A stretch of 52,355 nucleotides of DNA from Patescibacteria group bacterium (GTDB taxonomy: Bacteria; Patescibacteriota; Patescibacteriia; SG8-24), in NCBI GenBank assembly GCA_028714475.1, contig JAQTNC010000004.1:31584-83938 (forward strand). The letters are read 5' to 3'. The notes below the pieces were generated by a model, which was given only the letters and a program-made list of their open reading frames with translations, made no database searches and was not told the DNA's origin. Of this stretch, positions 1 to 52,355 are shown piece after piece. How positions within the stretch are numbered: position 1 is the first letter of the stretch; every line of letters starts with the position of its first letter. Position numbers and translations under genes: made by a program.

Positions 1-30
1 GCTGCGCTTCGCTCAGGGTATATATTTTAT

Positions 31-51
31 GCCCTGAGCTTGTCGAAGGGC
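31..51. repeat. CCCTGAGC/GTCGAAGGG repeat, uninterrupted copy
   Basis: The 21-base word gccctgagcttgtcgaagggc is imperfectly palindromic. Its reverse complement recurs at 15694-15741, where it is split by a hairpin, so this copy serves as the empty site. A related end, gctgcgcttcgctcaggg, opens the window at 1-18. Confidence 0.8.
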
Positions 52-133
52 ATCCTCGTTCAGGGATAATTTATCTGTTTTTAGCCAAATATTTTTTCAT
101 CTCGCGGCCGCCGCGGAAACCACCCCCACCCCC

Positions 134-162
134 TTGACACTTATCCCCAAACGTGGTAAATT
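134..162 (+). promoter_or_regulatory. Promoter TTGACA-N17-TAAATT for candidate ncRNA
   Basis: A consensus -35 (134-139) is followed after 17 bases by TAAATT (157-162). No open reading frame of note follows. The predicted start near 169 lies just ahead of a long rod-shaped stem ending in a T-run, which makes this look like the promoter of an RNA gene. Confidence 0.5.
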
Positions 163-168
163 TCCCTG

Positions 169-320
169 TTGCCACCTGAACCGGCCTTTAAAGGCAACTC
201 AACACCCCAGTGATTCGCGCTCACGACAAGCATGGGGATTATTCCGAGGGTAGATCGGGTTCCGACTCGACCATTTCTCGGAAGAATCTTCTTGAGCGCG
301 ACTCATTGGGGTGTTTTTTG
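169..320 (+). ncRNA. Candidate structured small RNA, 6S-like rod
   Basis: Bases 201-223 pair with 293-315 over 22 of 23 positions (one G-U, one mismatch), and a T-run starts at 314. Inside, 238-248 pairs with 277-287 at 10 of 11 positions. The two stems are separated by an asymmetric bubble of about 13 bases on the 5' side and about 5 on the 3' side. A short GTTGCC/GGCAAC hairpin precedes the rod. A closing stem, central bubble and apical stem behind a strong promoter is the plan of 6S RNA, but I recognise no 6S sequence signature. It lacks the GGAAGCAGC of SRP RNA. It may be a novel RNA or another palindromic element. Confidence 0.45.
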
Positions 321-353
321 TTGACTATCGAATGACTGATGATATATGTGGTT

Positions 354-480
354 TGCCGCGGGTCCTGCCGCTCCGCACCCCGGACGTGCTCCCCCTCACC
401 ATTTCCGTCGGTGAGGAAAACGGAGCGGAAATGGTGAGGGGTGCGCGCGACCGGGGTCCCCGCTCCGCGTCACCCGCGGC
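354..480. repeat. Palindromic element R3, copy 1
   Basis: The ends form the stem GCCGCGGGT/ACCCGCGGC. The last 38 bases (443-480) are the exact reverse complement of 38394-38431, and the first 22 (354-375) are the reverse complement of 38579-38600. The interior differs: here it is a 15-bp hairpin built from ccctcaccatttccg, absent from the other copy. Conserved ends with exchangeable hairpin fillings are typical of this window. Confidence 0.75.
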
Positions 481-510
481 GTCATTCTTTGTCGGGGTGG
501 TGGGTGTATG

Positions 511-559
511 CGCTCGGCCATCAAATCCCTCCGTTCGCGAACGGAGGGATGGCCTCGCG
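511..559. repeat. Element R4 (cgctcGGCC target) filled with a 26-bp palindrome
   Basis: The target halves cgctcGGCC (511-519) and GGCCtcgcg (551-559) are separated by 31 bases that contain a perfect 26-bp palindrome (525-550, core ccgttcgcgaacgg). The unsplit target cgcgaggccgagcg occurs at 45209-45222. GGCC is present on both sides of the filling. Confidence 0.7.
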
Positions 560-591
560 TAAGGGATATCTTTTTTTTTCGACAGCAATTC

Positions 592-624
592 AAAAACCAC
601 CGGCGGGGGCCGGTGGCTTTTGTT
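592..624 (-). terminator. Terminator of the VanW gene
   Basis: An 8-bp stem CCACCGGC/GCCGGTGG is followed on the minus strand by TTTTT, directly downstream of the VanW stop codon. Confidence 0.85.
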
Positions 625-632
625 TTATTCCC

Positions 633-2594
633 TTATTGCGCGGGGGTGCCGGTTGCGCCAGCGGAGTCTGCCGTCGGCAAGTCCGCGCCGGCCGTCGCTG
701 CGTCGGCAGCAGCCTTGGCCGGATCGACTCCGACCAGGCAGACTTCGCCCCACGGCACGTAGTGGCTGTAGAAATCCTTTTTCTCGACTCGGCCGTCGGG
801 GTAGGTGACGGTGTAGGTGAAGACGGCATCCGCGCCGGCGTGGGGGCTTTCGGTGCATTTGGTCTTGCCCGGCTCCAGATCAGTCGTCTCAATCACCTTT
901 TTCTCCGGCGGCGGCGTGATGTTGTAGACGCGGGAGGCGGTCTGTTCAGCCTTGCGCCCGTCGGAAACGCCCCAGAAGGTGAAGGAGAGCTTGTTGCCCT
1001 CGATGGCCGTGAGGAAAAGGATGGGGTGGCCGGTGTCGTTCTTGAACTTGAGGTCCGGCCACGGCTCGTAGATGGTGGCGTCCTTGCCGGCGCCGATGTA
1101 TTTGCCGTTGCCGTCCTTTTCGTAATAGGAAACGCGGTAGGAATGGTTGCGCCGCTCCAGGATGGGCAGGCCGGCGGCGAGGGCGACGCGGAAGGTGGTC
1201 GTGCCGATTTGGCAGAGGCCGCCGCCGTATTCGGGCACGGTCTTGTTTTGCTTGATGACCAGCTCCTTCAGGTAGCCTTTGGTGCCGTCAATGGTGCCGA
1301 GCGCCTGGAGCAACGAGAAGTCGGCGTCCGCGGGGATGATCAGGCCGTCGAGGCTCTTGGCGCCGACGCCGATGTTGATGCGGCGGTTCTTGGGGCTGCC
1401 CGCGAAATTGGATTCACCGGTGCCGAGGGCTTCCTTGAATCCGTAAGGCGCCGAGGCGGTGGCCGTGTCCAGGTTCGGCGGCGTCGTTTTGGCGACGAGG
1501 ACGAGTGGCATGGCGACCGGCGTGGCGCCGAAGACGGCCTCGTCAACGGACGCAACCGCCGCTGTCTCGTCCACCTCCTCGCCGTCAACGCTCGGCACGA
1601 ATTTGGTGACGCGATCGTCCGTCATCTCGAAGACGGCGTCCGTCGGCAGCACGGCCACGGCCGCGGCGCGGGCTTTGATGTCGGCCCCGGCCTTGTCAGG
1701 GCTGATGCCGAGATGGAAGCCATCGCCCTCCACCTTGACGGCGGTGAGCCACGAGGCCAGCTGGCGCTCGGTGACGGTCCAGCGCAGGGTGCGGAACTGC
1801 AATTCCAGAGGGGCACGGTCGAGCGCGGTTGGGACGTCGGAACGCAGGGGCTCCAGGTCCGCTGTCTTGACTTGGGCGGTGTCCTCGAAGAAGCGCAAGG
1901 CAATGGGCGGCGTGGCCGCGAGGTGCCGGATGCGGTTCTCGGCCGCCTTCAGCACCGCCTCCGTGTCCAGTCGGTAACCGGAACGGTCGGGCTCGATGGT
2001 GATGACGGGCTGGCCATTCGCGTCGAGGGTGGCGGAAAAGGCGGCGTCGCGCGGCGGCTCCGGCGGTTGTGGCGCTTTGACGCGGATGGCGTCGGCCAGG
2101 ACCTGTTGGTCAATGGTCACGGGCAAGTCCACGGTCACGCCGAAGACGTATGACTGCAGGCGTTCGGAGGTCGCGGTCACGGTACCGCCGTCACGTCCGA
2201 CGGCCATGGCATCTTGTACGGCCTTGGCGAGGTCGAAGCGAGCGGCTGGTGCCGTGAGGCCTTCTTCCGGGGCGGCTATCGCGACTTGGAAATGCTCATC
2301 GCCGGAAAGGATCTCCAAACGGAAGGATTTGACCGCGGCATCGACGGCCTTGGTCGCCTCGGCGGCGCTCAAGCCCCCGACTTCCACCGGGCCGATGGCG
2401 ACGCCTTGGACAATGCGACCGGATTCGGCCTCTACGGTGAAGCCAGCAAAACCCGCGGCCACTACGAGCGCGATCAGCAAGAAAATTGCCAAGGCATGAA
2501 CGCGCTTGGCCCAGCGACGGCGACCGGTCTTGGAACGGCCGCCGGTCATCTTGGTCGAGAGGAAACTGCCGAATTTTCCGGAGGCGGCGGACAT
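633..2594 (-). CDS. VanW family membrane-anchored protein
   Basis: The 653-residue protein has a basic N-terminus and a signal-anchor helix near residues 31-52. Next come extracellular segments of the kind found in peptidoglycan-binding domain 4 (GVAIGPVEVGGLSAAEAT near 64). The VanW domain follows (PADADFSLL near 420, YGGGLCQIGTT near 456). The C-terminal tail is Ala/Thr-rich and low complexity. VanW proteins are envelope-associated with no settled enzymatic role; the L,D-transpeptidase-like architecture suggests cell-wall interaction. It starts 12 bases after the Hsp20 gene on the same strand, so the two are probably cotranscribed. The family call is firm, the function is not. Confidence 0.88.
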   Translation of the reverse strand: MSAASGKFGSFLSTKMTGGRSKTGRRRWAKRVHALAIFLLIALVVAAGFAGFTVEAESGRIVQGVAIGPVEVGGLSAAEATKAVDAAVKSFRLEILSGDEHFQVAIAAPEEGLTAPAARFDLAKAVQDAMAVGRDGGTVTATSERLQSYVFGVTVDLPVTIDQQVLADAIRVKAPQPPEPPRDAAFSATLDANGQPVITIEPDRSGYRLDTEAVLKAAENRIRHLAATPPIALRFFEDTAQVKTADLEPLRSDVPTALDRAPLELQFRTLRWTVTERQLASWLTAVKVEGDGFHLGISPDKAGADIKARAAAVAVLPTDAVFEMTDDRVTKFVPSVDGEEVDETAAVASVDEAVFGATPVAMPLVLVAKTTPPNLDTATASAPYGFKEALGTGESNFAGSPKNRRINIGVGAKSLDGLIIPADADFSLLQALGTIDGTKGYLKELVIKQNKTVPEYGGGLCQIGTTTFRVALAAGLPILERRNHSYRVSYYEKDGNGKYIGAGKDATIYEPWPDLKFKNDTGHPILFLTAIEGNKLSFTFWGVSDGRKAEQTASRVYNITPPPEKKVIETTDLEPGKTKCTESPHAGADAVFTYTVTYPDGRVEKKDFYSHYVPWGEVCLVGVDPAKAAADAATAGADLPTADSAGATGTPAQ

Positions 2595-2606
2595 GGTCAG
2601 TAGGTG

Positions 2607-3062
2607 TCAGCGTTCTATCACGTCAATGCGGTGGCTGCGGGTCAGTTTAGGGAGGCGGACGGTCAGGATGCCGTTCTGGAGCGCGGCGGTAATCTGGTCA
2701 GCGACGATTTCCGAAGGCAGGACAAGGGTGCGGGAGAAGGAACCCCAATGGCATTCGCTGACGACGAGGCGACCGGACCGGAAGTCATCGTCGTGGTGGC
2801 GCTCACCGCGGATGGTCAGCAGGTCGTTATGCACGAAAACTTCCAGGTCTTCGGGATTGACGCCAGCGATGGCCGACCGGATGACGATTTCGTCGTCGGT
2901 CTCGTGAACGTCAACCGCCAATTGGCCCTCGACCCCCTCGGCCAGCCAATCGTCGGCGGCCGCGGTTTCCTTGGTCAGGGGTTCGGCGGCCTCCGGGAAG
3001 AGGAGCATATCCTCGTCGGATCCCGAGCCGGGTTGTTGTTTAAGCGATAGGTTTATTCCCAT
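2607..3062 (-). CDS. Small heat shock protein Hsp20 (alpha-crystallin domain)
   Basis: An ATP-independent holdase that binds unfolding proteins. The ATG at 3062 (MGINLSLKQQ, 151 aa) is preferred over the 168-aa ORF start because the extra 17 residues are not family-like. The alpha-crystallin domain spans roughly residues 50-150. It has a DVHETDDEIVIRSAIAGV strand pair, the VFVHNDLLTIRGER segment and the conserved ALQNGILTVRLPK close of the domain. The N-terminal arm is acidic. It precedes the VanW gene by 12 bases on the same strand. No CIRCE-like operator is obvious upstream. Confidence 0.9.
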   Translation of the reverse strand: MGINLSLKQQPGSGSDEDMLLFPEAAEPLTKETAAADDWLAEGVEGQLAVDVHETDDEIVIRSAIAGVNPEDLEVFVHNDLLTIRGERHHDDDFRSGRLVVSECHWGSFSRTLVLPSEIVADQITAALQNGILTVRLPKLTRSHRIDVIER

Positions 3063-3193
3063 AGACGTGTGTATCTTTAGTCCGAGTATAACACCGCGCC
3101 GAGTTGTCAACAAGCGAAATTATAGGTCGGGACGGCCATCACGCTGGCCAGCGCGACCAGGCCAGTCTTTCCCTGACATTTCCTAAAAGGTGC

Positions 3194-3199
3194 TATAAT
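3194..3199 (+). promoter_or_regulatory. -10 box TATAAT of the SPFH gene
   Basis: A perfect TATAAT lies 45 bases upstream of the chosen ATG at 3245. The nearest -35 candidate, CTGACA at 3173, is only 15 bases away. No Shine-Dalgarno sequence is seen before the ATG. Confidence 0.55.
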
Positions 3200-3244
3200 G
3201 GAACAAATATTTTTTTCGCCGAATCCGGCTCAACCAAAAACCGT

Positions 3245-4045
3245 ATGTATATTCCGCTTATAGTCATCGTCCTCCTCCTCCTTTTGGCCTGCTTACGTCA
3301 GGTCAACCAGTACGAGCGCGGCGTCAGGTTCACCATGGGGCGCTTCTCAAGCGTCGCGGAACCGGGTTGGCGCATCGTCATCCCCGTTTTCCAGAGCATG
3401 ACCAAGGTGGATATGCGCCTCAAGGCCGTGGACGTGCCCCCACAGGAAGCCATTACCAAGGACAACGTCTCGGCCAAGGTCAACGCCGTCATCTACTATA
3501 AGGTGGTCGATTCCGCCAAGGCCATCATTGAGGTTGAGTCGGCTTATTACGCGGTGCTCCAGCTCGCCCAGACGACCATGCGCAACATCGTCGGCGAATG
3601 CACGCTCGATGAGCTGTTGTCCCAACGCCAGCAGATTTCCGACAAGATTGAGAGCATCGTGGACAAGGTGACGCTGGATTGGGGCGTCGAGGTCACGTCG
3701 GTCGAGCTCAAGGACATCAACCTGCCGACCGACATGGTCCGCACCATCGCCAAGCAGGCCGAGGCCGAGCGCGAACGGCGGGCCGTCATCATCAATGCCG
3801 AGGGCGAGGTGGCGGCCGCCGAGAATCTGGCCAGGGCCGCGGAAATCCTGGCGCGCCACCCAGGCGCGCTCCATCTGCGTACGCTCAATTCCATCAATGA
3901 CATCTCTTCCGACCAGTCGAACACCGTCATCTTCACCGTGCCGCTCGAGGTCCTGCAGTCGTACATCGGATACAAGAACCTGTCGGCCATCCCGAACCTG
4001 CCGCCGACCGTCCAGAAGGCGCTGGGCGCGGTGCCGCAACAGTAA
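3245..4045 (+). CDS. SPFH/Band 7 (stomatin-like) membrane protein
   Basis: Membrane scaffold of the stomatin/prohibitin/HflC superfamily, which organises membrane microdomains and often partners with proteases such as FtsH. The 266-aa form starts at MYIPLIVIVLLLLL, a single N-terminal helix. The 47 codons upstream in the ORF overlap the promoter and are unlikely to be translated. The Band 7 domain spans about residues 20-200 (NQYERGVRFTMGRF, then VDMRLKAVDVPPQEAITKDN). It is followed by the Ala/Glu-rich helix EAERERRAVIINAEGE typical of the family. An ftsH gene exists in the window but 42 kb away. A shared terminator separates this gene from the convergent kinase. Confidence 0.92.
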   Translation: MYIPLIVIVLLLLLACLRQVNQYERGVRFTMGRFSSVAEPGWRIVIPVFQSMTKVDMRLKAVDVPPQEAITKDNVSAKVNAVIYYKVVDSAKAIIEVESAYYAVLQLAQTTMRNIVGECTLDELLSQRQQISDKIESIVDKVTLDWGVEVTSVELKDINLPTDMVRTIAKQAEAERERRAVIINAEGEVAAAENLARAAEILARHPGALHLRTLNSINDISSDQSNTVIFTVPLEVLQSYIGYKNLSAIPNLPPTVQKALGAVPQQ

Positions 4046-4046
4046 T

Positions 4047-4077
4047 AAAAAAGCCGCTCCGTGAGGGGCGGCTTTTT
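4047..4077. terminator. Bidirectional terminator between SPFH and kinase genes
   Basis: The hairpin AAAAAGCCGC...GCGGCTTTTT has A- and T-runs on both sides and lies between convergent stop codons, so it can serve both strands. Confidence 0.88.
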
Positions 4078-4091
4078 CGGATGGGTTCAAA

Positions 4092-5699
4092 TCACTTTCC
4101 TTTGCCTTCAATCGGCTCGTCCGTCAGTAGGCTGATGAAGAAGGTCGTGCCGTTTGGCGAGGTTTCGAAACGGATGTCGCCGCCCATGAGCTTCACGAAT
4201 TGCTTGGCGAGGTAGAGGCCGAGACCCGCCCCATGCGTCTCCCCGCCCTGGTTGATGTTCTCGGTCTTGATGTCGAAAATGGTGGCCCGTGCCTCCCTGG
4301 GGATGCCACTCCCGCTGTCGCTCACGGCCAACTCAACGATGCCGGGTCGGCCGGGTTGGCTGTAGATTTCGACGTCGGAGCCGTCCGGGCCGTACCTGAT
4401 GGCGTTGTCAACGATGTTCCGCAAGGCCTCTGCGGCTTTGAGGCGGTCGACCCAAACGCCGATGTCCGTCGGCACGTTCACGATGAATTTGATTTTTTTA
4501 TCGGCGGCCACGGAGCGCAGCGGCTTCAGGGCGTCTTCCACGATATCCGAAAGAGGGATCTTGGCGGCGCTGATCTTGAGCACGCCGCGCTCGATGCGGG
4601 ACATGTTGAGGATGTCATCAATCAGCTTGGCGGCATTGCGGACGATGATGTGCATGTCCATCACCGGTTCCTTCATTTCCTGGGGTAAGCGATGCTCGTC
4701 GAAAAAGGCCTCGACAATCCAGGCCATTTCCGTAATGGGCGCCCGTAGCTGATGGGAAATCAGGGAGACCGTGCTTCTCTCGCGCTCATAAGCGGCTTGA
4801 AGGAGTCGGCGTCGACGTTCGAGGGCAATCATGAGGGCACCGAGAATGGCCACCACAAAGAGCGCGAAAAAGGCATAGACAACGGTCTGTTTCAGGTAGA
4901 TGGGTTGTCCGGTGTTGAAGACCCGAATGATCCAGACCTGGTCCGCGACGCTGATTTGCTTCGAGCTTTGAATGGAGCTCGTCGGCACGGTCGGCGGATT
5001 GGTTGTTATCTCGCTGTCGCCGACCGGATTGATGATGTGCCGTCCGTCGGCCGTAAAGATGTCAGTGCCGCCCATCGGCACCGTGATATTGTTCGCTACG
5101 ACATCCCCATCCAGCCCCTTGGCATAGAGAGTCTCGGCGGCACGGGACAGGAAAGATTCCAAGCCGACGACAACCACGGCACTGCCAAGGTAGTCGTTGC
5201 CTTTGTAAACGGGATGGAAAAGCACGAAACCTGGATAGCCTTGGCGCAACATGTGTGGCGGCGTGCTGGTGGAGATGTGCCGCAGCTTGGCGGCCTTGAG
5301 TGCGGTAATTCGTTCGGTGTTGATTTTGACTGACGTGCCAACCGTCTTCAGGTTGGCGTCATTTTCGGGGAAGACGAAGCGGACGGTGTCGTTCGCGTCA
5401 ACCCACTCAAGGGTCACTTGTCGGTCGAGGCCGGTCAGGGCTAGTTCGGAAAACGTCGTGAACCCGTCATGCGTCACTTCTTGTGAAGCGGCTTGCAGGC
5501 CAGCCAGGCTTTGTGCGAAAAGCAGGAGGTGTTGGGCCTCACCGTTGATGATGGCCGCGACATCAGAGGTGTTGTTGGCGGTGAGCTGTTCATCCGCCAG
5601 GCGGTTCAGGCGATAGACTATAAGAACGCTGGCCGCCGTGGTCGCCAAAAGAGCCACTAGGGACAGGCTGATGGACAAGGGCAAGGCCTTCAGGCGCAT
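4092..5699 (-). CDS. Membrane sensor histidine kinase
   Basis: Autophosphorylating receptor of a two-component system. The 535-aa form from MRLKALPLS is preferred over the 548-aa ORF because a TATAAT box ends only 10 bases upstream of it. It has helix 1 near residues 4-29, an extracellular CHASE/Cache-like sensor up to about 265, and helix 2 near 270-292. The HisKA box is SLISHQLRAPI (His near 315) and the ATPase boxes are NIVDNAIRYG, DSGSGIP and GAGLGLY. The HQLRAP form of the H-box is seen in CPR kinases. No response regulator gene is adjacent. Confidence 0.93.
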   Translation of the reverse strand: MRLKALPLSISLSLVALLATTAASVLIVYRLNRLADEQLTANNTSDVAAIINGEAQHLLLFAQSLAGLQAASQEVTHDGFTTFSELALTGLDRQVTLEWVDANDTVRFVFPENDANLKTVGTSVKINTERITALKAAKLRHISTSTPPHMLRQGYPGFVLFHPVYKGNDYLGSAVVVVGLESFLSRAAETLYAKGLDGDVVANNITVPMGGTDIFTADGRHIINPVGDSEITTNPPTVPTSSIQSSKQISVADQVWIIRVFNTGQPIYLKQTVVYAFFALFVVAILGALMIALERRRRLLQAAYERERSTVSLISHQLRAPITEMAWIVEAFFDEHRLPQEMKEPVMDMHIIVRNAAKLIDDILNMSRIERGVLKISAAKIPLSDIVEDALKPLRSVAADKKIKFIVNVPTDIGVWVDRLKAAEALRNIVDNAIRYGPDGSDVEIYSQPGRPGIVELAVSDSGSGIPREARATIFDIKTENINQGGETHGAGLGLYLAKQFVKLMGGDIRFETSPNGTTFFISLLTDEPIEGKGK

Positions 5700-5708
5700 A
5701 TCACTCGT

Positions 5709-5714
5709 ATTATA
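5709..5714 (-). promoter_or_regulatory. -10 box TATAAT giving a leaderless kinase mRNA
   Basis: On the minus strand TATAAT stands about 10 bases before the ATG at 5699. The transcript would begin at or within a few bases of the start codon. No Shine-Dalgarno sequence is present. Confidence 0.55.
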
Positions 5715-5803
5715 CAAAATTTTTCGCGGTTGAGCCATGCCAAGAAGTTCTGTTGTCGTGACGACCGTCGCTTGGTAAAGTAGGTCGAGACATTGGTCAT
5801 CAT

Positions 5804-7522
5804 ATGAAAGGTTTCCTGTTATTCACTTGGAAGCTGCTCAGACCGCACCGGGGCATCTTGTGGCTGTGCGGCGGTTTGGCCGTGGTCGCGGCGGCACTCG
5901 ACACCGCTGGCCCGCTGCTTATGGGGCGGGTGTTGGATGCGGCGGGTCAGCGAACGGCCTTGCCGGGTTTGTTCATGCTGGTGGTGGCGTGGGCCGTCTT
6001 GCGGCTCGTGGCCGAGACGACGCGCAACTACTTGGCCCTGCGCGGGGATTTTCTGGCGAGCGAAGCCAGCATCGCGGTTTTCCGCGATTTCGCGGCCCGC
6101 ATCCTGAACAAGCCGATGGCGTTCCATCACGGCACGAAGATCAGCCAGATGAACGAGCGGCTCGGTCGCCTGCGTTGGGAGATGTTCAACCTGATTTACG
6201 CCGGCCCTTTCGATTTGGCGCCGGCGGTGCTGGCGATGCTGGCCATCCTGGTTTACGTGGCCACGCTCGATTGGCGCATCGCCGTCGGGATATCGTCGGC
6301 GCTCGCGGTTTACATTTGGCTGACAGCCGAACGAACGGCGAAATATACGGAACTGCGGCGCGTCTGGGACGAGAAGGATTCGAAGGCGACCGGCATCGCG
6401 TGGGACGCGCTGCGCAACATTCTCGTGGTGAAATCCACTACCAACGAGCGGCTCATGACCGAACGTCTGGCGAGCGGCATGGCGGAGTCGCATGAGGCAT
6501 ATGCGAAAAGCAGTTGGCACGATTTCTTAACCAACATCGGGCAGACGGCGGCCGTGACCGGGGCCGGCCTGCTGACGTTGGCTTTCGGCGCGGCTGGCGT
6601 GGCGGCCGGGCGCCTCACGGTCGGTCAGCTGGCCGCGCTCATGGCTTACGCCCTGTCGATTTTTGGTTACGTCCGTTACATGAATTGGCAGTTCCGGTCG
6701 GCCCTGCGTTCCTACGCCGGATGGCGGGAGCTGAACGACGGTCTGCTTGATCCGCCGGAGGATTTCCTTTCCGGCGAGGCGGTCGCGTTCAAGGGGCAGG
6801 TCGAGTTCTGCGATGTCCATTTTTCCTATAACGAACGGCGCGCAGTGCTCAAGGATGTTTGCTTCAAGGTTCTGCCGGGAACTTCGGTCGCCGTCGTCGG
6901 CGAGTCGGGGGAGGGCAAGACGACGCTCATGGATTTATTGGGCCGTTATTACGAGCCGGACGCCGGCTCCATCCTGCTCGATGGCCGCGACATCCGCACC
7001 ATCAATCTTCGTTCGCTCCGCGAACAGATGGCTTACGTGCCGCAGGACTTGACCCTGTTTCATGAGAGCCTGGATTTCAACATCCGCTACGGGCGCATGG
7101 ATGCGACGGACGAGGAAGTGCATGAGGCAGCGCGGCTCGCCGGTTTGGGGCCGTTCATCGAATCCCTGCCGGAAAAATATGCGACCGTGGTCGGCGAGCG
7201 CGGGTTGAAGCTGTCGGGCGGAGAACGTCAGCGAGTGGCGCTGGCGCGCGCTTTCCTGCGCGATCCGCGCCTCCTGATTCTCGACGAGCCGACCTCGAAT
7301 CTCGACAGCAAGACCGAGGAAATCATCCGCGCTTCGCTCCGTCAGCTCATGGCTGGGCGAACGACCTTCATCATCGCCCATCGGCTGAAGACCGCCTCGG
7401 AAGCAGACATGATTCTCGTGCTCAAGGACGGCCGGATTGTCGAGGCTGGTCGGCATGAGGAGTTGGCGGCGCGAACTGACGGCGCCTATCGCGCCCTGCT
7501 TGACGCGCAAGGGTTGCGGTGA
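5804..7522 (+). CDS. ABC transporter, fused permease-ATPase (type IV exporter, MsbA/MDR-like)
   Basis: A half-transporter that would dimerise in the membrane and export a lipid, peptide or drug. The substrate cannot be read from sequence. The N-terminal 320 residues carry about six helices. The ATPase domain has Walker A GESGEGKTT (residues 366-374), a Q-loop at VPQDLTLF, signature LSGGERQR near 470, Walker B LLILDEPT near 490, and H-loop IIAHR. Length 572 aa is normal for the family. The next ORF starts 12 bases after its stop and may be cotranscribed. Confidence 0.95.
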   Translation: MKGFLLFTWKLLRPHRGILWLCGGLAVVAAALDTAGPLLMGRVLDAAGQRTALPGLFMLVVAWAVLRLVAETTRNYLALRGDFLASEASIAVFRDFAARILNKPMAFHHGTKISQMNERLGRLRWEMFNLIYAGPFDLAPAVLAMLAILVYVATLDWRIAVGISSALAVYIWLTAERTAKYTELRRVWDEKDSKATGIAWDALRNILVVKSTTNERLMTERLASGMAESHEAYAKSSWHDFLTNIGQTAAVTGAGLLTLAFGAAGVAAGRLTVGQLAALMAYALSIFGYVRYMNWQFRSALRSYAGWRELNDGLLDPPEDFLSGEAVAFKGQVEFCDVHFSYNERRAVLKDVCFKVLPGTSVAVVGESGEGKTTLMDLLGRYYEPDAGSILLDGRDIRTINLRSLREQMAYVPQDLTLFHESLDFNIRYGRMDATDEEVHEAARLAGLGPFIESLPEKYATVVGERGLKLSGGERQRVALARAFLRDPRLLILDEPTSNLDSKTEEIIRASLRQLMAGRTTFIIAHRLKTASEADMILVLKDGRIVEAGRHEELAARTDGAYRALLDAQGLR

Positions 7523-7534
7523 AATAAATAATAC

Positions 7535-8167
7535 ATGGCACCGGTCATCAGCTTTTTCACCGCCGTTATCGCCGGCTGTCTGACGTTTGCCGGTTATTGG
7601 TGGTACAACCGCAACATCGGACGCCACGAAACTCGACCCAACATCGTGGCTTGGTTTATTTGGGCCGTGGACGGCACCCTCGGCTTCCTCACTTTTTTCA
7701 CGTTCACCGGCGACGGCTTGAAGTCATTTAATTCCGGCGTGAGCGCCGCAATTTGCGTCTTGACTTTCTTGTGGGTTTTGCGTTGCGGTTACTGGCTCAA
7801 GCCGACGTCTTTGGAAATATTCAGCGGCGTGACGGCTCTGGTGGTGCTGGCACTTTGGTGGAGCGACCCGGCTGGTCCATGGGCGAACGTCACCCTTAAC
7901 GTCGCGGGCATCATTCCGTACGCCGTCACGGCGAGCGGCGTCTGGCGGGAGCCGCGCGCCGAAATGGCTGGCCCTTGGCTCGTCTGGGCCGCGGCGGGCG
8001 GGTTCTCTGTCGCGACCGTGCTGTTGCGCTGGTCAGGCCGCCCCGTTGAGCTTTTCGGGCCGGTTCTGGTGATGATCTGCAACCTGGGTGTCGGCCTGTT
8101 GGCGACACGACAGCGGTTGACCGGCGTCGGGCACATTGGGGCTGGGGCTGTCCGAGTGGTAAAATAA
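7535..8167 (+). CDS. Multi-pass membrane protein, unknown function
   Basis: A 210-aa hydrophobic protein with roughly seven predicted helices. The order is short helix, RPNIVAWFIWAVDG, several more helices, and a short basic tail. The paired-helix layout and the P-N-x-x-A-W segment resemble PQ-loop or SWEET-like membrane proteins common in CPR, but I cannot assign a family. It lies 12 bases downstream of the ABC exporter and probably shares its transcript. Confidence 0.75.
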   Translation: MAPVISFFTAVIAGCLTFAGYWWYNRNIGRHETRPNIVAWFIWAVDGTLGFLTFFTFTGDGLKSFNSGVSAAICVLTFLWVLRCGYWLKPTSLEIFSGVTALVVLALWWSDPAGPWANVTLNVAGIIPYAVTASGVWREPRAEMAGPWLVWAAAGGFSVATVLLRWSGRPVELFGPVLVMICNLGVGLLATRQRLTGVGHIGAGAVRVVK

Positions 8168-8214
8168 TATTGGCTCCACCAACGGACGCCAAGAATCACG
8201 TTAATCGCCTAAAT

Positions 8215-8739
8215 ATGTCACGTTTTCTTTTTGTCATCGTTTTGATTCTTATCGGCGGCATCGTGGTCTTGGGTATTTTGGTTCGGTCCCAGAACCTCAC
8301 CATCGCCGCCTTGAGCGAGTCTGTGGCGTCGCTTTCGACGAACGTTTACGACATCGTTAAGCAGAAGGGCACGGAATTGCGTCGGACCGGCGAAATGGCC
8401 GCCACCAAGATGTCCAATCCTGCTTCACAGAACTGCAGCGGCGTGGGCGGAAAATTGAGCATCGAGAAACGGCCGGATGGCGGCGAATACGGCATCTGCT
8501 CGTTTGGGGCCAACATGGAATGCGAGGAGTGGGCGCTCATGCGCGGCGAATGCGCACAGGGCGGCGCGGACGTCAGCATGACCTCAAACGCGGCCGACCG
8601 CTTCTGCATCATCACGGGCCACGAGTTGATCAAGCCGGGCGACACGGAGAAAGCCGGCCTTTGTCGGATAGACAACAAGGAATGTTCGGCGCAGGAATAT
8701 TTCGATACCGGCGAGTGCAAGTATTCGGTGGTGGAGTAG
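8215..8739 (+). CDS. Secreted/membrane-anchored DUF333 protein
   Basis: The 174-aa form starts at MSRFLFVIVLILIGG, an N-terminal anchor. The ORF track start (TTG at 8170) would add 15 unlikely residues. A DUF333 (YoaF/hemolysin-like) domain follows: NPASQNCSGVGGKL, then GGEYGICSF and CEEWALMRGEC. A second, diverged copy appears as CIITGHELI...CRIDNKECSAQEYFDTGEC. Even spacing of cysteines suggests disulfides outside the cell. DUF333 has no established function. A strong terminator follows. Confidence 0.8.
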   Translation: MSRFLFVIVLILIGGIVVLGILVRSQNLTIAALSESVASLSTNVYDIVKQKGTELRRTGEMAATKMSNPASQNCSGVGGKLSIEKRPDGGEYGICSFGANMECEEWALMRGECAQGGADVSMTSNAADRFCIITGHELIKPGDTEKAGLCRIDNKECSAQEYFDTGECKYSVVE

Positions 8740-8753
8740 TTATTCTCATCAAC

Positions 8754-8780
8754 AAAGCCGGCCCGTGTTGGGCCGGTTTT
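8754..8780 (+). terminator. Terminator after the DUF333 gene
   Basis: Stem AAAGCCGGCCC/GGGCCGGTTTT followed by T-rich sequence. Confidence 0.88.
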
Positions 8781-8850
8781 GATTAATATTTATGGTTCTT
8801 TGTCGTTTGATGTGGAAACTGGGCAGATCAGGGCTGCTATTGAATCGCTT

Positions 8851-8924
8851 TGCCGCCCGCGCGGACAGCCCTCCGCGCCAGCCCCAGCGGGCGGCTCCGC
8901 TGTCCGCGTGGCGCGTGAGTAACG
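8851..8924. repeat. Small GC-rich nested palindrome
   Basis: Within the 194-base gap between the DUF333 gene and the convergent glycosidase gene, gccgcccgc pairs with gcgggcggc, and the overlapping cgcggacagc pairs with gctgtccgcg. The two stems share bases, so they are alternatives. No gene is visible here. Confidence 0.5.
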
Positions 8925-8933
8925 CTTATTGAA

Positions 8934-10166
8934 TCATGGTGTCGACAGGGAGCGTGGCCGGATGACGATGGCGTTGGGCAAGAGGCGACCGGGGCCGGAT
9001 TTGTAGGAGCCGCGCCAGATGAGCGCGGAACTGCCGCCGCCGTCGAGGTTCATGGCGTCGGTGGCGCCGAGCGTTTGGAAGACGCGGGCGAGGTCGGGTA
9101 CCGTGGCGGCGGACGTGAGGACGAGCCAGACGCTGTTGCCGTTCCAGCCGATTCCGCCACGCGCGCCCTTGTTGTTGCGCTGGCCGTCGTCGAGCGTCGG
9201 CTCGCTGTCAACGACGACCTGGCCGTTCGCCATGAGCGCCGGGTAATTGCCGAGCGCGGCGGTAACGCGCTCGCCGGTCGCGGCTTCATGTTCGGCGAGC
9301 GACCAGCCGAAATCAGTTTTCGCGTTGCGGTAAAGATGCAGGCCGCCGTCCGCGGTCGCGGTCACCAGAGTCCGTTCGTGGTATTTGAGCTGATCCTCGT
9401 TCAGGAACGCCTTGGTCGCGCTATCGAGCACCGGCCAGAGAAAAGAGTAGGCCTTTTCAGCGCAGGCGGGATAATCCGGCGGGCAGAAATACGAACCGTG
9501 GATGGCGGCGACGGCGTCCGGCACGGCATTGAAGTAGTTGAGAAGCGGCTGGGCGGGGCAGTCGGCGACGCAGTCCTGCTGGCCGTCGGTCAGCGTCATG
9601 ATTTCGTAGCGGGAACGGTCAAAGCGGGCGATTTTTGCCGCAAAAGAGCCGCTCGCGGTCACGATGGTTTGTTCCGAATATTCGGCGCCGAGGAGCGGGG
9701 GCAAGGCCATCGGAATCATGGCCAAATCCGCGGACGTAATGCCGAGCCCGAGCCCGCTCATTATCCGCAAGGCGTCAGCTGGCCGACCCAGGTAATAGCG
9801 GCGCAGGTCAACGGGGTTCACGTACCAGGCTTCGCCGTGCGCTTCGACCGCGAGCAGGATGCGTCCGGCGAGCCGCGTCGTCAGGGCCGCGTCGCCGACC
9901 GGCGCACCCAGTTCGGGAATCTTGGCGAGGTCGACGTTGCTGATGCCGAGACCCAACTGGCGCATGACTGCCAGCGCTTCGTCTGGCCGCCCAAGCGAAT
10001 ACCGTTCACGGGTGAGCGGATTCACATACCAGCACGCGCCATAATGCTCGACATCCAACAGCAACCGTCCGGCCAAACGGTCGCGCAAAGCGACGGCTCC
10101 GGCGGGATGGGGGAGAATCCCCACCATCAGCGTGAGCACACAAAGATAGTGGCGTAGTTTGGACAT
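8934..10166 (-). CDS. Secreted phosphodiester glycosidase (NAGPA/DUF2233) with two N-terminal repeats
   Basis: The 410-aa protein has a signal peptide (LCVLTLMVGILPHPAGA). Two repeats of about 60 residues follow (AGRLLLDVEHYGACWYVNP near 32 and AGRILLAVEAHGEAWYVNP near 100), each ending GLGI(S/T)...DLA. The same repeat type is common on CPR surface proteins. The C-terminal 250 residues match the NAGPA-like domain. They include AAIHGSYFCPP, GGIGWNGNSVWLVLTS and the catalytic-region motif NLDGGGSSALI. Family members cleave sugar-phosphodiester linkages, so a polysaccharide or glycolipid substrate is plausible. The thioredoxin-like gene upstream is also exported and on the same strand. Confidence 0.85.
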   Translation of the reverse strand: MSKLRHYLCVLTLMVGILPHPAGAVALRDRLAGRLLLDVEHYGACWYVNPLTRERYSLGRPDEALAVMRQLGLGISNVDLAKIPELGAPVGDAALTTRLAGRILLAVEAHGEAWYVNPVDLRRYYLGRPADALRIMSGLGLGITSADLAMIPMALPPLLGAEYSEQTIVTASGSFAAKIARFDRSRYEIMTLTDGQQDCVADCPAQPLLNYFNAVPDAVAAIHGSYFCPPDYPACAEKAYSFLWPVLDSATKAFLNEDQLKYHERTLVTATADGGLHLYRNAKTDFGWSLAEHEAATGERVTAALGNYPALMANGQVVVDSEPTLDDGQRNNKGARGGIGWNGNSVWLVLTSAATVPDLARVFQTLGATDAMNLDGGGSSALIWRGSYKSGPGRLLPNAIVIRPRSLSTP

Positions 10167-10320
10167 GACCCAAGCTTATCACATTGGCATAACTTGTCGG
10201 AAACGATTTGCTGAAAGATTTTCGGCTGGCGGCTTCGTCCGGCTGTGCGTGGTTTACTGGGGCTGACAAACATAATCCGGCTCCCGAGAACGGCGAGCCG
10301 GATGGTTGGCGTGACGGAGG

Positions 10321-10794
10321 TCAGTGTTGACCGGAGCTTTCTCGGAGAAAACGGAGCAGGCTGTCCGGCGAGTGGACACCCTTCAGTCGCCCGGATTCGC
10401 GGTCGCTGCGGAGGAACAGGGTCGAAGGCCAGCTGTTAATTCGGTAGCGGTCCACGGCATCGCGATTAATGTCCGTGTCCACGTAAACGAGCTGATAACG
10501 CCGCAGCTGTTCTCGGACTTGCGGGTCGCCCAGCGTGCGCTGTTTGTAGAAACGGCATCCGGAACACCACGTTGCGCCGAAGACCGCTACGGTTTCCCGT
10601 CCGGAGTTCTTGGCTCGCTCCAGGCAGCGGCGCTCTGGAGTCTCGCGGCACCAGATCGCGTCCAGGCCGTCATCGTCGGTGAGCGGCATGCTCGAGGCGA
10701 CGCTGGCCGTCAGGCACAGGCAAACGAACAGAATCTTCGCAAAAGAACGACGGCCGGAAAGAATTCCGGCCAATGACAGGTTTCGAGCTGTCAT
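10321..10794 (-). CDS. Exported thioredoxin-like protein (CSGC active site)
   Basis: A 157-aa protein with an N-terminal signal sequence (AKILFVCLCLTASVASS) and a thioredoxin fold of the DsbD-gamma/thioredoxin_7 type. The active site is ATWCSGCRFYKQRTL, followed by YVDTDINRD and the cis-Pro segment INSWPSTLFL. It would exchange disulfides outside the membrane. An AAGGAT Shine-Dalgarno-like site lies before the ATG. A weak hairpin (10275-10304) lies downstream. No DsbD/CcdA-type electron donor is visible nearby. Confidence 0.85.
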   Translation of the reverse strand: MTARNLSLAGILSGRRSFAKILFVCLCLTASVASSMPLTDDDGLDAIWCRETPERRCLERAKNSGRETVAVFGATWCSGCRFYKQRTLGDPQVREQLRRYQLVYVDTDINRDAVDRYRINSWPSTLFLRSDRESGRLKGVHSPDSLLRFLRESSGQH

Positions 10795-10925
10795 GGGGAA
10801 TCCTTTCCGCCCACGAGAGGGCTAATCTCACCGTATCGGTAGCCAGCATAAACGTCAATTGGCCGCCCGACTTTGTCGCATTATTGCCGCTTTTTGGCAA
10901 AATTTAGGGAAGGCCGGGAAAAGAG

Positions 10926-10931
10926 TATAAT
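10926..10931 (+). promoter_or_regulatory. -10 box TATAAT of the vsr-like gene
   Basis: TATAAT lies 4 bases before ATG 10936 and 10 bases before the in-frame ATG 10942, so translation may really begin at MPDKFSK on a leaderless mRNA. Confidence 0.5.
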
Positions 10932-10935
10932 CATC

Positions 10936-11382
10936 ATGCGTATGCCCGACAAGTTCTCCAAGGAAGTCAGGAGCCGTATCATGTCCTGTATTCGCGGCAC
11001 CAACACCGGCATCGAGATGACGGTTTTTCGATATTTGCGCAGTCGGCGAATCTATTTTCGCAAGCACTATAAGCTCGCGGCGGGCCGTCCGGACGTGTCT
11101 GTGCCGAGTCGGCGCATTGCCGTTTTCATTGACGGAGATTTTTGGCATGGGTACCGTTTTCCGGCCTGGCGCGCCAAGCTGCCCGAATACTGGCAGAAGA
11201 AGATCGCCGGCAATCGCGCCCGCGACCGGCGCAACTTCGCCAAGCTTCGGCGCGACGGGTGGCTGGTGGTGAGGGTGTGGGAGCATTCTTTGAAGAGGCG
11301 ACCGGAAGAGACACTACGATTTATTGCTACGGTCATGCGAAAGGCACGGGTGCGACAGGTGGTGCGAACAATCAAAAATTGA
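10936..11382 (+). CDS. vsr: Very short patch repair (Vsr) endonuclease homologue
   Basis: Vsr nicks 5' of the T in T:G mismatches that arise from deamination of 5-methylcytosine. The 148-aa ORF from ATG 10936 has the family order: EVRSRIMSCIRGTNT, the catalytic AAGRPDV (Asp), IAVFIDGDFWHG, KLPEYWQKKIAGNRARDRRN, and GWLVVRVWEHSL. The usual second and third histidines of the CFWHHH region are reduced to a single WHG. Vsr genes normally sit beside a cytosine methyltransferase. None is visible in the window, so this is an orphan. Confidence 0.85.
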   Translation: MRMPDKFSKEVRSRIMSCIRGTNTGIEMTVFRYLRSRRIYFRKHYKLAAGRPDVSVPSRRIAVFIDGDFWHGYRFPAWRAKLPEYWQKKIAGNRARDRRNFAKLRRDGWLVVRVWEHSLKRRPEETLRFIATVMRKARVRQVVRTIKN

Positions 11383-11384
11383 TG

Positions 11385-11409
11385 AAGCCCCGGCGGTTGG
11401 CCGGGGCTT
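11385..11409 (+). terminator. Terminator after the vsr-like gene
   Basis: Perfect AAGCCCCGGC/GCCGGGGCTT-type stem between convergent genes; the T-tail is weak. Confidence 0.65.
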
Positions 11410-11480
11410 GGTTGATTGTCAAGAATATATCAGCCTGTGCTTTGGGAATCGTGAATAATAAAGAGGGCCAGCCAAAGGCG

Positions 11481-12584
11481 CTAGCCCTCGATGAGTCGTC
11501 CGTCGTGACCGACGGGCAGGTACTTGCGTTCCCGCATCAGGAAGGAGGCAGCCTCGCGTTGTTCCTCGTCGATGTGCTCGATGTCGAAACGGACAATCGG
11601 AACCGGAATTCCCCAGCACGAGGAGACGATCAGGCCGCCGAAGATTCGGTATTGAAACTGGCACGGCCGCTCTGCCCACGAGTAGCCGCGGCTCTCCGCG
11701 TTTTCCACTTGGAGCTCGACGATTTTTTCGAAGCGACATGCCAATTGATCGGCCGCTCGTCGGTGGTTGCCGTAACCGCTCGTGACGGTCGTTTGTTTTG
11801 TGGCGACCTCGATGGCAAAGCCGCAGACGCCTGGACCCAACTCGTCGCCCCAGGTACGTTGGAACAATTCTTCGGCGAAGTCTACGCGTTCGCTGTCCGG
11901 CATGGCACGGATGCGAGCGGCAGCGGCTTCGTAAATCTCCGCTTCGGCAGGCAGGAATTCGCGCGGCGTGTAGTCAAGGGTGCGGTCGAATTCGTCCGTC
12001 AGGCGGGAAACCGGCAGCAGCTTTATGCGCAAGGCTTCGGCCACGGCGCGGCCATTATGGTCGGGTACGCCGAGAGACTCTTCTTCGTCGGCGTTCTCGT
12101 CGTAGGCTCGATGCAAGGCGGCGAGCAGCCGGGCCTCGGCCAATTCCGAACCGGCGGCTCCGAGCCAATCCGTTTGGCGCCAGTCCTCAATGAGACGCTT
12201 CGCCAGGTTCAGAAAATCCCCGTAGGGATACGAGAAGTTCCGGACGTCGGTGTCTTCAGTGGTTAGCCGTCGGCAGTTAGGATACTTTTCCAAGACGGCT
12301 ATGGGTACGTCCGGCGAGACACACGCTCGAATTTCCTCAACGTTTTCTCGCCAAAGAGCATGACGATCGCGTTGAGTCACGGCTAAAATCAGCGCCCCGG
12401 AGGCCCACAGTCGTCGCAGTCGCCGCCGATTGCATCTGAATTCATGGATCGGGTAGCTGATGATTTCCGCGGCTAGGGTCGTCCCAAGAAAATGGCTCAC
12501 GGCTTCGGCCTGTTGCCATTCGGTTCCGTCGTTCCAAGATAGATCGAACTCGCCAACATGAAGAATGGTTGGTCGTTGGGTCAA
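11481..12584 (-). CDS. Unrecognised 367-aa cytoplasmic protein
   Basis: I do not recognise this family. There is no signal peptide or membrane helix. The N-terminal ~110 residues alternate strands and helices (PTILHVGEFDLSWNDGTEW), and the middle is rich in Glu, Arg and Ala. A C-terminal part carries SGYGNHRRAADQLACRFEK and ends near KYLPVGHDGRLIEG. The start is TTG at 12584, supported by a GGGAGGG Shine-Dalgarno site at 12592-12598. That is unlike the SD-less core genes and hints at accessory origin. It is transcribed alone. Confidence 0.7.
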   Translation of the reverse strand: MTQRPTILHVGEFDLSWNDGTEWQQAEAVSHFLGTTLAAEIISYPIHEFRCNRRRLRRLWASGALILAVTQRDRHALWRENVEEIRACVSPDVPIAVLEKYPNCRRLTTEDTDVRNFSYPYGDFLNLAKRLIEDWRQTDWLGAAGSELAEARLLAALHRAYDENADEEESLGVPDHNGRAVAEALRIKLLPVSRLTDEFDRTLDYTPREFLPAEAEIYEAAAARIRAMPDSERVDFAEELFQRTWGDELGPGVCGFAIEVATKQTTVTSGYGNHRRAADQLACRFEKIVELQVENAESRGYSWAERPCQFQYRIFGGLIVSSCWGIPVPIVRFDIEHIDEEQREAASFLMRERKYLPVGHDGRLIEG

Positions 12585-12591
12585 GTTTTTG

Positions 12592-12598
12592 CCCTCCC
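12592..12598 (-). promoter_or_regulatory. Shine-Dalgarno site deciding a TTG start
   Basis: GGGAGGG on the minus strand lies 7 bases before TTG 12584 and is the main reason to accept this non-ATG start. Confidence 0.6.
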
Positions 12599-12648
12599 TG
12601 ATGAGGTTGTCAAAGACGCGGCCATTTAATCAGTTTGGCGAGGTTGCG

Positions 12649-13164
12649 TCAATCAGGGAGGGACAGCGTTTCCTCTTTTCGTTCGAATGACTGATAGAAC
12701 GCCAGCGCGAGGCCGGCGAAGAACGTCGTGAGCCCGACACCCTTGATGATTCCCGCGATGAGATTGGTGTGGCGGAGCAGGCCGAAGCGCCAGAGCAGGA
12801 AGTTCCAGTCGTGCTCGGCGTACGGCGAGATGAGCGGCAGCTGCATCTTGAGCGCGTCGCCGGCATAGACGCTCACGTTCACGAAGGATTGGCCGGCCCA
12901 CATGAGCAGGACGGCGGCGGTGTAGTTCTGGTCGCGACGCCAGGCGACGACGGCGAGGGCGAGCGGCAGGAACACCTGGAAGATCGAGCCGCCGGCGATG
13001 TTCAGCCACTCCGGCGCCCAGAAGAACAGCGTGTGCCCGGCCTCGTGGAAGATGAGGTCAACGCCGTCAATGAGATGCCAATCAGCCGGCGCGGCCACGG
13101 CGCGCAAAAAATACCCGCCGATGAGGATGACGCCGACGAGTTTGAGCCAGTTGATGTTCATCAT
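12649..13164 (-). CDS. Polytopic membrane protein with a HEAGH zinc-protease-like motif
   Basis: A 171-aa protein with about four or five helices. IFHEAGHTLFF (near residues 39-49) matches the HExxH zinc site of M50/M48-type membrane proteases. The second M50 motif (NxxPxxxxDG) is not visible, so protease activity is uncertain. It overlaps the stop of the upstream histidine kinase by 4 bases (13161-13164), indicating translational coupling. A kinase coupled to a membrane protease-like protein could form a signalling unit. Confidence 0.75.
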   Translation of the reverse strand: MMNINWLKLVGVILIGGYFLRAVAAPADWHLIDGVDLIFHEAGHTLFFWAPEWLNIAGGSIFQVFLPLALAVVAWRRDQNYTAAVLLMWAGQSFVNVSVYAGDALKMQLPLISPYAEHDWNFLLWRFGLLRHTNLIAGIIKGVGLTTFFAGLALAFYQSFERKEETLSLPD

Positions 13165-15494
13165 TTCTTCACTACTGTCGGCCCGGCGACCGGCAGGGTG
13201 AACCAGAAGGTGGTGCCCTGCCCGACTTCCGATTCGAAGCCGATCTGTCCGCCGTGCGCCTCGACGGCGGATTTGCAGAAATAAAGGCCCAGACCCGTGC
13301 CCTTGATGAGGCTCTGCATGGCGTTCTCGGCTCGGAAGAACTTGTTGAACATCTGGTTGTAGTCGGATTTCGGGATGCCGATGCCGCGGTCGCTGACCGA
13401 GAATTTCAGCATCGGCACGGCGTCAACGGTTGCCGTCGTTACCGCCAGGTTGACGGCGCTGCCTTCAGAGGAATACTTGCTGGCGTTCGAGATGAGGTTC
13501 TTCAGTACTTCGCCGATGACGACCTGATCGAATTTGGCGCGAGGCAACACGGCCGGGACATAGGCCATGGTCTGTTTTTTCTCCAGCAGGATCGGTTCCG
13601 TTTGCTTGATGATTTCCCCGATGAAGGCGGCGGCATCAATTTCGGCCACCTTCATCTTCACGCCAGCCTCAAGCCGCGAGATGTTGAGAAGCTCGCTCAC
13701 CAGATCGGCCAGCATCTGGCTGGCGGTGAACATCTTGTTGGCCCACTCCGTCTGTTTGGCGTTGAGGGCGCCGAGGTCACCCTTGCGCATCAGGTCGGCC
13801 ATCCACTTGAGCGCGGCCACCGGCGAACGGAGCTCGTGCGAGGCGATGGAGACGAATTCCGACTTGCGGCGATCGAATTCCACCTCGTCGGAAATGTCGG
13901 CGAAGACGAGCAGGGCGCCGGCGACCTCGTCGCCCAGGTGAATGGGGGAGATGACCATGCGCAGCGGGAATCGGCTTAAGTCGCGCCGCTTGATGTAGAA
14001 AGGCTTGACCGGTGCTGGTGTGATGACGGTCTGGCCGTCCTTGATGGCGGTCCAGATAGGCCATTCATTTTCGGGGACGAGCTCATCCTTTTCGTTCTCG
14101 AGATGGAAAGCGGCGGCGACGGGCGTGCCGACCACGGAGTCAGCCGACTGCCAGAGTGCCTCCTGGGCCACGCCGTTCGTGAAGGTGATCTTCCCTTCCT
14201 TGTCCGTGGCCACGACACCTTCGCCGATGCTGGCGAGCAGGGCTTCGGTGCGGGCCTTGGCCAAGTCGGTGAATTCCTTGGAGAGCTCCAAGAGGGCCGT
14301 GCGTGATTTGACCTTTTTTTCCAGGGTCAGGCCGGCTTCGGTGACGCGCGTTACCAGGTCTTCGAAGAGGGCGGTCAGCTCGTCGAGTTCGGTGAAGCCG
14401 CGCGGCAGGTTTTCCGGGCCTCTTGAGCCGCTCACGACCTCGCGAATGGCGGCGACCTGTCGGCGGACGCCGGCGGCGATGAGATAGCGGCCCCAAAGCA
14501 GCATCAGCCAGACGATGCCGATGGCGGCGCCGGTGAAGCCGGCTGCGGCCAACACAGCCGTGAGGTTGGTGTCGCGGAAGATTTCGGTGATGGAGGCGCC
14601 GGCATAGAAGTAAAGGCGCCCGCCGCCGTCATCGCTCACGGCATAGAAGGAGTAGAGGCGCACCGTCCCGTCCAGGTCGGATATTTCCGCCCGGCCGGTT
14701 TTCTGCGACAACATCTCCGTGACGAGCGGCAGGGGAAGGTTGCGGCTGTTCGGTTCCCAAACGCCGGCCGTCAGGCGCGCGAGACTGGTGCCGTGGCTGT
14801 CGGCGATGCCGACGACGTGTTGGCCATCGCCGGACAGGTTGTCGGCCAGCATCCGGTCAGTGATGGTGGCGAAGGCGACGAGGGTGGGTTTGGCGGGCGC
14901 GGCTTGGTCACCGGTTTCGTTGTCGCTTTGCGTCGGGGCTGGCATGACGAATACGACGTTGTTCGGCGCATCCGGTGACGCGGCAGAGTCGAATGAGTAT
15001 TTTCCGGTTCGGATGGCGCGACGGAAGGCGGCGGCCGAAGCGAGGTCTGTTTTGGCGCTGTTGTTGCTTTGGCAGATGACGGTGCCGTCGCCCGATGCCA
15101 CGCCGACGGTCGTGACCGAGAGTTTGGCGGCAGCGGCGGCCGTGAGCGCCGGACAGTCCGCACTTCCGCGGTTGGCGTTATTGGCTAGCTCGCCCAGAAC
15201 CGGTCGAATGGCGTTCACGATGTCGGCGATCCGATAGGTGGCGGTTGAGGCGTAACGGCCCTGGGCGGCGATGTCGTCGTTTTGCCAAGCGCGCCAGAAG
15301 AGAGCGGTCACCGAAAAGCTCGCCGCAGTCAGGAGGACAGCGGTGGCGATGACGACCAGCTTGATGCGGTCCGCGAGCGAACCCAAGGTCGGCCGCGGCG
15401 GGCGCGGCGGGCGGAACCTCTTCCAGAAAGAGCGCTTTTTCCCGGGGCGCGGCTCGACGCGGACGTGAAGTTCTTGTTCGTTGTTGGGGGGCAT
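13161..15494 (-). CDS. Membrane sensor histidine kinase with PAS domain
   Basis: A 777-residue kinase. A Pro/Arg-rich cytoplasmic start precedes helix 1 (VVIATAVLLTAASFSV). A large extracellular sensor region follows, with Ala-rich stretches and one possible Cache fold. Helix 2 is AVLAAAGFTGAAIGIVWLML, then a HAMP-like linker. A PAS domain lies near 410-530 (GEGVVATDKEGKITFTNG). The HisKA box is SIASHELRSPV (His near 552), followed by ATPase boxes NLISNASKYS, DRGIGIP and GTGLGLYF. It is cotranscribed with the HEAGH protein. No response regulator is adjacent. Confidence 0.94.
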   Translation of the reverse strand: MPPNNEQELHVRVEPRPGKKRSFWKRFRPPRPPRPTLGSLADRIKLVVIATAVLLTAASFSVTALFWRAWQNDDIAAQGRYASTATYRIADIVNAIRPVLGELANNANRGSADCPALTAAAAAKLSVTTVGVASGDGTVICQSNNSAKTDLASAAAFRRAIRTGKYSFDSAASPDAPNNVVFVMPAPTQSDNETGDQAAPAKPTLVAFATITDRMLADNLSGDGQHVVGIADSHGTSLARLTAGVWEPNSRNLPLPLVTEMLSQKTGRAEISDLDGTVRLYSFYAVSDDGGGRLYFYAGASITEIFRDTNLTAVLAAAGFTGAAIGIVWLMLLWGRYLIAAGVRRQVAAIREVVSGSRGPENLPRGFTELDELTALFEDLVTRVTEAGLTLEKKVKSRTALLELSKEFTDLAKARTEALLASIGEGVVATDKEGKITFTNGVAQEALWQSADSVVGTPVAAAFHLENEKDELVPENEWPIWTAIKDGQTVITPAPVKPFYIKRRDLSRFPLRMVISPIHLGDEVAGALLVFADISDEVEFDRRKSEFVSIASHELRSPVAALKWMADLMRKGDLGALNAKQTEWANKMFTASQMLADLVSELLNISRLEAGVKMKVAEIDAAAFIGEIIKQTEPILLEKKQTMAYVPAVLPRAKFDQVVIGEVLKNLISNASKYSSEGSAVNLAVTTATVDAVPMLKFSVSDRGIGIPKSDYNQMFNKFFRAENAMQSLIKGTGLGLYFCKSAVEAHGGQIGFESEVGQGTTFWFTLPVAGPTVVKK

Positions 15495-15516
15495 GGAGGA
15501 GGAATCAAGGCGGGGA

Positions 15517-15537
15517 CTGATATAGTAATTATATCAG
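15517..15537. promoter_or_regulatory. Perfect 8-bp inverted repeat covering the kinase -10 box
   Basis: CTGATATA-GTAAT-TATATCAG lies 23 bases upstream of the kinase start and contains a minus-strand TATAAT (15528-15533). The symmetry centred on a -10 box is what an operator would look like, but a plain AT-rich palindrome is possible. Confidence 0.4.
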
Positions 15538-15693
15538 GTTATTCGCCGGTTTTTTGGGCGTCGGTTTGGCGCCGCGGTTTTATCGAAGAACTGGCGAATT
15601 TGCTCTTTCTGATGGCTTGACAGGTGAGGCAGAAAAGGGTAATTTCTCTTTTGTCCAGCAAGGGTTTAGTCTGGAGTCGGTTTGGGCAGCGAT

Positions 15694-15741
15694 GCCCTTC
15701 GACAAGCCCTGAACCGTAATGGTTCAGGGCAAGCTCAGGGC
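15694..15741. repeat. CCCTGAGC/GTCGAAGGG repeat interrupted by a hairpin
   Basis: Compared with the intact copy at 31-51 (other strand), the word gcccttcgacaag|ctcagggc is split by 27 bases. These are a hairpin CCCTGAACC-gtaat-GGTTCAGGG plus a second copy of caag, so caag flanks the hairpin on both sides as a 4-base duplication. Confidence 0.75.
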
Positions 15742-15756
15742 ATAAAATACAATATT

Positions 15757-15797
15757 CCCTGAGCGACCCCGGGCCGCGAACCGGGGGAGTCGAAGGG
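15757..15797. repeat. CCCTGAGC/GTCGAAGGG repeat with a different filling
   Basis: Flanks aatattccctgagcg and cgaagggtttc are identical to those at 37821-37906, but here the interior is a single hairpin ccccgggccgcgaaccgggg. The other copy holds two unrelated hairpins. Confidence 0.7.
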
Positions 15798-15821
15798 TTT
15801 CCGTTTATAGGCGAGGCGGAG

Positions 15822-15839
15822 GGACATCACGCTTTCAAT
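15822..15839 (+). repeat. tRNA-Glu fragment (D-arm end and anticodon arm)
   Basis: ggacatcacgctttcaat is identical to bases 16033-16050 of the intact tRNA-Glu gene, including the anticodon loop. The flanks are unrelated. Confidence 0.8.
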
Positions 15840-15886
15840 TAAAACAAAGTCGTAGTAGAAAAAACCGACAGGTCAGCGCAGCCATC

Positions 15887-15905
15887 CACGGCCCGTTCGT
15901 CTAAT
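15887..15905 (+). repeat. tRNA-Glu fragment (5' end)
   Basis: cacggcccgttcgtctaat is identical to 16009-16027, the first 16 bases of tRNA-Glu plus three upstream bases. It then runs into a small hairpin, cgaccgcc...ggcggtcg. Confidence 0.8.
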
Positions 15906-16011
15906 CGACCGCCAATTCCCATGTGGCGGTCGCCCCGGAATCGCGAACGGAGAGAGCGATATCCGGGGGCCAGACGCGGATTGAAAAAAGGAGACGCTAA
16001 CAAAATTACAC

Positions 16012-16086
16012 GGCCCGTTCGTCTAATGGTTAGGACATCACGCTTTCAATGTGAGAATAGGGGTTCGATTCCCCTACGGGCTACCA
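16012..16086 (+). tRNA. tRNA-Glu (anticodon UUC)
   Basis: A full cloverleaf with encoded CCA. The acceptor GGCCCGU/ACGGGCU starts with a G-U pair. The D stem is GTCT/GGAC, the anticodon stem is TCACG/TGTGA with loop CTTTCAA (TTC at 16045-16047), and the T arm is AGGGG-TTCGATT-CCCCT. It is surrounded by partial copies of itself (15822, 15887, 16133, 16304, 16447). Confidence 0.95.
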
Positions 16087-16124
16087 ACAAAACGACCCCA
16101 CCACGTGGTGGGGTCGTTTTGTTG
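16087..16124 (+). terminator. Terminator of tRNA-Glu
   Basis: Near-perfect palindrome AACAAAACGACCCCACC/GGTGGGGTCGTTTTGTT directly after the CCA end. Confidence 0.85.
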
Positions 16125-16132
16125 GTCGGGTA

Positions 16133-16466
16133 CCCGTAGGGGAATCGAACGGGTCGTAAGCGAGCAAGGCGCGGCGTCGACCGCGCCGAAGCGAGCGCGA
16201 GCCCCGCGAGCCGGCGAGCGGGGCCGACGACCCCGGACAAGCCCCGACGTATTCGACGTCGGGGCGCGACACGTTTCGGTTTTCACGGACATCGCTATTT
16301 GTATAGCCCATAGGGGAATCGAACGGGCAGGAGCGAGACCGAGCGCCGCGTCCACGGCGCGAAGGCCGAGCGTCGGCGAATCCTAGCCAGCGAAGGATTC
16401 GCCGCTGCCCCGGACGAGGAGCGCCGCATTCGGCGGCGCGACGAGAATTCCCCTACGGGCTACCAA
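16133..16466. repeat. GC-rich multi-hairpin element bounded by tRNA-Glu 3'-end copies
   Basis: The left end (16133-16150) is an inverted copy of tRNA bases 16063-16080. A second inverted copy with one change is at 16304-16324. The right end (16447-16466, attcccctacgggctaccaa) is a direct copy of 16068-16087. The outer ends can pair. Inside are hairpins ggcgcgg/ccgcgcc, gccccgacgt/acgtcggggc, gcgccg/cggcgc, gcgaatcct/aggattcgc and gcgccgc/ggcggcgc. No credible ORF is present. The direct repeat makes 16088-16466 look like an insertion or tandem duplication at the tRNA 3' end. Confidence 0.7.
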
Positions 16467-16501
16467 GAAAAGCGACCCTCTTCGTGAGGGCCGCTTTTCT
16501 T
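16467..16501 (+). terminator. Second terminator after the tRNA-derived element
   Basis: AGAAAAGCGaCCCTC-ttcgt-GAGGGcCGCTTTTCTT follows the 16447-16466 tRNA 3'-end copy just as the first terminator follows the real tRNA, but its stem sequence is different. Confidence 0.75.
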
Positions 16502-16556
16502 ACATCGCATATTTATGCGAATTTCTATTCACATCCCAAGACTTGACCCCAAAATT

Positions 16557-16603
16557 CGCGTTTTTCAACTAGTCGCGCCACGGCCCCGCGCGTTTTTCAA
16601 CTA
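16557..16603. repeat. Short direct repeat cgcgtttttcaacta
   Basis: A 15-base word occurs at 16557-16571 and 16589-16603, separated by 17 bases. The surrounding 16502-16602 shows no gene; a small gcata/tatgc-type palindrome lies at 16506-16518. Confidence 0.6.
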
Positions 16604-16646
16604 AAAAGCCCCGAGAAGACGACAGGGGTGTCGTTTCGGGGGCTTG
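16604..16646 (-). terminator. Terminator of the 166-aa gene
   Basis: AAGCCCC...GGGGGCTT hairpin with an inner cgacac/gtgtcg stem; on the minus strand it ends in CTTTTTAG. Confidence 0.75.
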
Positions 16647-16659
16647 TCTTCGTCTACGG

Positions 16660-17160
16660 CTAACCGCCGTAATAGGGTGGTTCGGGAAGGGGGAGCGGCA
16701 GACGCATCGTCGCGTCGTACCTGCGGGGGTGGAGGCGCAGCCTTTTACGCTCTTCGTTCAGTGCCACGCGTCGCGACTCGATTTCGTCCGGCTGCAGGTG
16801 TTCGAGCATCAGGCCCTCTAGTGCGACGCTATTAAGCATCTCGATGACCTGTTCGCCGTCGAAGATTCCCAACCTGGTGGCGTACTCGAGCAGTTTCTCG
16901 GTGGTGGCTACATGCGGGTCTTCGTCGTGGAACTCGCACAGGTCGCCATTAGCGCAGTCCACGGCCAGCGTCGGGCAGACATGCCAGTAGCCGAACTTGT
17001 AGGCACGGTTGATCGTGGCTGACGATTGACCGAGCATGGCGGCGCGGAGGGCGAGCCATGGCACCCGCTGCCAAGTCTGGATTTGATCTCGCACATAGCT
17101 GCGGATGCTTCCGGCGAGAGCGGCGGCCTGCGCGTTGAGATCCACTATCGTTATGGGCAT
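16660..17160 (-). CDS. Unrecognised 166-aa protein
   Basis: No family recognised and no membrane segment. The first half is helical and Ala-rich (MPITIVDLNAQAAALAGSIR). The middle has YKFGYWHVCPTL and an acidic stretch CEFHDEDPH. The C-terminus is Arg-rich and then Pro-rich (LPLPLPEPPYYGG). A strong AAAGAGGT Shine-Dalgarno site (17165-17172) precedes ATG 17160. It is divergent from the 325-aa gene at 17360 across a 199-base gap, and both carry strong SD sites, so they may be an acquired pair. Confidence 0.7.
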   Translation of the reverse strand: MPITIVDLNAQAAALAGSIRSYVRDQIQTWQRVPWLALRAAMLGQSSATINRAYKFGYWHVCPTLAVDCANGDLCEFHDEDPHVATTEKLLEYATRLGIFDGEQVIEMLNSVALEGLMLEHLQPDEIESRRVALNEERKRLRLHPRRYDATMRLPLPLPEPPYYGG

Positions 17161-17348
17161 GATTTACCTCTTTCGGTGGTGCCCTCCTCGATCGCTGAGA
17201 GAAGGAGCTGTCTTGCCGCACGTTAGCTCTTTTTGACGCTTGCGTCAAGGGCGTGGACAGGCCCGCCAGCGAGCGTGTTTTGGCGGCCAAGCAGCCGTTT
17301 GACCGTTGCAACTCCACCTATTAATCTTTACCTGCGCACAGCAGTTTC

Positions 17349-17355
17349 AGGAGGT
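17349..17355 (+). promoter_or_regulatory. Shine-Dalgarno AGGAGGT choosing ATG 17360
   Basis: Placed 4 bases before ATG 17360, it rules out the ORF-track start at 17306. Confidence 0.75.
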
Positions 17356-17359
17356 GCAC

Positions 17360-18337
17360 ATGATCATTGTCAACCACGAAAAGGTTGCCGCCGTGACGCA
17401 AATCGTGAGGGGCTTGCCAGAAACCGAGGGGATGAACTTCTACTCGTTCAAGGCTGGCGGGCGCGAGGTGCCGGCGACGAACATGTACCCACCGCTTCAT
17501 CATCCGGCCGCCGTGGAATTCTTTTTCTTCGCCTGCCTACACAACCACGGCTTCTGGCACGGCGACGCGAACGGGTACCTCGAGCCGATGGTGGGGCAGA
17601 TAGGCGGGAAATCCTGCAAGGGCTCCACCTTGCTCTGGAAATCTATGGCTCGGCAACTGCGGGAGGCGCCGGAGTCTTTCTGTCCAGAACGATTGGCCGG
17701 GGCAGACGAGGCGATGATGGCGAGAATGTTCCGTGACGATGCTGGCCCGCTCCGGTTTCCGGAACCGGAAGTTCGTCTTGATCTCACACGCGACTACGGC
17801 CGATGGTTCCAGCGAACCCGCTTGTCGCCGGCGGCTATCGTTGACGCGGCCAACAAACAACTCGTGCCGTTGGCGGCTTTCGTCAAGTGGGTCGCGGACA
17901 TCGCGGGCTTCAAAGGGGATTCGTGGTTCAAACGGCCGATGCTCCTGGCAATGATTCTTGCGGCGCGGCCGGAGCGGTTTCTCAAGGTGAGCGATGAGGA
18001 AAACTGGCGCCCCATCGTGGACTACCATCTCATGCGCGTCGCGCTTCGGCTCGGAATCGTGGAGATAACCGATGAAGAGGTGGCTCGCGACATTTCCGAA
18101 CGCCGTTGGGTCAGCAGCGACGTCGAGCGCGCGATTCGGAATGCCACGTATCAAGCGGCTCTTCGGGTCATGCGCGCTTCCGGCCGCAGCCTGCCGGTGG
18201 TGGATCTCGCCTTCTGGGATGCCCGCCACTTTTGCCCGGAGATGAGCGAGCCCCAGTGCGACCAGTGCCGTTTCGCCTCGTGTTGCGCGAAACGCACCCT
18301 TCTGTTCCAGCCCGTCTTCCGCACGATCGACTACTAA
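17360..18337 (+). CDS. Possible queuosine-salvage/HhH-glycosylase-like protein with a C-terminal four-cysteine motif
   Basis: A 325-aa soluble protein. The central part has a layout reminiscent of the Qng1/DUF2419 queuosine nucleoside salvage family, whose fold is related to HhH DNA glycosylases. Its pieces are FFFFACLHNHGFWHG, GKSCKGSTLLWKSMARQL, a segment ending MMARMFRDDAG and then LRFPEPEVRLDL. The C-terminus has CPEMSEPQCDQCRFASCC, a spacing like the [4Fe-4S] loop of endonuclease III-type glycosylases. The assignment is by eye and tentative. It would act on a nucleoside or nucleic acid base if correct. It has its own strong SD site and terminator. Confidence 0.5.
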   Translation: MIIVNHEKVAAVTQIVRGLPETEGMNFYSFKAGGREVPATNMYPPLHHPAAVEFFFFACLHNHGFWHGDANGYLEPMVGQIGGKSCKGSTLLWKSMARQLREAPESFCPERLAGADEAMMARMFRDDAGPLRFPEPEVRLDLTRDYGRWFQRTRLSPAAIVDAANKQLVPLAAFVKWVADIAGFKGDSWFKRPMLLAMILAARPERFLKVSDEENWRPIVDYHLMRVALRLGIVEITDEEVARDISERRWVSSDVERAIRNATYQAALRVMRASGRSLPVVDLAFWDARHFCPEMSEPQCDQCRFASCCAKRTLLFQPVFRTIDY

Positions 18338-18350
18338 GCGCGCGGATCGC

Positions 18351-18384
18351 TGCCCGTCCTGTCTTCAGGCGGGCAGTTGTGTTT
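18351..18384 (+). terminator. Terminator after the 325-aa gene
   Basis: CTGCCCG...CGGGCAG stem followed by TTGTGTTTTC. Confidence 0.65.
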
Positions 18385-18424
18385 TCGGAAGCGCGTTCAG
18401 GTTTGAGCCAAGCATCAGGATGAG

Positions 18425-18464
18425 TAAGCCCGCCCCCGGCCTTTTGGCTAGGGACGGGCTTTTG
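18425..18464. terminator. Hairpin between convergent genes (cupin side)
   Basis: AAGCCCG...CGGGCTTTT stem located just downstream of the cupin stop codon; it could end transcription in either direction. Confidence 0.6.
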
Positions 18465-18481
18465 TCTCGTCGGATGACCTC

Positions 18482-18820
18482 CTATTCCGTGGCAACCCCG
18501 AAATACAGCCATTCGACAGCGGCGTCAGAAATGTTCTCTTGCGAGTGCAGTTCGCCAGTCCCGACGGTCAGGCAGTCGCCGGCACTGACCACGACGTCTT
18601 CGTTGCCCACGTGGAACAGCGCCTGGCCGGACAGGACAAAGAAAACCTCGGCCATGGTTTCGTGCTGATGGGCTTCAATCGATTGGCCCGGCTGAAGCAC
18701 GGCGTAGCTAAACATCATCAGGTGGGGGAGCGCGCCTTTTTCAATCAACACCCGTTCCTTGATTTCCTGATTATGGGAGATGCCGGTTATCGGAATATCT
18801 CCGAGGCGGATCAATTTCAT
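18482..18820 (-). CDS. Small single-domain cupin
   Basis: The 112-aa cupin_2 protein carries motif 1 PGQSIEAHQHETMAEVFFVLSG (two His and a Glu for metal binding) and motif 2 around AGDCLTVGTGELHSQEN. Small cupins bind a metal and serve as isomerases, dioxygenases or sensors; the substrate cannot be inferred. It is the last gene of the long minus-strand surface locus, 20 bases after the cohesin gene, though it has no export signal itself. Confidence 0.88.
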   Translation of the reverse strand: MKLIRLGDIPITGISHNQEIKERVLIEKGALPHLMMFSYAVLQPGQSIEAHQHETMAEVFFVLSGQALFHVGNEDVVVSAGDCLTVGTGELHSQENISDAAVEWLYFGVATE

Positions 18821-18840
18821 AGTCGAGAGCGGGGGTACGG

Positions 18841-20507
18841 TTACTTCATTTTCCTTTTGATATCCTCGATTTTCTTTCGGATGGCGGACTTAGCAGCGTC
18901 AAGATTGATTTTTAGCTGCTCCAGAAGACGCTCCTCTTTTTCGGTCAACATTCGCCTGCCCTTCTTCTTCTCGAGCGCCCCGATGCGCCGGCGTATGTCT
19001 TTCTGCAGCGTGTCAAACGCCGGCCGCAGAGCCAGGATGGCCTTTTGGGCCTTTTTTTGAACGCGTCGTTTGAGGTCGGTCGCCTTCCGTCTCGCGAACA
19101 ATACGGCCACGCCGAGCGCGATGAGCGCCGCCAGAAGGACCGCGGCAAGAGACGCCGCCCATGGTGACGCTAGGGCGACAGCGATTCCCGCTTCCGGAAC
19201 GACAGTCACGCCCACTTTCTCCGACGGGCCGCTCTTGGCGCCGCGCGGGTCCGTGACCTTGGCCCATGCTTGGTAAGCTCCCGCCGGCAATCCGCCATCG
19301 GTCGTGAAGGTGAATTTTCCGTCGGCCCCGCTTCGTGTCTCGGCACTCGACAGTTCTTCGCCTCCGTGCTTGATCCAGACCACCACCTGGCTGTCCGGAA
19401 ACGTCGAACCCTGGACGATGATCGGACTCGCGCCCCCTCGCGATGTCCAGACGGAGATTGAAGGCGGTTCGAGCGCCTCGATGACAAACTCCGCGTTCGC
19501 GGAGAGCGAATTGCCCGCTTGGTCGATCGCCGCGGCGGCGAGCGCGTGTTTCCCCGGTGCCAGCACCTTCGTTACGTACCGATGAGACCCATCGTCCTTC
19601 CAGGATTCCGGCACGCCCCCGTCCACGCTGACGTCGTAATGGTCGATGCCGGAGAGGGAATCGAACGCATCCAGCACGAACGTCGCCTTCGGCTCCGTCA
19701 AATCCGGCCTGGGAACCTCGGTCAGTTCGAAACGGCTCGGTTTTTCCGTGTCGATGCGAAGGCGGAAACTCGTTATCGCCCCCCAACCGCTCGTGTTGCC
19801 GAGCTGGGCGTTGAAATACCAGACACCGTTAGCGAGATCCGACATCTCCCATGAGCTGATTGGCGGGGAGTACTCTATTATCGGTGATGCGTCCGGGGTC
19901 TTGTCGATGAGCAGGCGGGCCGCCGTCGAGCCGTTCGGGACGGGCCAGGAGAACTTCGCGTCCGTCGCGGCGTACCATCCGTCGGGGTTGGGGTGGGTGG
20001 AGGAGGATACCCGTGGCGCCTCTGGAGTGCCCGCGGAAGGAGCCGGAACTGCCGCCACGGCGGTGATGCCGTAGGTCGCCCCGATTGTTCCCTTCAGGAT
20101 GTCCGTTCCTTTGCCGTCATTCGCGAGCACTCTCGCCGAAGAAAAATTTACCGCTGCCGTACTGATGGCTTTCGCCTTGAACGTGACGGTAAGAATTTTG
20201 CCGGCCGCGCCCATGTAGCCCGGATTCAGAACGACACCCTTGAAATTAATCACGCCGTCGGCGTTGGAAATCGTCGGTTCCTGGATCCAGAGGGAGAAAA
20301 TAGAGCCTTCTTTCGAAAGCGTTGTCACTTCGAGCTTGTCGGGCGGGAAGGCAATGGTGGCCGAGGTGGCGTTCATGGCCTGGTCCAGACTCGAAGCATA
20401 GACGTTGACCGAAAACGTGCCTTCGAGGCCGTATGAGCCGCTGGCCGGCGAAACGTACAGCGTCGCCGCACTGGCCGCAAAGGGGGCGAGCCACGCGAGC
20501 AGGACCG

Positions 20508-20535
<28 letters not shown>
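18841..20535 (-). CDS. Membrane-anchored cohesin-domain surface protein with coiled-coil tail
   Basis: The 564-aa protein has a signal peptide (ILLTVLLAWLAPFAASA). A cohesin-type beta-sandwich covers about 24-160 (TLYVSPASGSYGLEGTFSVN, then TSATIAFPPDKLEV and LTVTFKAKA). Two Ig/Big-like modules follow, including GIDHYDVSVDGG and ISVWTSRGGASPI. A helix near 465-487 comes next, and then a highly charged, probably coiled-coil cytoplasmic tail (KKKGRRMLTEKEERLLEQLK). Cohesins bind dockerins, and a dockerin protein is encoded two genes upstream. The gene overlaps the preceding cohesin gene by 28 bases, so they are coupled. Confidence 0.85.
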
Positions 20536-21458
<923 letters not shown>

Positions 21459-21465
21459 AATTATT

Positions 21466-21500
21466 ATTCTAGATTCTATTTTCTATTTTCTACTTTCTAA
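21466..21500. repeat. Intergenic period-7 tandem repeat
   Basis: Five heptads (attctag attctat tttctat and two more ending tttctaa) fill most of the 43-base gap between the dockerin and cohesin genes. They are the reverse-complement type of the array at 21345. Confidence 0.75.
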
Positions 21501-21501
21501 A

Positions 21502-22578
21502 CTACCCTGTCCAATAATACGCCATGATGCTGAAATCAACTAGGTCAATTTTTTCGTCGCCGCTTAGGTGCTCTTTTTCTTTTAGAGCGAAAGCCGGGCT
21601 CAATGGTCGTTTGTACCAATAGGCGGCGATGGAGAAATCAACGATGTCTACTCGGCAATCATTGTTCAAGTCAGCCTTGACTGGGCATTTTGTTGGGGGC
21701 GTGACCAAAACAACTTCCGAGCCAACAAGAAAACTTATCGTCTTGCTGAAGGCGCTAACCTCGCCGTTTGATGTGGCTTTTGACTTTAGGAAATTCAGGC
21801 CCGTTTTAAGCACCTTGGTGTCAAAGTTGTATAAATACGCGCCGTCGGTCCCCGTTTTGATTGTCTTGGCAGGATTCTCGTCAGAATTGATATAAATAGC
21901 AACTTCTCCGCCGGGAACTGATTGTCCATAAACCGCGACGCTGTCGTCTCGAGTCACCTCACTTTTATCTGTCGATATGGTTGGAGCAATAAAAATTCCG
22001 CCTACCTTGGTGGTGGCGCCGGAACTTACGCTCATCGGAAAGGTTAGAAGAGAGGAGCGGACGCCTTTGTTATCCTCACCATATACGGAGAAAATGTATA
22101 TTCCTCCGGAGAGTCCAGAAAGGTTCAATTGAAAATTGGCGTCGCCATCGGCAACAGCTGTGGCGGCAATCAGCGCGTCTTTCAAAAGCGTCACCTTGCT
22201 CTTCGGGTAGGCACGGCCTTCAAAAATTACGCTCGTTACTGGCTCGGCATAACCGCCCCCGCCACCGCCCCCGCCACCAGAAGAGCAAGCCGCGGTGTTA
22301 AAGGTACATGAAGCAGTGCATGAAAGCGCGCCGCCGCCAAACCCTACCGAGGAGCACGACGCGCCGCCCAGATCCGAGCCGTCGCACTGCTCTCCTGTTT
22401 CTTTGATGTTGTTCCCGCAAAGATTTAATATTTCAATTTGGAAATTGGAGCTTGAAGCGGCCAAAATGGGTTTAGAAAATAGAAAGTAGAAAATAGAAAA
22501 TAGAATAAAAACAAAGAATACAGAAAACAGAAAGCGGCCAGCAGACTTCGGGGCTTTTTGGACGATACCCGGTTTCAT
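21502..22578 (-). CDS. Secreted dockerin-bearing protein
   Basis: The 358-aa protein has a long hydrophobic signal peptide (residues ~15-42). A cysteine-rich module of the DUF4215/Myxococcus type follows (CGNNIKETGEQCDGSDLGG) and then a Gly-rich linker. Two Ig-like regions come next, and a C-terminal dockerin type I pair. Loop 1, DLNNDCRVDIVD, has acidic or amide ligands at positions 1, 3, 5, 9 and 12. Loop 2, HLSGDEKIDLVD, keeps 5, 9 and 12. Dockerins bind cohesins with calcium, and two cohesin genes lie directly downstream in the same operon. Confidence 0.85.
   Translation of the reverse strand: MKPGIVQKAPKSAGRFLFSVFFVFILFSIFYFLFSKPILAASSSNFQIEILNLCGNNIKETGEQCDGSDLGGASCSSVGFGGGALSCTASCTFNTAACSSGGGGGGGGGYAEPVTSVIFEGRAYPKSKVTLLKDALIAATAVADGDANFQLNLSGLSGGIYIFSVYGEDNKGVRSSLLTFPMSVSSGATTKVGGIFIAPTISTDKSEVTRDDSVAVYGQSVPGGEVAIYINSDENPAKTIKTGTDGAYLYNFDTKVLKTGLNFLKSKATSNGEVSAFSKTISFLVGSEVVLVTPPTKCPVKADLNNDCRVDIVDFSIAAYWYKRPLSPAFALKEKEHLSGDEKIDLVDFSIMAYYWTG
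22474..22508. repeat. Period-7 repeat inside the dockerin-protein signal peptide
   Basis: Heptads agaaaat, agaaagt, agaaaat, agaaaat, agaataa encode, on the minus strand, the FSIFYFLFS part of the signal peptide. The words match those at 21345. Confidence 0.75.
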
Positions 22579-22604
22579 TTCAGAAATTTATTAAGTATTT
22601 TCAT

Positions 22605-22646
22605 CATTCTACTTTCTATTTTCTTCTTTCTAGATTCTACATTCTA
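22605..22646. repeat. Intergenic period-7 tandem repeat
   Basis: Six heptads of consensus NNTTCTA (cattcta ctttcta ttttctt and onward) occupy the gap before the dockerin gene's upstream neighbour. Confidence 0.75.
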
Positions 22647-22657
22647 GACCCTGCCGC

Positions 22658-23716
22658 TCAAACCGCCGTGACCGTCAGAGTCAGACTGATCGCGTAATCG
22701 CTGGCCGCAGGCTGCTCTTTGGGTATGGTCTGGGAAATGGCAACACCGACGGTGTCCCAATAGCAATTGATGGCGGCGGAAGCCCCCGCGGTCAAGAGGG
22801 TAATGGTATCGGTTGCGGCTTGCGAATAGGAAGCCGATGATCCCAGCGTCACGCCGGTATTGTCGCAGCCCGGTTTCGGGGTAACGGTCGCGCTCAATGG
22901 ATCAACGGCCATTTGGCCACCCAAGCTGTCAGGGTCAGGGCCGTCAACCGCTGCCGTCGTCGGGTCATTAAAGTCGTAGTCAGCGGGCGTGCCGTCCCAG
23001 AAAGAGGTCGGCCCGTTTTCCGCGGCAAGAGTTAAATTCCATCGGGGATTACCGGTGTCATTATTAACTCGTATTTTTTCCGTCGAGACTCCAAAAACGC
23101 CGTTGGCCGTCGAATAAACAAATGAAAAGGCCACCGAGCCCAAGGCGATGGTCGGGCTGGTGACGGGATTGCCGGCGGCGTCCACAATGCCAGCGGTCAG
23201 GCTGCCTGCCCCGACGGCCGTTGCGCATATTTTATTGCTCGGATAAGCGGTGCTGATGCCCACATGCGCGTTCGTGGAGGCGGACATGGAAGCGAGGGTG
23301 GTGTCATACCCGGCACCGGCACAGTCGCTTGAATACCCGACCGAGACGCTTCCGCCGCCCGGCACGGAAAGGCAGGCATTGTTGGCGCCGGCGTAATCCG
23401 CGAGGGAATTTTGTCGGGCGTGGGCATTGTTGGCGCCGGATAATTTCAAGGCTACGGCATAAGTCCCGGAACATGAATTACCTAGCCCCACCACGCCGGT
23501 ACAGCAGACAAGATTGGTATAACTTGAAGCCGGAAGCCCGGCGTGGGAATTGGCCGTGTTCTGCATCTCAAAAACTTCGATCTCGCCGCCGCTACAAGCC
23601 GGAGTCCGTACCAGGCAGGAAAGCGTGCCGGCTTGGGCGGCGCGCATAAAAAACATCCCCGAAACAATCAGGATGATGAATGCCGCCAGCCAATTTTTAT
23701 TTGAAAATTTCCTCAT
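22658..23716 (-). CDS. Secreted WxL-like surface protein, larger paralogue
   Basis: The 352-aa protein has a signal peptide (AAFIILIVSGMFFMRAAQA). Its N-terminal half is Cys/Gly/Ser-rich and unique. Its C-terminal ~190 residues are paralogous to the 246-aa protein at 28263. Shared features are a VAFSFVYSTANGVFG strand, an N-x-x-RWNLTLAAE segment, a YDFNDPT motif, the closing motif SQTIPKEQPAASDYAISLTL and an alternating hydrophobic end. The GW/RW-x-L segment and layout resemble WxL domains that bind peptidoglycan non-covalently in Firmicutes, but the match is weak. Confidence 0.6.
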   Translation of the reverse strand: MRKFSNKNWLAAFIILIVSGMFFMRAAQAGTLSCLVRTPACSGGEIEVFEMQNTANSHAGLPASSYTNLVCCTGVVGLGNSCSGTYAVALKLSGANNAHARQNSLADYAGANNACLSVPGGGSVSVGYSSDCAGAGYDTTLASMSASTNAHVGISTAYPSNKICATAVGAGSLTAGIVDAAGNPVTSPTIALGSVAFSFVYSTANGVFGVSTEKIRVNNDTGNPRWNLTLAAENGPTSFWDGTPADYDFNDPTTAAVDGPDPDSLGGQMAVDPLSATVTPKPGCDNTGVTLGSSASYSQAATDTITLLTAGASAAINCYWDTVGVAISQTIPKEQPAASDYAISLTLTVTAV

Positions 23717-23735
23717 TTAATCAATAAATACGCTA

Positions 23736-24260
23736 TTATCTCGGCATCGGCGTGGGAGTGACCGGTTTGATAACGACGCTGTTTGGCTCGACTGAAAAGG
23801 TGATTTCCCCCAAGAAATAGGCGTTGGCGCGGCATTGCTCGACAGTAAGCGTGGTGCAGCCGTCGCTGTCATCGGTGTTGATGACGGTGTAGTTTCCGGG
23901 CTCAAAATAGTAAGCCGGCATTTCCACCGCGTCATCACCCACGCCTATCGCCAAGGAATAGGTCGCGTCACCTTCCTTGTAGAAGCGCAAACTGCTCATG
24001 GGCTCTCCTGAAAACAAATATTTGGTGTCCATTTTGTCGGCAATGGCGACAAGGTTTTCCGCTGATTTTGTTATGGCCGTGGCCCTGTTCCTCATTTCCC
24101 CCGTTCTAACATCCATTTTCAAGCCCGTTTTCATTTTCCTGACCGTCCTAACTTCCTTGGAGCTATCCGCCAGAGGCGACAACAAAACCACCAACAAAAT
24201 CACCAGGAAAACCACGGCGAGGGAAATTACTGGCAGGTTCAAACGAATGTTTTTCCTCAT
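23736..24260 (-). CDS. Membrane-anchored protein of unknown function
   Basis: A 174-aa protein with one N-terminal helix (LPVISLAVVFLVILLVVLL) and a charged helical stalk (VRTVRKMKTGLKMDVRTGEM). An extracellular domain rich in Tyr, Asp and Val ends in VVIKPVTPTPMPR. I do not recognise the domain. Its place inside the surface operon, 19 bases upstream of the WxL-like gene, points to an envelope role. Confidence 0.7.
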   Translation of the reverse strand: MRKNIRLNLPVISLAVVFLVILLVVLLSPLADSSKEVRTVRKMKTGLKMDVRTGEMRNRATAITKSAENLVAIADKMDTKYLFSGEPMSSLRFYKEGDATYSLAIGVGDDAVEMPAYYFEPGNYTVINTDDSDGCTTLTVEQCRANAYFLGEITFSVEPNSVVIKPVTPTPMPR

Positions 24261-24302
24261 ATAAATCGTAGCGGGCGGGCTGGCCCCGCCACCGCCTTAT
24301 AT

Positions 24303-26936
24303 CTAGTTATCCAAACGAATCACCGGGGCGCTGCTGACCACGCCGGTAATTGCCGGAAGCGTTGTGTCGCAAACCCCATTACTAGACATGGTCGCCGTCC
24401 CTTCATAGACGGTCTTACCCGCCGGCACGGCAGATGTATTAATCCAGGTAGCGGCGGTTGAGGTGAACATGGTGACGGTGTTGTTGCAGTTCGCGTTACA
24501 GCCCATGGCAACGTAATAGTTCCCCGGGGGGAGCGCTACGCCGTCGACGACCACGGAATTCACGCCTGCCGTTGGTGTGTCGGTTACGTCAATGAGTTTT
24601 GACGTTCCGTCTTCCGTGTACACGCAAATCCGGTAGGATCCCGCCGTGGAAACCGATCCCACGTTATAGGTCAACTGGTTTACGGTCATGCTGTAAGGGA
24701 CGTTGAACAGGGCTACTTTATAGACAGTGCGCGAACTCAACGACACTGCGGCAACAGCTCCCGTCGCCATCACTGGCCTTGTCACCACTGTCGTCATGGT
24801 GGTGCCGCCGGCTGTCGCGGCCCAAGTGAGGGTTCCCGAGCCGTTATTCGTCAAAACCGTGCTGGCCACCCCTTGAGAAGCGGGCCAGGAATAGGTGACG
24901 TTGTTCACCTTGATCAGGTTGCCGGTGGAGTTGATCTGGAACTTGTCGCCATCGCCGACGGTGAGGAGCGAGGCCGGAGTGGTGTCGCCGATGCCGATGT
25001 AGCCCGTACCGTAGTCGATCAGCAATTCCACCCTGATTGTTGGTGAGCCCCCTGTAACGCCAGACTGATCCGTTCTGTGTCCAATCCTTATCTGGGCATC
25101 GTTTCCAGCTAAAAGCATGCCCTCAAGCCCAGGGTATTTAACAAGTCCAACCCTACCGCCAGCTGCTGTGCGATTGTCATCGACTACTATGCCATAGCCC
25201 TCACCATTTATAGAAATCACCCCTCCCTCAACCCTTAATTTAGCGTCAGAAGTCATCGTCCCAATGCTGACGTCGCCGTCCGCGGCGATGTACACCCGTT
25301 CGGTGTTATCGGTGAAAAGCGACAGGGGCGCGGCGTTGTAGGTGCCGACGGAGAACTTGGTCATCTGCCCTCCTTGCCCAAGCAGGATGCCGAGGCCGGC
25401 GTCGCTCGTGGCGTCGTTCAGGTAGTTGTCGCTGGCGAAGGATGGCGAGTGCGTCATGAGGGCGAAGAAGTTGTTGGGGTAGGTGCCGCTGGAGACGATG
25501 ACTTGCGAGCGCCCGGCGCTATGGGTGTTGGCGAACATCCCCTGGACGTTGCCCGGGCCAGTCGTGTTGTCGTTCACGCTCATCAGGCCGCCCGAGGTCA
25601 CCTGGAACTTGTCGCCACTGCCGACGGTGAAGAGCGAGGCCGGGGTGGTGTCGCCGATGCCGACGTTGCCCGTATTTTTTAACGTCATCAAAGAACTATA
25701 TCCACCTGAATTTCTATACCCAAATTCGATGGTGCTTGCCGGGCTTACGGTCGCACCGCCGCTAACCATGTAAATATCACCTGGATAATCAGGATTGGTT
25801 TCTCCATAAAATTGCACCGAGGCGCCTTTCGTGAACGCTGTGCCGGCAACCAGGTAAAGGCTGTTGTCATCCCTATTGGTGGAAAGGGTCATACCGGACG
25901 AACCCCCAGAAGATAGGCGCAGGTTCCCATACATGTCTAGTTTCACTGTCGCATCACCCGCCGCTGGATTTGGCGTCCCGATGCCAATGGCGCCGGTAGT
26001 GTCAATAACGAGCTTATCGCTATATGTTGTTCCATCGTATGATGAGATATACAGCTTCGTATTGTCTACTGCAAAATTATATCCGCTTGCCTGCCCTCCT
26101 TTTCGCAAGAAGAAGTTGGCAGTAACACCAGTAGGAGACTCTACGTGCAAGTCAGCCTTTGGCACCGCCGTCCCGATGCTGAGGCGCTTGTCGGTGTTGT
26201 CCCAGTAGAATTTCGTGGCGTCGGCGGAGAGAGCGGAGGACGACGTCCAGAAGGTGACGCCGCCCGTGGCGCCGGAGCCCGTGACCGTGCCGCTGCCACC
26301 GGCGGCCCAAGTGAGGGTGCCAGAGCCGTTGTTTGTCAGAACCGTGCTGGCCGCTCCTTGGGTGGCAGGCCAGGAATAAGTGATGTTGTTCAGCTTTATC
26401 AGATTGCCGGAGGAGTCGACCTGGAAGAGATCGCCGGAGCCGACGGTAAAGAGCGAGGCCGGGGTGGTGTCGCCGATGCCGACGTTGCCGTTCAAAACCG
26501 TATAGCCGATTCCGCTGGGCGTCAGGGTTACGTTTTGATTGGTGCCGCCGGCGGTGAACGTCAACGCCCCCGTGCCGGTAATGGAGCCGGTGGATGTTCC
26601 CGTTCCGCCATTCCCGACCGGGAGGGTCCCCGACACCCCGGTGGCTAAAGCGACTTGAGCCCAAGCTGGGTTGTTGCTCGTGCCGGTGTTGGAGAGATAT
26701 CTCGTCGCCGTGGCGTCTTTCGGCAAGGCCAAAAGGGTATCGGCGGCCGACCCATAAAGAAGGTCGCCCTGAACAACGCCACCCGAAGATTCGGTGAAAT
26801 TGTGTCCGGGGTCTGGGGCCGTTGCCGTGACGATGGTCACGACGGAAAACACGATTCCCGCCAGCAAAAGAACGCCAAGAATGATGTGGCGATAATCCTT
26901 TTGTTTCACTTCCGCTGAGTTTTTCCTCGCCATCAT
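24303..26936 (-). CDS. Very large tail-fibre-like secreted adhesin, mosaic
   Basis: The ATG at 26936 (877 aa, MMARKNSAEVKQ) is preferred because a signal anchor follows at once (IILGVLLLAGIVFSVVTIV). The 70 extra residues in the ORF track are Arg-rich and start inside the next gene. The body is Gly/Thr/Ser-rich beta-repeat sequence of phage-fibre type, and GIGDTTPASL(F/L)TVG occurs three times. A ~180-base segment near 24820-24990 recurs at about 26305-26485. GC drops visibly around 25030-25230 and 25680-26150, suggesting module exchange. The C-terminal ~170 residues form a separate domain (YRICVYTEDGTSKL). Probable adhesin; binding target unknown. Confidence 0.75.
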   Translation of the reverse strand: MMARKNSAEVKQKDYRHIILGVLLLAGIVFSVVTIVTATAPDPGHNFTESSGGVVQGDLLYGSAADTLLALPKDATATRYLSNTGTSNNPAWAQVALATGVSGTLPVGNGGTGTSTGSITGTGALTFTAGGTNQNVTLTPSGIGYTVLNGNVGIGDTTPASLFTVGSGDLFQVDSSGNLIKLNNITYSWPATQGAASTVLTNNGSGTLTWAAGGSGTVTGSGATGGVTFWTSSSALSADATKFYWDNTDKRLSIGTAVPKADLHVESPTGVTANFFLRKGGQASGYNFAVDNTKLYISSYDGTTYSDKLVIDTTGAIGIGTPNPAAGDATVKLDMYGNLRLSSGGSSGMTLSTNRDDNSLYLVAGTAFTKGASVQFYGETNPDYPGDIYMVSGGATVSPASTIEFGYRNSGGYSSLMTLKNTGNVGIGDTTPASLFTVGSGDKFQVTSGGLMSVNDNTTGPGNVQGMFANTHSAGRSQVIVSSGTYPNNFFALMTHSPSFASDNYLNDATSDAGLGILLGQGGQMTKFSVGTYNAAPLSLFTDNTERVYIAADGDVSIGTMTSDAKLRVEGGVISINGEGYGIVVDDNRTAAGGRVGLVKYPGLEGMLLAGNDAQIRIGHRTDQSGVTGGSPTIRVELLIDYGTGYIGIGDTTPASLLTVGDGDKFQINSTGNLIKVNNVTYSWPASQGVASTVLTNNGSGTLTWAATAGGTTMTTVVTRPVMATGAVAAVSLSSRTVYKVALFNVPYSMTVNQLTYNVGSVSTAGSYRICVYTEDGTSKLIDVTDTPTAGVNSVVVDGVALPPGNYYVAMGCNANCNNTVTMFTSTAATWINTSAVPAGKTVYEGTATMSSNGVCDTTLPAITGVVSSAPVIRLDN

Positions 26937-26977
26937 AAGAATTGCTCGGTAAAAACCCACGGCGCCCCTTAGCGCCC

Positions 26978-27025
26978 GTTCGACGCTCGCTGACTCACGT
27001 CGAACCCCCGGACGCGAGTCCGGGG
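26978..27025. repeat. Hairpin cluster between surface genes
   Basis: Two adjoining perfect stems, gttcgacg/cgtcgaac (26978-27005) and ccccggac/gtccgggg (27006-27025), lie in the 109-base gap. They have no T-run, so they look more like palindromic repeats than a terminator. Confidence 0.6.
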
Positions 27026-27045
27026 ATTCTTCGTTTTTTTCAAAA

Positions 27046-28248
27046 TTATTTCTTTGCCGGCGGAACCTTGATTTTCTGTCCCGGTTGAAGCGCATATGGC
27101 GGCTGCAAATTATTTGCCTTGACCACGAGCTTCCACGACGTGCCAAACCGTTCGGCCAGAGATTTGACGTCCTCGCCGGATTCGCCGGATTTTATTTCAT
27201 ACTCAACCCAGTTTTTCTTGATCCAGTTTTTGCGTCTTCGTGAGAGCCAGCAAAGAACCAAGATAATCGCGATGAGCAGAAGAACGGCGCCCTCTATCGC
27301 CATTCCGGCGGTTGTCGGGGTGCTGAAAAACCAAACCATTGGCCCCTCGAGCAGGGTGAGATTCTTGCCGCTTTTTACCCCAACGCCCGCCTCGGGATTT
27401 CCGTCGTATTCCACGGTAAACACCGAGCGATACCAGCCGCCCCAGAACGGTTTTTTGAGCTCAAAATTCCAGTCCGAGGTGTCGCCTCGCAGAATCGGGT
27501 ACTGTCCGCCGTGCGTGATGAGGGTCGAGCCAAAGAAATATTTCGTCACCACCCGCACATCCGCGTCGATGGAGACGTTGCCGAGATTCTTAACCTTTGG
27601 CTGAAGCAGAAAACCGCCGTCGTTTCGCGGCGTCACGACGAAGCCGGCAATCTCCAGTTTTCTCTCAAGCTCTCCCGGGATGGTGATGGCTACCCGCAGC
27701 CCCGTGCGGAAGGACAGGCTGACGCCGCTTTTGTTGTCGGGTTTCTCCACCTTCTCCTGCGTGATAATACAGCCGTTATGCTCGCCAACGCTGGCATTTC
27801 CAGGAACGGCGATCGTAAAGGGGACGACCTCGTTTGTTCCCGAATCAAGCGTCACCTCCGATTTTGCCAGGGTAATCCACGCGCCGACGTCGTCTTTCGT
27901 TTCAGCAAGCTGTTCGCAGGCGAAAGCGCCGTCCGTGGCCGGAGTTGAATCAACCGCGTACACCAGTATTGTTTTTCGGGCGGTGGAATTATTGACTACC
28001 AGCACCCCTTCTTCTTTGATGTCGCCCGGATTAAGCGTGTGAACGAAGATGGATTCGGTGCGCGGGTTGTCTGCTCGCGGGTAAGCCGGCCTGCCGCCGA
28101 AGTCGCCGTACTCAATGGCGGATGCATAGCTGGCAAAAACCGCAAAAAACAACACGGGTAGGCTGATGCCCAGAAACCGCATCGCCTTAATTTTTCCTGC
28201 CCCGCCGAGCCGCAAAGCGGCTGTATTGGGAGTGCTTTGGTTGCGCAT
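27046..28248 (-). CDS. DUF916-like surface protein with transmembrane helix and C-terminal LysM
   Basis: The 400-aa protein has a signal peptide ending ASYASA (an alternative start MRFLGIS would trim 22 residues). An immunoglobulin-like region resembles DUF916/WxL-interacting proteins: FVHTLNPGDIKEEGVLVVNN, then VPFTIAVPGNASVGEHNG. A second beta domain follows. A helix lies near 315-335 (AIEGAVLLLIAIILVLCWL) and is followed by RRRKNWIKKNW. A LysM domain comes last (SGESGEDVKSLAERFGTSWK). If the helix crosses the membrane in the usual way, the LysM would face the cytoplasm, which is unexpected. It follows the WxL-like gene by 14 bases. Confidence 0.72.
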   Translation of the reverse strand: MRNQSTPNTAALRLGGAGKIKAMRFLGISLPVLFFAVFASYASAIEYGDFGGRPAYPRADNPRTESIFVHTLNPGDIKEEGVLVVNNSTARKTILVYAVDSTPATDGAFACEQLAETKDDVGAWITLAKSEVTLDSGTNEVVPFTIAVPGNASVGEHNGCIITQEKVEKPDNKSGVSLSFRTGLRVAITIPGELERKLEIAGFVVTPRNDGGFLLQPKVKNLGNVSIDADVRVVTKYFFGSTLITHGGQYPILRGDTSDWNFELKKPFWGGWYRSVFTVEYDGNPEAGVGVKSGKNLTLLEGPMVWFFSTPTTAGMAIEGAVLLLIAIILVLCWLSRRRKNWIKKNWVEYEIKSGESGEDVKSLAERFGTSWKLVVKANNLQPPYALQPGQKIKVPPAKK

Positions 28249-28262
28249 AATTTTCGTAAATT

Positions 28263-29003
28263 TTAGATGGCGGCAATGGTGAGCACCATGCTGATGCTGT
28301 AGTCGCTGGCGGCCGGTTGCTCTAACGGAATCGTTTGGCTGATGGTCGCCCCCTGTAACGTCCAGTTGCCGATGTCATTAGACAGCGCGGCGCCCGTAAG
28401 AATGGTGATGGCATTGGTTACGCCTTCACTAAAGGCGGCTGAAGATCCTTTGGAAACGTTGGTGACAACGCATTGGGAGCATGGGCCTACCGCCAAAGTC
28501 CCAGCCGCAGGATTAACCGTCATCTGGCCGCCCACGGCATCGCCGGCGTCCGCGCCGTCGGTGCAGCCGGAACCCGTTGGGTCGTTAAAGTCAAAAGCCG
28601 TGCCCGCGCTCGTCCAGACAGCCGTGGTGGCTGACGCTGCCAAGGAAACTGCCCAGCCGGTGTCTGACGCATCGGGATTTGCCACGTATATTTGCTCGGT
28701 AGCCGTGCCAAAAGAACCGGTGGCGGTCTGGCAGGCAAAGCTGAAAGTTACCGCGCCCATGGCCATGGTGGGGCTGGGAACGACCGCGTAACCGGCGTCC
28801 ACAATGGTCACCGCGAGCGAGCCGGGGTTAATCGTCTGGGTAAAGGTTGACGACGTCGCCGCCAAAACATCGATGGCGCCTCCTAGCCCCAACGTCATTG
28901 TTAACGCCAGCGTTAACGCAAGAATTACGTTAAATTTATCGAGTATTCTGCGAATCATAGGCATATTCGGTTTATTGTGTGGATTTATTTGTACCTTCGT
29001 CAT
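28263..29003 (-). CDS. Secreted WxL-like surface protein, smaller paralogue
   Basis: The 246-aa protein has a signal peptide (VILALTLALTMTLGLGGAIDVLA). MPMIRRILD at 28964 is an alternative start, because a TATAAT (29002-29007) overlaps the first ATG. The mature part matches the C-terminal half of the 22658 protein: VTFSFACQTATGSFG, DTGWAVSLAASA, FDFNDPT, ISQTIPLEQPAASDYSISM. It is the first gene of the nine-gene run. Resemblance to WxL domains, and the DUF916-like partner next door, support a cell-wall-bound surface role. Confidence 0.62.
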   Translation of the reverse strand: MTKVQINPHNKPNMPMIRRILDKFNVILALTLALTMTLGLGGAIDVLAATSSTFTQTINPGSLAVTIVDAGYAVVPSPTMAMGAVTFSFACQTATGSFGTATEQIYVANPDASDTGWAVSLAASATTAVWTSAGTAFDFNDPTGSGCTDGADAGDAVGGQMTVNPAAGTLAVGPCSQCVVTNVSKGSSAAFSEGVTNAITILTGAALSNDIGNWTLQGATISQTIPLEQPAASDYSISMVLTIAAI

Positions 29004-29228
29004 TATATGATAATTTATCAGAACTATAATGTTATTGTATCAGATTAATGTTCGTCCGCAAACAATAGCCTATTTATTGTTCGTTTTTACCGCCAATCAT
29101 AGCGAAATTTTATTTCTATGGAGCGACTTGTCGGCATTCGGCCACGGCGGTTTTTCCGCCAAATCATCGATTGTTCATCATGGCGAGGCCGAGGACCAAT
29201 TTTGTTGCGTAGGTCTCAAAACAAACGA

Positions 29229-29257
29229 TTGACGAGAGCGGCTCCATTGAGCATAAT
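29229..29257 (+). promoter_or_regulatory. tsaD promoter TTGACG-N17-CATAAT
   Basis: With a start near 29264 and ATG at 29268, the mRNA would be nearly leaderless. Confidence 0.6.
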
Positions 29258-29267
29258 TCAGGCTGAT

Positions 29268-30398
29268 ATGCGCCTGCTCGCCATAGAATCATCCTGCGAC
29301 GATTCGGCCATCGCCTACCTCGACGTTAACCGTCGGGGGATTCGGCGCTTGGAGCACGTTGTCGCGAGCCAGGCCATTCACGCCAAGTACGGCGGGGTGG
29401 TGCCGGAGGTGGCGGCGCGTGAGCACGCGACGACCATGCCGTTTCTGCTCGATGCCATCGCCGAGAAGGTCATTGGTTCTACGGATGGGCGGCGTTTGGG
29501 GCGGGTCGTGGACGTGGTCGCGGCGACGCGCGGGCCGGGGCTCATCACCTCGCTTAAGGTCGGGCTCGACACGGCCAAGGCGCTCACGGCGGCTTGGAAC
29601 AAGAAATTCATCGGCGTCAATCACATCGCGGGGCATATCTACTCGAATTGGTTGCCCGGCGCGGCGCTTGATCGCGCTTATGATAAACAATACCCCCTGA
29701 GCGAAGCGGAGCGGAGTCGAAGGGGTTCCAACGGCGCATCGGTTAAGGGCTTGTTTCCGGCCCTGGTTCTCGTCGTTTCCGGCGGACACACCGAATTGTT
29801 GCTGATGCGCGGCCACGGAAAATTCAAGCTTCTTGGCGCGACGCTCGATGACGCGGCGGGGGAGGCGTTCGATAAGACCGCCAAGCTCATGGGGCTTGGC
29901 TACCCTGGCGGGCCGCAGTTGTCGAAGCTCGCGGCGGCCGGAAATCCCAAGGTTTATGATTTCCCGCGACCGTTGCTCCATGAAAAGAACGACGCATTTT
30001 CGTTCGCTGGTCTGAAGACGTCGGTGCGGTATTTCCTGCGCGAACATGAGGAGCAACTTACGGACGAAAAATTCCGCGCTGACGTTGCCGCCTCGACCGA
30101 ACAGGCCATCGTGGACGTGCTTAAGAAAAAAACTGTCCGCGCCGCCGAGCGGCTGGGCGTGAAGACAATCCTGCTGGCTGGCGGCGTGGCCGCGAATAGC
30201 AAACTACGGACCGAGTTGGGCGAACTGCTGGCTGAGCGTTTGCCGAAGGCGCGTCTCGTCCTGCCGCCGCTCAAGTATTGCACCGACAACGCCGCGATGA
30301 TCGCCGTCGCCGCCTATTTCCGTGCCGAAACCGGCCATTTCGACGACTGGCGACGAGCTGATGCGGATGCGGGGTGGGAGTTGGGGAGGAGTAGTTAG
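29268..30398 (+). CDS. tsaD: tRNA N6-threonylcarbamoyladenosine (t6A) transferase subunit TsaD
   Basis: TsaD transfers the threonylcarbamoyl group to A37 of ANN-decoding tRNAs. The 376-aa form starts at MRLLAIESSCDDS; the ORF's 50 extra N-terminal residues overlap the promoter. Motifs are IHAKYGGVVPEVAAREH, metal-binding VNHIAGHIYSN (His 119 and 123), FPALVLVVSGGHTEL, DDAAGEAFDKTAKLMGLGYPGGP and LAGGVAANSKLR. Residues about 143-153 (PLSEAERSRRG) are encoded by an in-frame copy of the intergenic CCCTGAGC/GTCGAAGGG repeat. tsaE follows 142 bases downstream. Confidence 0.97.
   Translation: MRLLAIESSCDDSAIAYLDVNRRGIRRLEHVVASQAIHAKYGGVVPEVAAREHATTMPFLLDAIAEKVIGSTDGRRLGRVVDVVAATRGPGLITSLKVGLDTAKALTAAWNKKFIGVNHIAGHIYSNWLPGAALDRAYDKQYPLSEAERSRRGSNGASVKGLFPALVLVVSGGHTELLLMRGHGKFKLLGATLDDAAGEAFDKTAKLMGLGYPGGPQLSKLAAAGNPKVYDFPRPLLHEKNDAFSFAGLKTSVRYFLREHEEQLTDEKFRADVAASTEQAIVDVLKKKTVRAAERLGVKTILLAGGVAANSKLRTELGELLAERLPKARLVLPPLKYCTDNAAMIAVAAYFRAETGHFDDWRRADADAGWELGRSS
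29694..29725. repeat. CCCTGAGC/GTCGAAGGG repeat inside tsaD
   Basis: A 32-base repeat copy lies in frame in tsaD, between the metal-binding helix and the next strand, with no stop codon. It matches the ends of the intergenic copies at 31, 15757 and 37827. Confidence 0.75.
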
Positions 30399-30438
30399 CA
30401 AACTAATCGTTTGAAAATAAAATCTAATACGCAACACC

Positions 30439-30513
30439 ATTCCCGCGAAAGCGGGAATCCAGAAGCCAAAAATAGCACATAATTTCTGGATCCCCCCGCA
30501 GTACTGCGGGGGG
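30439..30513. repeat. ATTCCC(N8)GGGAAT repeat plus second palindrome
   Basis: attcccgcgaaagcgggaat (30439-30458) has the form of the neisserial dRS3 repeat. The words ggaatccagaa and ttctggat are inverted around a short spacer, and ccccccgcagtactgcgggggg (30492-30513) closes the block. It fills most of the tsaD-tsaE gap. Similar words occur at 31424, 38014 and 38613. Confidence 0.7.
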
Positions 30514-30540
30514 ATGGTAAACAAGGGCACCGTTGATTAT

Positions 30541-30984
30541 ATGACCCATGTTACCGTCAAAACCCTAAAAGATCTCGACCGTTTCGCCGCGCTCTTTGCC
30601 AAGACGCTGCGCGGCGGTGATGTTGTTGGTCTCATCGGCGACCTCGGCGCCGGCAAGACGACTTTTGTTCAGCGGTTGTCGGCGGCTCTTGGCATAAAGA
30701 AACCCGTGCGCAGCCCGACTTTCATCTTGATGCAATTGTTCAATCTGCCAGTAGCAACGGCGAAAAAAGTGCGCTTCCGCCAGGTTTGCCATATTGATGC
30801 CTACCGTTTGGAAAAGGAGTCAGAACTCATGGCCATCGGCTTCGCGGATTACGCCGGCGCGCCGGACACGGTGACGCTCGTCGAGTGGGCGGAAAAGATG
30901 CCAGGCGTGAACCGCTTTGGACGGTATAGGGAAATCAGGATTTCGTTCGGCAAGAAAGGGGAGAGGGTTTTTGAGGAGGAGTAG
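30541..30984 (+). CDS. tsaE: t6A biosynthesis ATPase TsaE
   Basis: P-loop ATPase that supports turnover of the TsaB/TsaD complex. The 147-aa form from MTHVTVK is favoured over the ORF start 27 bases upstream. Walker A is GDLGAGKTT (33-41). Family motifs are VRSPTFIL, HIDAYRLEKESEL and VTLVEWAEKM. A small insertion (LPVATAKKVRFRQ) lies before the HIDAYR motif. tsaB and tsaC are not in the window. Confidence 0.95.
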   Translation: MTHVTVKTLKDLDRFAALFAKTLRGGDVVGLIGDLGAGKTTFVQRLSAALGIKKPVRSPTFILMQLFNLPVATAKKVRFRQVCHIDAYRLEKESELMAIGFADYAGAPDTVTLVEWAEKMPGVNRFGRYREIRISFGKKGERVFEEE

Positions 30985-30992
30985 GGGCGTGT

Positions 30993-31338
30993 GTGGCCGC
31001 GCCACGCGTATCCCAGCGTTTATCTAGTGGAGGCCCCGTAAAGAAGATTGCTCCGCAATCTTCCACGGGGCACGTAAAAATCCCAGACGAGCTGGGATTT
31101 TTACGTGGCCGCGCCACGTGAAGCCCGTGCGGAGCGAAGTCCCGTAAAGCCGCCTTCGCCTATCGGCATCAGGCGGCCACGGGACACGTAAAAAGCCCGT
31201 GACTGTGCACGGGCTTTTTACGTGGCTGCGCCACGTGGACACCGGCGTTCGTTTTGGGAAAGTCCCGTAAAGGAATCCTGCTTCGCAGGATTCCCACGGG
31301 ACACGTAAAGACACCGGACGAGCCGGTGTCTTTACGTG
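30993..31338. repeat. Three-unit tandem array of covarying hairpins next to tRNA-Arg
   Basis: Three units of 112-117 bases each contain hairpin C (acgtggc/gccacgt at 31103 and 31220, shorter at 30993) and a unit-specific word X. Hairpin B follows (CCCGTAAA-Y-Y'-CCACGGG at 31034-31070, 31139-31185, 31262-31302), then hairpin A (CACGTAAA-X-X'-TTTACGTG at 31071-31107, 31185-31224, 31302-31338). X is atcccag, agcccgtg or gacaccgg. It appears twice directly and once inverted in its own unit, so stems differ between units but pair perfectly. The last A hairpin overlaps the tRNA CCA end. Confidence 0.8.
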
Positions 31339-31411
31339 GTGCGGGCAGAGGGAATCGAACCCCCATCACTGGTTCCGAAGACCAGCACTCTATCCGTTGA
31401 GCTATGCCCGC
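31337..31411 (-). tRNA. tRNA-Arg (anticodon UCG)
   Basis: A full cloverleaf on the minus strand with encoded CCA: acceptor GCGGGCA/TGCCCGC, anticodon stem CTGGT/ACCAG with loop CTTCGGA (anticodon TCG, 31376-31378), and T arm GGGGG-TTCGATT-CCCTC. It reads CGA. The hairpin array lies immediately downstream, its first A hairpin acting as the likely terminator. Confidence 0.95.
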
Positions 31412-31423
31412 GTGATTTTCTGG

Positions 31424-31442
31424 ATTCCGGCCTTCGCCGGAA
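31424..31442. repeat. ATTCCGGCCTTCGCCGGAA palindrome
   Basis: Diverged relative of the attcccgc/gcgggaat repeat, followed by a CCCTCGACAGGCTCGGGG-type word (31456-31473). No gene in 31412-31555. Confidence 0.55.
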
Positions 31443-31555
31443 CGACGGCCATTGCCCCTCGACAGGCTCGGGGCAGAACACGCTTTTGATACAACAGCGG
31501 CGGGACTGTCGCCCCGCCGCCTCAAATTATCAGTTTCGTTGGCGTCGCGCAACCG

Positions 31556-32671
31556 TCAGCGGCGACGGCCGCCATTGGGCTTGGCACCCTCGTCGCCGAG
31601 CAGTCGTTCGTTGCCGACGAGATACTGCAGGGCCACGTCGCGCTCGACCTCGCCTTGGGCGATGAGTCGGGTCAAGTCCTGCGCGAGCGTCGTCATGCCT
31701 TCGCCAGCCGATGTCTGCAATACGTTCTTGATCTGCGCCACTTCGTTCTCGCGGATGAGGTTGGCGACCGCGGAATTATTGATGAGAATCTCGCGCGCCG
31801 CGATGCGTCCGCCGCCGACCTGCGGAAGCAGCTGCTGGGAGATGACCGCCCGGAGTGATAGCGCCAACTGCGACCGAACCTGGTTCTGCTGGTGCGGCGG
31901 CATGGCGTCAATGATGCGGTCGATGGTCTGCGAGGCGCTGTAGGTATGCAAGGTGGCGAACACCAAGTGACCGGTCTCGGCGATGGTCAGCGTCGTGGCG
32001 ATGGTTTCCGGGTCGCGCATCTCGCCGACCATGACCACATCCGGGTCTTGGCGCAGGATGTGCTTTAAGCCCTCGGAGAAAAGCAGGAAATCCTGGCCGA
32101 GCTGGCGCTGGCGGATGACCGCCTTGTCCGCATCGAACAGGAACTCGATCGGATCTTCCAAAGTGATGATGTTGACCCGCTCAAGGTTGTTGATGCGACC
32201 AATCATCGCCGCGAGCGTCGTGGACTTGCCGGAACCGGTGGGACCGGTGACGAGCACCAAGCCATGCGGATATTCAGTCATGCCTTGTACCACCGGCGGC
32301 AACATCAGTTCGTCCATCGTCGGGATTTTTGAAGGGATGGTGCGGGCGACCAGGCTGACATTGGTCTTCTCCCAATGCAGGTTGACGCGAAAACGCTGGC
32401 CGGACGGGCTTTGGTGAGCGATGTCGAGCTCCTTGTTGTCGATGAACCGTTGGCGTTCGTTGTCGGAGCAGATGGAGTATGACAAAGCCTCGCAATCCTC
32501 GCGGGTGAGCGGCTGGATGCCCTCGATCGGCTCGATGATGCCGGCGATGCGGAGGAGCGGCGGCTTGCCGACGACCAGGTGGATGTCGGACGCGTGCCGT
32601 TCGACGGCGGTATCGAACAGGTGATCCATGGCCTGCAGGGCCTTTTCCTTGTTGGAGGGGGTGGCGGTCAT
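31556..32671 (-). CDS. pilT: Type IV pilus retraction ATPase PilT
   Basis: Hexameric ATPase that depolymerises type IV pili for twitching and DNA uptake. The 371-aa protein has the PilT N-domain motif HASDIHLVVGKPPLLRIAG and Walker A GPTGSGKST (143-151). The Asp box is TLEDPIEF, Walker B DPDVVMVGEMRDPET, and the His box LHTYSASQTIDRIID with Tyr where Asn is usual. The C-terminus ends in a Gly/Arg-rich tail. A TAAAAT box (32680-32685) is 9 bases upstream of the ATG. pilB lies 18 kb away. Confidence 0.94.
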   Translation of the reverse strand: MTATPSNKEKALQAMDHLFDTAVERHASDIHLVVGKPPLLRIAGIIEPIEGIQPLTREDCEALSYSICSDNERQRFIDNKELDIAHQSPSGQRFRVNLHWEKTNVSLVARTIPSKIPTMDELMLPPVVQGMTEYPHGLVLVTGPTGSGKSTTLAAMIGRINNLERVNIITLEDPIEFLFDADKAVIRQRQLGQDFLLFSEGLKHILRQDPDVVMVGEMRDPETIATTLTIAETGHLVFATLHTYSASQTIDRIIDAMPPHQQNQVRSQLALSLRAVISQQLLPQVGGGRIAAREILINNSAVANLIRENEVAQIKNVLQTSAGEGMTTLAQDLTRLIAQGEVERDVALQYLVGNERLLGDEGAKPNGGRRR

Positions 32672-32679
32672 ATAATAAT

Positions 32680-32685
32680 ATTTTA
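32680..32685 (-). promoter_or_regulatory. -10 box TAAAAT of pilT
   Basis: Spacing to ATG 32671 implies a leaderless or near-leaderless mRNA; no SD site. Confidence 0.45.
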
Positions 32686-32740
32686 CCGCATTTTCGCGTC
32701 CTTTGCCACAAGCGACTCAATCGGCCTTAAACGGCCTAAC

Positions 32741-32772
32741 CAAAACCGTCCCCACAGAATTGCTGGGGCGGC
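32741..32772 (-). terminator. Terminator of the rpmF-nusB-rnc operon
   Basis: CCGCCCCA...TGGGGACGG stem followed by TTTTGGTT on the minus strand. A second palindrome gcccgcc/ggcgggc lies at 32793-32809. Confidence 0.7.
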
Positions 32773-32818
32773 TTCGTGTTTTTTTCGGTGGTGCCCGCCC
32801 AAGGCGGGCCGCTACGAT

Positions 32819-33511
32819 TCACCACCCCTTTGCCTCCAGCCCTCTCTGTGCGGCGGCAATCTGCGCTTCCTGCTTGGAAGTGCCGATGCCGGTGGCCACC
32901 AGCTCGTCGCCCAGATAAACGCCGATGGTGAAATCCTTGGCATGGTCCGGCCCCTTCTCTTCCAGGACACGATAGGTCGGCGTGACGCCAGCGAGCTCCT
33001 GGGCGCATTCCTGGAAGCGGCTTTTCGGGTCAACCTGCAGGCGATGCTCCAGCACGTACGGCAGGCGCGACAGGACGTTCTGAAGGATGAATTCCCGCGT
33101 CGGTTCCGTGCCGAGGTCGAGATACATGGCGCCGATGAGTGCCTCGATGGCGTTGGCGAGGATGTATTGCCGGGCCTTGCCTCGGCTGTCCTTGGCCTCG
33201 CCGTGCGACAGGTAAAGGTATTCGCCCAGGTCGAGCCCGCTCGCGATGTCGGAGAGCATCTTGGCATTCACCAAGGCGGCGCGCCAGTTGGTCAGCTCGC
33301 CTTCCGGATTCGGATAATGGTTATAGAGGTATTCGGTCACGACGAGTTCGAGCACGGCGTCGCCGAGGAACTCCAAACGTTCGTTGTGGCCGAAAGGGAA
33401 ACTCGGGTGTTCGTTCAGGTACGACCGGTGGACGAAGGCCTGCGTCAGCAGGGCCTTGTCCCTGAACGATACCCCCAGCTTCTCTTCCAGTTTCGAGAAG
33501 TCTTTCTGCAT
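32819..33511 (-). CDS. rnc: Ribonuclease III
   Basis: Double-strand-specific endoribonuclease for rRNA and mRNA processing. The 230-aa protein has the catalytic signature HNERLEFLGDAVLEL (~42-56), a second metal-site region ILANAIEALIGAMYLD, and a C-terminal double-stranded RNA-binding domain (about 158-230). That domain starts with KSRFQECAQEL and ends with SKQEAQIAAAQRGLEAKG. It starts 23 bases after nusB stops, in the order rpmF-nusB-rnc. RNase III would be a natural processor of the many long hairpins seen in this genome. Confidence 0.96.
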   Translation of the reverse strand: MQKDFSKLEEKLGVSFRDKALLTQAFVHRSYLNEHPSFPFGHNERLEFLGDAVLELVVTEYLYNHYPNPEGELTNWRAALVNAKMLSDIASGLDLGEYLYLSHGEAKDSRGKARQYILANAIEALIGAMYLDLGTEPTREFILQNVLSRLPYVLEHRLQVDPKSRFQECAQELAGVTPTYRVLEEKGPDHAKDFTIGVYLGDELVATGIGTSKQEAQIAAAQRGLEAKGW

Positions 33512-33534
33512 AGTCTGGGGTTAGGCCGGGCGAT

Positions 33535-34104
33535 TCAAGCGTCCGGCGTTTTTTCTTCTTTTTCAGGCGGGGCGGCGGCGTCCGTATCGGCGGGCGCGGC
33601 CTCGGCTCCGGCCGCTTCGGGCATCGCCGACGCGCCGACGGCATCCTTGCGCGGCTTGTCGATCTTGTCCACTTCCTTGATTTCGCCGCGCGTCAGCATG
33701 TCCTTGTAGATGGCGCCGAGGACGCCGTTCACGAACCGGCCGGACGATTCCCCGCCGAAAGTCTTGGCGAGCTCGATGGCCTCGTTGATGGCGACCTTGG
33801 ACGGCACGGATTCCGAATATTTCAGCTCGTAGAGGCCGAGGCGCAGGATGTTGCGATCCACGTTGGTGATCTGGTCGAGCGGCCATTCGGGAGCGAACTT
33901 GACGATGATCGCGTCGATATCGGCGGCGTTAGTGACGACGCCGCCCACCAATTCCTGAATGAAGCCCTTGTCGTCGAAGTCCGGCGCGAATTCCTGCAGG
34001 TTGCCTTGGATGGTGTCCTCGATGAGTTCGTCCTTCTTGCCGGTGAAGTCCCATTGGTAGAGGGACTGCATGGCGATGGTGCGGGCGAGGTGGCGGTTGG
34101 ACAT
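33535..34104 (-). CDS. nusB: Transcription antitermination factor NusB
   Basis: NusB binds boxA RNA with NusE during rRNA transcription. The 189-aa form from [20 protein letters not shown] is chosen; the 48 extra codons of the ORF come from the upstream terminator and palindrome. The all-helical core includes [34 protein letters not shown] and [30 protein letters not shown]. The C-terminal ~40 residues are an Ala/Glu/Asp-rich extension not usual for NusB. No SD site. Confidence 0.94.
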
Positions 34105-34120
34105 AATCTTAGATGAAAGG

Positions 34121-34150
34121 GTGGAAAAAGACGTGCGAGTCGCGCACGTC
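34121..34150 (-). terminator. Terminator/attenuator between rpmF and nusB
   Basis: Minus-strand stem GACGTGCG/CGCACGTC followed by TTTTT. It could separate the ribosomal protein transcript from nusB-rnc. Confidence 0.65.
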
Positions 34151-34170
34151 CCTGCCTGCCGGCAGGCAGG
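34151..34170. repeat. 20-base perfect palindrome cctgcctgccggcaggcagg
   Basis: Directly abuts the rpmF terminator. Similar palindromes are common in CPR intergenic DNA. Confidence 0.7.
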
Positions 34171-34177
34171 CACCGGG

Positions 34178-34417
34178 CTAGCCGGCCTTCTCTTCCTTCT
34201 TCTCTTTCTTCTCGCCCTTGGCGGACTTCTTGGCGAGCGGGTTCGCAAGCTTGATGACCTGACGGCCAGCGTAGGTGCCGCAGTTCGGGCAGGCCCGATG
34301 CGGCAGGATTTGCTCCTGACACTTCGGACAGCTGGTAAGGTTCAGCTTCTTGAGGGCGAAATGCGCGGCGCGGCGGCGCTTGTGCGAACTGGTACGGCGA
34401 TGTCCAGGAAGACCCAT
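34178..34417 (-). CDS. rpmF: 50S ribosomal protein L32
   Basis: The 79-aa protein has the L32 start [18 protein letters not shown] and a zinc-ribbon pair (CPKC, CPNC). The [10 protein letters not shown] end is followed by a Lys/Glu-rich tail longer than in most bacteria. First gene of the rpmF-nusB-rnc run. No SD site before ATG. Confidence 0.95.
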
Positions 34418-34542
34418 AGTGGTGTATTTGATTAATGGTCCAACGTCTCATGTTTGGACGATTTGAACTATAGACCATCGGCGTTTTTGTGTCAATGGTG
34501 TGCCATTGGAGGCAAGGGCGGGCCAGAACAAGAGCTGGTGAA

Positions 34543-34590
34543 CAAAAAGACCCGGCTCGGAGCGTCAGCGGTGACGGCTCCGGCCGGGCG
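34543..34590 (-). terminator. Terminator of the lipid-kinase-like gene
   Basis: Long stem CCCGGC-GGAGC-GTCA/TGAC-GCTCC-GCCGGG ending in TCTTTTTG on the minus strand. Confidence 0.8.
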
Positions 34591-34596
34591 GTGACT

Positions 34597-35604
34597 TCAG
34601 CAACCGGGGACAATTTTCCTAGGGATGATGATTTCCAGGGGAACGCCGGTTTCGATCCGGTGTTTCATCGTCGGCTCGAGGATTTCGCCGTCCAGGGTGC
34701 TGACTCTCGGTGCGAGATAGAGGATTGAGGCGCCGGATGCGCTGGCATCCAAGGTCTTTGGCAATCCACGGCCAGTATAGAGGAGCGGCAACAACAGGGC
34801 CATCTCGTCTGGTCTTAGTGAGCTCGACCGCAACATGAAGTCCGTGCCCAAGTTGTTGGCGAACGGCAACCCACGACATCGGCAGCCGATCTCTTTCACG
34901 GTTCCGGCCATGATGCTGGTTACCGGCTGATACGGGCCTGTGTCTACATCGTCTTCATCGTCGCCAAGCACCACGGCGGCTTCGAACGGGCCACTGAAGC
35001 CGTCGAGTTCGGACGCGGCGTGACTGATACCTCGCACTGCGCGCCAGGCGATGTCGAAGAGAAATCTCGCGTCTGACCAGACATCGCGTCGGGGTCGGTG
35101 TTCGAAAGCCTGGACGAGTCCAAGCGGCAGACCGACACCGAACAAGAAACCGTGCCGCCCATTGACCGTGAGCGTGTGACAGGTTGTGGTCTGGATCGGC
35201 CGACCCTCGCGGATGGCCTTGGCGAAACGGCTGGCTACTCGGCACGGATGGCCGGTGATGCCGAAGGAGTTCGCGACGGTATTTGTCCGGCCGGCCGGCA
35301 AGGTGAGCAGAAACGGGAAATGCATTTCCGGGCGTTGTCGGTAGGCTTGGATGACGGGGTTGAGCACGAGATTTCGTCCGCCGTCACCACTGGAGAAAAC
35401 CAGGACGTTCGGCCTCTCGTCCCGAATAGCTGCGGCAAGATTAGGCAGCTCGTCGGTCTCACCGCAGTCGTATAGGCGAAACGGTTGGCCTGACTGCTCC
35501 AGGATCAGGGCGGCGTCGCGGGCCATGTTGGCATGCGGAGTGCCGCGGCCAGCCCGAGCGTTGCAGACAGCGACGATCTTGTATTCAGGAAGGCGCAGAA
35601 GCAT
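34597..35604 (-). CDS. Diacylglycerol/lipid kinase-like protein with altered active site
   Basis: A 335-aa protein of the DAGK catalytic fold. It has VAVCNARAGRGTPHANMARDA (NPxAG-like N-terminus), SSGDGGRNLVLNPVI in place of the GGDGT(x)NEV loop, and TLPAGRTNTVANSFGI in place of P-x-GTxND. A C-terminal beta-sandwich follows. The Gly-Gly-Asp-Gly-Thr to Ser-Gly-Asp-Gly-Gly change may alter ATP binding. Family members phosphorylate diacylglycerol, ceramide or similar lipids. A clear AGGAG SD site (35611-35615) lies 6 bases before the ATG, unlike the core genes. Confidence 0.78.
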   Translation of the reverse strand: MLLRLPEYKIVAVCNARAGRGTPHANMARDAALILEQSGQPFRLYDCGETDELPNLAAAIRDERPNVLVFSSGDGGRNLVLNPVIQAYRQRPEMHFPFLLTLPAGRTNTVANSFGITGHPCRVASRFAKAIREGRPIQTTTCHTLTVNGRHGFLFGVGLPLGLVQAFEHRPRRDVWSDARFLFDIAWRAVRGISHAASELDGFSGPFEAAVVLGDDEDDVDTGPYQPVTSIMAGTVKEIGCRCRGLPFANNLGTDFMLRSSSLRPDEMALLLPLLYTGRGLPKTLDASASGASILYLAPRVSTLDGEILEPTMKHRIETGVPLEIIIPRKIVPGC

Positions 35605-35610
35605 GGTGTG

Positions 35611-35615
35611 CTCCT
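35611..35615 (-). promoter_or_regulatory. Shine-Dalgarno AGGAG of the lipid-kinase-like gene
   Basis: Ideal spacing to ATG 35604; one of only about seven SD-led genes in the window. Confidence 0.6.
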
Positions 35616-35735
35616 ATGCTGGTTGCTGATTTGGTAATGATCAACCGGCGGTTTGGCGCGGCGACAAAATCGTATGACAGGCAACCGATATAGTCCATAG
35701 GCGATATCTCGTTACTTTGTTAACATAAATCCGTT

Positions 35736-36860
35736 ATGGAAAGGGGATACGAGCATTTCGGCGGTCAGCCGGAGGAGGAATTGTCGCCGGAAAAAAAGGA
35801 ACAGGAAGGCAATCGCCGTTTTGCGGATGGATTGGCTGATTTGAGTGGGCAAATGCCGGAGCGCCGGTGGCTTTTTGGCGCCATCCTGCTCGCGTTCAAC
35901 GAGGCCTGCGCGACTGGCTTGCCCGAGCCGAAACGTCCGGTCACCGAAACGGAAATCGCCGTGGAGGCCGATCGCCAGCAGGCCGAAGCGCGGCTCACCG
36001 AGGAGTTAGCGGGCGGAGAGGTGCCGGAAGACGTCGCACCGCGTGTCGCCCGCTGGATGCTGGGCGTTAACGCCATGACCCCGGCCGAATGGGTTGCGGA
36101 AAGGGACCGACGACTTGCCGATGGCGGCCACCAGGAGGTTACCGGGGCGGAATCAGCGGGATTGCCGACGGCATGGGCGGCCAAGGCGGTCGATTTCCTG
36201 CCGCTTACCTGGACGGCACCGGCCACTAACGAGGGGCTGGCATTCTTGGGGCATCAGCAGTTCCGGGCTGAACTAAAAGAGGAGAGTAACGTTGGGACGA
36301 TAACATTGTGTTTCAGCCTGCGCTCGGCGGCGAGCGGCCGGAGCCATATCCGGTGCGACAGCGACGCGCTTAAGGATTTCGGCGCCGCCACGGAATACCG
36401 CACGGATATTTTTCACGAGATGGCTCACAGCGCTTCGCCGCGCCGTTTGCCGCTGCCGGCGGCGGACAAGGCCAAGTTCTGGTCAGCGACAGTGCGCGTT
36501 TTAACGACGGAAAAGGGCAGACAGGAAAGCAGTGTCTTGTCGCGCCTGTCGGAACTGGCGCAATCAGCCGGGACTTGGCGCGCCTACTCGACCTTGTATT
36601 CGGAGACTTGGGCCGAGCACATGGCGACGGCGTTCAAGCCGTCCGAAGCCATGGCCAAGGTTGATTCCTGGGAGGCATGGCAGGAGGCCTATACGAAGGA
36701 CCTCCTCCGGCACGGCCTGACGGCTGGCGCGGCATATGTTTGGAGCGAGACCGCAGCGGAATATTTCCGCGCCATCGATCCAGATTACCGACCTTGGGCC
36801 GTCGCTCCGGCCTTGCGCGAGTGGCATAAGCAGGGGCGAGAGATGGAGAGCAAAAAGTAA
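35736..36860 (+). CDS. Unrecognised protein with HEMAH zinc-binding motif
   Basis: A 374-aa soluble protein without a signal peptide. TDIFHEMAHSASPRR (near 228) is a HExxH zincin motif. ETWAEHMATAF about 60 residues later offers a glutamate third ligand, the gluzincin arrangement. The N-terminal ~150 residues are Glu/Ala/Arg-rich and helical. I know no family with this combination. It could be a cytoplasmic metallopeptidase, or an effector if released. The TAACAT box before ATG is weak and there is no SD site. A strong terminator follows. Confidence 0.72.
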   Translation: MERGYEHFGGQPEEELSPEKKEQEGNRRFADGLADLSGQMPERRWLFGAILLAFNEACATGLPEPKRPVTETEIAVEADRQQAEARLTEELAGGEVPEDVAPRVARWMLGVNAMTPAEWVAERDRRLADGGHQEVTGAESAGLPTAWAAKAVDFLPLTWTAPATNEGLAFLGHQQFRAELKEESNVGTITLCFSLRSAASGRSHIRCDSDALKDFGAATEYRTDIFHEMAHSASPRRLPLPAADKAKFWSATVRVLTTEKGRQESSVLSRLSELAQSAGTWRAYSTLYSETWAEHMATAFKPSEAMAKVDSWEAWQEAYTKDLLRHGLTAGAAYVWSETAAEYFRAIDPDYRPWAVAPALREWHKQGREMESKK

Positions 36861-36885
36861 CCAGTTTCGCGCGTTCATCATAAAA

Positions 36886-36915
36886 AAATCCGCCAGCGGC
36901 GGATTCTTTTTGATG
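36886..36915. terminator. Bidirectional terminator
   Basis: AAAAAAATCCGCC-agc-GGCGGATTCTTTTT lies between convergent genes. Confidence 0.85.
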
Positions 36916-36921
36916 TTTCGT

Positions 36922-37812
36922 TTATTTGTCCGCCTTCGGTTCGGCGGGCGGCGTGGCTGGCGATTGAGGAGGCTTTTCCGACGGCGCTTCTTTAGCCTCC
37001 GGCAAGGCCATGATCGGGCGATTGCGTTCATCCATGGAGACGGCCACGATGATCATGAAGAAGACGAGCGGGTAGATGAGCGGCACGTTCAGGCCGAGCA
37101 CGCTGAAGACCGCCTCCGTGAGCATCGGCAAGGTGATGGCGTGAAAGGCGACGGCTAGCCAGCGGCGGTACTCGAGCTGAAGTTTCCAGAGTCGGCCGGC
37201 GAGCAAGGCGACGACCGCGCCGAACACGGCGAACAGGCCGGAGCTCAAGAACGAGCCGACGAAAATTCCGAGCAGGACGATGAGGACGAGGCCGAGGGCA
37301 GCCAGGATTCCCCAGCTTCCCAACCAACCGGTGACCTGGTTGCGCGTCACGGAGAAGTTCGGCAGTTCTTTGAACGGCTGGATCTGGCGGCCGCCGGAAT
37401 CGTTGGTCGCGAAGAAGCCGTCGCGTCCGACCAGGACGGCGTTGGGCTTGTCGAGTTGGGCCGGGAACTCCAGGCCGATGACGGAGGTGTCGATGGTGAA
37501 CGGTGATTTTTCGGAGCCGAGCTGGAGCGGCGTGGGTACGCCCGAGACCTGCAGCTGGCCGCCCTTCATGACCGCGGTGGCTTCGGCGGGAATCCTCTGT
37601 TCGACCTGCTGACGGGCCAAGGACGGCAGCATCAGGATGCCCGGCGCGGTCACGAGCGCGATGATCACGGCGAACAAGGTGCACCAGGAAACGAAGTACC
37701 GGAGCGCTTCCGTCCACGGCGCGAGCCGCACGCCGCGGTAATACTCCATGTCGTAACAGCTGTGTTTGATGGCGCGGAAAAGGTGTTTGAGGTTCTGGGC
37801 GGTGTTTTTCAT
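36922..37812 (-). CDS. DUF1189-like polytopic membrane protein
   Basis: The 296-aa protein has an N-terminal cytoplasmic segment (YYRGVRLAPWTEALRY) and helix 1 (FVSWCTLFAVIIALVTA). An extracellular beta-rich loop of ~130 residues follows (VLVGRDGFFATND), then three or four helices and a Pro/Ala/Lys-rich tail. This plan matches DUF1189 membrane proteins, which have no established function. It is a single-gene unit flanked by a terminator and a repeat-filled desert. Confidence 0.7.
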   Translation of the reverse strand: MKNTAQNLKHLFRAIKHSCYDMEYYRGVRLAPWTEALRYFVSWCTLFAVIIALVTAPGILMLPSLARQQVEQRIPAEATAVMKGGQLQVSGVPTPLQLGSEKSPFTIDTSVIGLEFPAQLDKPNAVLVGRDGFFATNDSGGRQIQPFKELPNFSVTRNQVTGWLGSWGILAALGLVLIVLLGIFVGSFLSSGLFAVFGAVVALLAGRLWKLQLEYRRWLAVAFHAITLPMLTEAVFSVLGLNVPLIYPLVFFMIIVAVSMDERNRPIMALPEAKEAPSEKPPQSPATPPAEPKADK

Positions 37813-37826
37813 AGTGAAAAAATATT

Positions 37827-37902
37827 CCCTGAGCGGAATGCAGTCGGCGCACCGTAATGTAATATTGCGCCGCCGCCCCGGCCCGGGAGCCGGGGCGAAG
37901 GG
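37827..37902. repeat. CCCTGAGC/CGAAGGG repeat filled with two hairpins
   Basis: It shares flanks aatattccctgagcg and cgaagggtttc with the 15757 copy but contains ggcgca/ttgcgcc and gccccgg/ccggggc hairpins instead. Same ends, different contents. Confidence 0.72.
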
Positions 37903-38013
37903 TTTCTTATTGTGACAGCCACGAGGCCGCGTTTCCTATTATAAACCCTTTCTCGGCGTTCAGCCAAAAAGACCTGTGTGATAACGGTGGATCCTGTGCC
38001 ACTACCAATTACC

Positions 38014-38037
38014 ATCCCCGCGAAAGCGGGAATCCAG
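38014..38037. repeat. atccccgcgaaagcgggaatccag repeat copy
   Basis: Second copy of the dRS3-like palindrome seen at 30439, including its ccag tail. Confidence 0.7.
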
Positions 38038-38181
38038 AAAAAAGGCAGCTCCCGCCGGGCGGACCCGCTTCCGTCGACAGCGCTCGCGCTGGATGCGTAA
38101 TTGCGCGAGCGATTGTCTCCGGAACCGGCTCCGCCCGGCGGTCGCCTCGGAAGCACCTTCCACCAACCAAATAAAAGCATG

Positions 38182-38365
38182 CGCTCGGCCTGCGGAGGCG
38201 ACACATTAGGCGTCGCCTGGCCTCGCGAAAGGACGACAAGTTGTCCGCAAGGAAGAATAATATGGAGCGGCCAATATAAGACGTGCGAAGCACACTTTGC
38301 GGAATGGATGACCTCATTCCGCGAGGCCCGGCGACAATGCCTTGTCGCCGCCCGCAGGCCGAGCG
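38182..38365. repeat. Cloverleaf-like element with two filled GGCC targets
   Basis: Outer stem CGCTCGGCCTGCGG/CCGCAGGCCGAGCG (14 bp, perfect). The left arm carries cgctcGGCC-[28-base hairpin]-GGCCtcgcg (38182-38227) and the right arm cgcgaGGCC-[28-base hairpin]-GGCCgagcg (38320-38365). The middle contains cgtgcgaagcacac, shared with 45172. No ORF of substance. It is the centre of the 878-base desert 37813-38690. Confidence 0.72.
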
Positions 38366-38393
38366 CCTACTAATAAAAAGGTTGTAAGTAGAA

Positions 38394-38600
38394 GCCGCGG
38401 GTGACGCGGAGCGGGGACCCCGGTCGCGCGCAGGTACGCCGTTTCGTCCGATATTATTACGCCGCGGAAACGGCGGGCCGAGCACGTCCGGGGGTCGGCT
38501 GCGAACTGGTGAGTAGCCGACGGGTCGCAAGGGCGACCCCGGGTCTGGCGAGCGATTTCCGATTCTTCGCGAGCCAGACGGAGCGGCAGGACCCGCGGCA
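38394..38600. repeat. Palindromic element R3, copy 2
   Basis: The ends match 354-480 inverted (38 and 22 identical bases). The interior is a chain of hairpins: cgccgtttc/gaaacggcg, gtcggct/tagccgac, gggtcgc/ggcgaccc and gtctggc/gccagac. Outer stem CCGCGGGT/ACCCGCGG. Confidence 0.75.
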
Positions 38601-38612
38601 GGTTGGTTTTGG

Positions 38613-38632
38613 ATTCCCGCCTTCGCGGGAAT
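38613..38632. repeat. attcccgccttcgcgggaat repeat copy
   Basis: Third copy of the ATTCCC(N8)GGGAAT palindrome, directly after R3 and before the gyrA terminator. Confidence 0.7.
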
Positions 38633-38644
38633 GACATTAAAAAC

Positions 38645-38678
38645 AAAGAGGGTCATCCCTGATTGATGACCCTCTTTT
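38645..38678 (-). terminator. Terminator of gyrA
   Basis: AAAGAGGGTCATC/GATGACCCTCTTTT stem just downstream of the gyrA stop; T-rich tail on the minus strand. Confidence 0.88.
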
Positions 38679-38690
38679 CCATTTGAATCA

Positions 38691-41204
<2,514 letters not shown>

Positions 41205-41216
41205 CGGGGTCGTCGG

Positions 41217-41651
41217 TTAAGGCGTCGAGGTCGGGTTCGGAGGCGGTTCGTTTGCTGGCGGCGTGGCTTCGGCGGCCTTGAGCTTTTCCTCGAGATTTTG
41301 GCGCAGGGCTTCATCGGTTGTCGGCGGCGCCGGCGTTTCGGCAGGAGCCGCGTTGCGGTTCGCGGACACGGCCTCGCTTTGGGCTTCGAGCTTGGCCTGG
41401 ATGGCGCGCATCTGTTCGCCGAAGTTGCTCGGTTCGTTGCCCGGCGCGGGACTGGTTTGCCAGCGGTCAACGCCCATCGCGCTACGCAACCTTTCGCGTT
41501 TCATCTGGTAGGGGAGGAACAGCGCCCAGACGGCGACCACGAGCGCCATGATGCCGCCCACGACCAGCCACAGCGAAAAATGCCGATGGGCCACTTGGTT
41601 GCGGTCGGCCGGTTGCTTCATCGTTCGGTTGTCGGCGTTCGAGTCCGTCAT
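41217..41651 (-). CDS. Single-pass membrane protein, unknown
   Basis: The 144-aa protein has one helix (LWLVVGGIMALVVAVWALFL), a charged predicted coiled segment (FGEQMRAIQAKLEAQSEAV) and a Pro/Thr-rich tail. No recognised domain. It overlaps the MBL hydrolase stop by 4 bases and precedes gyrA by 12, so it is in the middle of that operon. Confidence 0.7.
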   Translation of the reverse strand: MTDSNADNRTMKQPADRNQVAHRHFSLWLVVGGIMALVVAVWALFLPYQMKRERLRSAMGVDRWQTSPAPGNEPSNFGEQMRAIQAKLEAQSEAVSANRNAAPAETPAPPTTDEALRQNLEEKLKAAEATPPANEPPPNPTSTP

Positions 41652-42301
41652 TGTGGTTCAAGCAGGACGATCTTCATCTCATCCTGGGGCAAATCCTTTT
41701 CGCTGAACTTGAATTTGGCGAGCGGCTCGGTTTTGCTCGCGCCCATCGCCTTCAGGAAGGTCTCGACCGGGTCGCATTTCGGGCAGAAACCGGAAGTCTT
41801 GTAGTGCATCGGGATGACCACACGCGGCTCGATTTGCCCGATGACATCCGCGGCTTGTTTGGCGTTCAGGACGTCGCCGCCGCCGACTGGCACGAAGAGC
41901 ACGTCAATGTCATGCATTTCCGTCATGTGCTTCTCGTCGAGCGGATGTTTGAGGTCGCCGAGATGCAGGAGGTGGAGGTCGCCGGCGTTGATGTAGTAAA
42001 GGGTGTTGATGCCTTTTTCCTTGCCGTCCACAAGGTCGTGAAATGTCGGCACGCCGGTGACGAAGATTTCCTTGATTTCGTATTCGCCGGGACCGTCGAT
42101 GATGAACGGTTCGCCGCCGACCGCCTCGACGTTGTTGTGCCGGCTGTGGTCATGGCTCACGGTGACGATGTCCGCCGCCAAATTTCGAGGCGGCTTGTTG
42201 CCGTCTTCCGGCGAGAAGGGATCGGTGACCAACGCCACCTCTTTTTCGTGGGCCGAATGCTGGATGCGGAAGCAGGAATAGCCGTGCCAGGTGATGATCA
42301 T
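41648..42301 (-). CDS. Metallo-beta-lactamase-fold hydrolase (UPF0173/UlaG-like)
   Basis: A 217-aa protein of the compact MBL group. It begins IITWHGYSCFRI and has DPF in the first loop. The metal motif is SHDHSRHNN, a variant of HxHxDH, followed by FIIDGPGEYEI and LLHLGDLKHPL. The C-terminal histidine is in VVIPMHYKT. Relatives include UlaG-like lactonases and many uncharacterised hydrolases; substrate unknown. A palindrome tgtccgcc/ggcggaca (42311-42329) lies 9 bases upstream. Confidence 0.85.
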   Translation of the reverse strand: MIITWHGYSCFRIQHSAHEKEVALVTDPFSPEDGNKPPRNLAADIVTVSHDHSRHNNVEAVGGEPFIIDGPGEYEIKEIFVTGVPTFHDLVDGKEKGINTLYYINAGDLHLLHLGDLKHPLDEKHMTEMHDIDVLFVPVGGGDVLNAKQAADVIGQIEPRVVIPMHYKTSGFCPKCDPVETFLKAMGASKTEPLAKFKFSEKDLPQDEMKIVLLEPQ

Positions 42302-42448
42302 AATTCGTAATGTCCGCCTAAGGCGGACAACACCAAAAACAGATAGAGAGCGGCCTTAAAAGCCGCGTGATTTCGCGTCAAAAGATTACCATGTCCCAGC
42401 GGAATTGTGAAGCGATTGGGGAGGTTGAAGCCGGTGCCCGAAGGGAAG

Positions 42449-42503
42449 CAAAAAAACCTGATGTTCTTGCGGAAAAACACCAGGTGGCATTTCGTGTTTT
42501 TTG
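42449..42503 (-). terminator. Terminator of the 238-aa gene
   Basis: Minus-strand hairpin AAAAACAC/GTGTTTTT overlaps a second stem ACCTG/CAGGT that ends in seven T. The 42302-42448 remainder of the gap shows only the small palindrome at 42311. Confidence 0.65.
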
Positions 42504-42509
42504 CAGTCG

Positions 42510-43226
42510 TTACGCCTGCAGGAACGCCTCCAGCTGACCTTTCCAGTACTCGACTTCCTTCTCGACCTGACTCTCGTTCACACCACGCTCCACCACTGAC
42601 CAGCCCTCCTCGAACGTCCGAACCTTGTCGAGGATTTCCTGCTCCCATTTGGGGGTGACGCGGGCCAGTCCGCGCAGTTCCTCCAGGCGGGATTCGATGG
42701 TTTTTTGCTGGACGGAGTATTCCTGTGCCAGCGCCAGGAATTCCTCGCGTCGGCCGTCGGCGACCAGGCCGTCGATTTCTTTGTGCGCCGCCTCACGCGC
42801 CTTGAGCAAGGCCTGCTGGATGGCGTATTTTTCCTCGGGCGTGAAATAACGCTCGAAAGGGGACGGCTCACGCATCTGCTCCTCGGTGCGCATCGTCTCG
42901 AGATAATTCAGCTTGCCGCCCTCGTGGATGAACTGTTCGAATTTGGCGCGCACGCCTTCGTCCAGGTTTTCGATCAGGTGGGCTTCCTCTGACGAGCGCC
43001 CATAACGTCGGTACAGTTCCTCGTATGCCTGCCGCTCTGCCCAGGACTCCTTGCCGAGCGCGGCGATGGCATAGACGATCTCGTCGTAGTCCGCTTTCGG
43101 ATCGGCCAGGAATTTTTCGAGCCGCGCCTCGTATTCCTTCTTGCTGACAGCCGAAAAGGTCGGCGGCAGGCGGTCGATGGTCAGCCGGAGCAGATCGAGG
43201 GTGTAGGCGTGGGGGTGGCGAGTCAT
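42510..43226 (-). CDS. Cytoplasmic helical protein, unknown
   Basis: The 238-aa protein is Glu/Leu/Arg/Tyr-rich throughout, with no membrane helix. Long helices (EYEARLEKFLADPKADYDE; KTIESRLEELRGLAR) suggest a coiled-coil bundle. I recognise no family. The upstream gap to ribosomal protein S1 contains facing period-7 repeat arrays. Confidence 0.65.
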   Translation of the reverse strand: MTRHPHAYTLDLLRLTIDRLPPTFSAVSKKEYEARLEKFLADPKADYDEIVYAIAALGKESWAERQAYEELYRRYGRSSEEAHLIENLDEGVRAKFEQFIHEGGKLNYLETMRTEEQMREPSPFERYFTPEEKYAIQQALLKAREAAHKEIDGLVADGRREEFLALAQEYSVQQKTIESRLEELRGLARVTPKWEQEILDKVRTFEEGWSVVERGVNESQVEKEVEYWKGQLEAFLQA

Positions 43227-43252
43227 ACATTAATATTATAGCATTCGTCAGA

Positions 43253-43301
43253 CATAAGCTATAAGCCGTAAGCCATAAGCCATAAGCTATAAGCCTTAAG
43301 T
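43253..43301. repeat. Period-7 tandem repeat, consensus NNTAAGC
   Basis: Seven consecutive heptads (cataagc tataagc and onward to cttaagt) in exact register, in the divergent gap between the 238-aa gene and rpsA. Confidence 0.85.
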
Positions 43302-43343
43302 CATATGTTTTCCGCATTATAACAGTAACTTAACCGCACAATT

Positions 43344-43371
43344 TTTTCGGCTTACGGCTTACGGCTTACGG
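43344..43371. repeat. Period-7 tandem repeat cttacgg
   Basis: One degenerate and three identical heptads cttacgg. The word gcttacg is the reverse complement of cgtaagc in the array at 43253, so the two arrays can form a long imperfect hairpin. Confidence 0.82.
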
Positions 43372-43519
43372 CTGATGCCCCCTCTTGCCAACCCTGCCCG
43401 GTTAGGATAAGGTATAGCCGTTCTTCCAAAATCGGAATGAATTCATCCCAGTGGCCGTTTTAGTGCCGCCGGGACTCCGCGACCGACCGGTGGCGGGGTT
43501 AACGTCATTTTTTGTTAGT

Positions 43520-44683
43520 ATGAGTGAAGCCAATCAGGACCTGAAGACCCTTCTCTCGGACAAAACCTACCTCAATATCCCGAAGGTGGGCGACGTCATC
43601 AAGGGCAAGGTCATTTCCGTCACCAAGAACGAGGTCCGCGTTGACATCGAGGGGTTTCGCACCGGCGTCGTGCGCGGCCGCGAGCTCAACGATCCGTCTA
43701 GCGACCTCGAAAGCGTCAAGGCCGGCGACGACGTCGAGGCGACCGTCATCGATCTCGAGAACGAGAACGGCGAAGTCGAGCTGTCGTTCCGCTTTGCCGG
43801 CCACCGGAGGGCCTGGGATACCTTGGCCGAACTGTTCCGTACCAGTGCCATCGTGATCGTGAAGGTGACGGAGGCGTCGAAGGGCGGTCTGCTCGTCCGC
43901 ATCAACAATCTCGCGGCGTTCCTGCCGGTTTCCCAGCTTTCGCCGGACAATTATCCGCGCGTGGCGGGCGGCGATAAGTCCAAGATCCTCGAGAAGCTCA
44001 AGAGCTTTGTCGGCAAGCCGATGGAGGTCAAGGTCATCGACGTGAACGAGGGCGAGGAGAAGGTCATCGTTTCCGAGAAGGCCGTCTGGGAAGACAAGCA
44101 GAAGAGCGTCATCAACAAGTTTCATGTCGGCGACGTCGTCGAGGGCCAGGTTTCGGCCTTGGCGGACTTCGGCGCCTTCGTGAAGTTCGACATCCTTGAG
44201 GGTCTCGTGCACATCTCCGAGATTGCCTGGCAGCGCATTGACCATCCGCGCGACCTGCTGAAGATGGGCGACACCGTGCGCGCCGAGATCATCGGCATCG
44301 AGGGCTCGAAGATTTTCCTCTCCATGAAGAAGCTCGTGAGCGACCCATGGAAGTCCGTCGGCGACCGTTATCGCGTCGGCCAGGTCGTGAAGGGCAAGGT
44401 CATCAAGGCCAACCCGTTCGGTTTCTTCGTCGAGCTCGATCCGGACATCCACGGCCTCGCGCACGTGAGCGAGCTTTCCCGCAAGCCGGTCAAGGACATC
44501 AACGAGATTGCCAAGCCGGGCGACGAGCTGGAGTTCATGGTCGTTTCTGTTGAACCGGAACAGCACCGCCTCGGCCTGTCGCTCAAGGCGATGACCGAGC
44601 CGGAGAAGGCCGAGAAGCCGGAGAAGAAAGAAAAGGCGGAGAAGGAAGAAAAAGAGGACAAGCAAGAAGAGGGGGAGAAATAA
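43520..44683 (+). CDS. rpsA: 30S ribosomal protein S1 (four S1 domains)
   Basis: RNA-binding protein that brings mRNA to the ribosome. The 387-aa form from MSEANQDLK is chosen. Four S1 domains start near VGDVIKGKVISVTKNEV, AIVIVKVTEASKGGLLV, VGDVVEGQVSALADFGAFV and VGQVVKGKVIKANPFGFFV. A Lys/Glu-rich tail ends the protein. E. coli S1 has six domains; four is usual for small genomes. No SD site precedes the ATG. A strong terminator follows. Confidence 0.93.
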   Translation: MSEANQDLKTLLSDKTYLNIPKVGDVIKGKVISVTKNEVRVDIEGFRTGVVRGRELNDPSSDLESVKAGDDVEATVIDLENENGEVELSFRFAGHRRAWDTLAELFRTSAIVIVKVTEASKGGLLVRINNLAAFLPVSQLSPDNYPRVAGGDKSKILEKLKSFVGKPMEVKVIDVNEGEEKVIVSEKAVWEDKQKSVINKFHVGDVVEGQVSALADFGAFVKFDILEGLVHISEIAWQRIDHPRDLLKMGDTVRAEIIGIEGSKIFLSMKKLVSDPWKSVGDRYRVGQVVKGKVIKANPFGFFVELDPDIHGLAHVSELSRKPVKDINEIAKPGDELEFMVVSVEPEQHRLGLSLKAMTEPEKAEKPEKKEKAEKEEKEDKQEEGEK

Positions 44684-44712
44684 TCCACCCCATCTCGGAT
44701 CGATTCAGAATC

Positions 44713-44746
44713 AAGCCCCGTCCCGCAATACAGCGGGACGGGGTTT
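44713..44746 (+). terminator. Terminator of rpsA
   Basis: AAGCCCCGTCCCGC/GCGGGACGGGGTTTT, a 14-bp stem with T-run. Confidence 0.92.
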
Positions 44747-44828
44747 TGGGATAGAAAACATTTGTGTCATCTTAATTGTTCTGCCCCGACCCTGTGGAGG
44801 GGCAGAAAATACCAAGAAATGTCCGGCC

Positions 44829-45085
44829 GGGCGGGGCCGCCCTTACGGCGAAGCCGACCCGCTTGGCGGGGCGGCACTAAAATGCGCGGCTAAGGCCGCA
44901 ACCTATCGGCGAAAGGCACTCTATCGGACGAACCGAGCGGAGCGAGGTTCTGTCCGGTGCCTTACGGCACGCTCGGCCGCTCCAGCGGCGGCCTTCGCTC
45001 ACGTCGCCGTCCCGCGTCGCCCCCGATTTCATCGGGGGACCGAGCCGACGCGGGCGTCGAGTGGCCTTAAAGGGCGACCCCGCCC
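44829..45085. repeat. Large multi-branched palindromic element
   Basis: Outer arms 44829-44844 and 45070-45085 pair at 15 of 16 positions. Inside are hairpins gaacc/ggttc with ggac/gtcc, then cgctcGGCC-[11 bases]-GGCCttcgc (44970-44998), and cccgcgtcg...cgacgcggg enclosing cccccgat/atcggggg. Smaller stems lie near 44853 and 44883. No ORF with coding character. It is the first of three such blocks in the 906-base desert 44684-45589. Confidence 0.68.
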
Positions 45086-45130
45086 GACCTCATCTAGAAA
45101 TAAAACATTCACCCACTTAATAACCGTATA

Positions 45131-45272
45131 CGCTCGGCCGGTGCGCTCTCGTTTTTGTTGCGACATAAATCGTGCGAAGCACACCTTGCGGAAGACACAT
45201 CATCATTTCGCGAGGCCGAGCGGCGCTTAATGCGCCGCTTACGCAGGAGGTCGCGAAGCGACCGGCCGAGCG
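45131..45272. repeat. Cloverleaf-like element containing an unfilled GGCC target
   Basis: Outer stem CGCTCGGCCGG/CCGGCCGAGCG (11 bp). Hairpins gcggcgc/gcgccgc (45220-45238) and ggtcgc/gcgacc (45249-45263) lie inside. cgcgaggccgagcg (45209-45222) is the uninterrupted form of the target filled at 511, 38182 and 38320. cgtgcgaagcacac is shared with 38282. Confidence 0.7.
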
Positions 45273-45300
45273 CATATAAACTTTAGTTTGGTTAGCGTGA

Positions 45301-45466
45301 GCGCGCAGGCCGCCGCCCCCAGCGGCACCGTAGAGATTCCGTAGGAGCCGCCCGCCGGAAGCGACAGCCGGACGCGCGAGCTCGCGCAGCGGGGCCGGCG
45401 GAGCGAGAGGGCGCAGGCGGCGACACAGGCATCGACCAGGTGACGCGGGGCGGCGGCCGGAGCGCG
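45301..45466. repeat. Third GC-rich palindromic element upstream of ftsH
   Basis: GGCCGCCGCCCC (45308-45319) pairs perfectly with GGGGCGGCGGCC (45447-45458), and flanking GCGC words extend the stem. The interior is GC-rich with smaller palindromes such as gcgcgagctcgcgc. No gene; the ftsH promoter begins about 80 bases later. Confidence 0.62.
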
Positions 45467-45543
45467 ACAGCCAAGCGACACGTACTCAATATTATCCAAA
45501 ACACTGCGCCCTTATTACACGGCAGAGCTTAATTAACCCCGAT

Positions 45544-45573
45544 TTGCCCCTTGACGTAGGCCTCCTATATAAT
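45544..45573 (+). promoter_or_regulatory. ftsH promoter TTGCCC-N18-TATAAT
   Basis: Perfect -10 at 45568-45573. The ATG at 45590 leaves an untranslated leader of about 10 bases. Confidence 0.6.
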
Positions 45574-45589
45574 AGACTGGCTTTCATAT

Positions 45590-47422
<1,833 letters not shown>

Positions 47423-47443
47423 AGAAATGAGGTCATGAACGGT

Positions 47444-47468
47444 AAGACCGCCCTGAAAGAGGCGGTTT
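47444..47468 (+). terminator. Terminator of ftsH
   Basis: ACCGCC-ctgaaaga-GGCGGTTTTAT. Confidence 0.8.
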
Positions 47469-47505
47469 TATCATTTTTGCATATGTTAGCCATAATTTTA
47501 ACCTC

Positions 47506-47531
47506 GAACGTGGCACCTAGGTGCCACGTTC
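47506..47531. repeat. 26-bp perfect palindrome
   Basis: Centre cgtggcacctaggtgccacg is perfectly symmetric and is extended by three further bp on each side. It lies between ftsH and the membrane-protein gene, separate from the ftsH terminator. Confidence 0.75.
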
Positions 47532-47616
47532 CGAGCTGAGGGCAAGGCATGGTATCATTTAATCGTCCAATCAACCGACGACTAGTCTATCGCGGCCGCC
47601 CGGCCTCAATTGTCAT

Positions 47617-48624
47617 ATGTCCATGACCGAAAAACCGACCTTTTACCGCCGCTTGCTCGCCCATGCCTGGCGTGTCGCTTGGGAGCATAAGCACCTTTGG
47701 TTGCTCGGCTTCTTCGCGACGTTCGCCGGTTTCGGCAGCGTTTCGGAAATCTTCTTCCATGCCTTTGACCGCCTGTCGGAAACGGCCCCGCGGCTGGCCT
47801 GGATCGCGTCGCCGTGGTATCTCCTGCCGGGCAGCGACACCATCGTCTCCATCTTTCGGATTTCGCCATATCCGATCCTGACGCTCGCCCTCTTCCTGTT
47901 CGCCGCTACGGTTTTTCTCGCGATTTTCGTGTGGGCGATGGTCGTTTCCGTCGGTGCCATCATCACGAGTGCGGATCGAGTCGGTCACGGTCACGACACC
48001 CATTTTGCTGACAGTGTGAAGCTTGGCGCCATGAAGTTCTGGCGCCTGTTCTGGTTGTTGCTTGCCTGCAAGGCTGTCATCGCCGTCGCCCTGCTCGTGA
48101 CCGGCGGCAACTTGGCCGTCCTGGTCCGCGACAGCTCGCTCGTCAGCAGCCTGTTTTTCCTCCTCTCCTTCATCGTCTTCACCGCCGCCGCCATTGCCGT
48201 CTCCATCGCCGCCGTTTACGCGGCCGTGGAGATCGTCGTCCGCGATGCGGCCTTGCGTCCCGCATGGGAGGCCGGCTGGCGCACCTTCACCCGCAACTGG
48301 CTGCTGTCGCTCGAGACGGTGTTGCTCCTCTTGGGCGTGAACGTGGCCGTCGGTCTCATCGCCATCGCGGCCGTGCTCGTGCTCTCCGTGCCGTACGTGT
48401 TCCTCTTGCTCCTCTCCGCCCTCCTCGGCCTCAAGATTGCAGTCGGCGCGCTCACCGGCATCGGCGCCGTCGTTCTCCTAGTGGTCATCGTCGCCTACGG
48501 CTCGTTCATGACCGTTTTCCAGGTCGCCGCCTGGACGCGCCTTTACGAGGATCTCACGACCCACGGCCCGCGCGCGTGGCTGATGCGGCTCGCGGATTGG
48601 TGGGCAGCGAGAAGTGGGAAGTGA
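47617..48624 (+). CDS. Polytopic membrane protein, unknown (YciC/GPDPase-membrane-domain-like layout)
   Basis: The 335-aa protein has six or more helices. It starts with a short basic region and the segment AWRVAWEHKHLWLLGFFATFAG. Two long hydrophobic hairpins follow, with a conserved-looking RDAALRPAWEAGWRTFTRNW between helices. This arrangement is seen in YciC-like and glycerophosphodiesterase membrane-domain proteins; function unknown. The start may be the internal ATG at 47623. A terminator that overlaps the next gene's -35 box follows. Confidence 0.72.
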   Translation: MSMTEKPTFYRRLLAHAWRVAWEHKHLWLLGFFATFAGFGSVSEIFFHAFDRLSETAPRLAWIASPWYLLPGSDTIVSIFRISPYPILTLALFLFAATVFLAIFVWAMVVSVGAIITSADRVGHGHDTHFADSVKLGAMKFWRLFWLLLACKAVIAVALLVTGGNLAVLVRDSSLVSSLFFLLSFIVFTAAAIAVSIAAVYAAVEIVVRDAALRPAWEAGWRTFTRNWLLSLETVLLLLGVNVAVGLIAIAAVLVLSVPYVFLLLLSALLGLKIAVGALTGIGAVVLLVVIVAYGSFMTVFQVAAWTRLYEDLTTHGPRAWLMRLADWWAARSGK

Positions 48625-48643
48625 AAAGTGTAAAGTGGAAAGT
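48609..48643. repeat. Period-7 tandem repeat, consensus GNNAAGT
   Basis: Five heptads (gagaagt gggaagt gaaaagt gtaaagt ggaaagt). The first two overlap the last codons of the membrane-protein gene. Confidence 0.8.
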
Positions 48644-48654
48644 CGATAGATTAG

Positions 48655-48687
48655 GGCCGCCCCCGCAGTACCGCAGGGGCGGTTTTT
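48655..48687 (+). terminator. Terminator whose T-run overlaps the next promoter
   Basis: CCGCCCC/GGGGCGG stem followed by TTTTTG. The same T-run begins the TTGACA -35 box of the gene at 48734. Confidence 0.8.
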
Positions 48688-48714
48688 GACATAATCAACG
48701 TGATTCGGTAAAAA
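48686..48714 (+). promoter_or_regulatory. Promoter TTGACA-N17-TAAAAA, paralogue 1
   Basis: Same -35, spacing and -10 as the promoter at 49234. An AAGGAGGT SD site (48722-48729) follows. Confidence 0.65.
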
Positions 48715-48733
48715 GCATGGCAAGGAGGTAGAC

Positions 48734-49165
48734 ATGAAAGTAAAGCCGCGTGACGGGCAAGAGAATAAAGAGTGTCCTTTCAAGCGATGCGCGAGGCTTG
48801 CCAGGAAGGCCGCCGAAGTCAGAGTCGCCGCGGATGAAGCCGGCAAATTGCTCGTCGAATGCCTTTGCGTGCAAGTGGCCAAGGCCGTCAGGGCAGCCGG
48901 GGAACTCGGTTCGTCGCCCTACACGTACATGGAGCACACCATTGAGGTAAACGGGGAGAGCAGGACCGTCCTCATCACTCTTAAGGGGTTGTTTCACAAG
49001 AGCGGGAACCGGCCCGAGGATCACGATGCCATCGACGCCCGCAGTGAGGTTCCATACTGGATTGCCGGGGTCGAGGAGACCATCGCGTCCCGTCTGGACG
49101 GTCCGCAGAGTTGGCGGGTGTCGGTTCAGATTTGCGAACAATACTTTCTTCGCCGAAAGGCCTGA
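48734..49165 (+). CDS. Unrecognised small protein, tandem paralogue 1
   Basis: The 143-aa soluble protein is paralogous to the next gene. Shared features are a helical N-terminal half with Ala/Glu/Leu, a SPYTYMEHTIEVNGESRTV strand region, ITLKGLFHKSGNRPEDHDA, and RSEVPYWIAGVEETI. The end is SWRVSVQICEQYFL. An extra Cys-rich N-terminus (KECPFKRCARLARK) is not in the partner. A strong SD site and its own promoter suggest high, independent expression. I know no family. Confidence 0.72.
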   Translation: MKVKPRDGQENKECPFKRCARLARKAAEVRVAADEAGKLLVECLCVQVAKAVRAAGELGSSPYTYMEHTIEVNGESRTVLITLKGLFHKSGNRPEDHDAIDARSEVPYWIAGVEETIASRLDGPQSWRVSVQICEQYFLRRKA

Positions 49166-49179
49166 CAAGTCGTCAGTAT

Positions 49180-49205
49180 CGCGGCCGCCCCTCTAGGCGG
49201 TCGTT
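49180..49205 (+). terminator. Terminator between the paralogues
   Basis: CGGCCGCC/GGCGGTCG stem (one G-U) followed by TTTGTTGTT. Confidence 0.65.
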
Positions 49206-49233
49206 TGTTGTTACGGAAAGGACGGAGCGGCTT

Positions 49234-49262
49234 TTGACATTACCCGAAAACGCGGGTAAAAA
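49234..49262 (+). promoter_or_regulatory. Promoter TTGACA-N17-TAAAAA, paralogue 2
   Basis: Identical hexamers and spacing to 48686-48714, with an AGGAGG SD site at 49270-49275. Confidence 0.65.
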
Positions 49263-49280
49263 GGGCAGCAGGAGGCAAGC

Positions 49281-49703
49281 ATGAGCAAAGAGAAGCCCGC
49301 CAGTCGGGCCAAGACGAATGATCCTTTTCAGCGATACTTGGACGCCACGGCTAGGTCCACCAAGGCCCAGCTCGCGGAGGGGCGTGCCAAGGACCAGCTC
49401 CGCGCCTTTCTGGATGAAGCGGTGGCCAGCGCCATCGCCGAGGCGGGAAACGACAGTGCCTCGCCTTACCGTTTCGATCTGCACAGTATGGCCCTGTTTG
49501 CGGGGAATAAGACGGTTCAGATCACCCTCGAAGGCCTGTTCGACAAGCGCCACAACCGGCGCGAGCAGCGCGATTTTTTCGGCTGTCGCCAGAGCGAACT
49601 TCCTTGGTTCCCCCAAGTCAAGGCAACCATTGTTAGTCACGTGCCGGTTCCGGAAGGCTGGAAGGTATCGGTTTTTATAGGTTCGGACTACTTCCTCGAC
49701 TGA
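49281..49703 (+). CDS. Unrecognised small protein, tandem paralogue 2
   Basis: The 140-aa protein matches paralogue 1 along its length: ASPYRFDLHSMALFAGNKTV, ITLEGLFDKRHNRREQRD, QSELPWFPQVKATI and GWKVSVFIGSDYFL. The alpha N-half and beta C-half suggest one compact domain. The pair share promoter, SD and terminator layout, so the whole transcription unit was duplicated. Function unknown; a link to the pilB gene downstream is not indicated. Confidence 0.72.
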   Translation: MSKEKPASRAKTNDPFQRYLDATARSTKAQLAEGRAKDQLRAFLDEAVASAIAEAGNDSASPYRFDLHSMALFAGNKTVQITLEGLFDKRHNRREQRDFFGCRQSELPWFPQVKATIVSHVPVPEGWKVSVFIGSDYFLD

Positions 49704-49727
49704 CGGTTCATCTGACCGCCAGCGCTC

Positions 49728-49753
49728 AGCGGCCACCCTTGGGGCGGCCGCTT
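49728..49753 (+). terminator. Terminator of paralogue 2
   Basis: AGCGGCC-CCC/GGG-CGGCCGCTTT stem. Confidence 0.8.
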
Positions 49754-49843
49754 TCTGTTTGCACCGCGCGGTTACCACCCCTGTTCTTCCCCGAGCGTAG
49801 TCGAGGGGCAGGCCCTCCACGCGGGTCGGGCCAGAACAATTGA

Positions 49844-49871
49844 AACCGTCAACCGTCAACTGTCCACTTTC
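49844..49871. repeat. Period-7 tandem repeat aaccgtc
   Basis: Heptads aaccgtc, aaccgtc, aactgtc, cactttc just upstream of the pilB promoter. A CCCCGAGCGTAGTCGAGGGG word of the dispersed family lies at 49791-49810. Confidence 0.75.
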
Positions 49872-49880
49872 CCCTGCCGC

Positions 49881-49909
49881 TTCCTGCCAGGTATCCCGCC
49901 TGATATAAT
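49881..49909 (+). promoter_or_regulatory. pilB promoter TTCCTG-N17-TATAAT
   Basis: The ATG at 49918 lies 8 bases after the -10 box, so the mRNA should be leaderless. Confidence 0.6.
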
Positions 49910-49917
49910 GCTAAAGT

Positions 49918-51642
49918 ATGGCTACCATGGGCTCCATCGAGGAATTGCTGGGCAAGAAGAAACCGACGACGGCTCCGAAGGCCGCCGGCGAGAAGTCCGT
50001 CCAGCAGAAGTTCGATGACAAGATGCGGCAAATCAAGCTCAAGGAGAAGGAGGACGAGACCAAGAAAGCCGCGGCCTCGATGGGCTTGGATTACGTCAAT
50101 TTGGTTGGTTTTCCGATTGCGCCGGAAGCCCTGCAGATGATTCCGCGGGCCCAGGCACGAGAGCACAAGGTCATCTGTTTCCTGCAGAGCGGCGACGAGG
50201 TGCGCTTGGCCGCCGTTGACCCCAAGGACCCGGCCATCGAGGAGATTGCCTACCAGGTTCAGGAGCGTACGCACGGCAACCTCAAGACTTACCTAGTCTC
50301 CGAGTACAGCTTCGAGACGGCGGAGAAGATTTATGACGCCTTGCCGGAGGTGAAAGTCATCGTGAAGGGCGTGCAGATCACGGCCGAGGACTTGGAGCGC
50401 TTCCAGCGCGAGGTCAAGACCATCAAGGAATTGAACGAGCACGTGCAGAAGGTTTCCATCACTGATTTCGTGGCACTCATCGTCGCGAGTTCGCTCCGCG
50501 CCAGCGCCTCCGACATCCACATCGAGGCCGAGGAGGAGGAGGTCAAGGTGCGCTACCGCATTGACGGCGTCCTGCATCAGGTGGCGTCGGTCAAGAAGGA
50601 ACTGTGGCCGCGCATCGTCAACCGCTTCAAGCTTTTCTCCGGCCTCAAGCTGAACATCACGAGTTTGCCGCAGGACGGGCGCTTCACCATCTTCCTCTCG
50701 AACGGCGAGAAGGTCGAGGTGCGCGTCTCGACTCTTCCGACCGCTTACGGCGAATCCATCGTCATGCGTCTGCTCAAGTCGTCATCCATCGGGCTGAAGT
50801 TCGACGATCTCGGCGTACGCGGCCGCGCGTGGGAACAGCTCAAGCGCGAGGTGGAACGCCCGAATGGCATGATCATCACGACCGGTCCGACCGGTTCCGG
50901 TAAGACGACGACGCTTTACGCCGTCTTGAGCAAGTTGAATGACGAGGAGACGAAGATCATCACGCTCGAGGATCCGGTCGAATACAAGCTGGCAGGCATC
51001 TCGCAGTCGCAGATCGACAAGAGCAAGGATTACACCTTTGCCAAGGGCTTGAACTCGATTCTCCGTCAGGATCCGGACGTGGTCATGGTCGGCGAGATCC
51101 GCGATTTGGAAACGGCCGAGGTCGCCATCCAGGCGGCACTCACCGGCCACTTGATGATTTCCACCATTCACACCAACTCGGCGGCCGGCGCTATTCCGCG
51201 TTTCCTCTCGATGGGCGTGAAGCCGTTCTTGCTCGCGCCGGCCTTGAATGCCGTCATTGGCCAGCGTCTCGTGCGTCGTATCTGTCCGGACTGCAAGGCA
51301 CCGGACGAGCTCGACGCGGACACGATGAAGCGCGTCCGCGAAACGCTCGCGGCCATCAGCTTGGCGTCGGGCGTGAAGGTGGACCTGGACAAGCTCAAGT
51401 TCTGGAAAGGCAAAGGCTGTGAGACGTGCGCCGGCATCGGACTCAAGGGGCGCATGGGCATCTACGAGATTTTCGCCATGTCGCCGACCATCGAGAAGGT
51501 CATCCTTTCCGGCAATGTTTCGGAATATCAGATGCAGGAAATCGCCGTGAACGAAGGCATGGTGACGATGGCGCAGGACGGGTTGTTGAAGGCGCTCGAC
51601 GGCATTACCACCGTCGAGGAGGTGTTTAGTGTTGCCGAATAG
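49918..51642 (+). CDS. pilB: Type IV pilus assembly ATPase PilB (GspE family)
   Basis: Cytoplasmic hexameric ATPase that powers pilus extension. The 574-aa protein starts with a Lys-rich linker and an MshEN/GspE N-domain (about 50-150). Then come the N2 motif ASDIHIEAEEEEVKVRYRID, Walker A GPTGSGKTTT (near 323), TLEDPVEY, Walker B DPDVVMVGEIRD and His box TIHTNSAAGAIPR. A zinc tetracysteine follows (CPDC and CETC). Complete and canonical. Other pilus genes (pilC, pilM, pilins) are outside the window. Confidence 0.96.
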   Translation: MATMGSIEELLGKKKPTTAPKAAGEKSVQQKFDDKMRQIKLKEKEDETKKAAASMGLDYVNLVGFPIAPEALQMIPRAQAREHKVICFLQSGDEVRLAAVDPKDPAIEEIAYQVQERTHGNLKTYLVSEYSFETAEKIYDALPEVKVIVKGVQITAEDLERFQREVKTIKELNEHVQKVSITDFVALIVASSLRASASDIHIEAEEEEVKVRYRIDGVLHQVASVKKELWPRIVNRFKLFSGLKLNITSLPQDGRFTIFLSNGEKVEVRVSTLPTAYGESIVMRLLKSSSIGLKFDDLGVRGRAWEQLKREVERPNGMIITTGPTGSGKTTTLYAVLSKLNDEETKIITLEDPVEYKLAGISQSQIDKSKDYTFAKGLNSILRQDPDVVMVGEIRDLETAEVAIQAALTGHLMISTIHTNSAAGAIPRFLSMGVKPFLLAPALNAVIGQRLVRRICPDCKAPDELDADTMKRVRETLAAISLASGVKVDLDKLKFWKGKGCETCAGIGLKGRMGIYEIFAMSPTIEKVILSGNVSEYQMQEIAVNEGMVTMAQDGLLKALDGITTVEEVFSVAE

Positions 51643-51656
51643 TTTACGAAAAAGAA

Positions 51657-51697
51657 GAGTTCTTGCCTTCGACTTTGCTCAGGCAAGAATTTTTTGT
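51657..51697 (+). terminator. Terminator of pilB
   Basis: GTTCTTGCCT...AGGCAAGAATTTTTTG. A GCCCGAGCGAAGTCGAGGGTC repeat-family word follows at 51728-51748. Confidence 0.82.
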
Positions 51698-51763
51698 ATA
51701 ACGGGCGCAAGCTGAATTCTGGCCCGAGCGAAGTCGAGGGTCGGATTTTTGTATTAACAAGAA

Positions 51764-51812
51764 AACCGTTTCAGCGACTCCGGTGGGATCCGGGTGGCTG
51801 AAACGGTTGTTG
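51764..51812 (-). terminator. Terminator of the window-end gene
   Basis: AACCGTTTCAG...CTGAAACGGTT stem with an inner atcc palindrome, ending TTTTCTTGTT on the minus strand. Confidence 0.82.
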
Positions 51813-51842
51813 GGCGCGGCTGAACCGCGAGGCAAGAGCGCG

Positions 51843-52355
51843 TCACTTGCTTGTGATGGCGGCGAGCTCCGCCTCGGCTTCGCGGTACTGTTCCGTGAAG
51901 GGGTCGGGCAGGTCGAACTCCGCGTGGCTCTTGCGGATGGGCGAAAGGAGCGGGATGCGACGCAGCGTCTCGGCGACCGGCAGCAGCCGGCTGTAGTCGC
52001 GGCCGCGTTCCTTTTGGTAGCGGATGGCCGCCACTGACTGGGCGAAGGCCTGATCGACCCAGACAAATTGGCCCCGCTCATCGAAAATCTTCATGCGCTG
52101 CAGCCAACCGAGCAAGGACAGCTTGCTGGCCTCCGACTCGAGCGGTTCGGGATCCAGCCGGAAGGCTTGGGCAATGGTAGCCAGGTTGTCCGCCCGGACG
52201 TGCTGCCAATGCATGAGGCAGGACAGCTGAACCTCCTTCGACGAGCCGGTGCTGAACTGCCAGCCGTCGGCCACGGTATGGCGTGACACCCGCTGGAACA
52301 TCACCTTGTACCACATCGTCATGAAGGTCGGCTCGTCCCACCCTTCGACCCGTAC
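51843..52355 (-). CDS. Unrecognised protein, 5' end beyond the window
   Basis: The ORF track starts at ATG 52322 (159 aa), but the frame stays open to the window edge and reads GWDEPTF just before it, which looks coding. The true start is therefore probably outside. The visible part is helical, with WQFSTGSSKEVQLSCLMHWQ, then KLSLLGWLQRMKIFDERGQF and an acidic C-terminus (YREAEAELAAITSK). I recognise no family and see no membrane segment. Confidence 0.65.
   Translation of the reverse strand, partial: VRVEGWDEPTFMTMWYKVMFQRVSRHTVADGWQFSTGSSKEVQLSCLMHWQHVRADNLATIAQAFRLDPEPLESEASKLSLLGWLQRMKIFDERGQFVWVDQAFAQSVAAIRYQKERGRDYSRLLPVAETLRRIPLLSPIRKSHAEFDLPDPFTEQYREAEAELAAITSK

Follow-up and report, generated by a model that had tools for sequence, protein, structure and literature searches.

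The hairpins between positions 38182 and 38365 of the window (the whole stretch of 52,355 nucleotides that was analyzed) are probably apical modules of a dispersed compound palindromic repeat, whose copies were reshuffled by recombination and grew by insertions of hairpins that duplicated their target. Ultra-short perfect hairpins (M9, 24 bp; M1, 23 nt) were inserted at C-NN(N)-G, with duplication of those 4-5 bases. The DNA of this genome and of its relatives was examined as sampled stretches, with crude gene calls.

Architecture of the compound palindromic repeat

The frame CGCTCGGCC-[tip of 0-60 nt]-GGCCTCGCG gave 30 exact matches in the genome (G000; 1.41 Mb in 43 contigs) and 0 in the reversed-pattern control, and the split-site frames are thus far above chance. 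The alignment of the copies showed that the GGCC-framed tip is the core of a compound palindromic repeat of 230-400 bp, which starts with a 5′ palindromic domain (about 100-250 bp; type A, B, C, D or E) and continues through an AT-rich linker and the GGCC-framed tip to a tail that holds one or two small hairpins. The linker ends around TAGTATG, with TATG, TAGG or TAAG as the last bases before the core, and 3′ of the tip a small hairpin is followed by TCCGCAAGG and often also by a GTGCTTCGCAC hairpin. About 41 copies of the composite were detected by nhmmer in the sampled DNA of the genome, about 11 of which are degenerate and lie beyond the exact frames. By the crude gene finder, no copy was placed inside a predicted gene. 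Because the exact frame served for the first search of the core structure, the conservation of this structure is partly by construction. The parts of this repeat in the window were as follows:

354-483, plus strand: type-A 5′ palindromic domain belonging to the copy at 511, with hairpin M7 (CCTCACCATTTCC...GGAAATGGTGAGG)
511-559, plus strand: GGCC-framed tip with a 10-bp hairpin; the tail is degenerate and without TGCGG
38048-38145, plus strand: 5′ palindromic domain of type D, copy B; 98% identity over 233 nt with locus L016 (C5)
38182-38227, plus strand: GGCC-framed tip (core) of copy B, with tip TGCGGAGGCGACACATTAGGCGTCGCCT; from frame search and profile alignment
38228-38262, plus strand: 3′ tail of copy B, a small hairpin and then TCCGCAAGGAA; boundary approximate; from copy alignment
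38277-38319, minus strand: 3′ tail of copy C, ATGAGGTCATCCATTCCGCAAAGTGTGCTTCGCAC; from copy alignment; repeat D11
38320-38365, minus strand: GGCC-framed tip of copy C, tail to tail with copy B; from frame search
38391-38600, minus strand: 5′ domain of type A, copy C (GCCGCGGGTCC...GTCACCCGCGGC), in which hairpins are nested; boundaries approximate
44970-44998, plus strand: internal hairpin of domain C (CGCTCGGCC GCTCCAGCGGC GGCCTTCGCTC)
45131-45139, plus strand: left arm CGCTCGGCC of a truncated copy with domain C and linker (45093-45130), its tip and tail lost
45209-45272, minus strand: filled GGCC-framed tip with two hairpins, GGTCGCTTCGCGACC and AGCGGCGCATTAAGCGCCGCT

The split halves that the earlier note had described at 511-559, 38182-38227 and 38320-38365 are present in the sequence exactly as it said. 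Those at 44970-44998 exist as well, but they belong to the internal hairpin carried by most C-type copies and do not form a separate filled target. Similarly, the 184-base unit at 38182-38365 does consist of two facing copies, although these are element copies placed tail to tail and not the two halves of one cloverleaf. The supposed intact target at 45209-45222 proved to be the right end of the filled copy at 45209-45272 (C4:76792-76855 in the genome-wide frame search), with CGCGAGGCC at 45209, and it is not empty. The reverse complement of this copy reads CGCTCGGCC GGTCGCTTCGCGACCTCCTGCGTAAGCGGCGCATTAAGCGCCGCT CGGCCTCGCG, and its filling happens to start with GAGCGGCGC. The genome has three other exact occurrences of CGCTCGGCCTCGCG, all of them in coding-like DNA and none surrounded by repeat features; two of the three have identical flanks, at contig ends. 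In the sampled stretches of the genome, an empty composite was found neither as CGCTCGCG with the tail nor as the linker with CGCTCGCG.

As GGCC is self-complementary, its presence on both sides of a tip follows from pairing within the stem and cannot show a target duplication. Given this paired stem, and with no empty site in the sampled DNA, the proposal that GGCC is a 4-base target duplication was rejected. The direct repeat of the frame is CTCG: 32 of the 36 parsed copies read CG-CTCG-GCC...GGC-CTCG-CG (CA in two), where the non-palindromic CTCG leaves a TC/TC mismatch, that is, an unpaired internal loop, and the paired form GAGCG was found in 4/36. A duplication of CTCG would explain the TC/TC loop of these 32 copies, since a pure stem would have paired TC with GA. 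The GGCC tips may have begun as hairpin insertions at CG-CTCG-CG that left CTCG as a direct repeat, an origin that we infer, since the empty form, CGCTCGCG with the tail, was not seen among the copies.

Some single loci showed further arrangements. At L142:14333-14486, the right arm of a GGCC-frame copy carries an inserted M9-like hairpin, CACGTCGTTCACTAACGACGTG, which separates GGCC from GAGCG. At L108 and L147 (G000 C1:110544 and C7 about 25971), domain C joins the right arm of the frame directly, as CCCGGCC-TCGCG or CCCGGCC-GAGCG, and the L108 junction is what a deletion between two GGCCTC repeats would give. Elsewhere in the window, at 21345-22646, AT-rich arrays of AGAAAATAGAAAGTAG-type repeats in inverted orientation flank ORFs.

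Exchange of tips and domains among copies

The fillings of the frame are many different hairpins of unrelated kinds, and they are reshuffled between copies. Copies L001- and L023 have identical linkers and different tips, and L014 and L028 have nearly the same tip and different 5′ domains. The 5′ domain and the tip were not associated (p = 0.26), and any two modules were found together in each of the four possible pairings of their two commonest states. Given that tips, 5′ domains and tails occur in so many combinations, the copies of the compound repeat exchanged parts by recombination. Two composite copies on different contigs (L012:1341-1573 and L016:1342-1573) have 233 nt in common at 98% identity; the common block has its start precisely at the apex (GAAA) of a dRS3-like hairpin, and on the other side of this apex L016 carries a nested hairpin.

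The same hairpins were also found in several unrelated frames. M1 (CCCTGWACCATTACGGTWCAGGG), with 18 copies in this genome and 0 in 37 relatives, occupies the GGCC core as well as the loops of two other repeats, F1 (CCCTGAG..TCGAAGGG) and F2 (CCCCGAG..TCGAGGGG). M7 occurs in all three of these frames and also in domains A and C. The loops of F2 hold whole F1 repeats, with their own tips included.

Insertion of short hairpins with duplication of the target

F1 was listed at 70 places in the genome, a few of them overlapping, and at 0 in the controls. The empty F1 sites contain CTTG, CCTG or CGRAG, and other F1 sites hold many fillings. In the window, the following F1 and F2 sites were identified:

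32-50, plus strand: empty F1, CCCTGAG-CTTG-TCGAAGGG, with the target CTTG at 39-42
15695-15740, minus strand: filled F1, read on the plus strand as CCCTTCGA-CAAG-CCCTGAACCGTAATGGTTCAGGG-CAAG-CTCAGGG
15707-15729, within the filled F1: the M1 hairpin (23 nt), with direct repeats CAAG at 15703-15706 and 15730-15733
15757-15797, plus strand: inverted F1 partner of 15695-15740, with a different tip, CCCCGGGCCGCGAACCGGGG
29695-29724, plus strand: F1 with a short GCGGAGC tip
31455-31473, minus strand: empty F2, read on the plus strand as CCCCTCGA-CAGG-CTCGGGG

The window holds both an empty F1 and an F1 filled by M1 with CAAG on both sides. In the genome, M1 is flanked by CTTG/CTTG in both F1 and F2, and an M1 variant in F2 (L171) has CCTG on both sides. 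Within the GGCC core, M1 occurs in the TACC form and without a flanking 4-bp repeat of its own. These duplications of CTTG or CCTG around M1, and those of 4-5 bp around M9 described below, bear out the kind of event that the earlier note proposed: in this genome and in its class, short DNA that folds on itself is inserted and duplicates a few bases of its target, although the details given for the GGCC frame were wrong.

Two hairpins of other sequence were seen between short repeats. In G002, a relative of the same family, ATATGTCAATTACGAATGACATAT has CTTG on both sides (L242:5940-5990) and may be another ultra-short mobile hairpin; in this genome, CCCCTCCGTTCGCGACCGGAGGGG has CCAG on both sides (L140:14023), and its centre resembles the centres of M9 and of the tip at 511-559.

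M9, N-CACGTCGNTCGCGANCGACGTG-N, is a palindrome of 24 bp that was found in 49 of the 381 genomes of the class (41/291 genera), in 7/38 relatives and in 0 controls; it was sought as an exact pattern, and its true range is therefore wider. None was found in viral contigs. The genome under study has one exact copy (C3:80435), with CAGG duplicated. In a 306-kb sample of G002, ATTCCGGGCCGTGACCCGGAAT was found 22 times in the empty form, ATTCCGGGC-CGTG-ACCCGGAAT, and three times filled with M9 between two CGTG.

In the flanks of 76 copies of M9, collapsed where shared to 63 contexts, exact direct repeats abut the 24-mer in 40 (4 bp in 35 and 5 bp in 5). After permutation of the flanks, the mean number of 4-mer repeats was 3.3 and the maximum 12, compared with 35 observed, and at other offsets there was at most 1 match. 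The repeats start with C and end with G in 33/40 and have the form T..A in five. The bases outside the duplication showed no excess of pairing at positions 1-5 and a weak excess at positions 6-7. The targets of M9 are therefore generally not hairpins, and targeting of hairpin apices in general was rejected. At L286, M9 lies within the centre of an older M9, with CGCG duplicated. With its two abutting 12-bp inverted arms and its duplication of 4 (sometimes 5) bp, M9 has a MITE-like trait; single M9-like arms also occur in the 306 kb of G002, a sample in which no parent transposon was identified. M9 is a mobile hairpin of extremely small size that duplicates its target, and it is not a product of a RAYT or IS200/605 transposase.

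In G012 and G122 (L292 and L319), M9 duplicated CCTG and lies at the apparent 3′ terminus of a tRNA gene. At L280 and L357, the right flank of M9 is the complement of the left (CACG..CGTG and CTCG..CGAG), which parallels the GAGCG form of some GGCC frames.

Mechanism, alternatives and comparison with known systems

Staggered cutting followed by gap filling is the established origin of fixed-length duplications in transposition, and such duplications around one hairpin sequence, at many sites that are unrelated to each other, point to a staggered cut 4-5 bases apart. A putative insertion enzyme would make this cut, the host repair would fill in the gaps, and the enzyme would act in trans; no transposase for the hairpins was found in the genome. 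Insertions of M9 and M1 also lie in the loops of other palindromes, giving hairpins within hairpins. Insertion into loops that contain C-NN(N)-G would build nested hairpins, the tips of which would then be reshuffled by recombination between copies. It is plausible, if finely balanced, that a class-wide mobile element consisting of the 24-bp palindrome only, which an enzyme in trans would insert at C-NN(N)-G and whose target of 4-5 bp would be duplicated, also drives the growth of nested repeats such as the GGCC element.

The tips might instead have been lengthened and replaced by template switching or slippage only, through the copying of other palindromes in replication and with no true insertion; the flanking repeats would then be microhomologies or selected symmetric internal loops (GA/GA, GNA/GNA, GGCC/GGCC). 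Several results fit this unlikely alternative. In the first global test of hairpin flanks, only GNA/GNA was clearly enriched (10 vs 3.7, p = 0.0035), and the CGNAG flanks of other fillings of F1 were equal in 7/16, as shuffling predicts; together, these support symmetric loops over fresh duplications for that subset. X and X′ of F1 are uncorrelated, and the arms are perfect, with compensatory pairs. SbcD, a subunit of the hairpin nuclease, was not detected in this genome or in 27/28 relatives, and the 28th (G014) gave only a match below the curated cut-off, compared with matches in 13/14 control genomes. Loss of SbcD would lead to tolerance of palindromes, but it is found throughout the sampled class and does not set this genome apart. 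A high density of hairpins as a peculiarity of this genome was also rejected, because the relatives G002 and G008 are similar. Around all hairpins, the global test gave no excess of direct repeats without the 1-base offset; it appears at the 1-bp offset that C..G repeats need, with 7 exact 4-mer repeats vs 0.8 expected in G002 and 4 exact 5-mer repeats vs 0.4 expected in this genome. Against template switching alone stands M9, a single 24-bp sequence that 49 genomes carry at unrelated positions, next to exact duplications of 4-5 bp at a fixed offset, and most of whose targets are not palindromes outside the duplication (positions 1-5).

Less likely still, and rather improbable, is a conserved structured RNA, e.g., a large 3′ UTR element or a terminator, with freely varying stems. 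The folding is strong (z about -4 for some copies), TGCGG and TCCGCA are conserved in their complementarity, and by the crude gene finder about 10/17 intergenic regions with the composite are convergent vs 41/192 overall. However, there was no Rfam match and only two tRNAs were found in the window, the conserved pairs are invariant (RNAalifold), and covariation supports nothing outside the tips. The composite was also absent from 28 relatives, every one of another genus. Spread of the composite outside this genome was rejected: its pattern gave only scattered single matches in GC-rich genomes and none in viral contigs.

To our knowledge, Y1 transposition makes neither a staggered cut of this kind nor a target duplication, and a RAYT or IS200/605 transposase, for which the earlier note had suggested a search, was thus unexpected. 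A REP/REPIN-type element moved by such an enzyme is very improbable: the palindromes are intergenic, the inverted F1 pairs lie about 15 nt apart, and the stems contain mismatched bases, like those of E. coli REPs (PMC8266576), but PF01797 (Y1_Tnp) had 0 matches in this genome and did match the control genomes, and 40/63 contexts of M9, the hairpin on which this was tested in place of the GGCC tips, have exact 4-5 bp duplications.

Insertion of short hairpins with target duplication, the reading preferred here, was compared with known systems. REP, REPIN and BIME sequences with RAYT are intergenic palindromes with inverted pairs and heterogeneous loops (PMC3733652, PMC3116915). Bacterial REPs have a Y1 enzyme and tags, whereas here there was no Y1 match, no GTAG or CGTC tag was seen at the feet of the M9 or M1 hairpins, and a target duplication is present. 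The GC clusters of yeast mitochondria (GC42) are short GC-rich hairpins with short direct repeats that resemble target duplications, and their palindromes merge and shuffle (PMC4478555). The GC42 repeats are AG or ACT, in contrast to exactly 4 or 5 bp, mostly C..G, here; moreover, the present element is a near-perfect palindrome of 24 bp in a bacterial chromosome. In the organelle genomes of Volvox, palindromes are often inserted in other palindromes and form elaborate repeats of up to 633 nt; in the parts of that article drawn on here, the mechanism of spread is left open and no fixed-length duplication is mentioned (PMC2670323). Neisserial intergenic mosaic elements and dRS3, ATTCCC-N8-GGGAAT, form mosaic intergenic arrays (PMC3898611). 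The F3 frame of this genome, ATTCCCGCGAAAGCGGGAAT, has the dRS3 pattern with a variable centre, a likeness that concerns F3 only and not the GGCC element. We know of no report of dRS3 receiving hairpins with target duplication.

A 24-bp palindrome with a target duplication of fixed length is near the smallest mobile DNA conceivable, because there is no room between its two arms. M9 supplies filled and empty sites, opens to test how intergenic palindromes of bacteria arise and become nested, and points to an insertion enzyme common to many families of small-genome bacteria. The small dispersed repeats (SDR) of Nostoc are bacterial mobile repeats of only about 21-27 bp, and they may be the closest precedent in bacteria. 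PMC3116915 cites them as SDR. The 24-base hairpins of this genome and its relatives are among the smallest mobile DNAs known.
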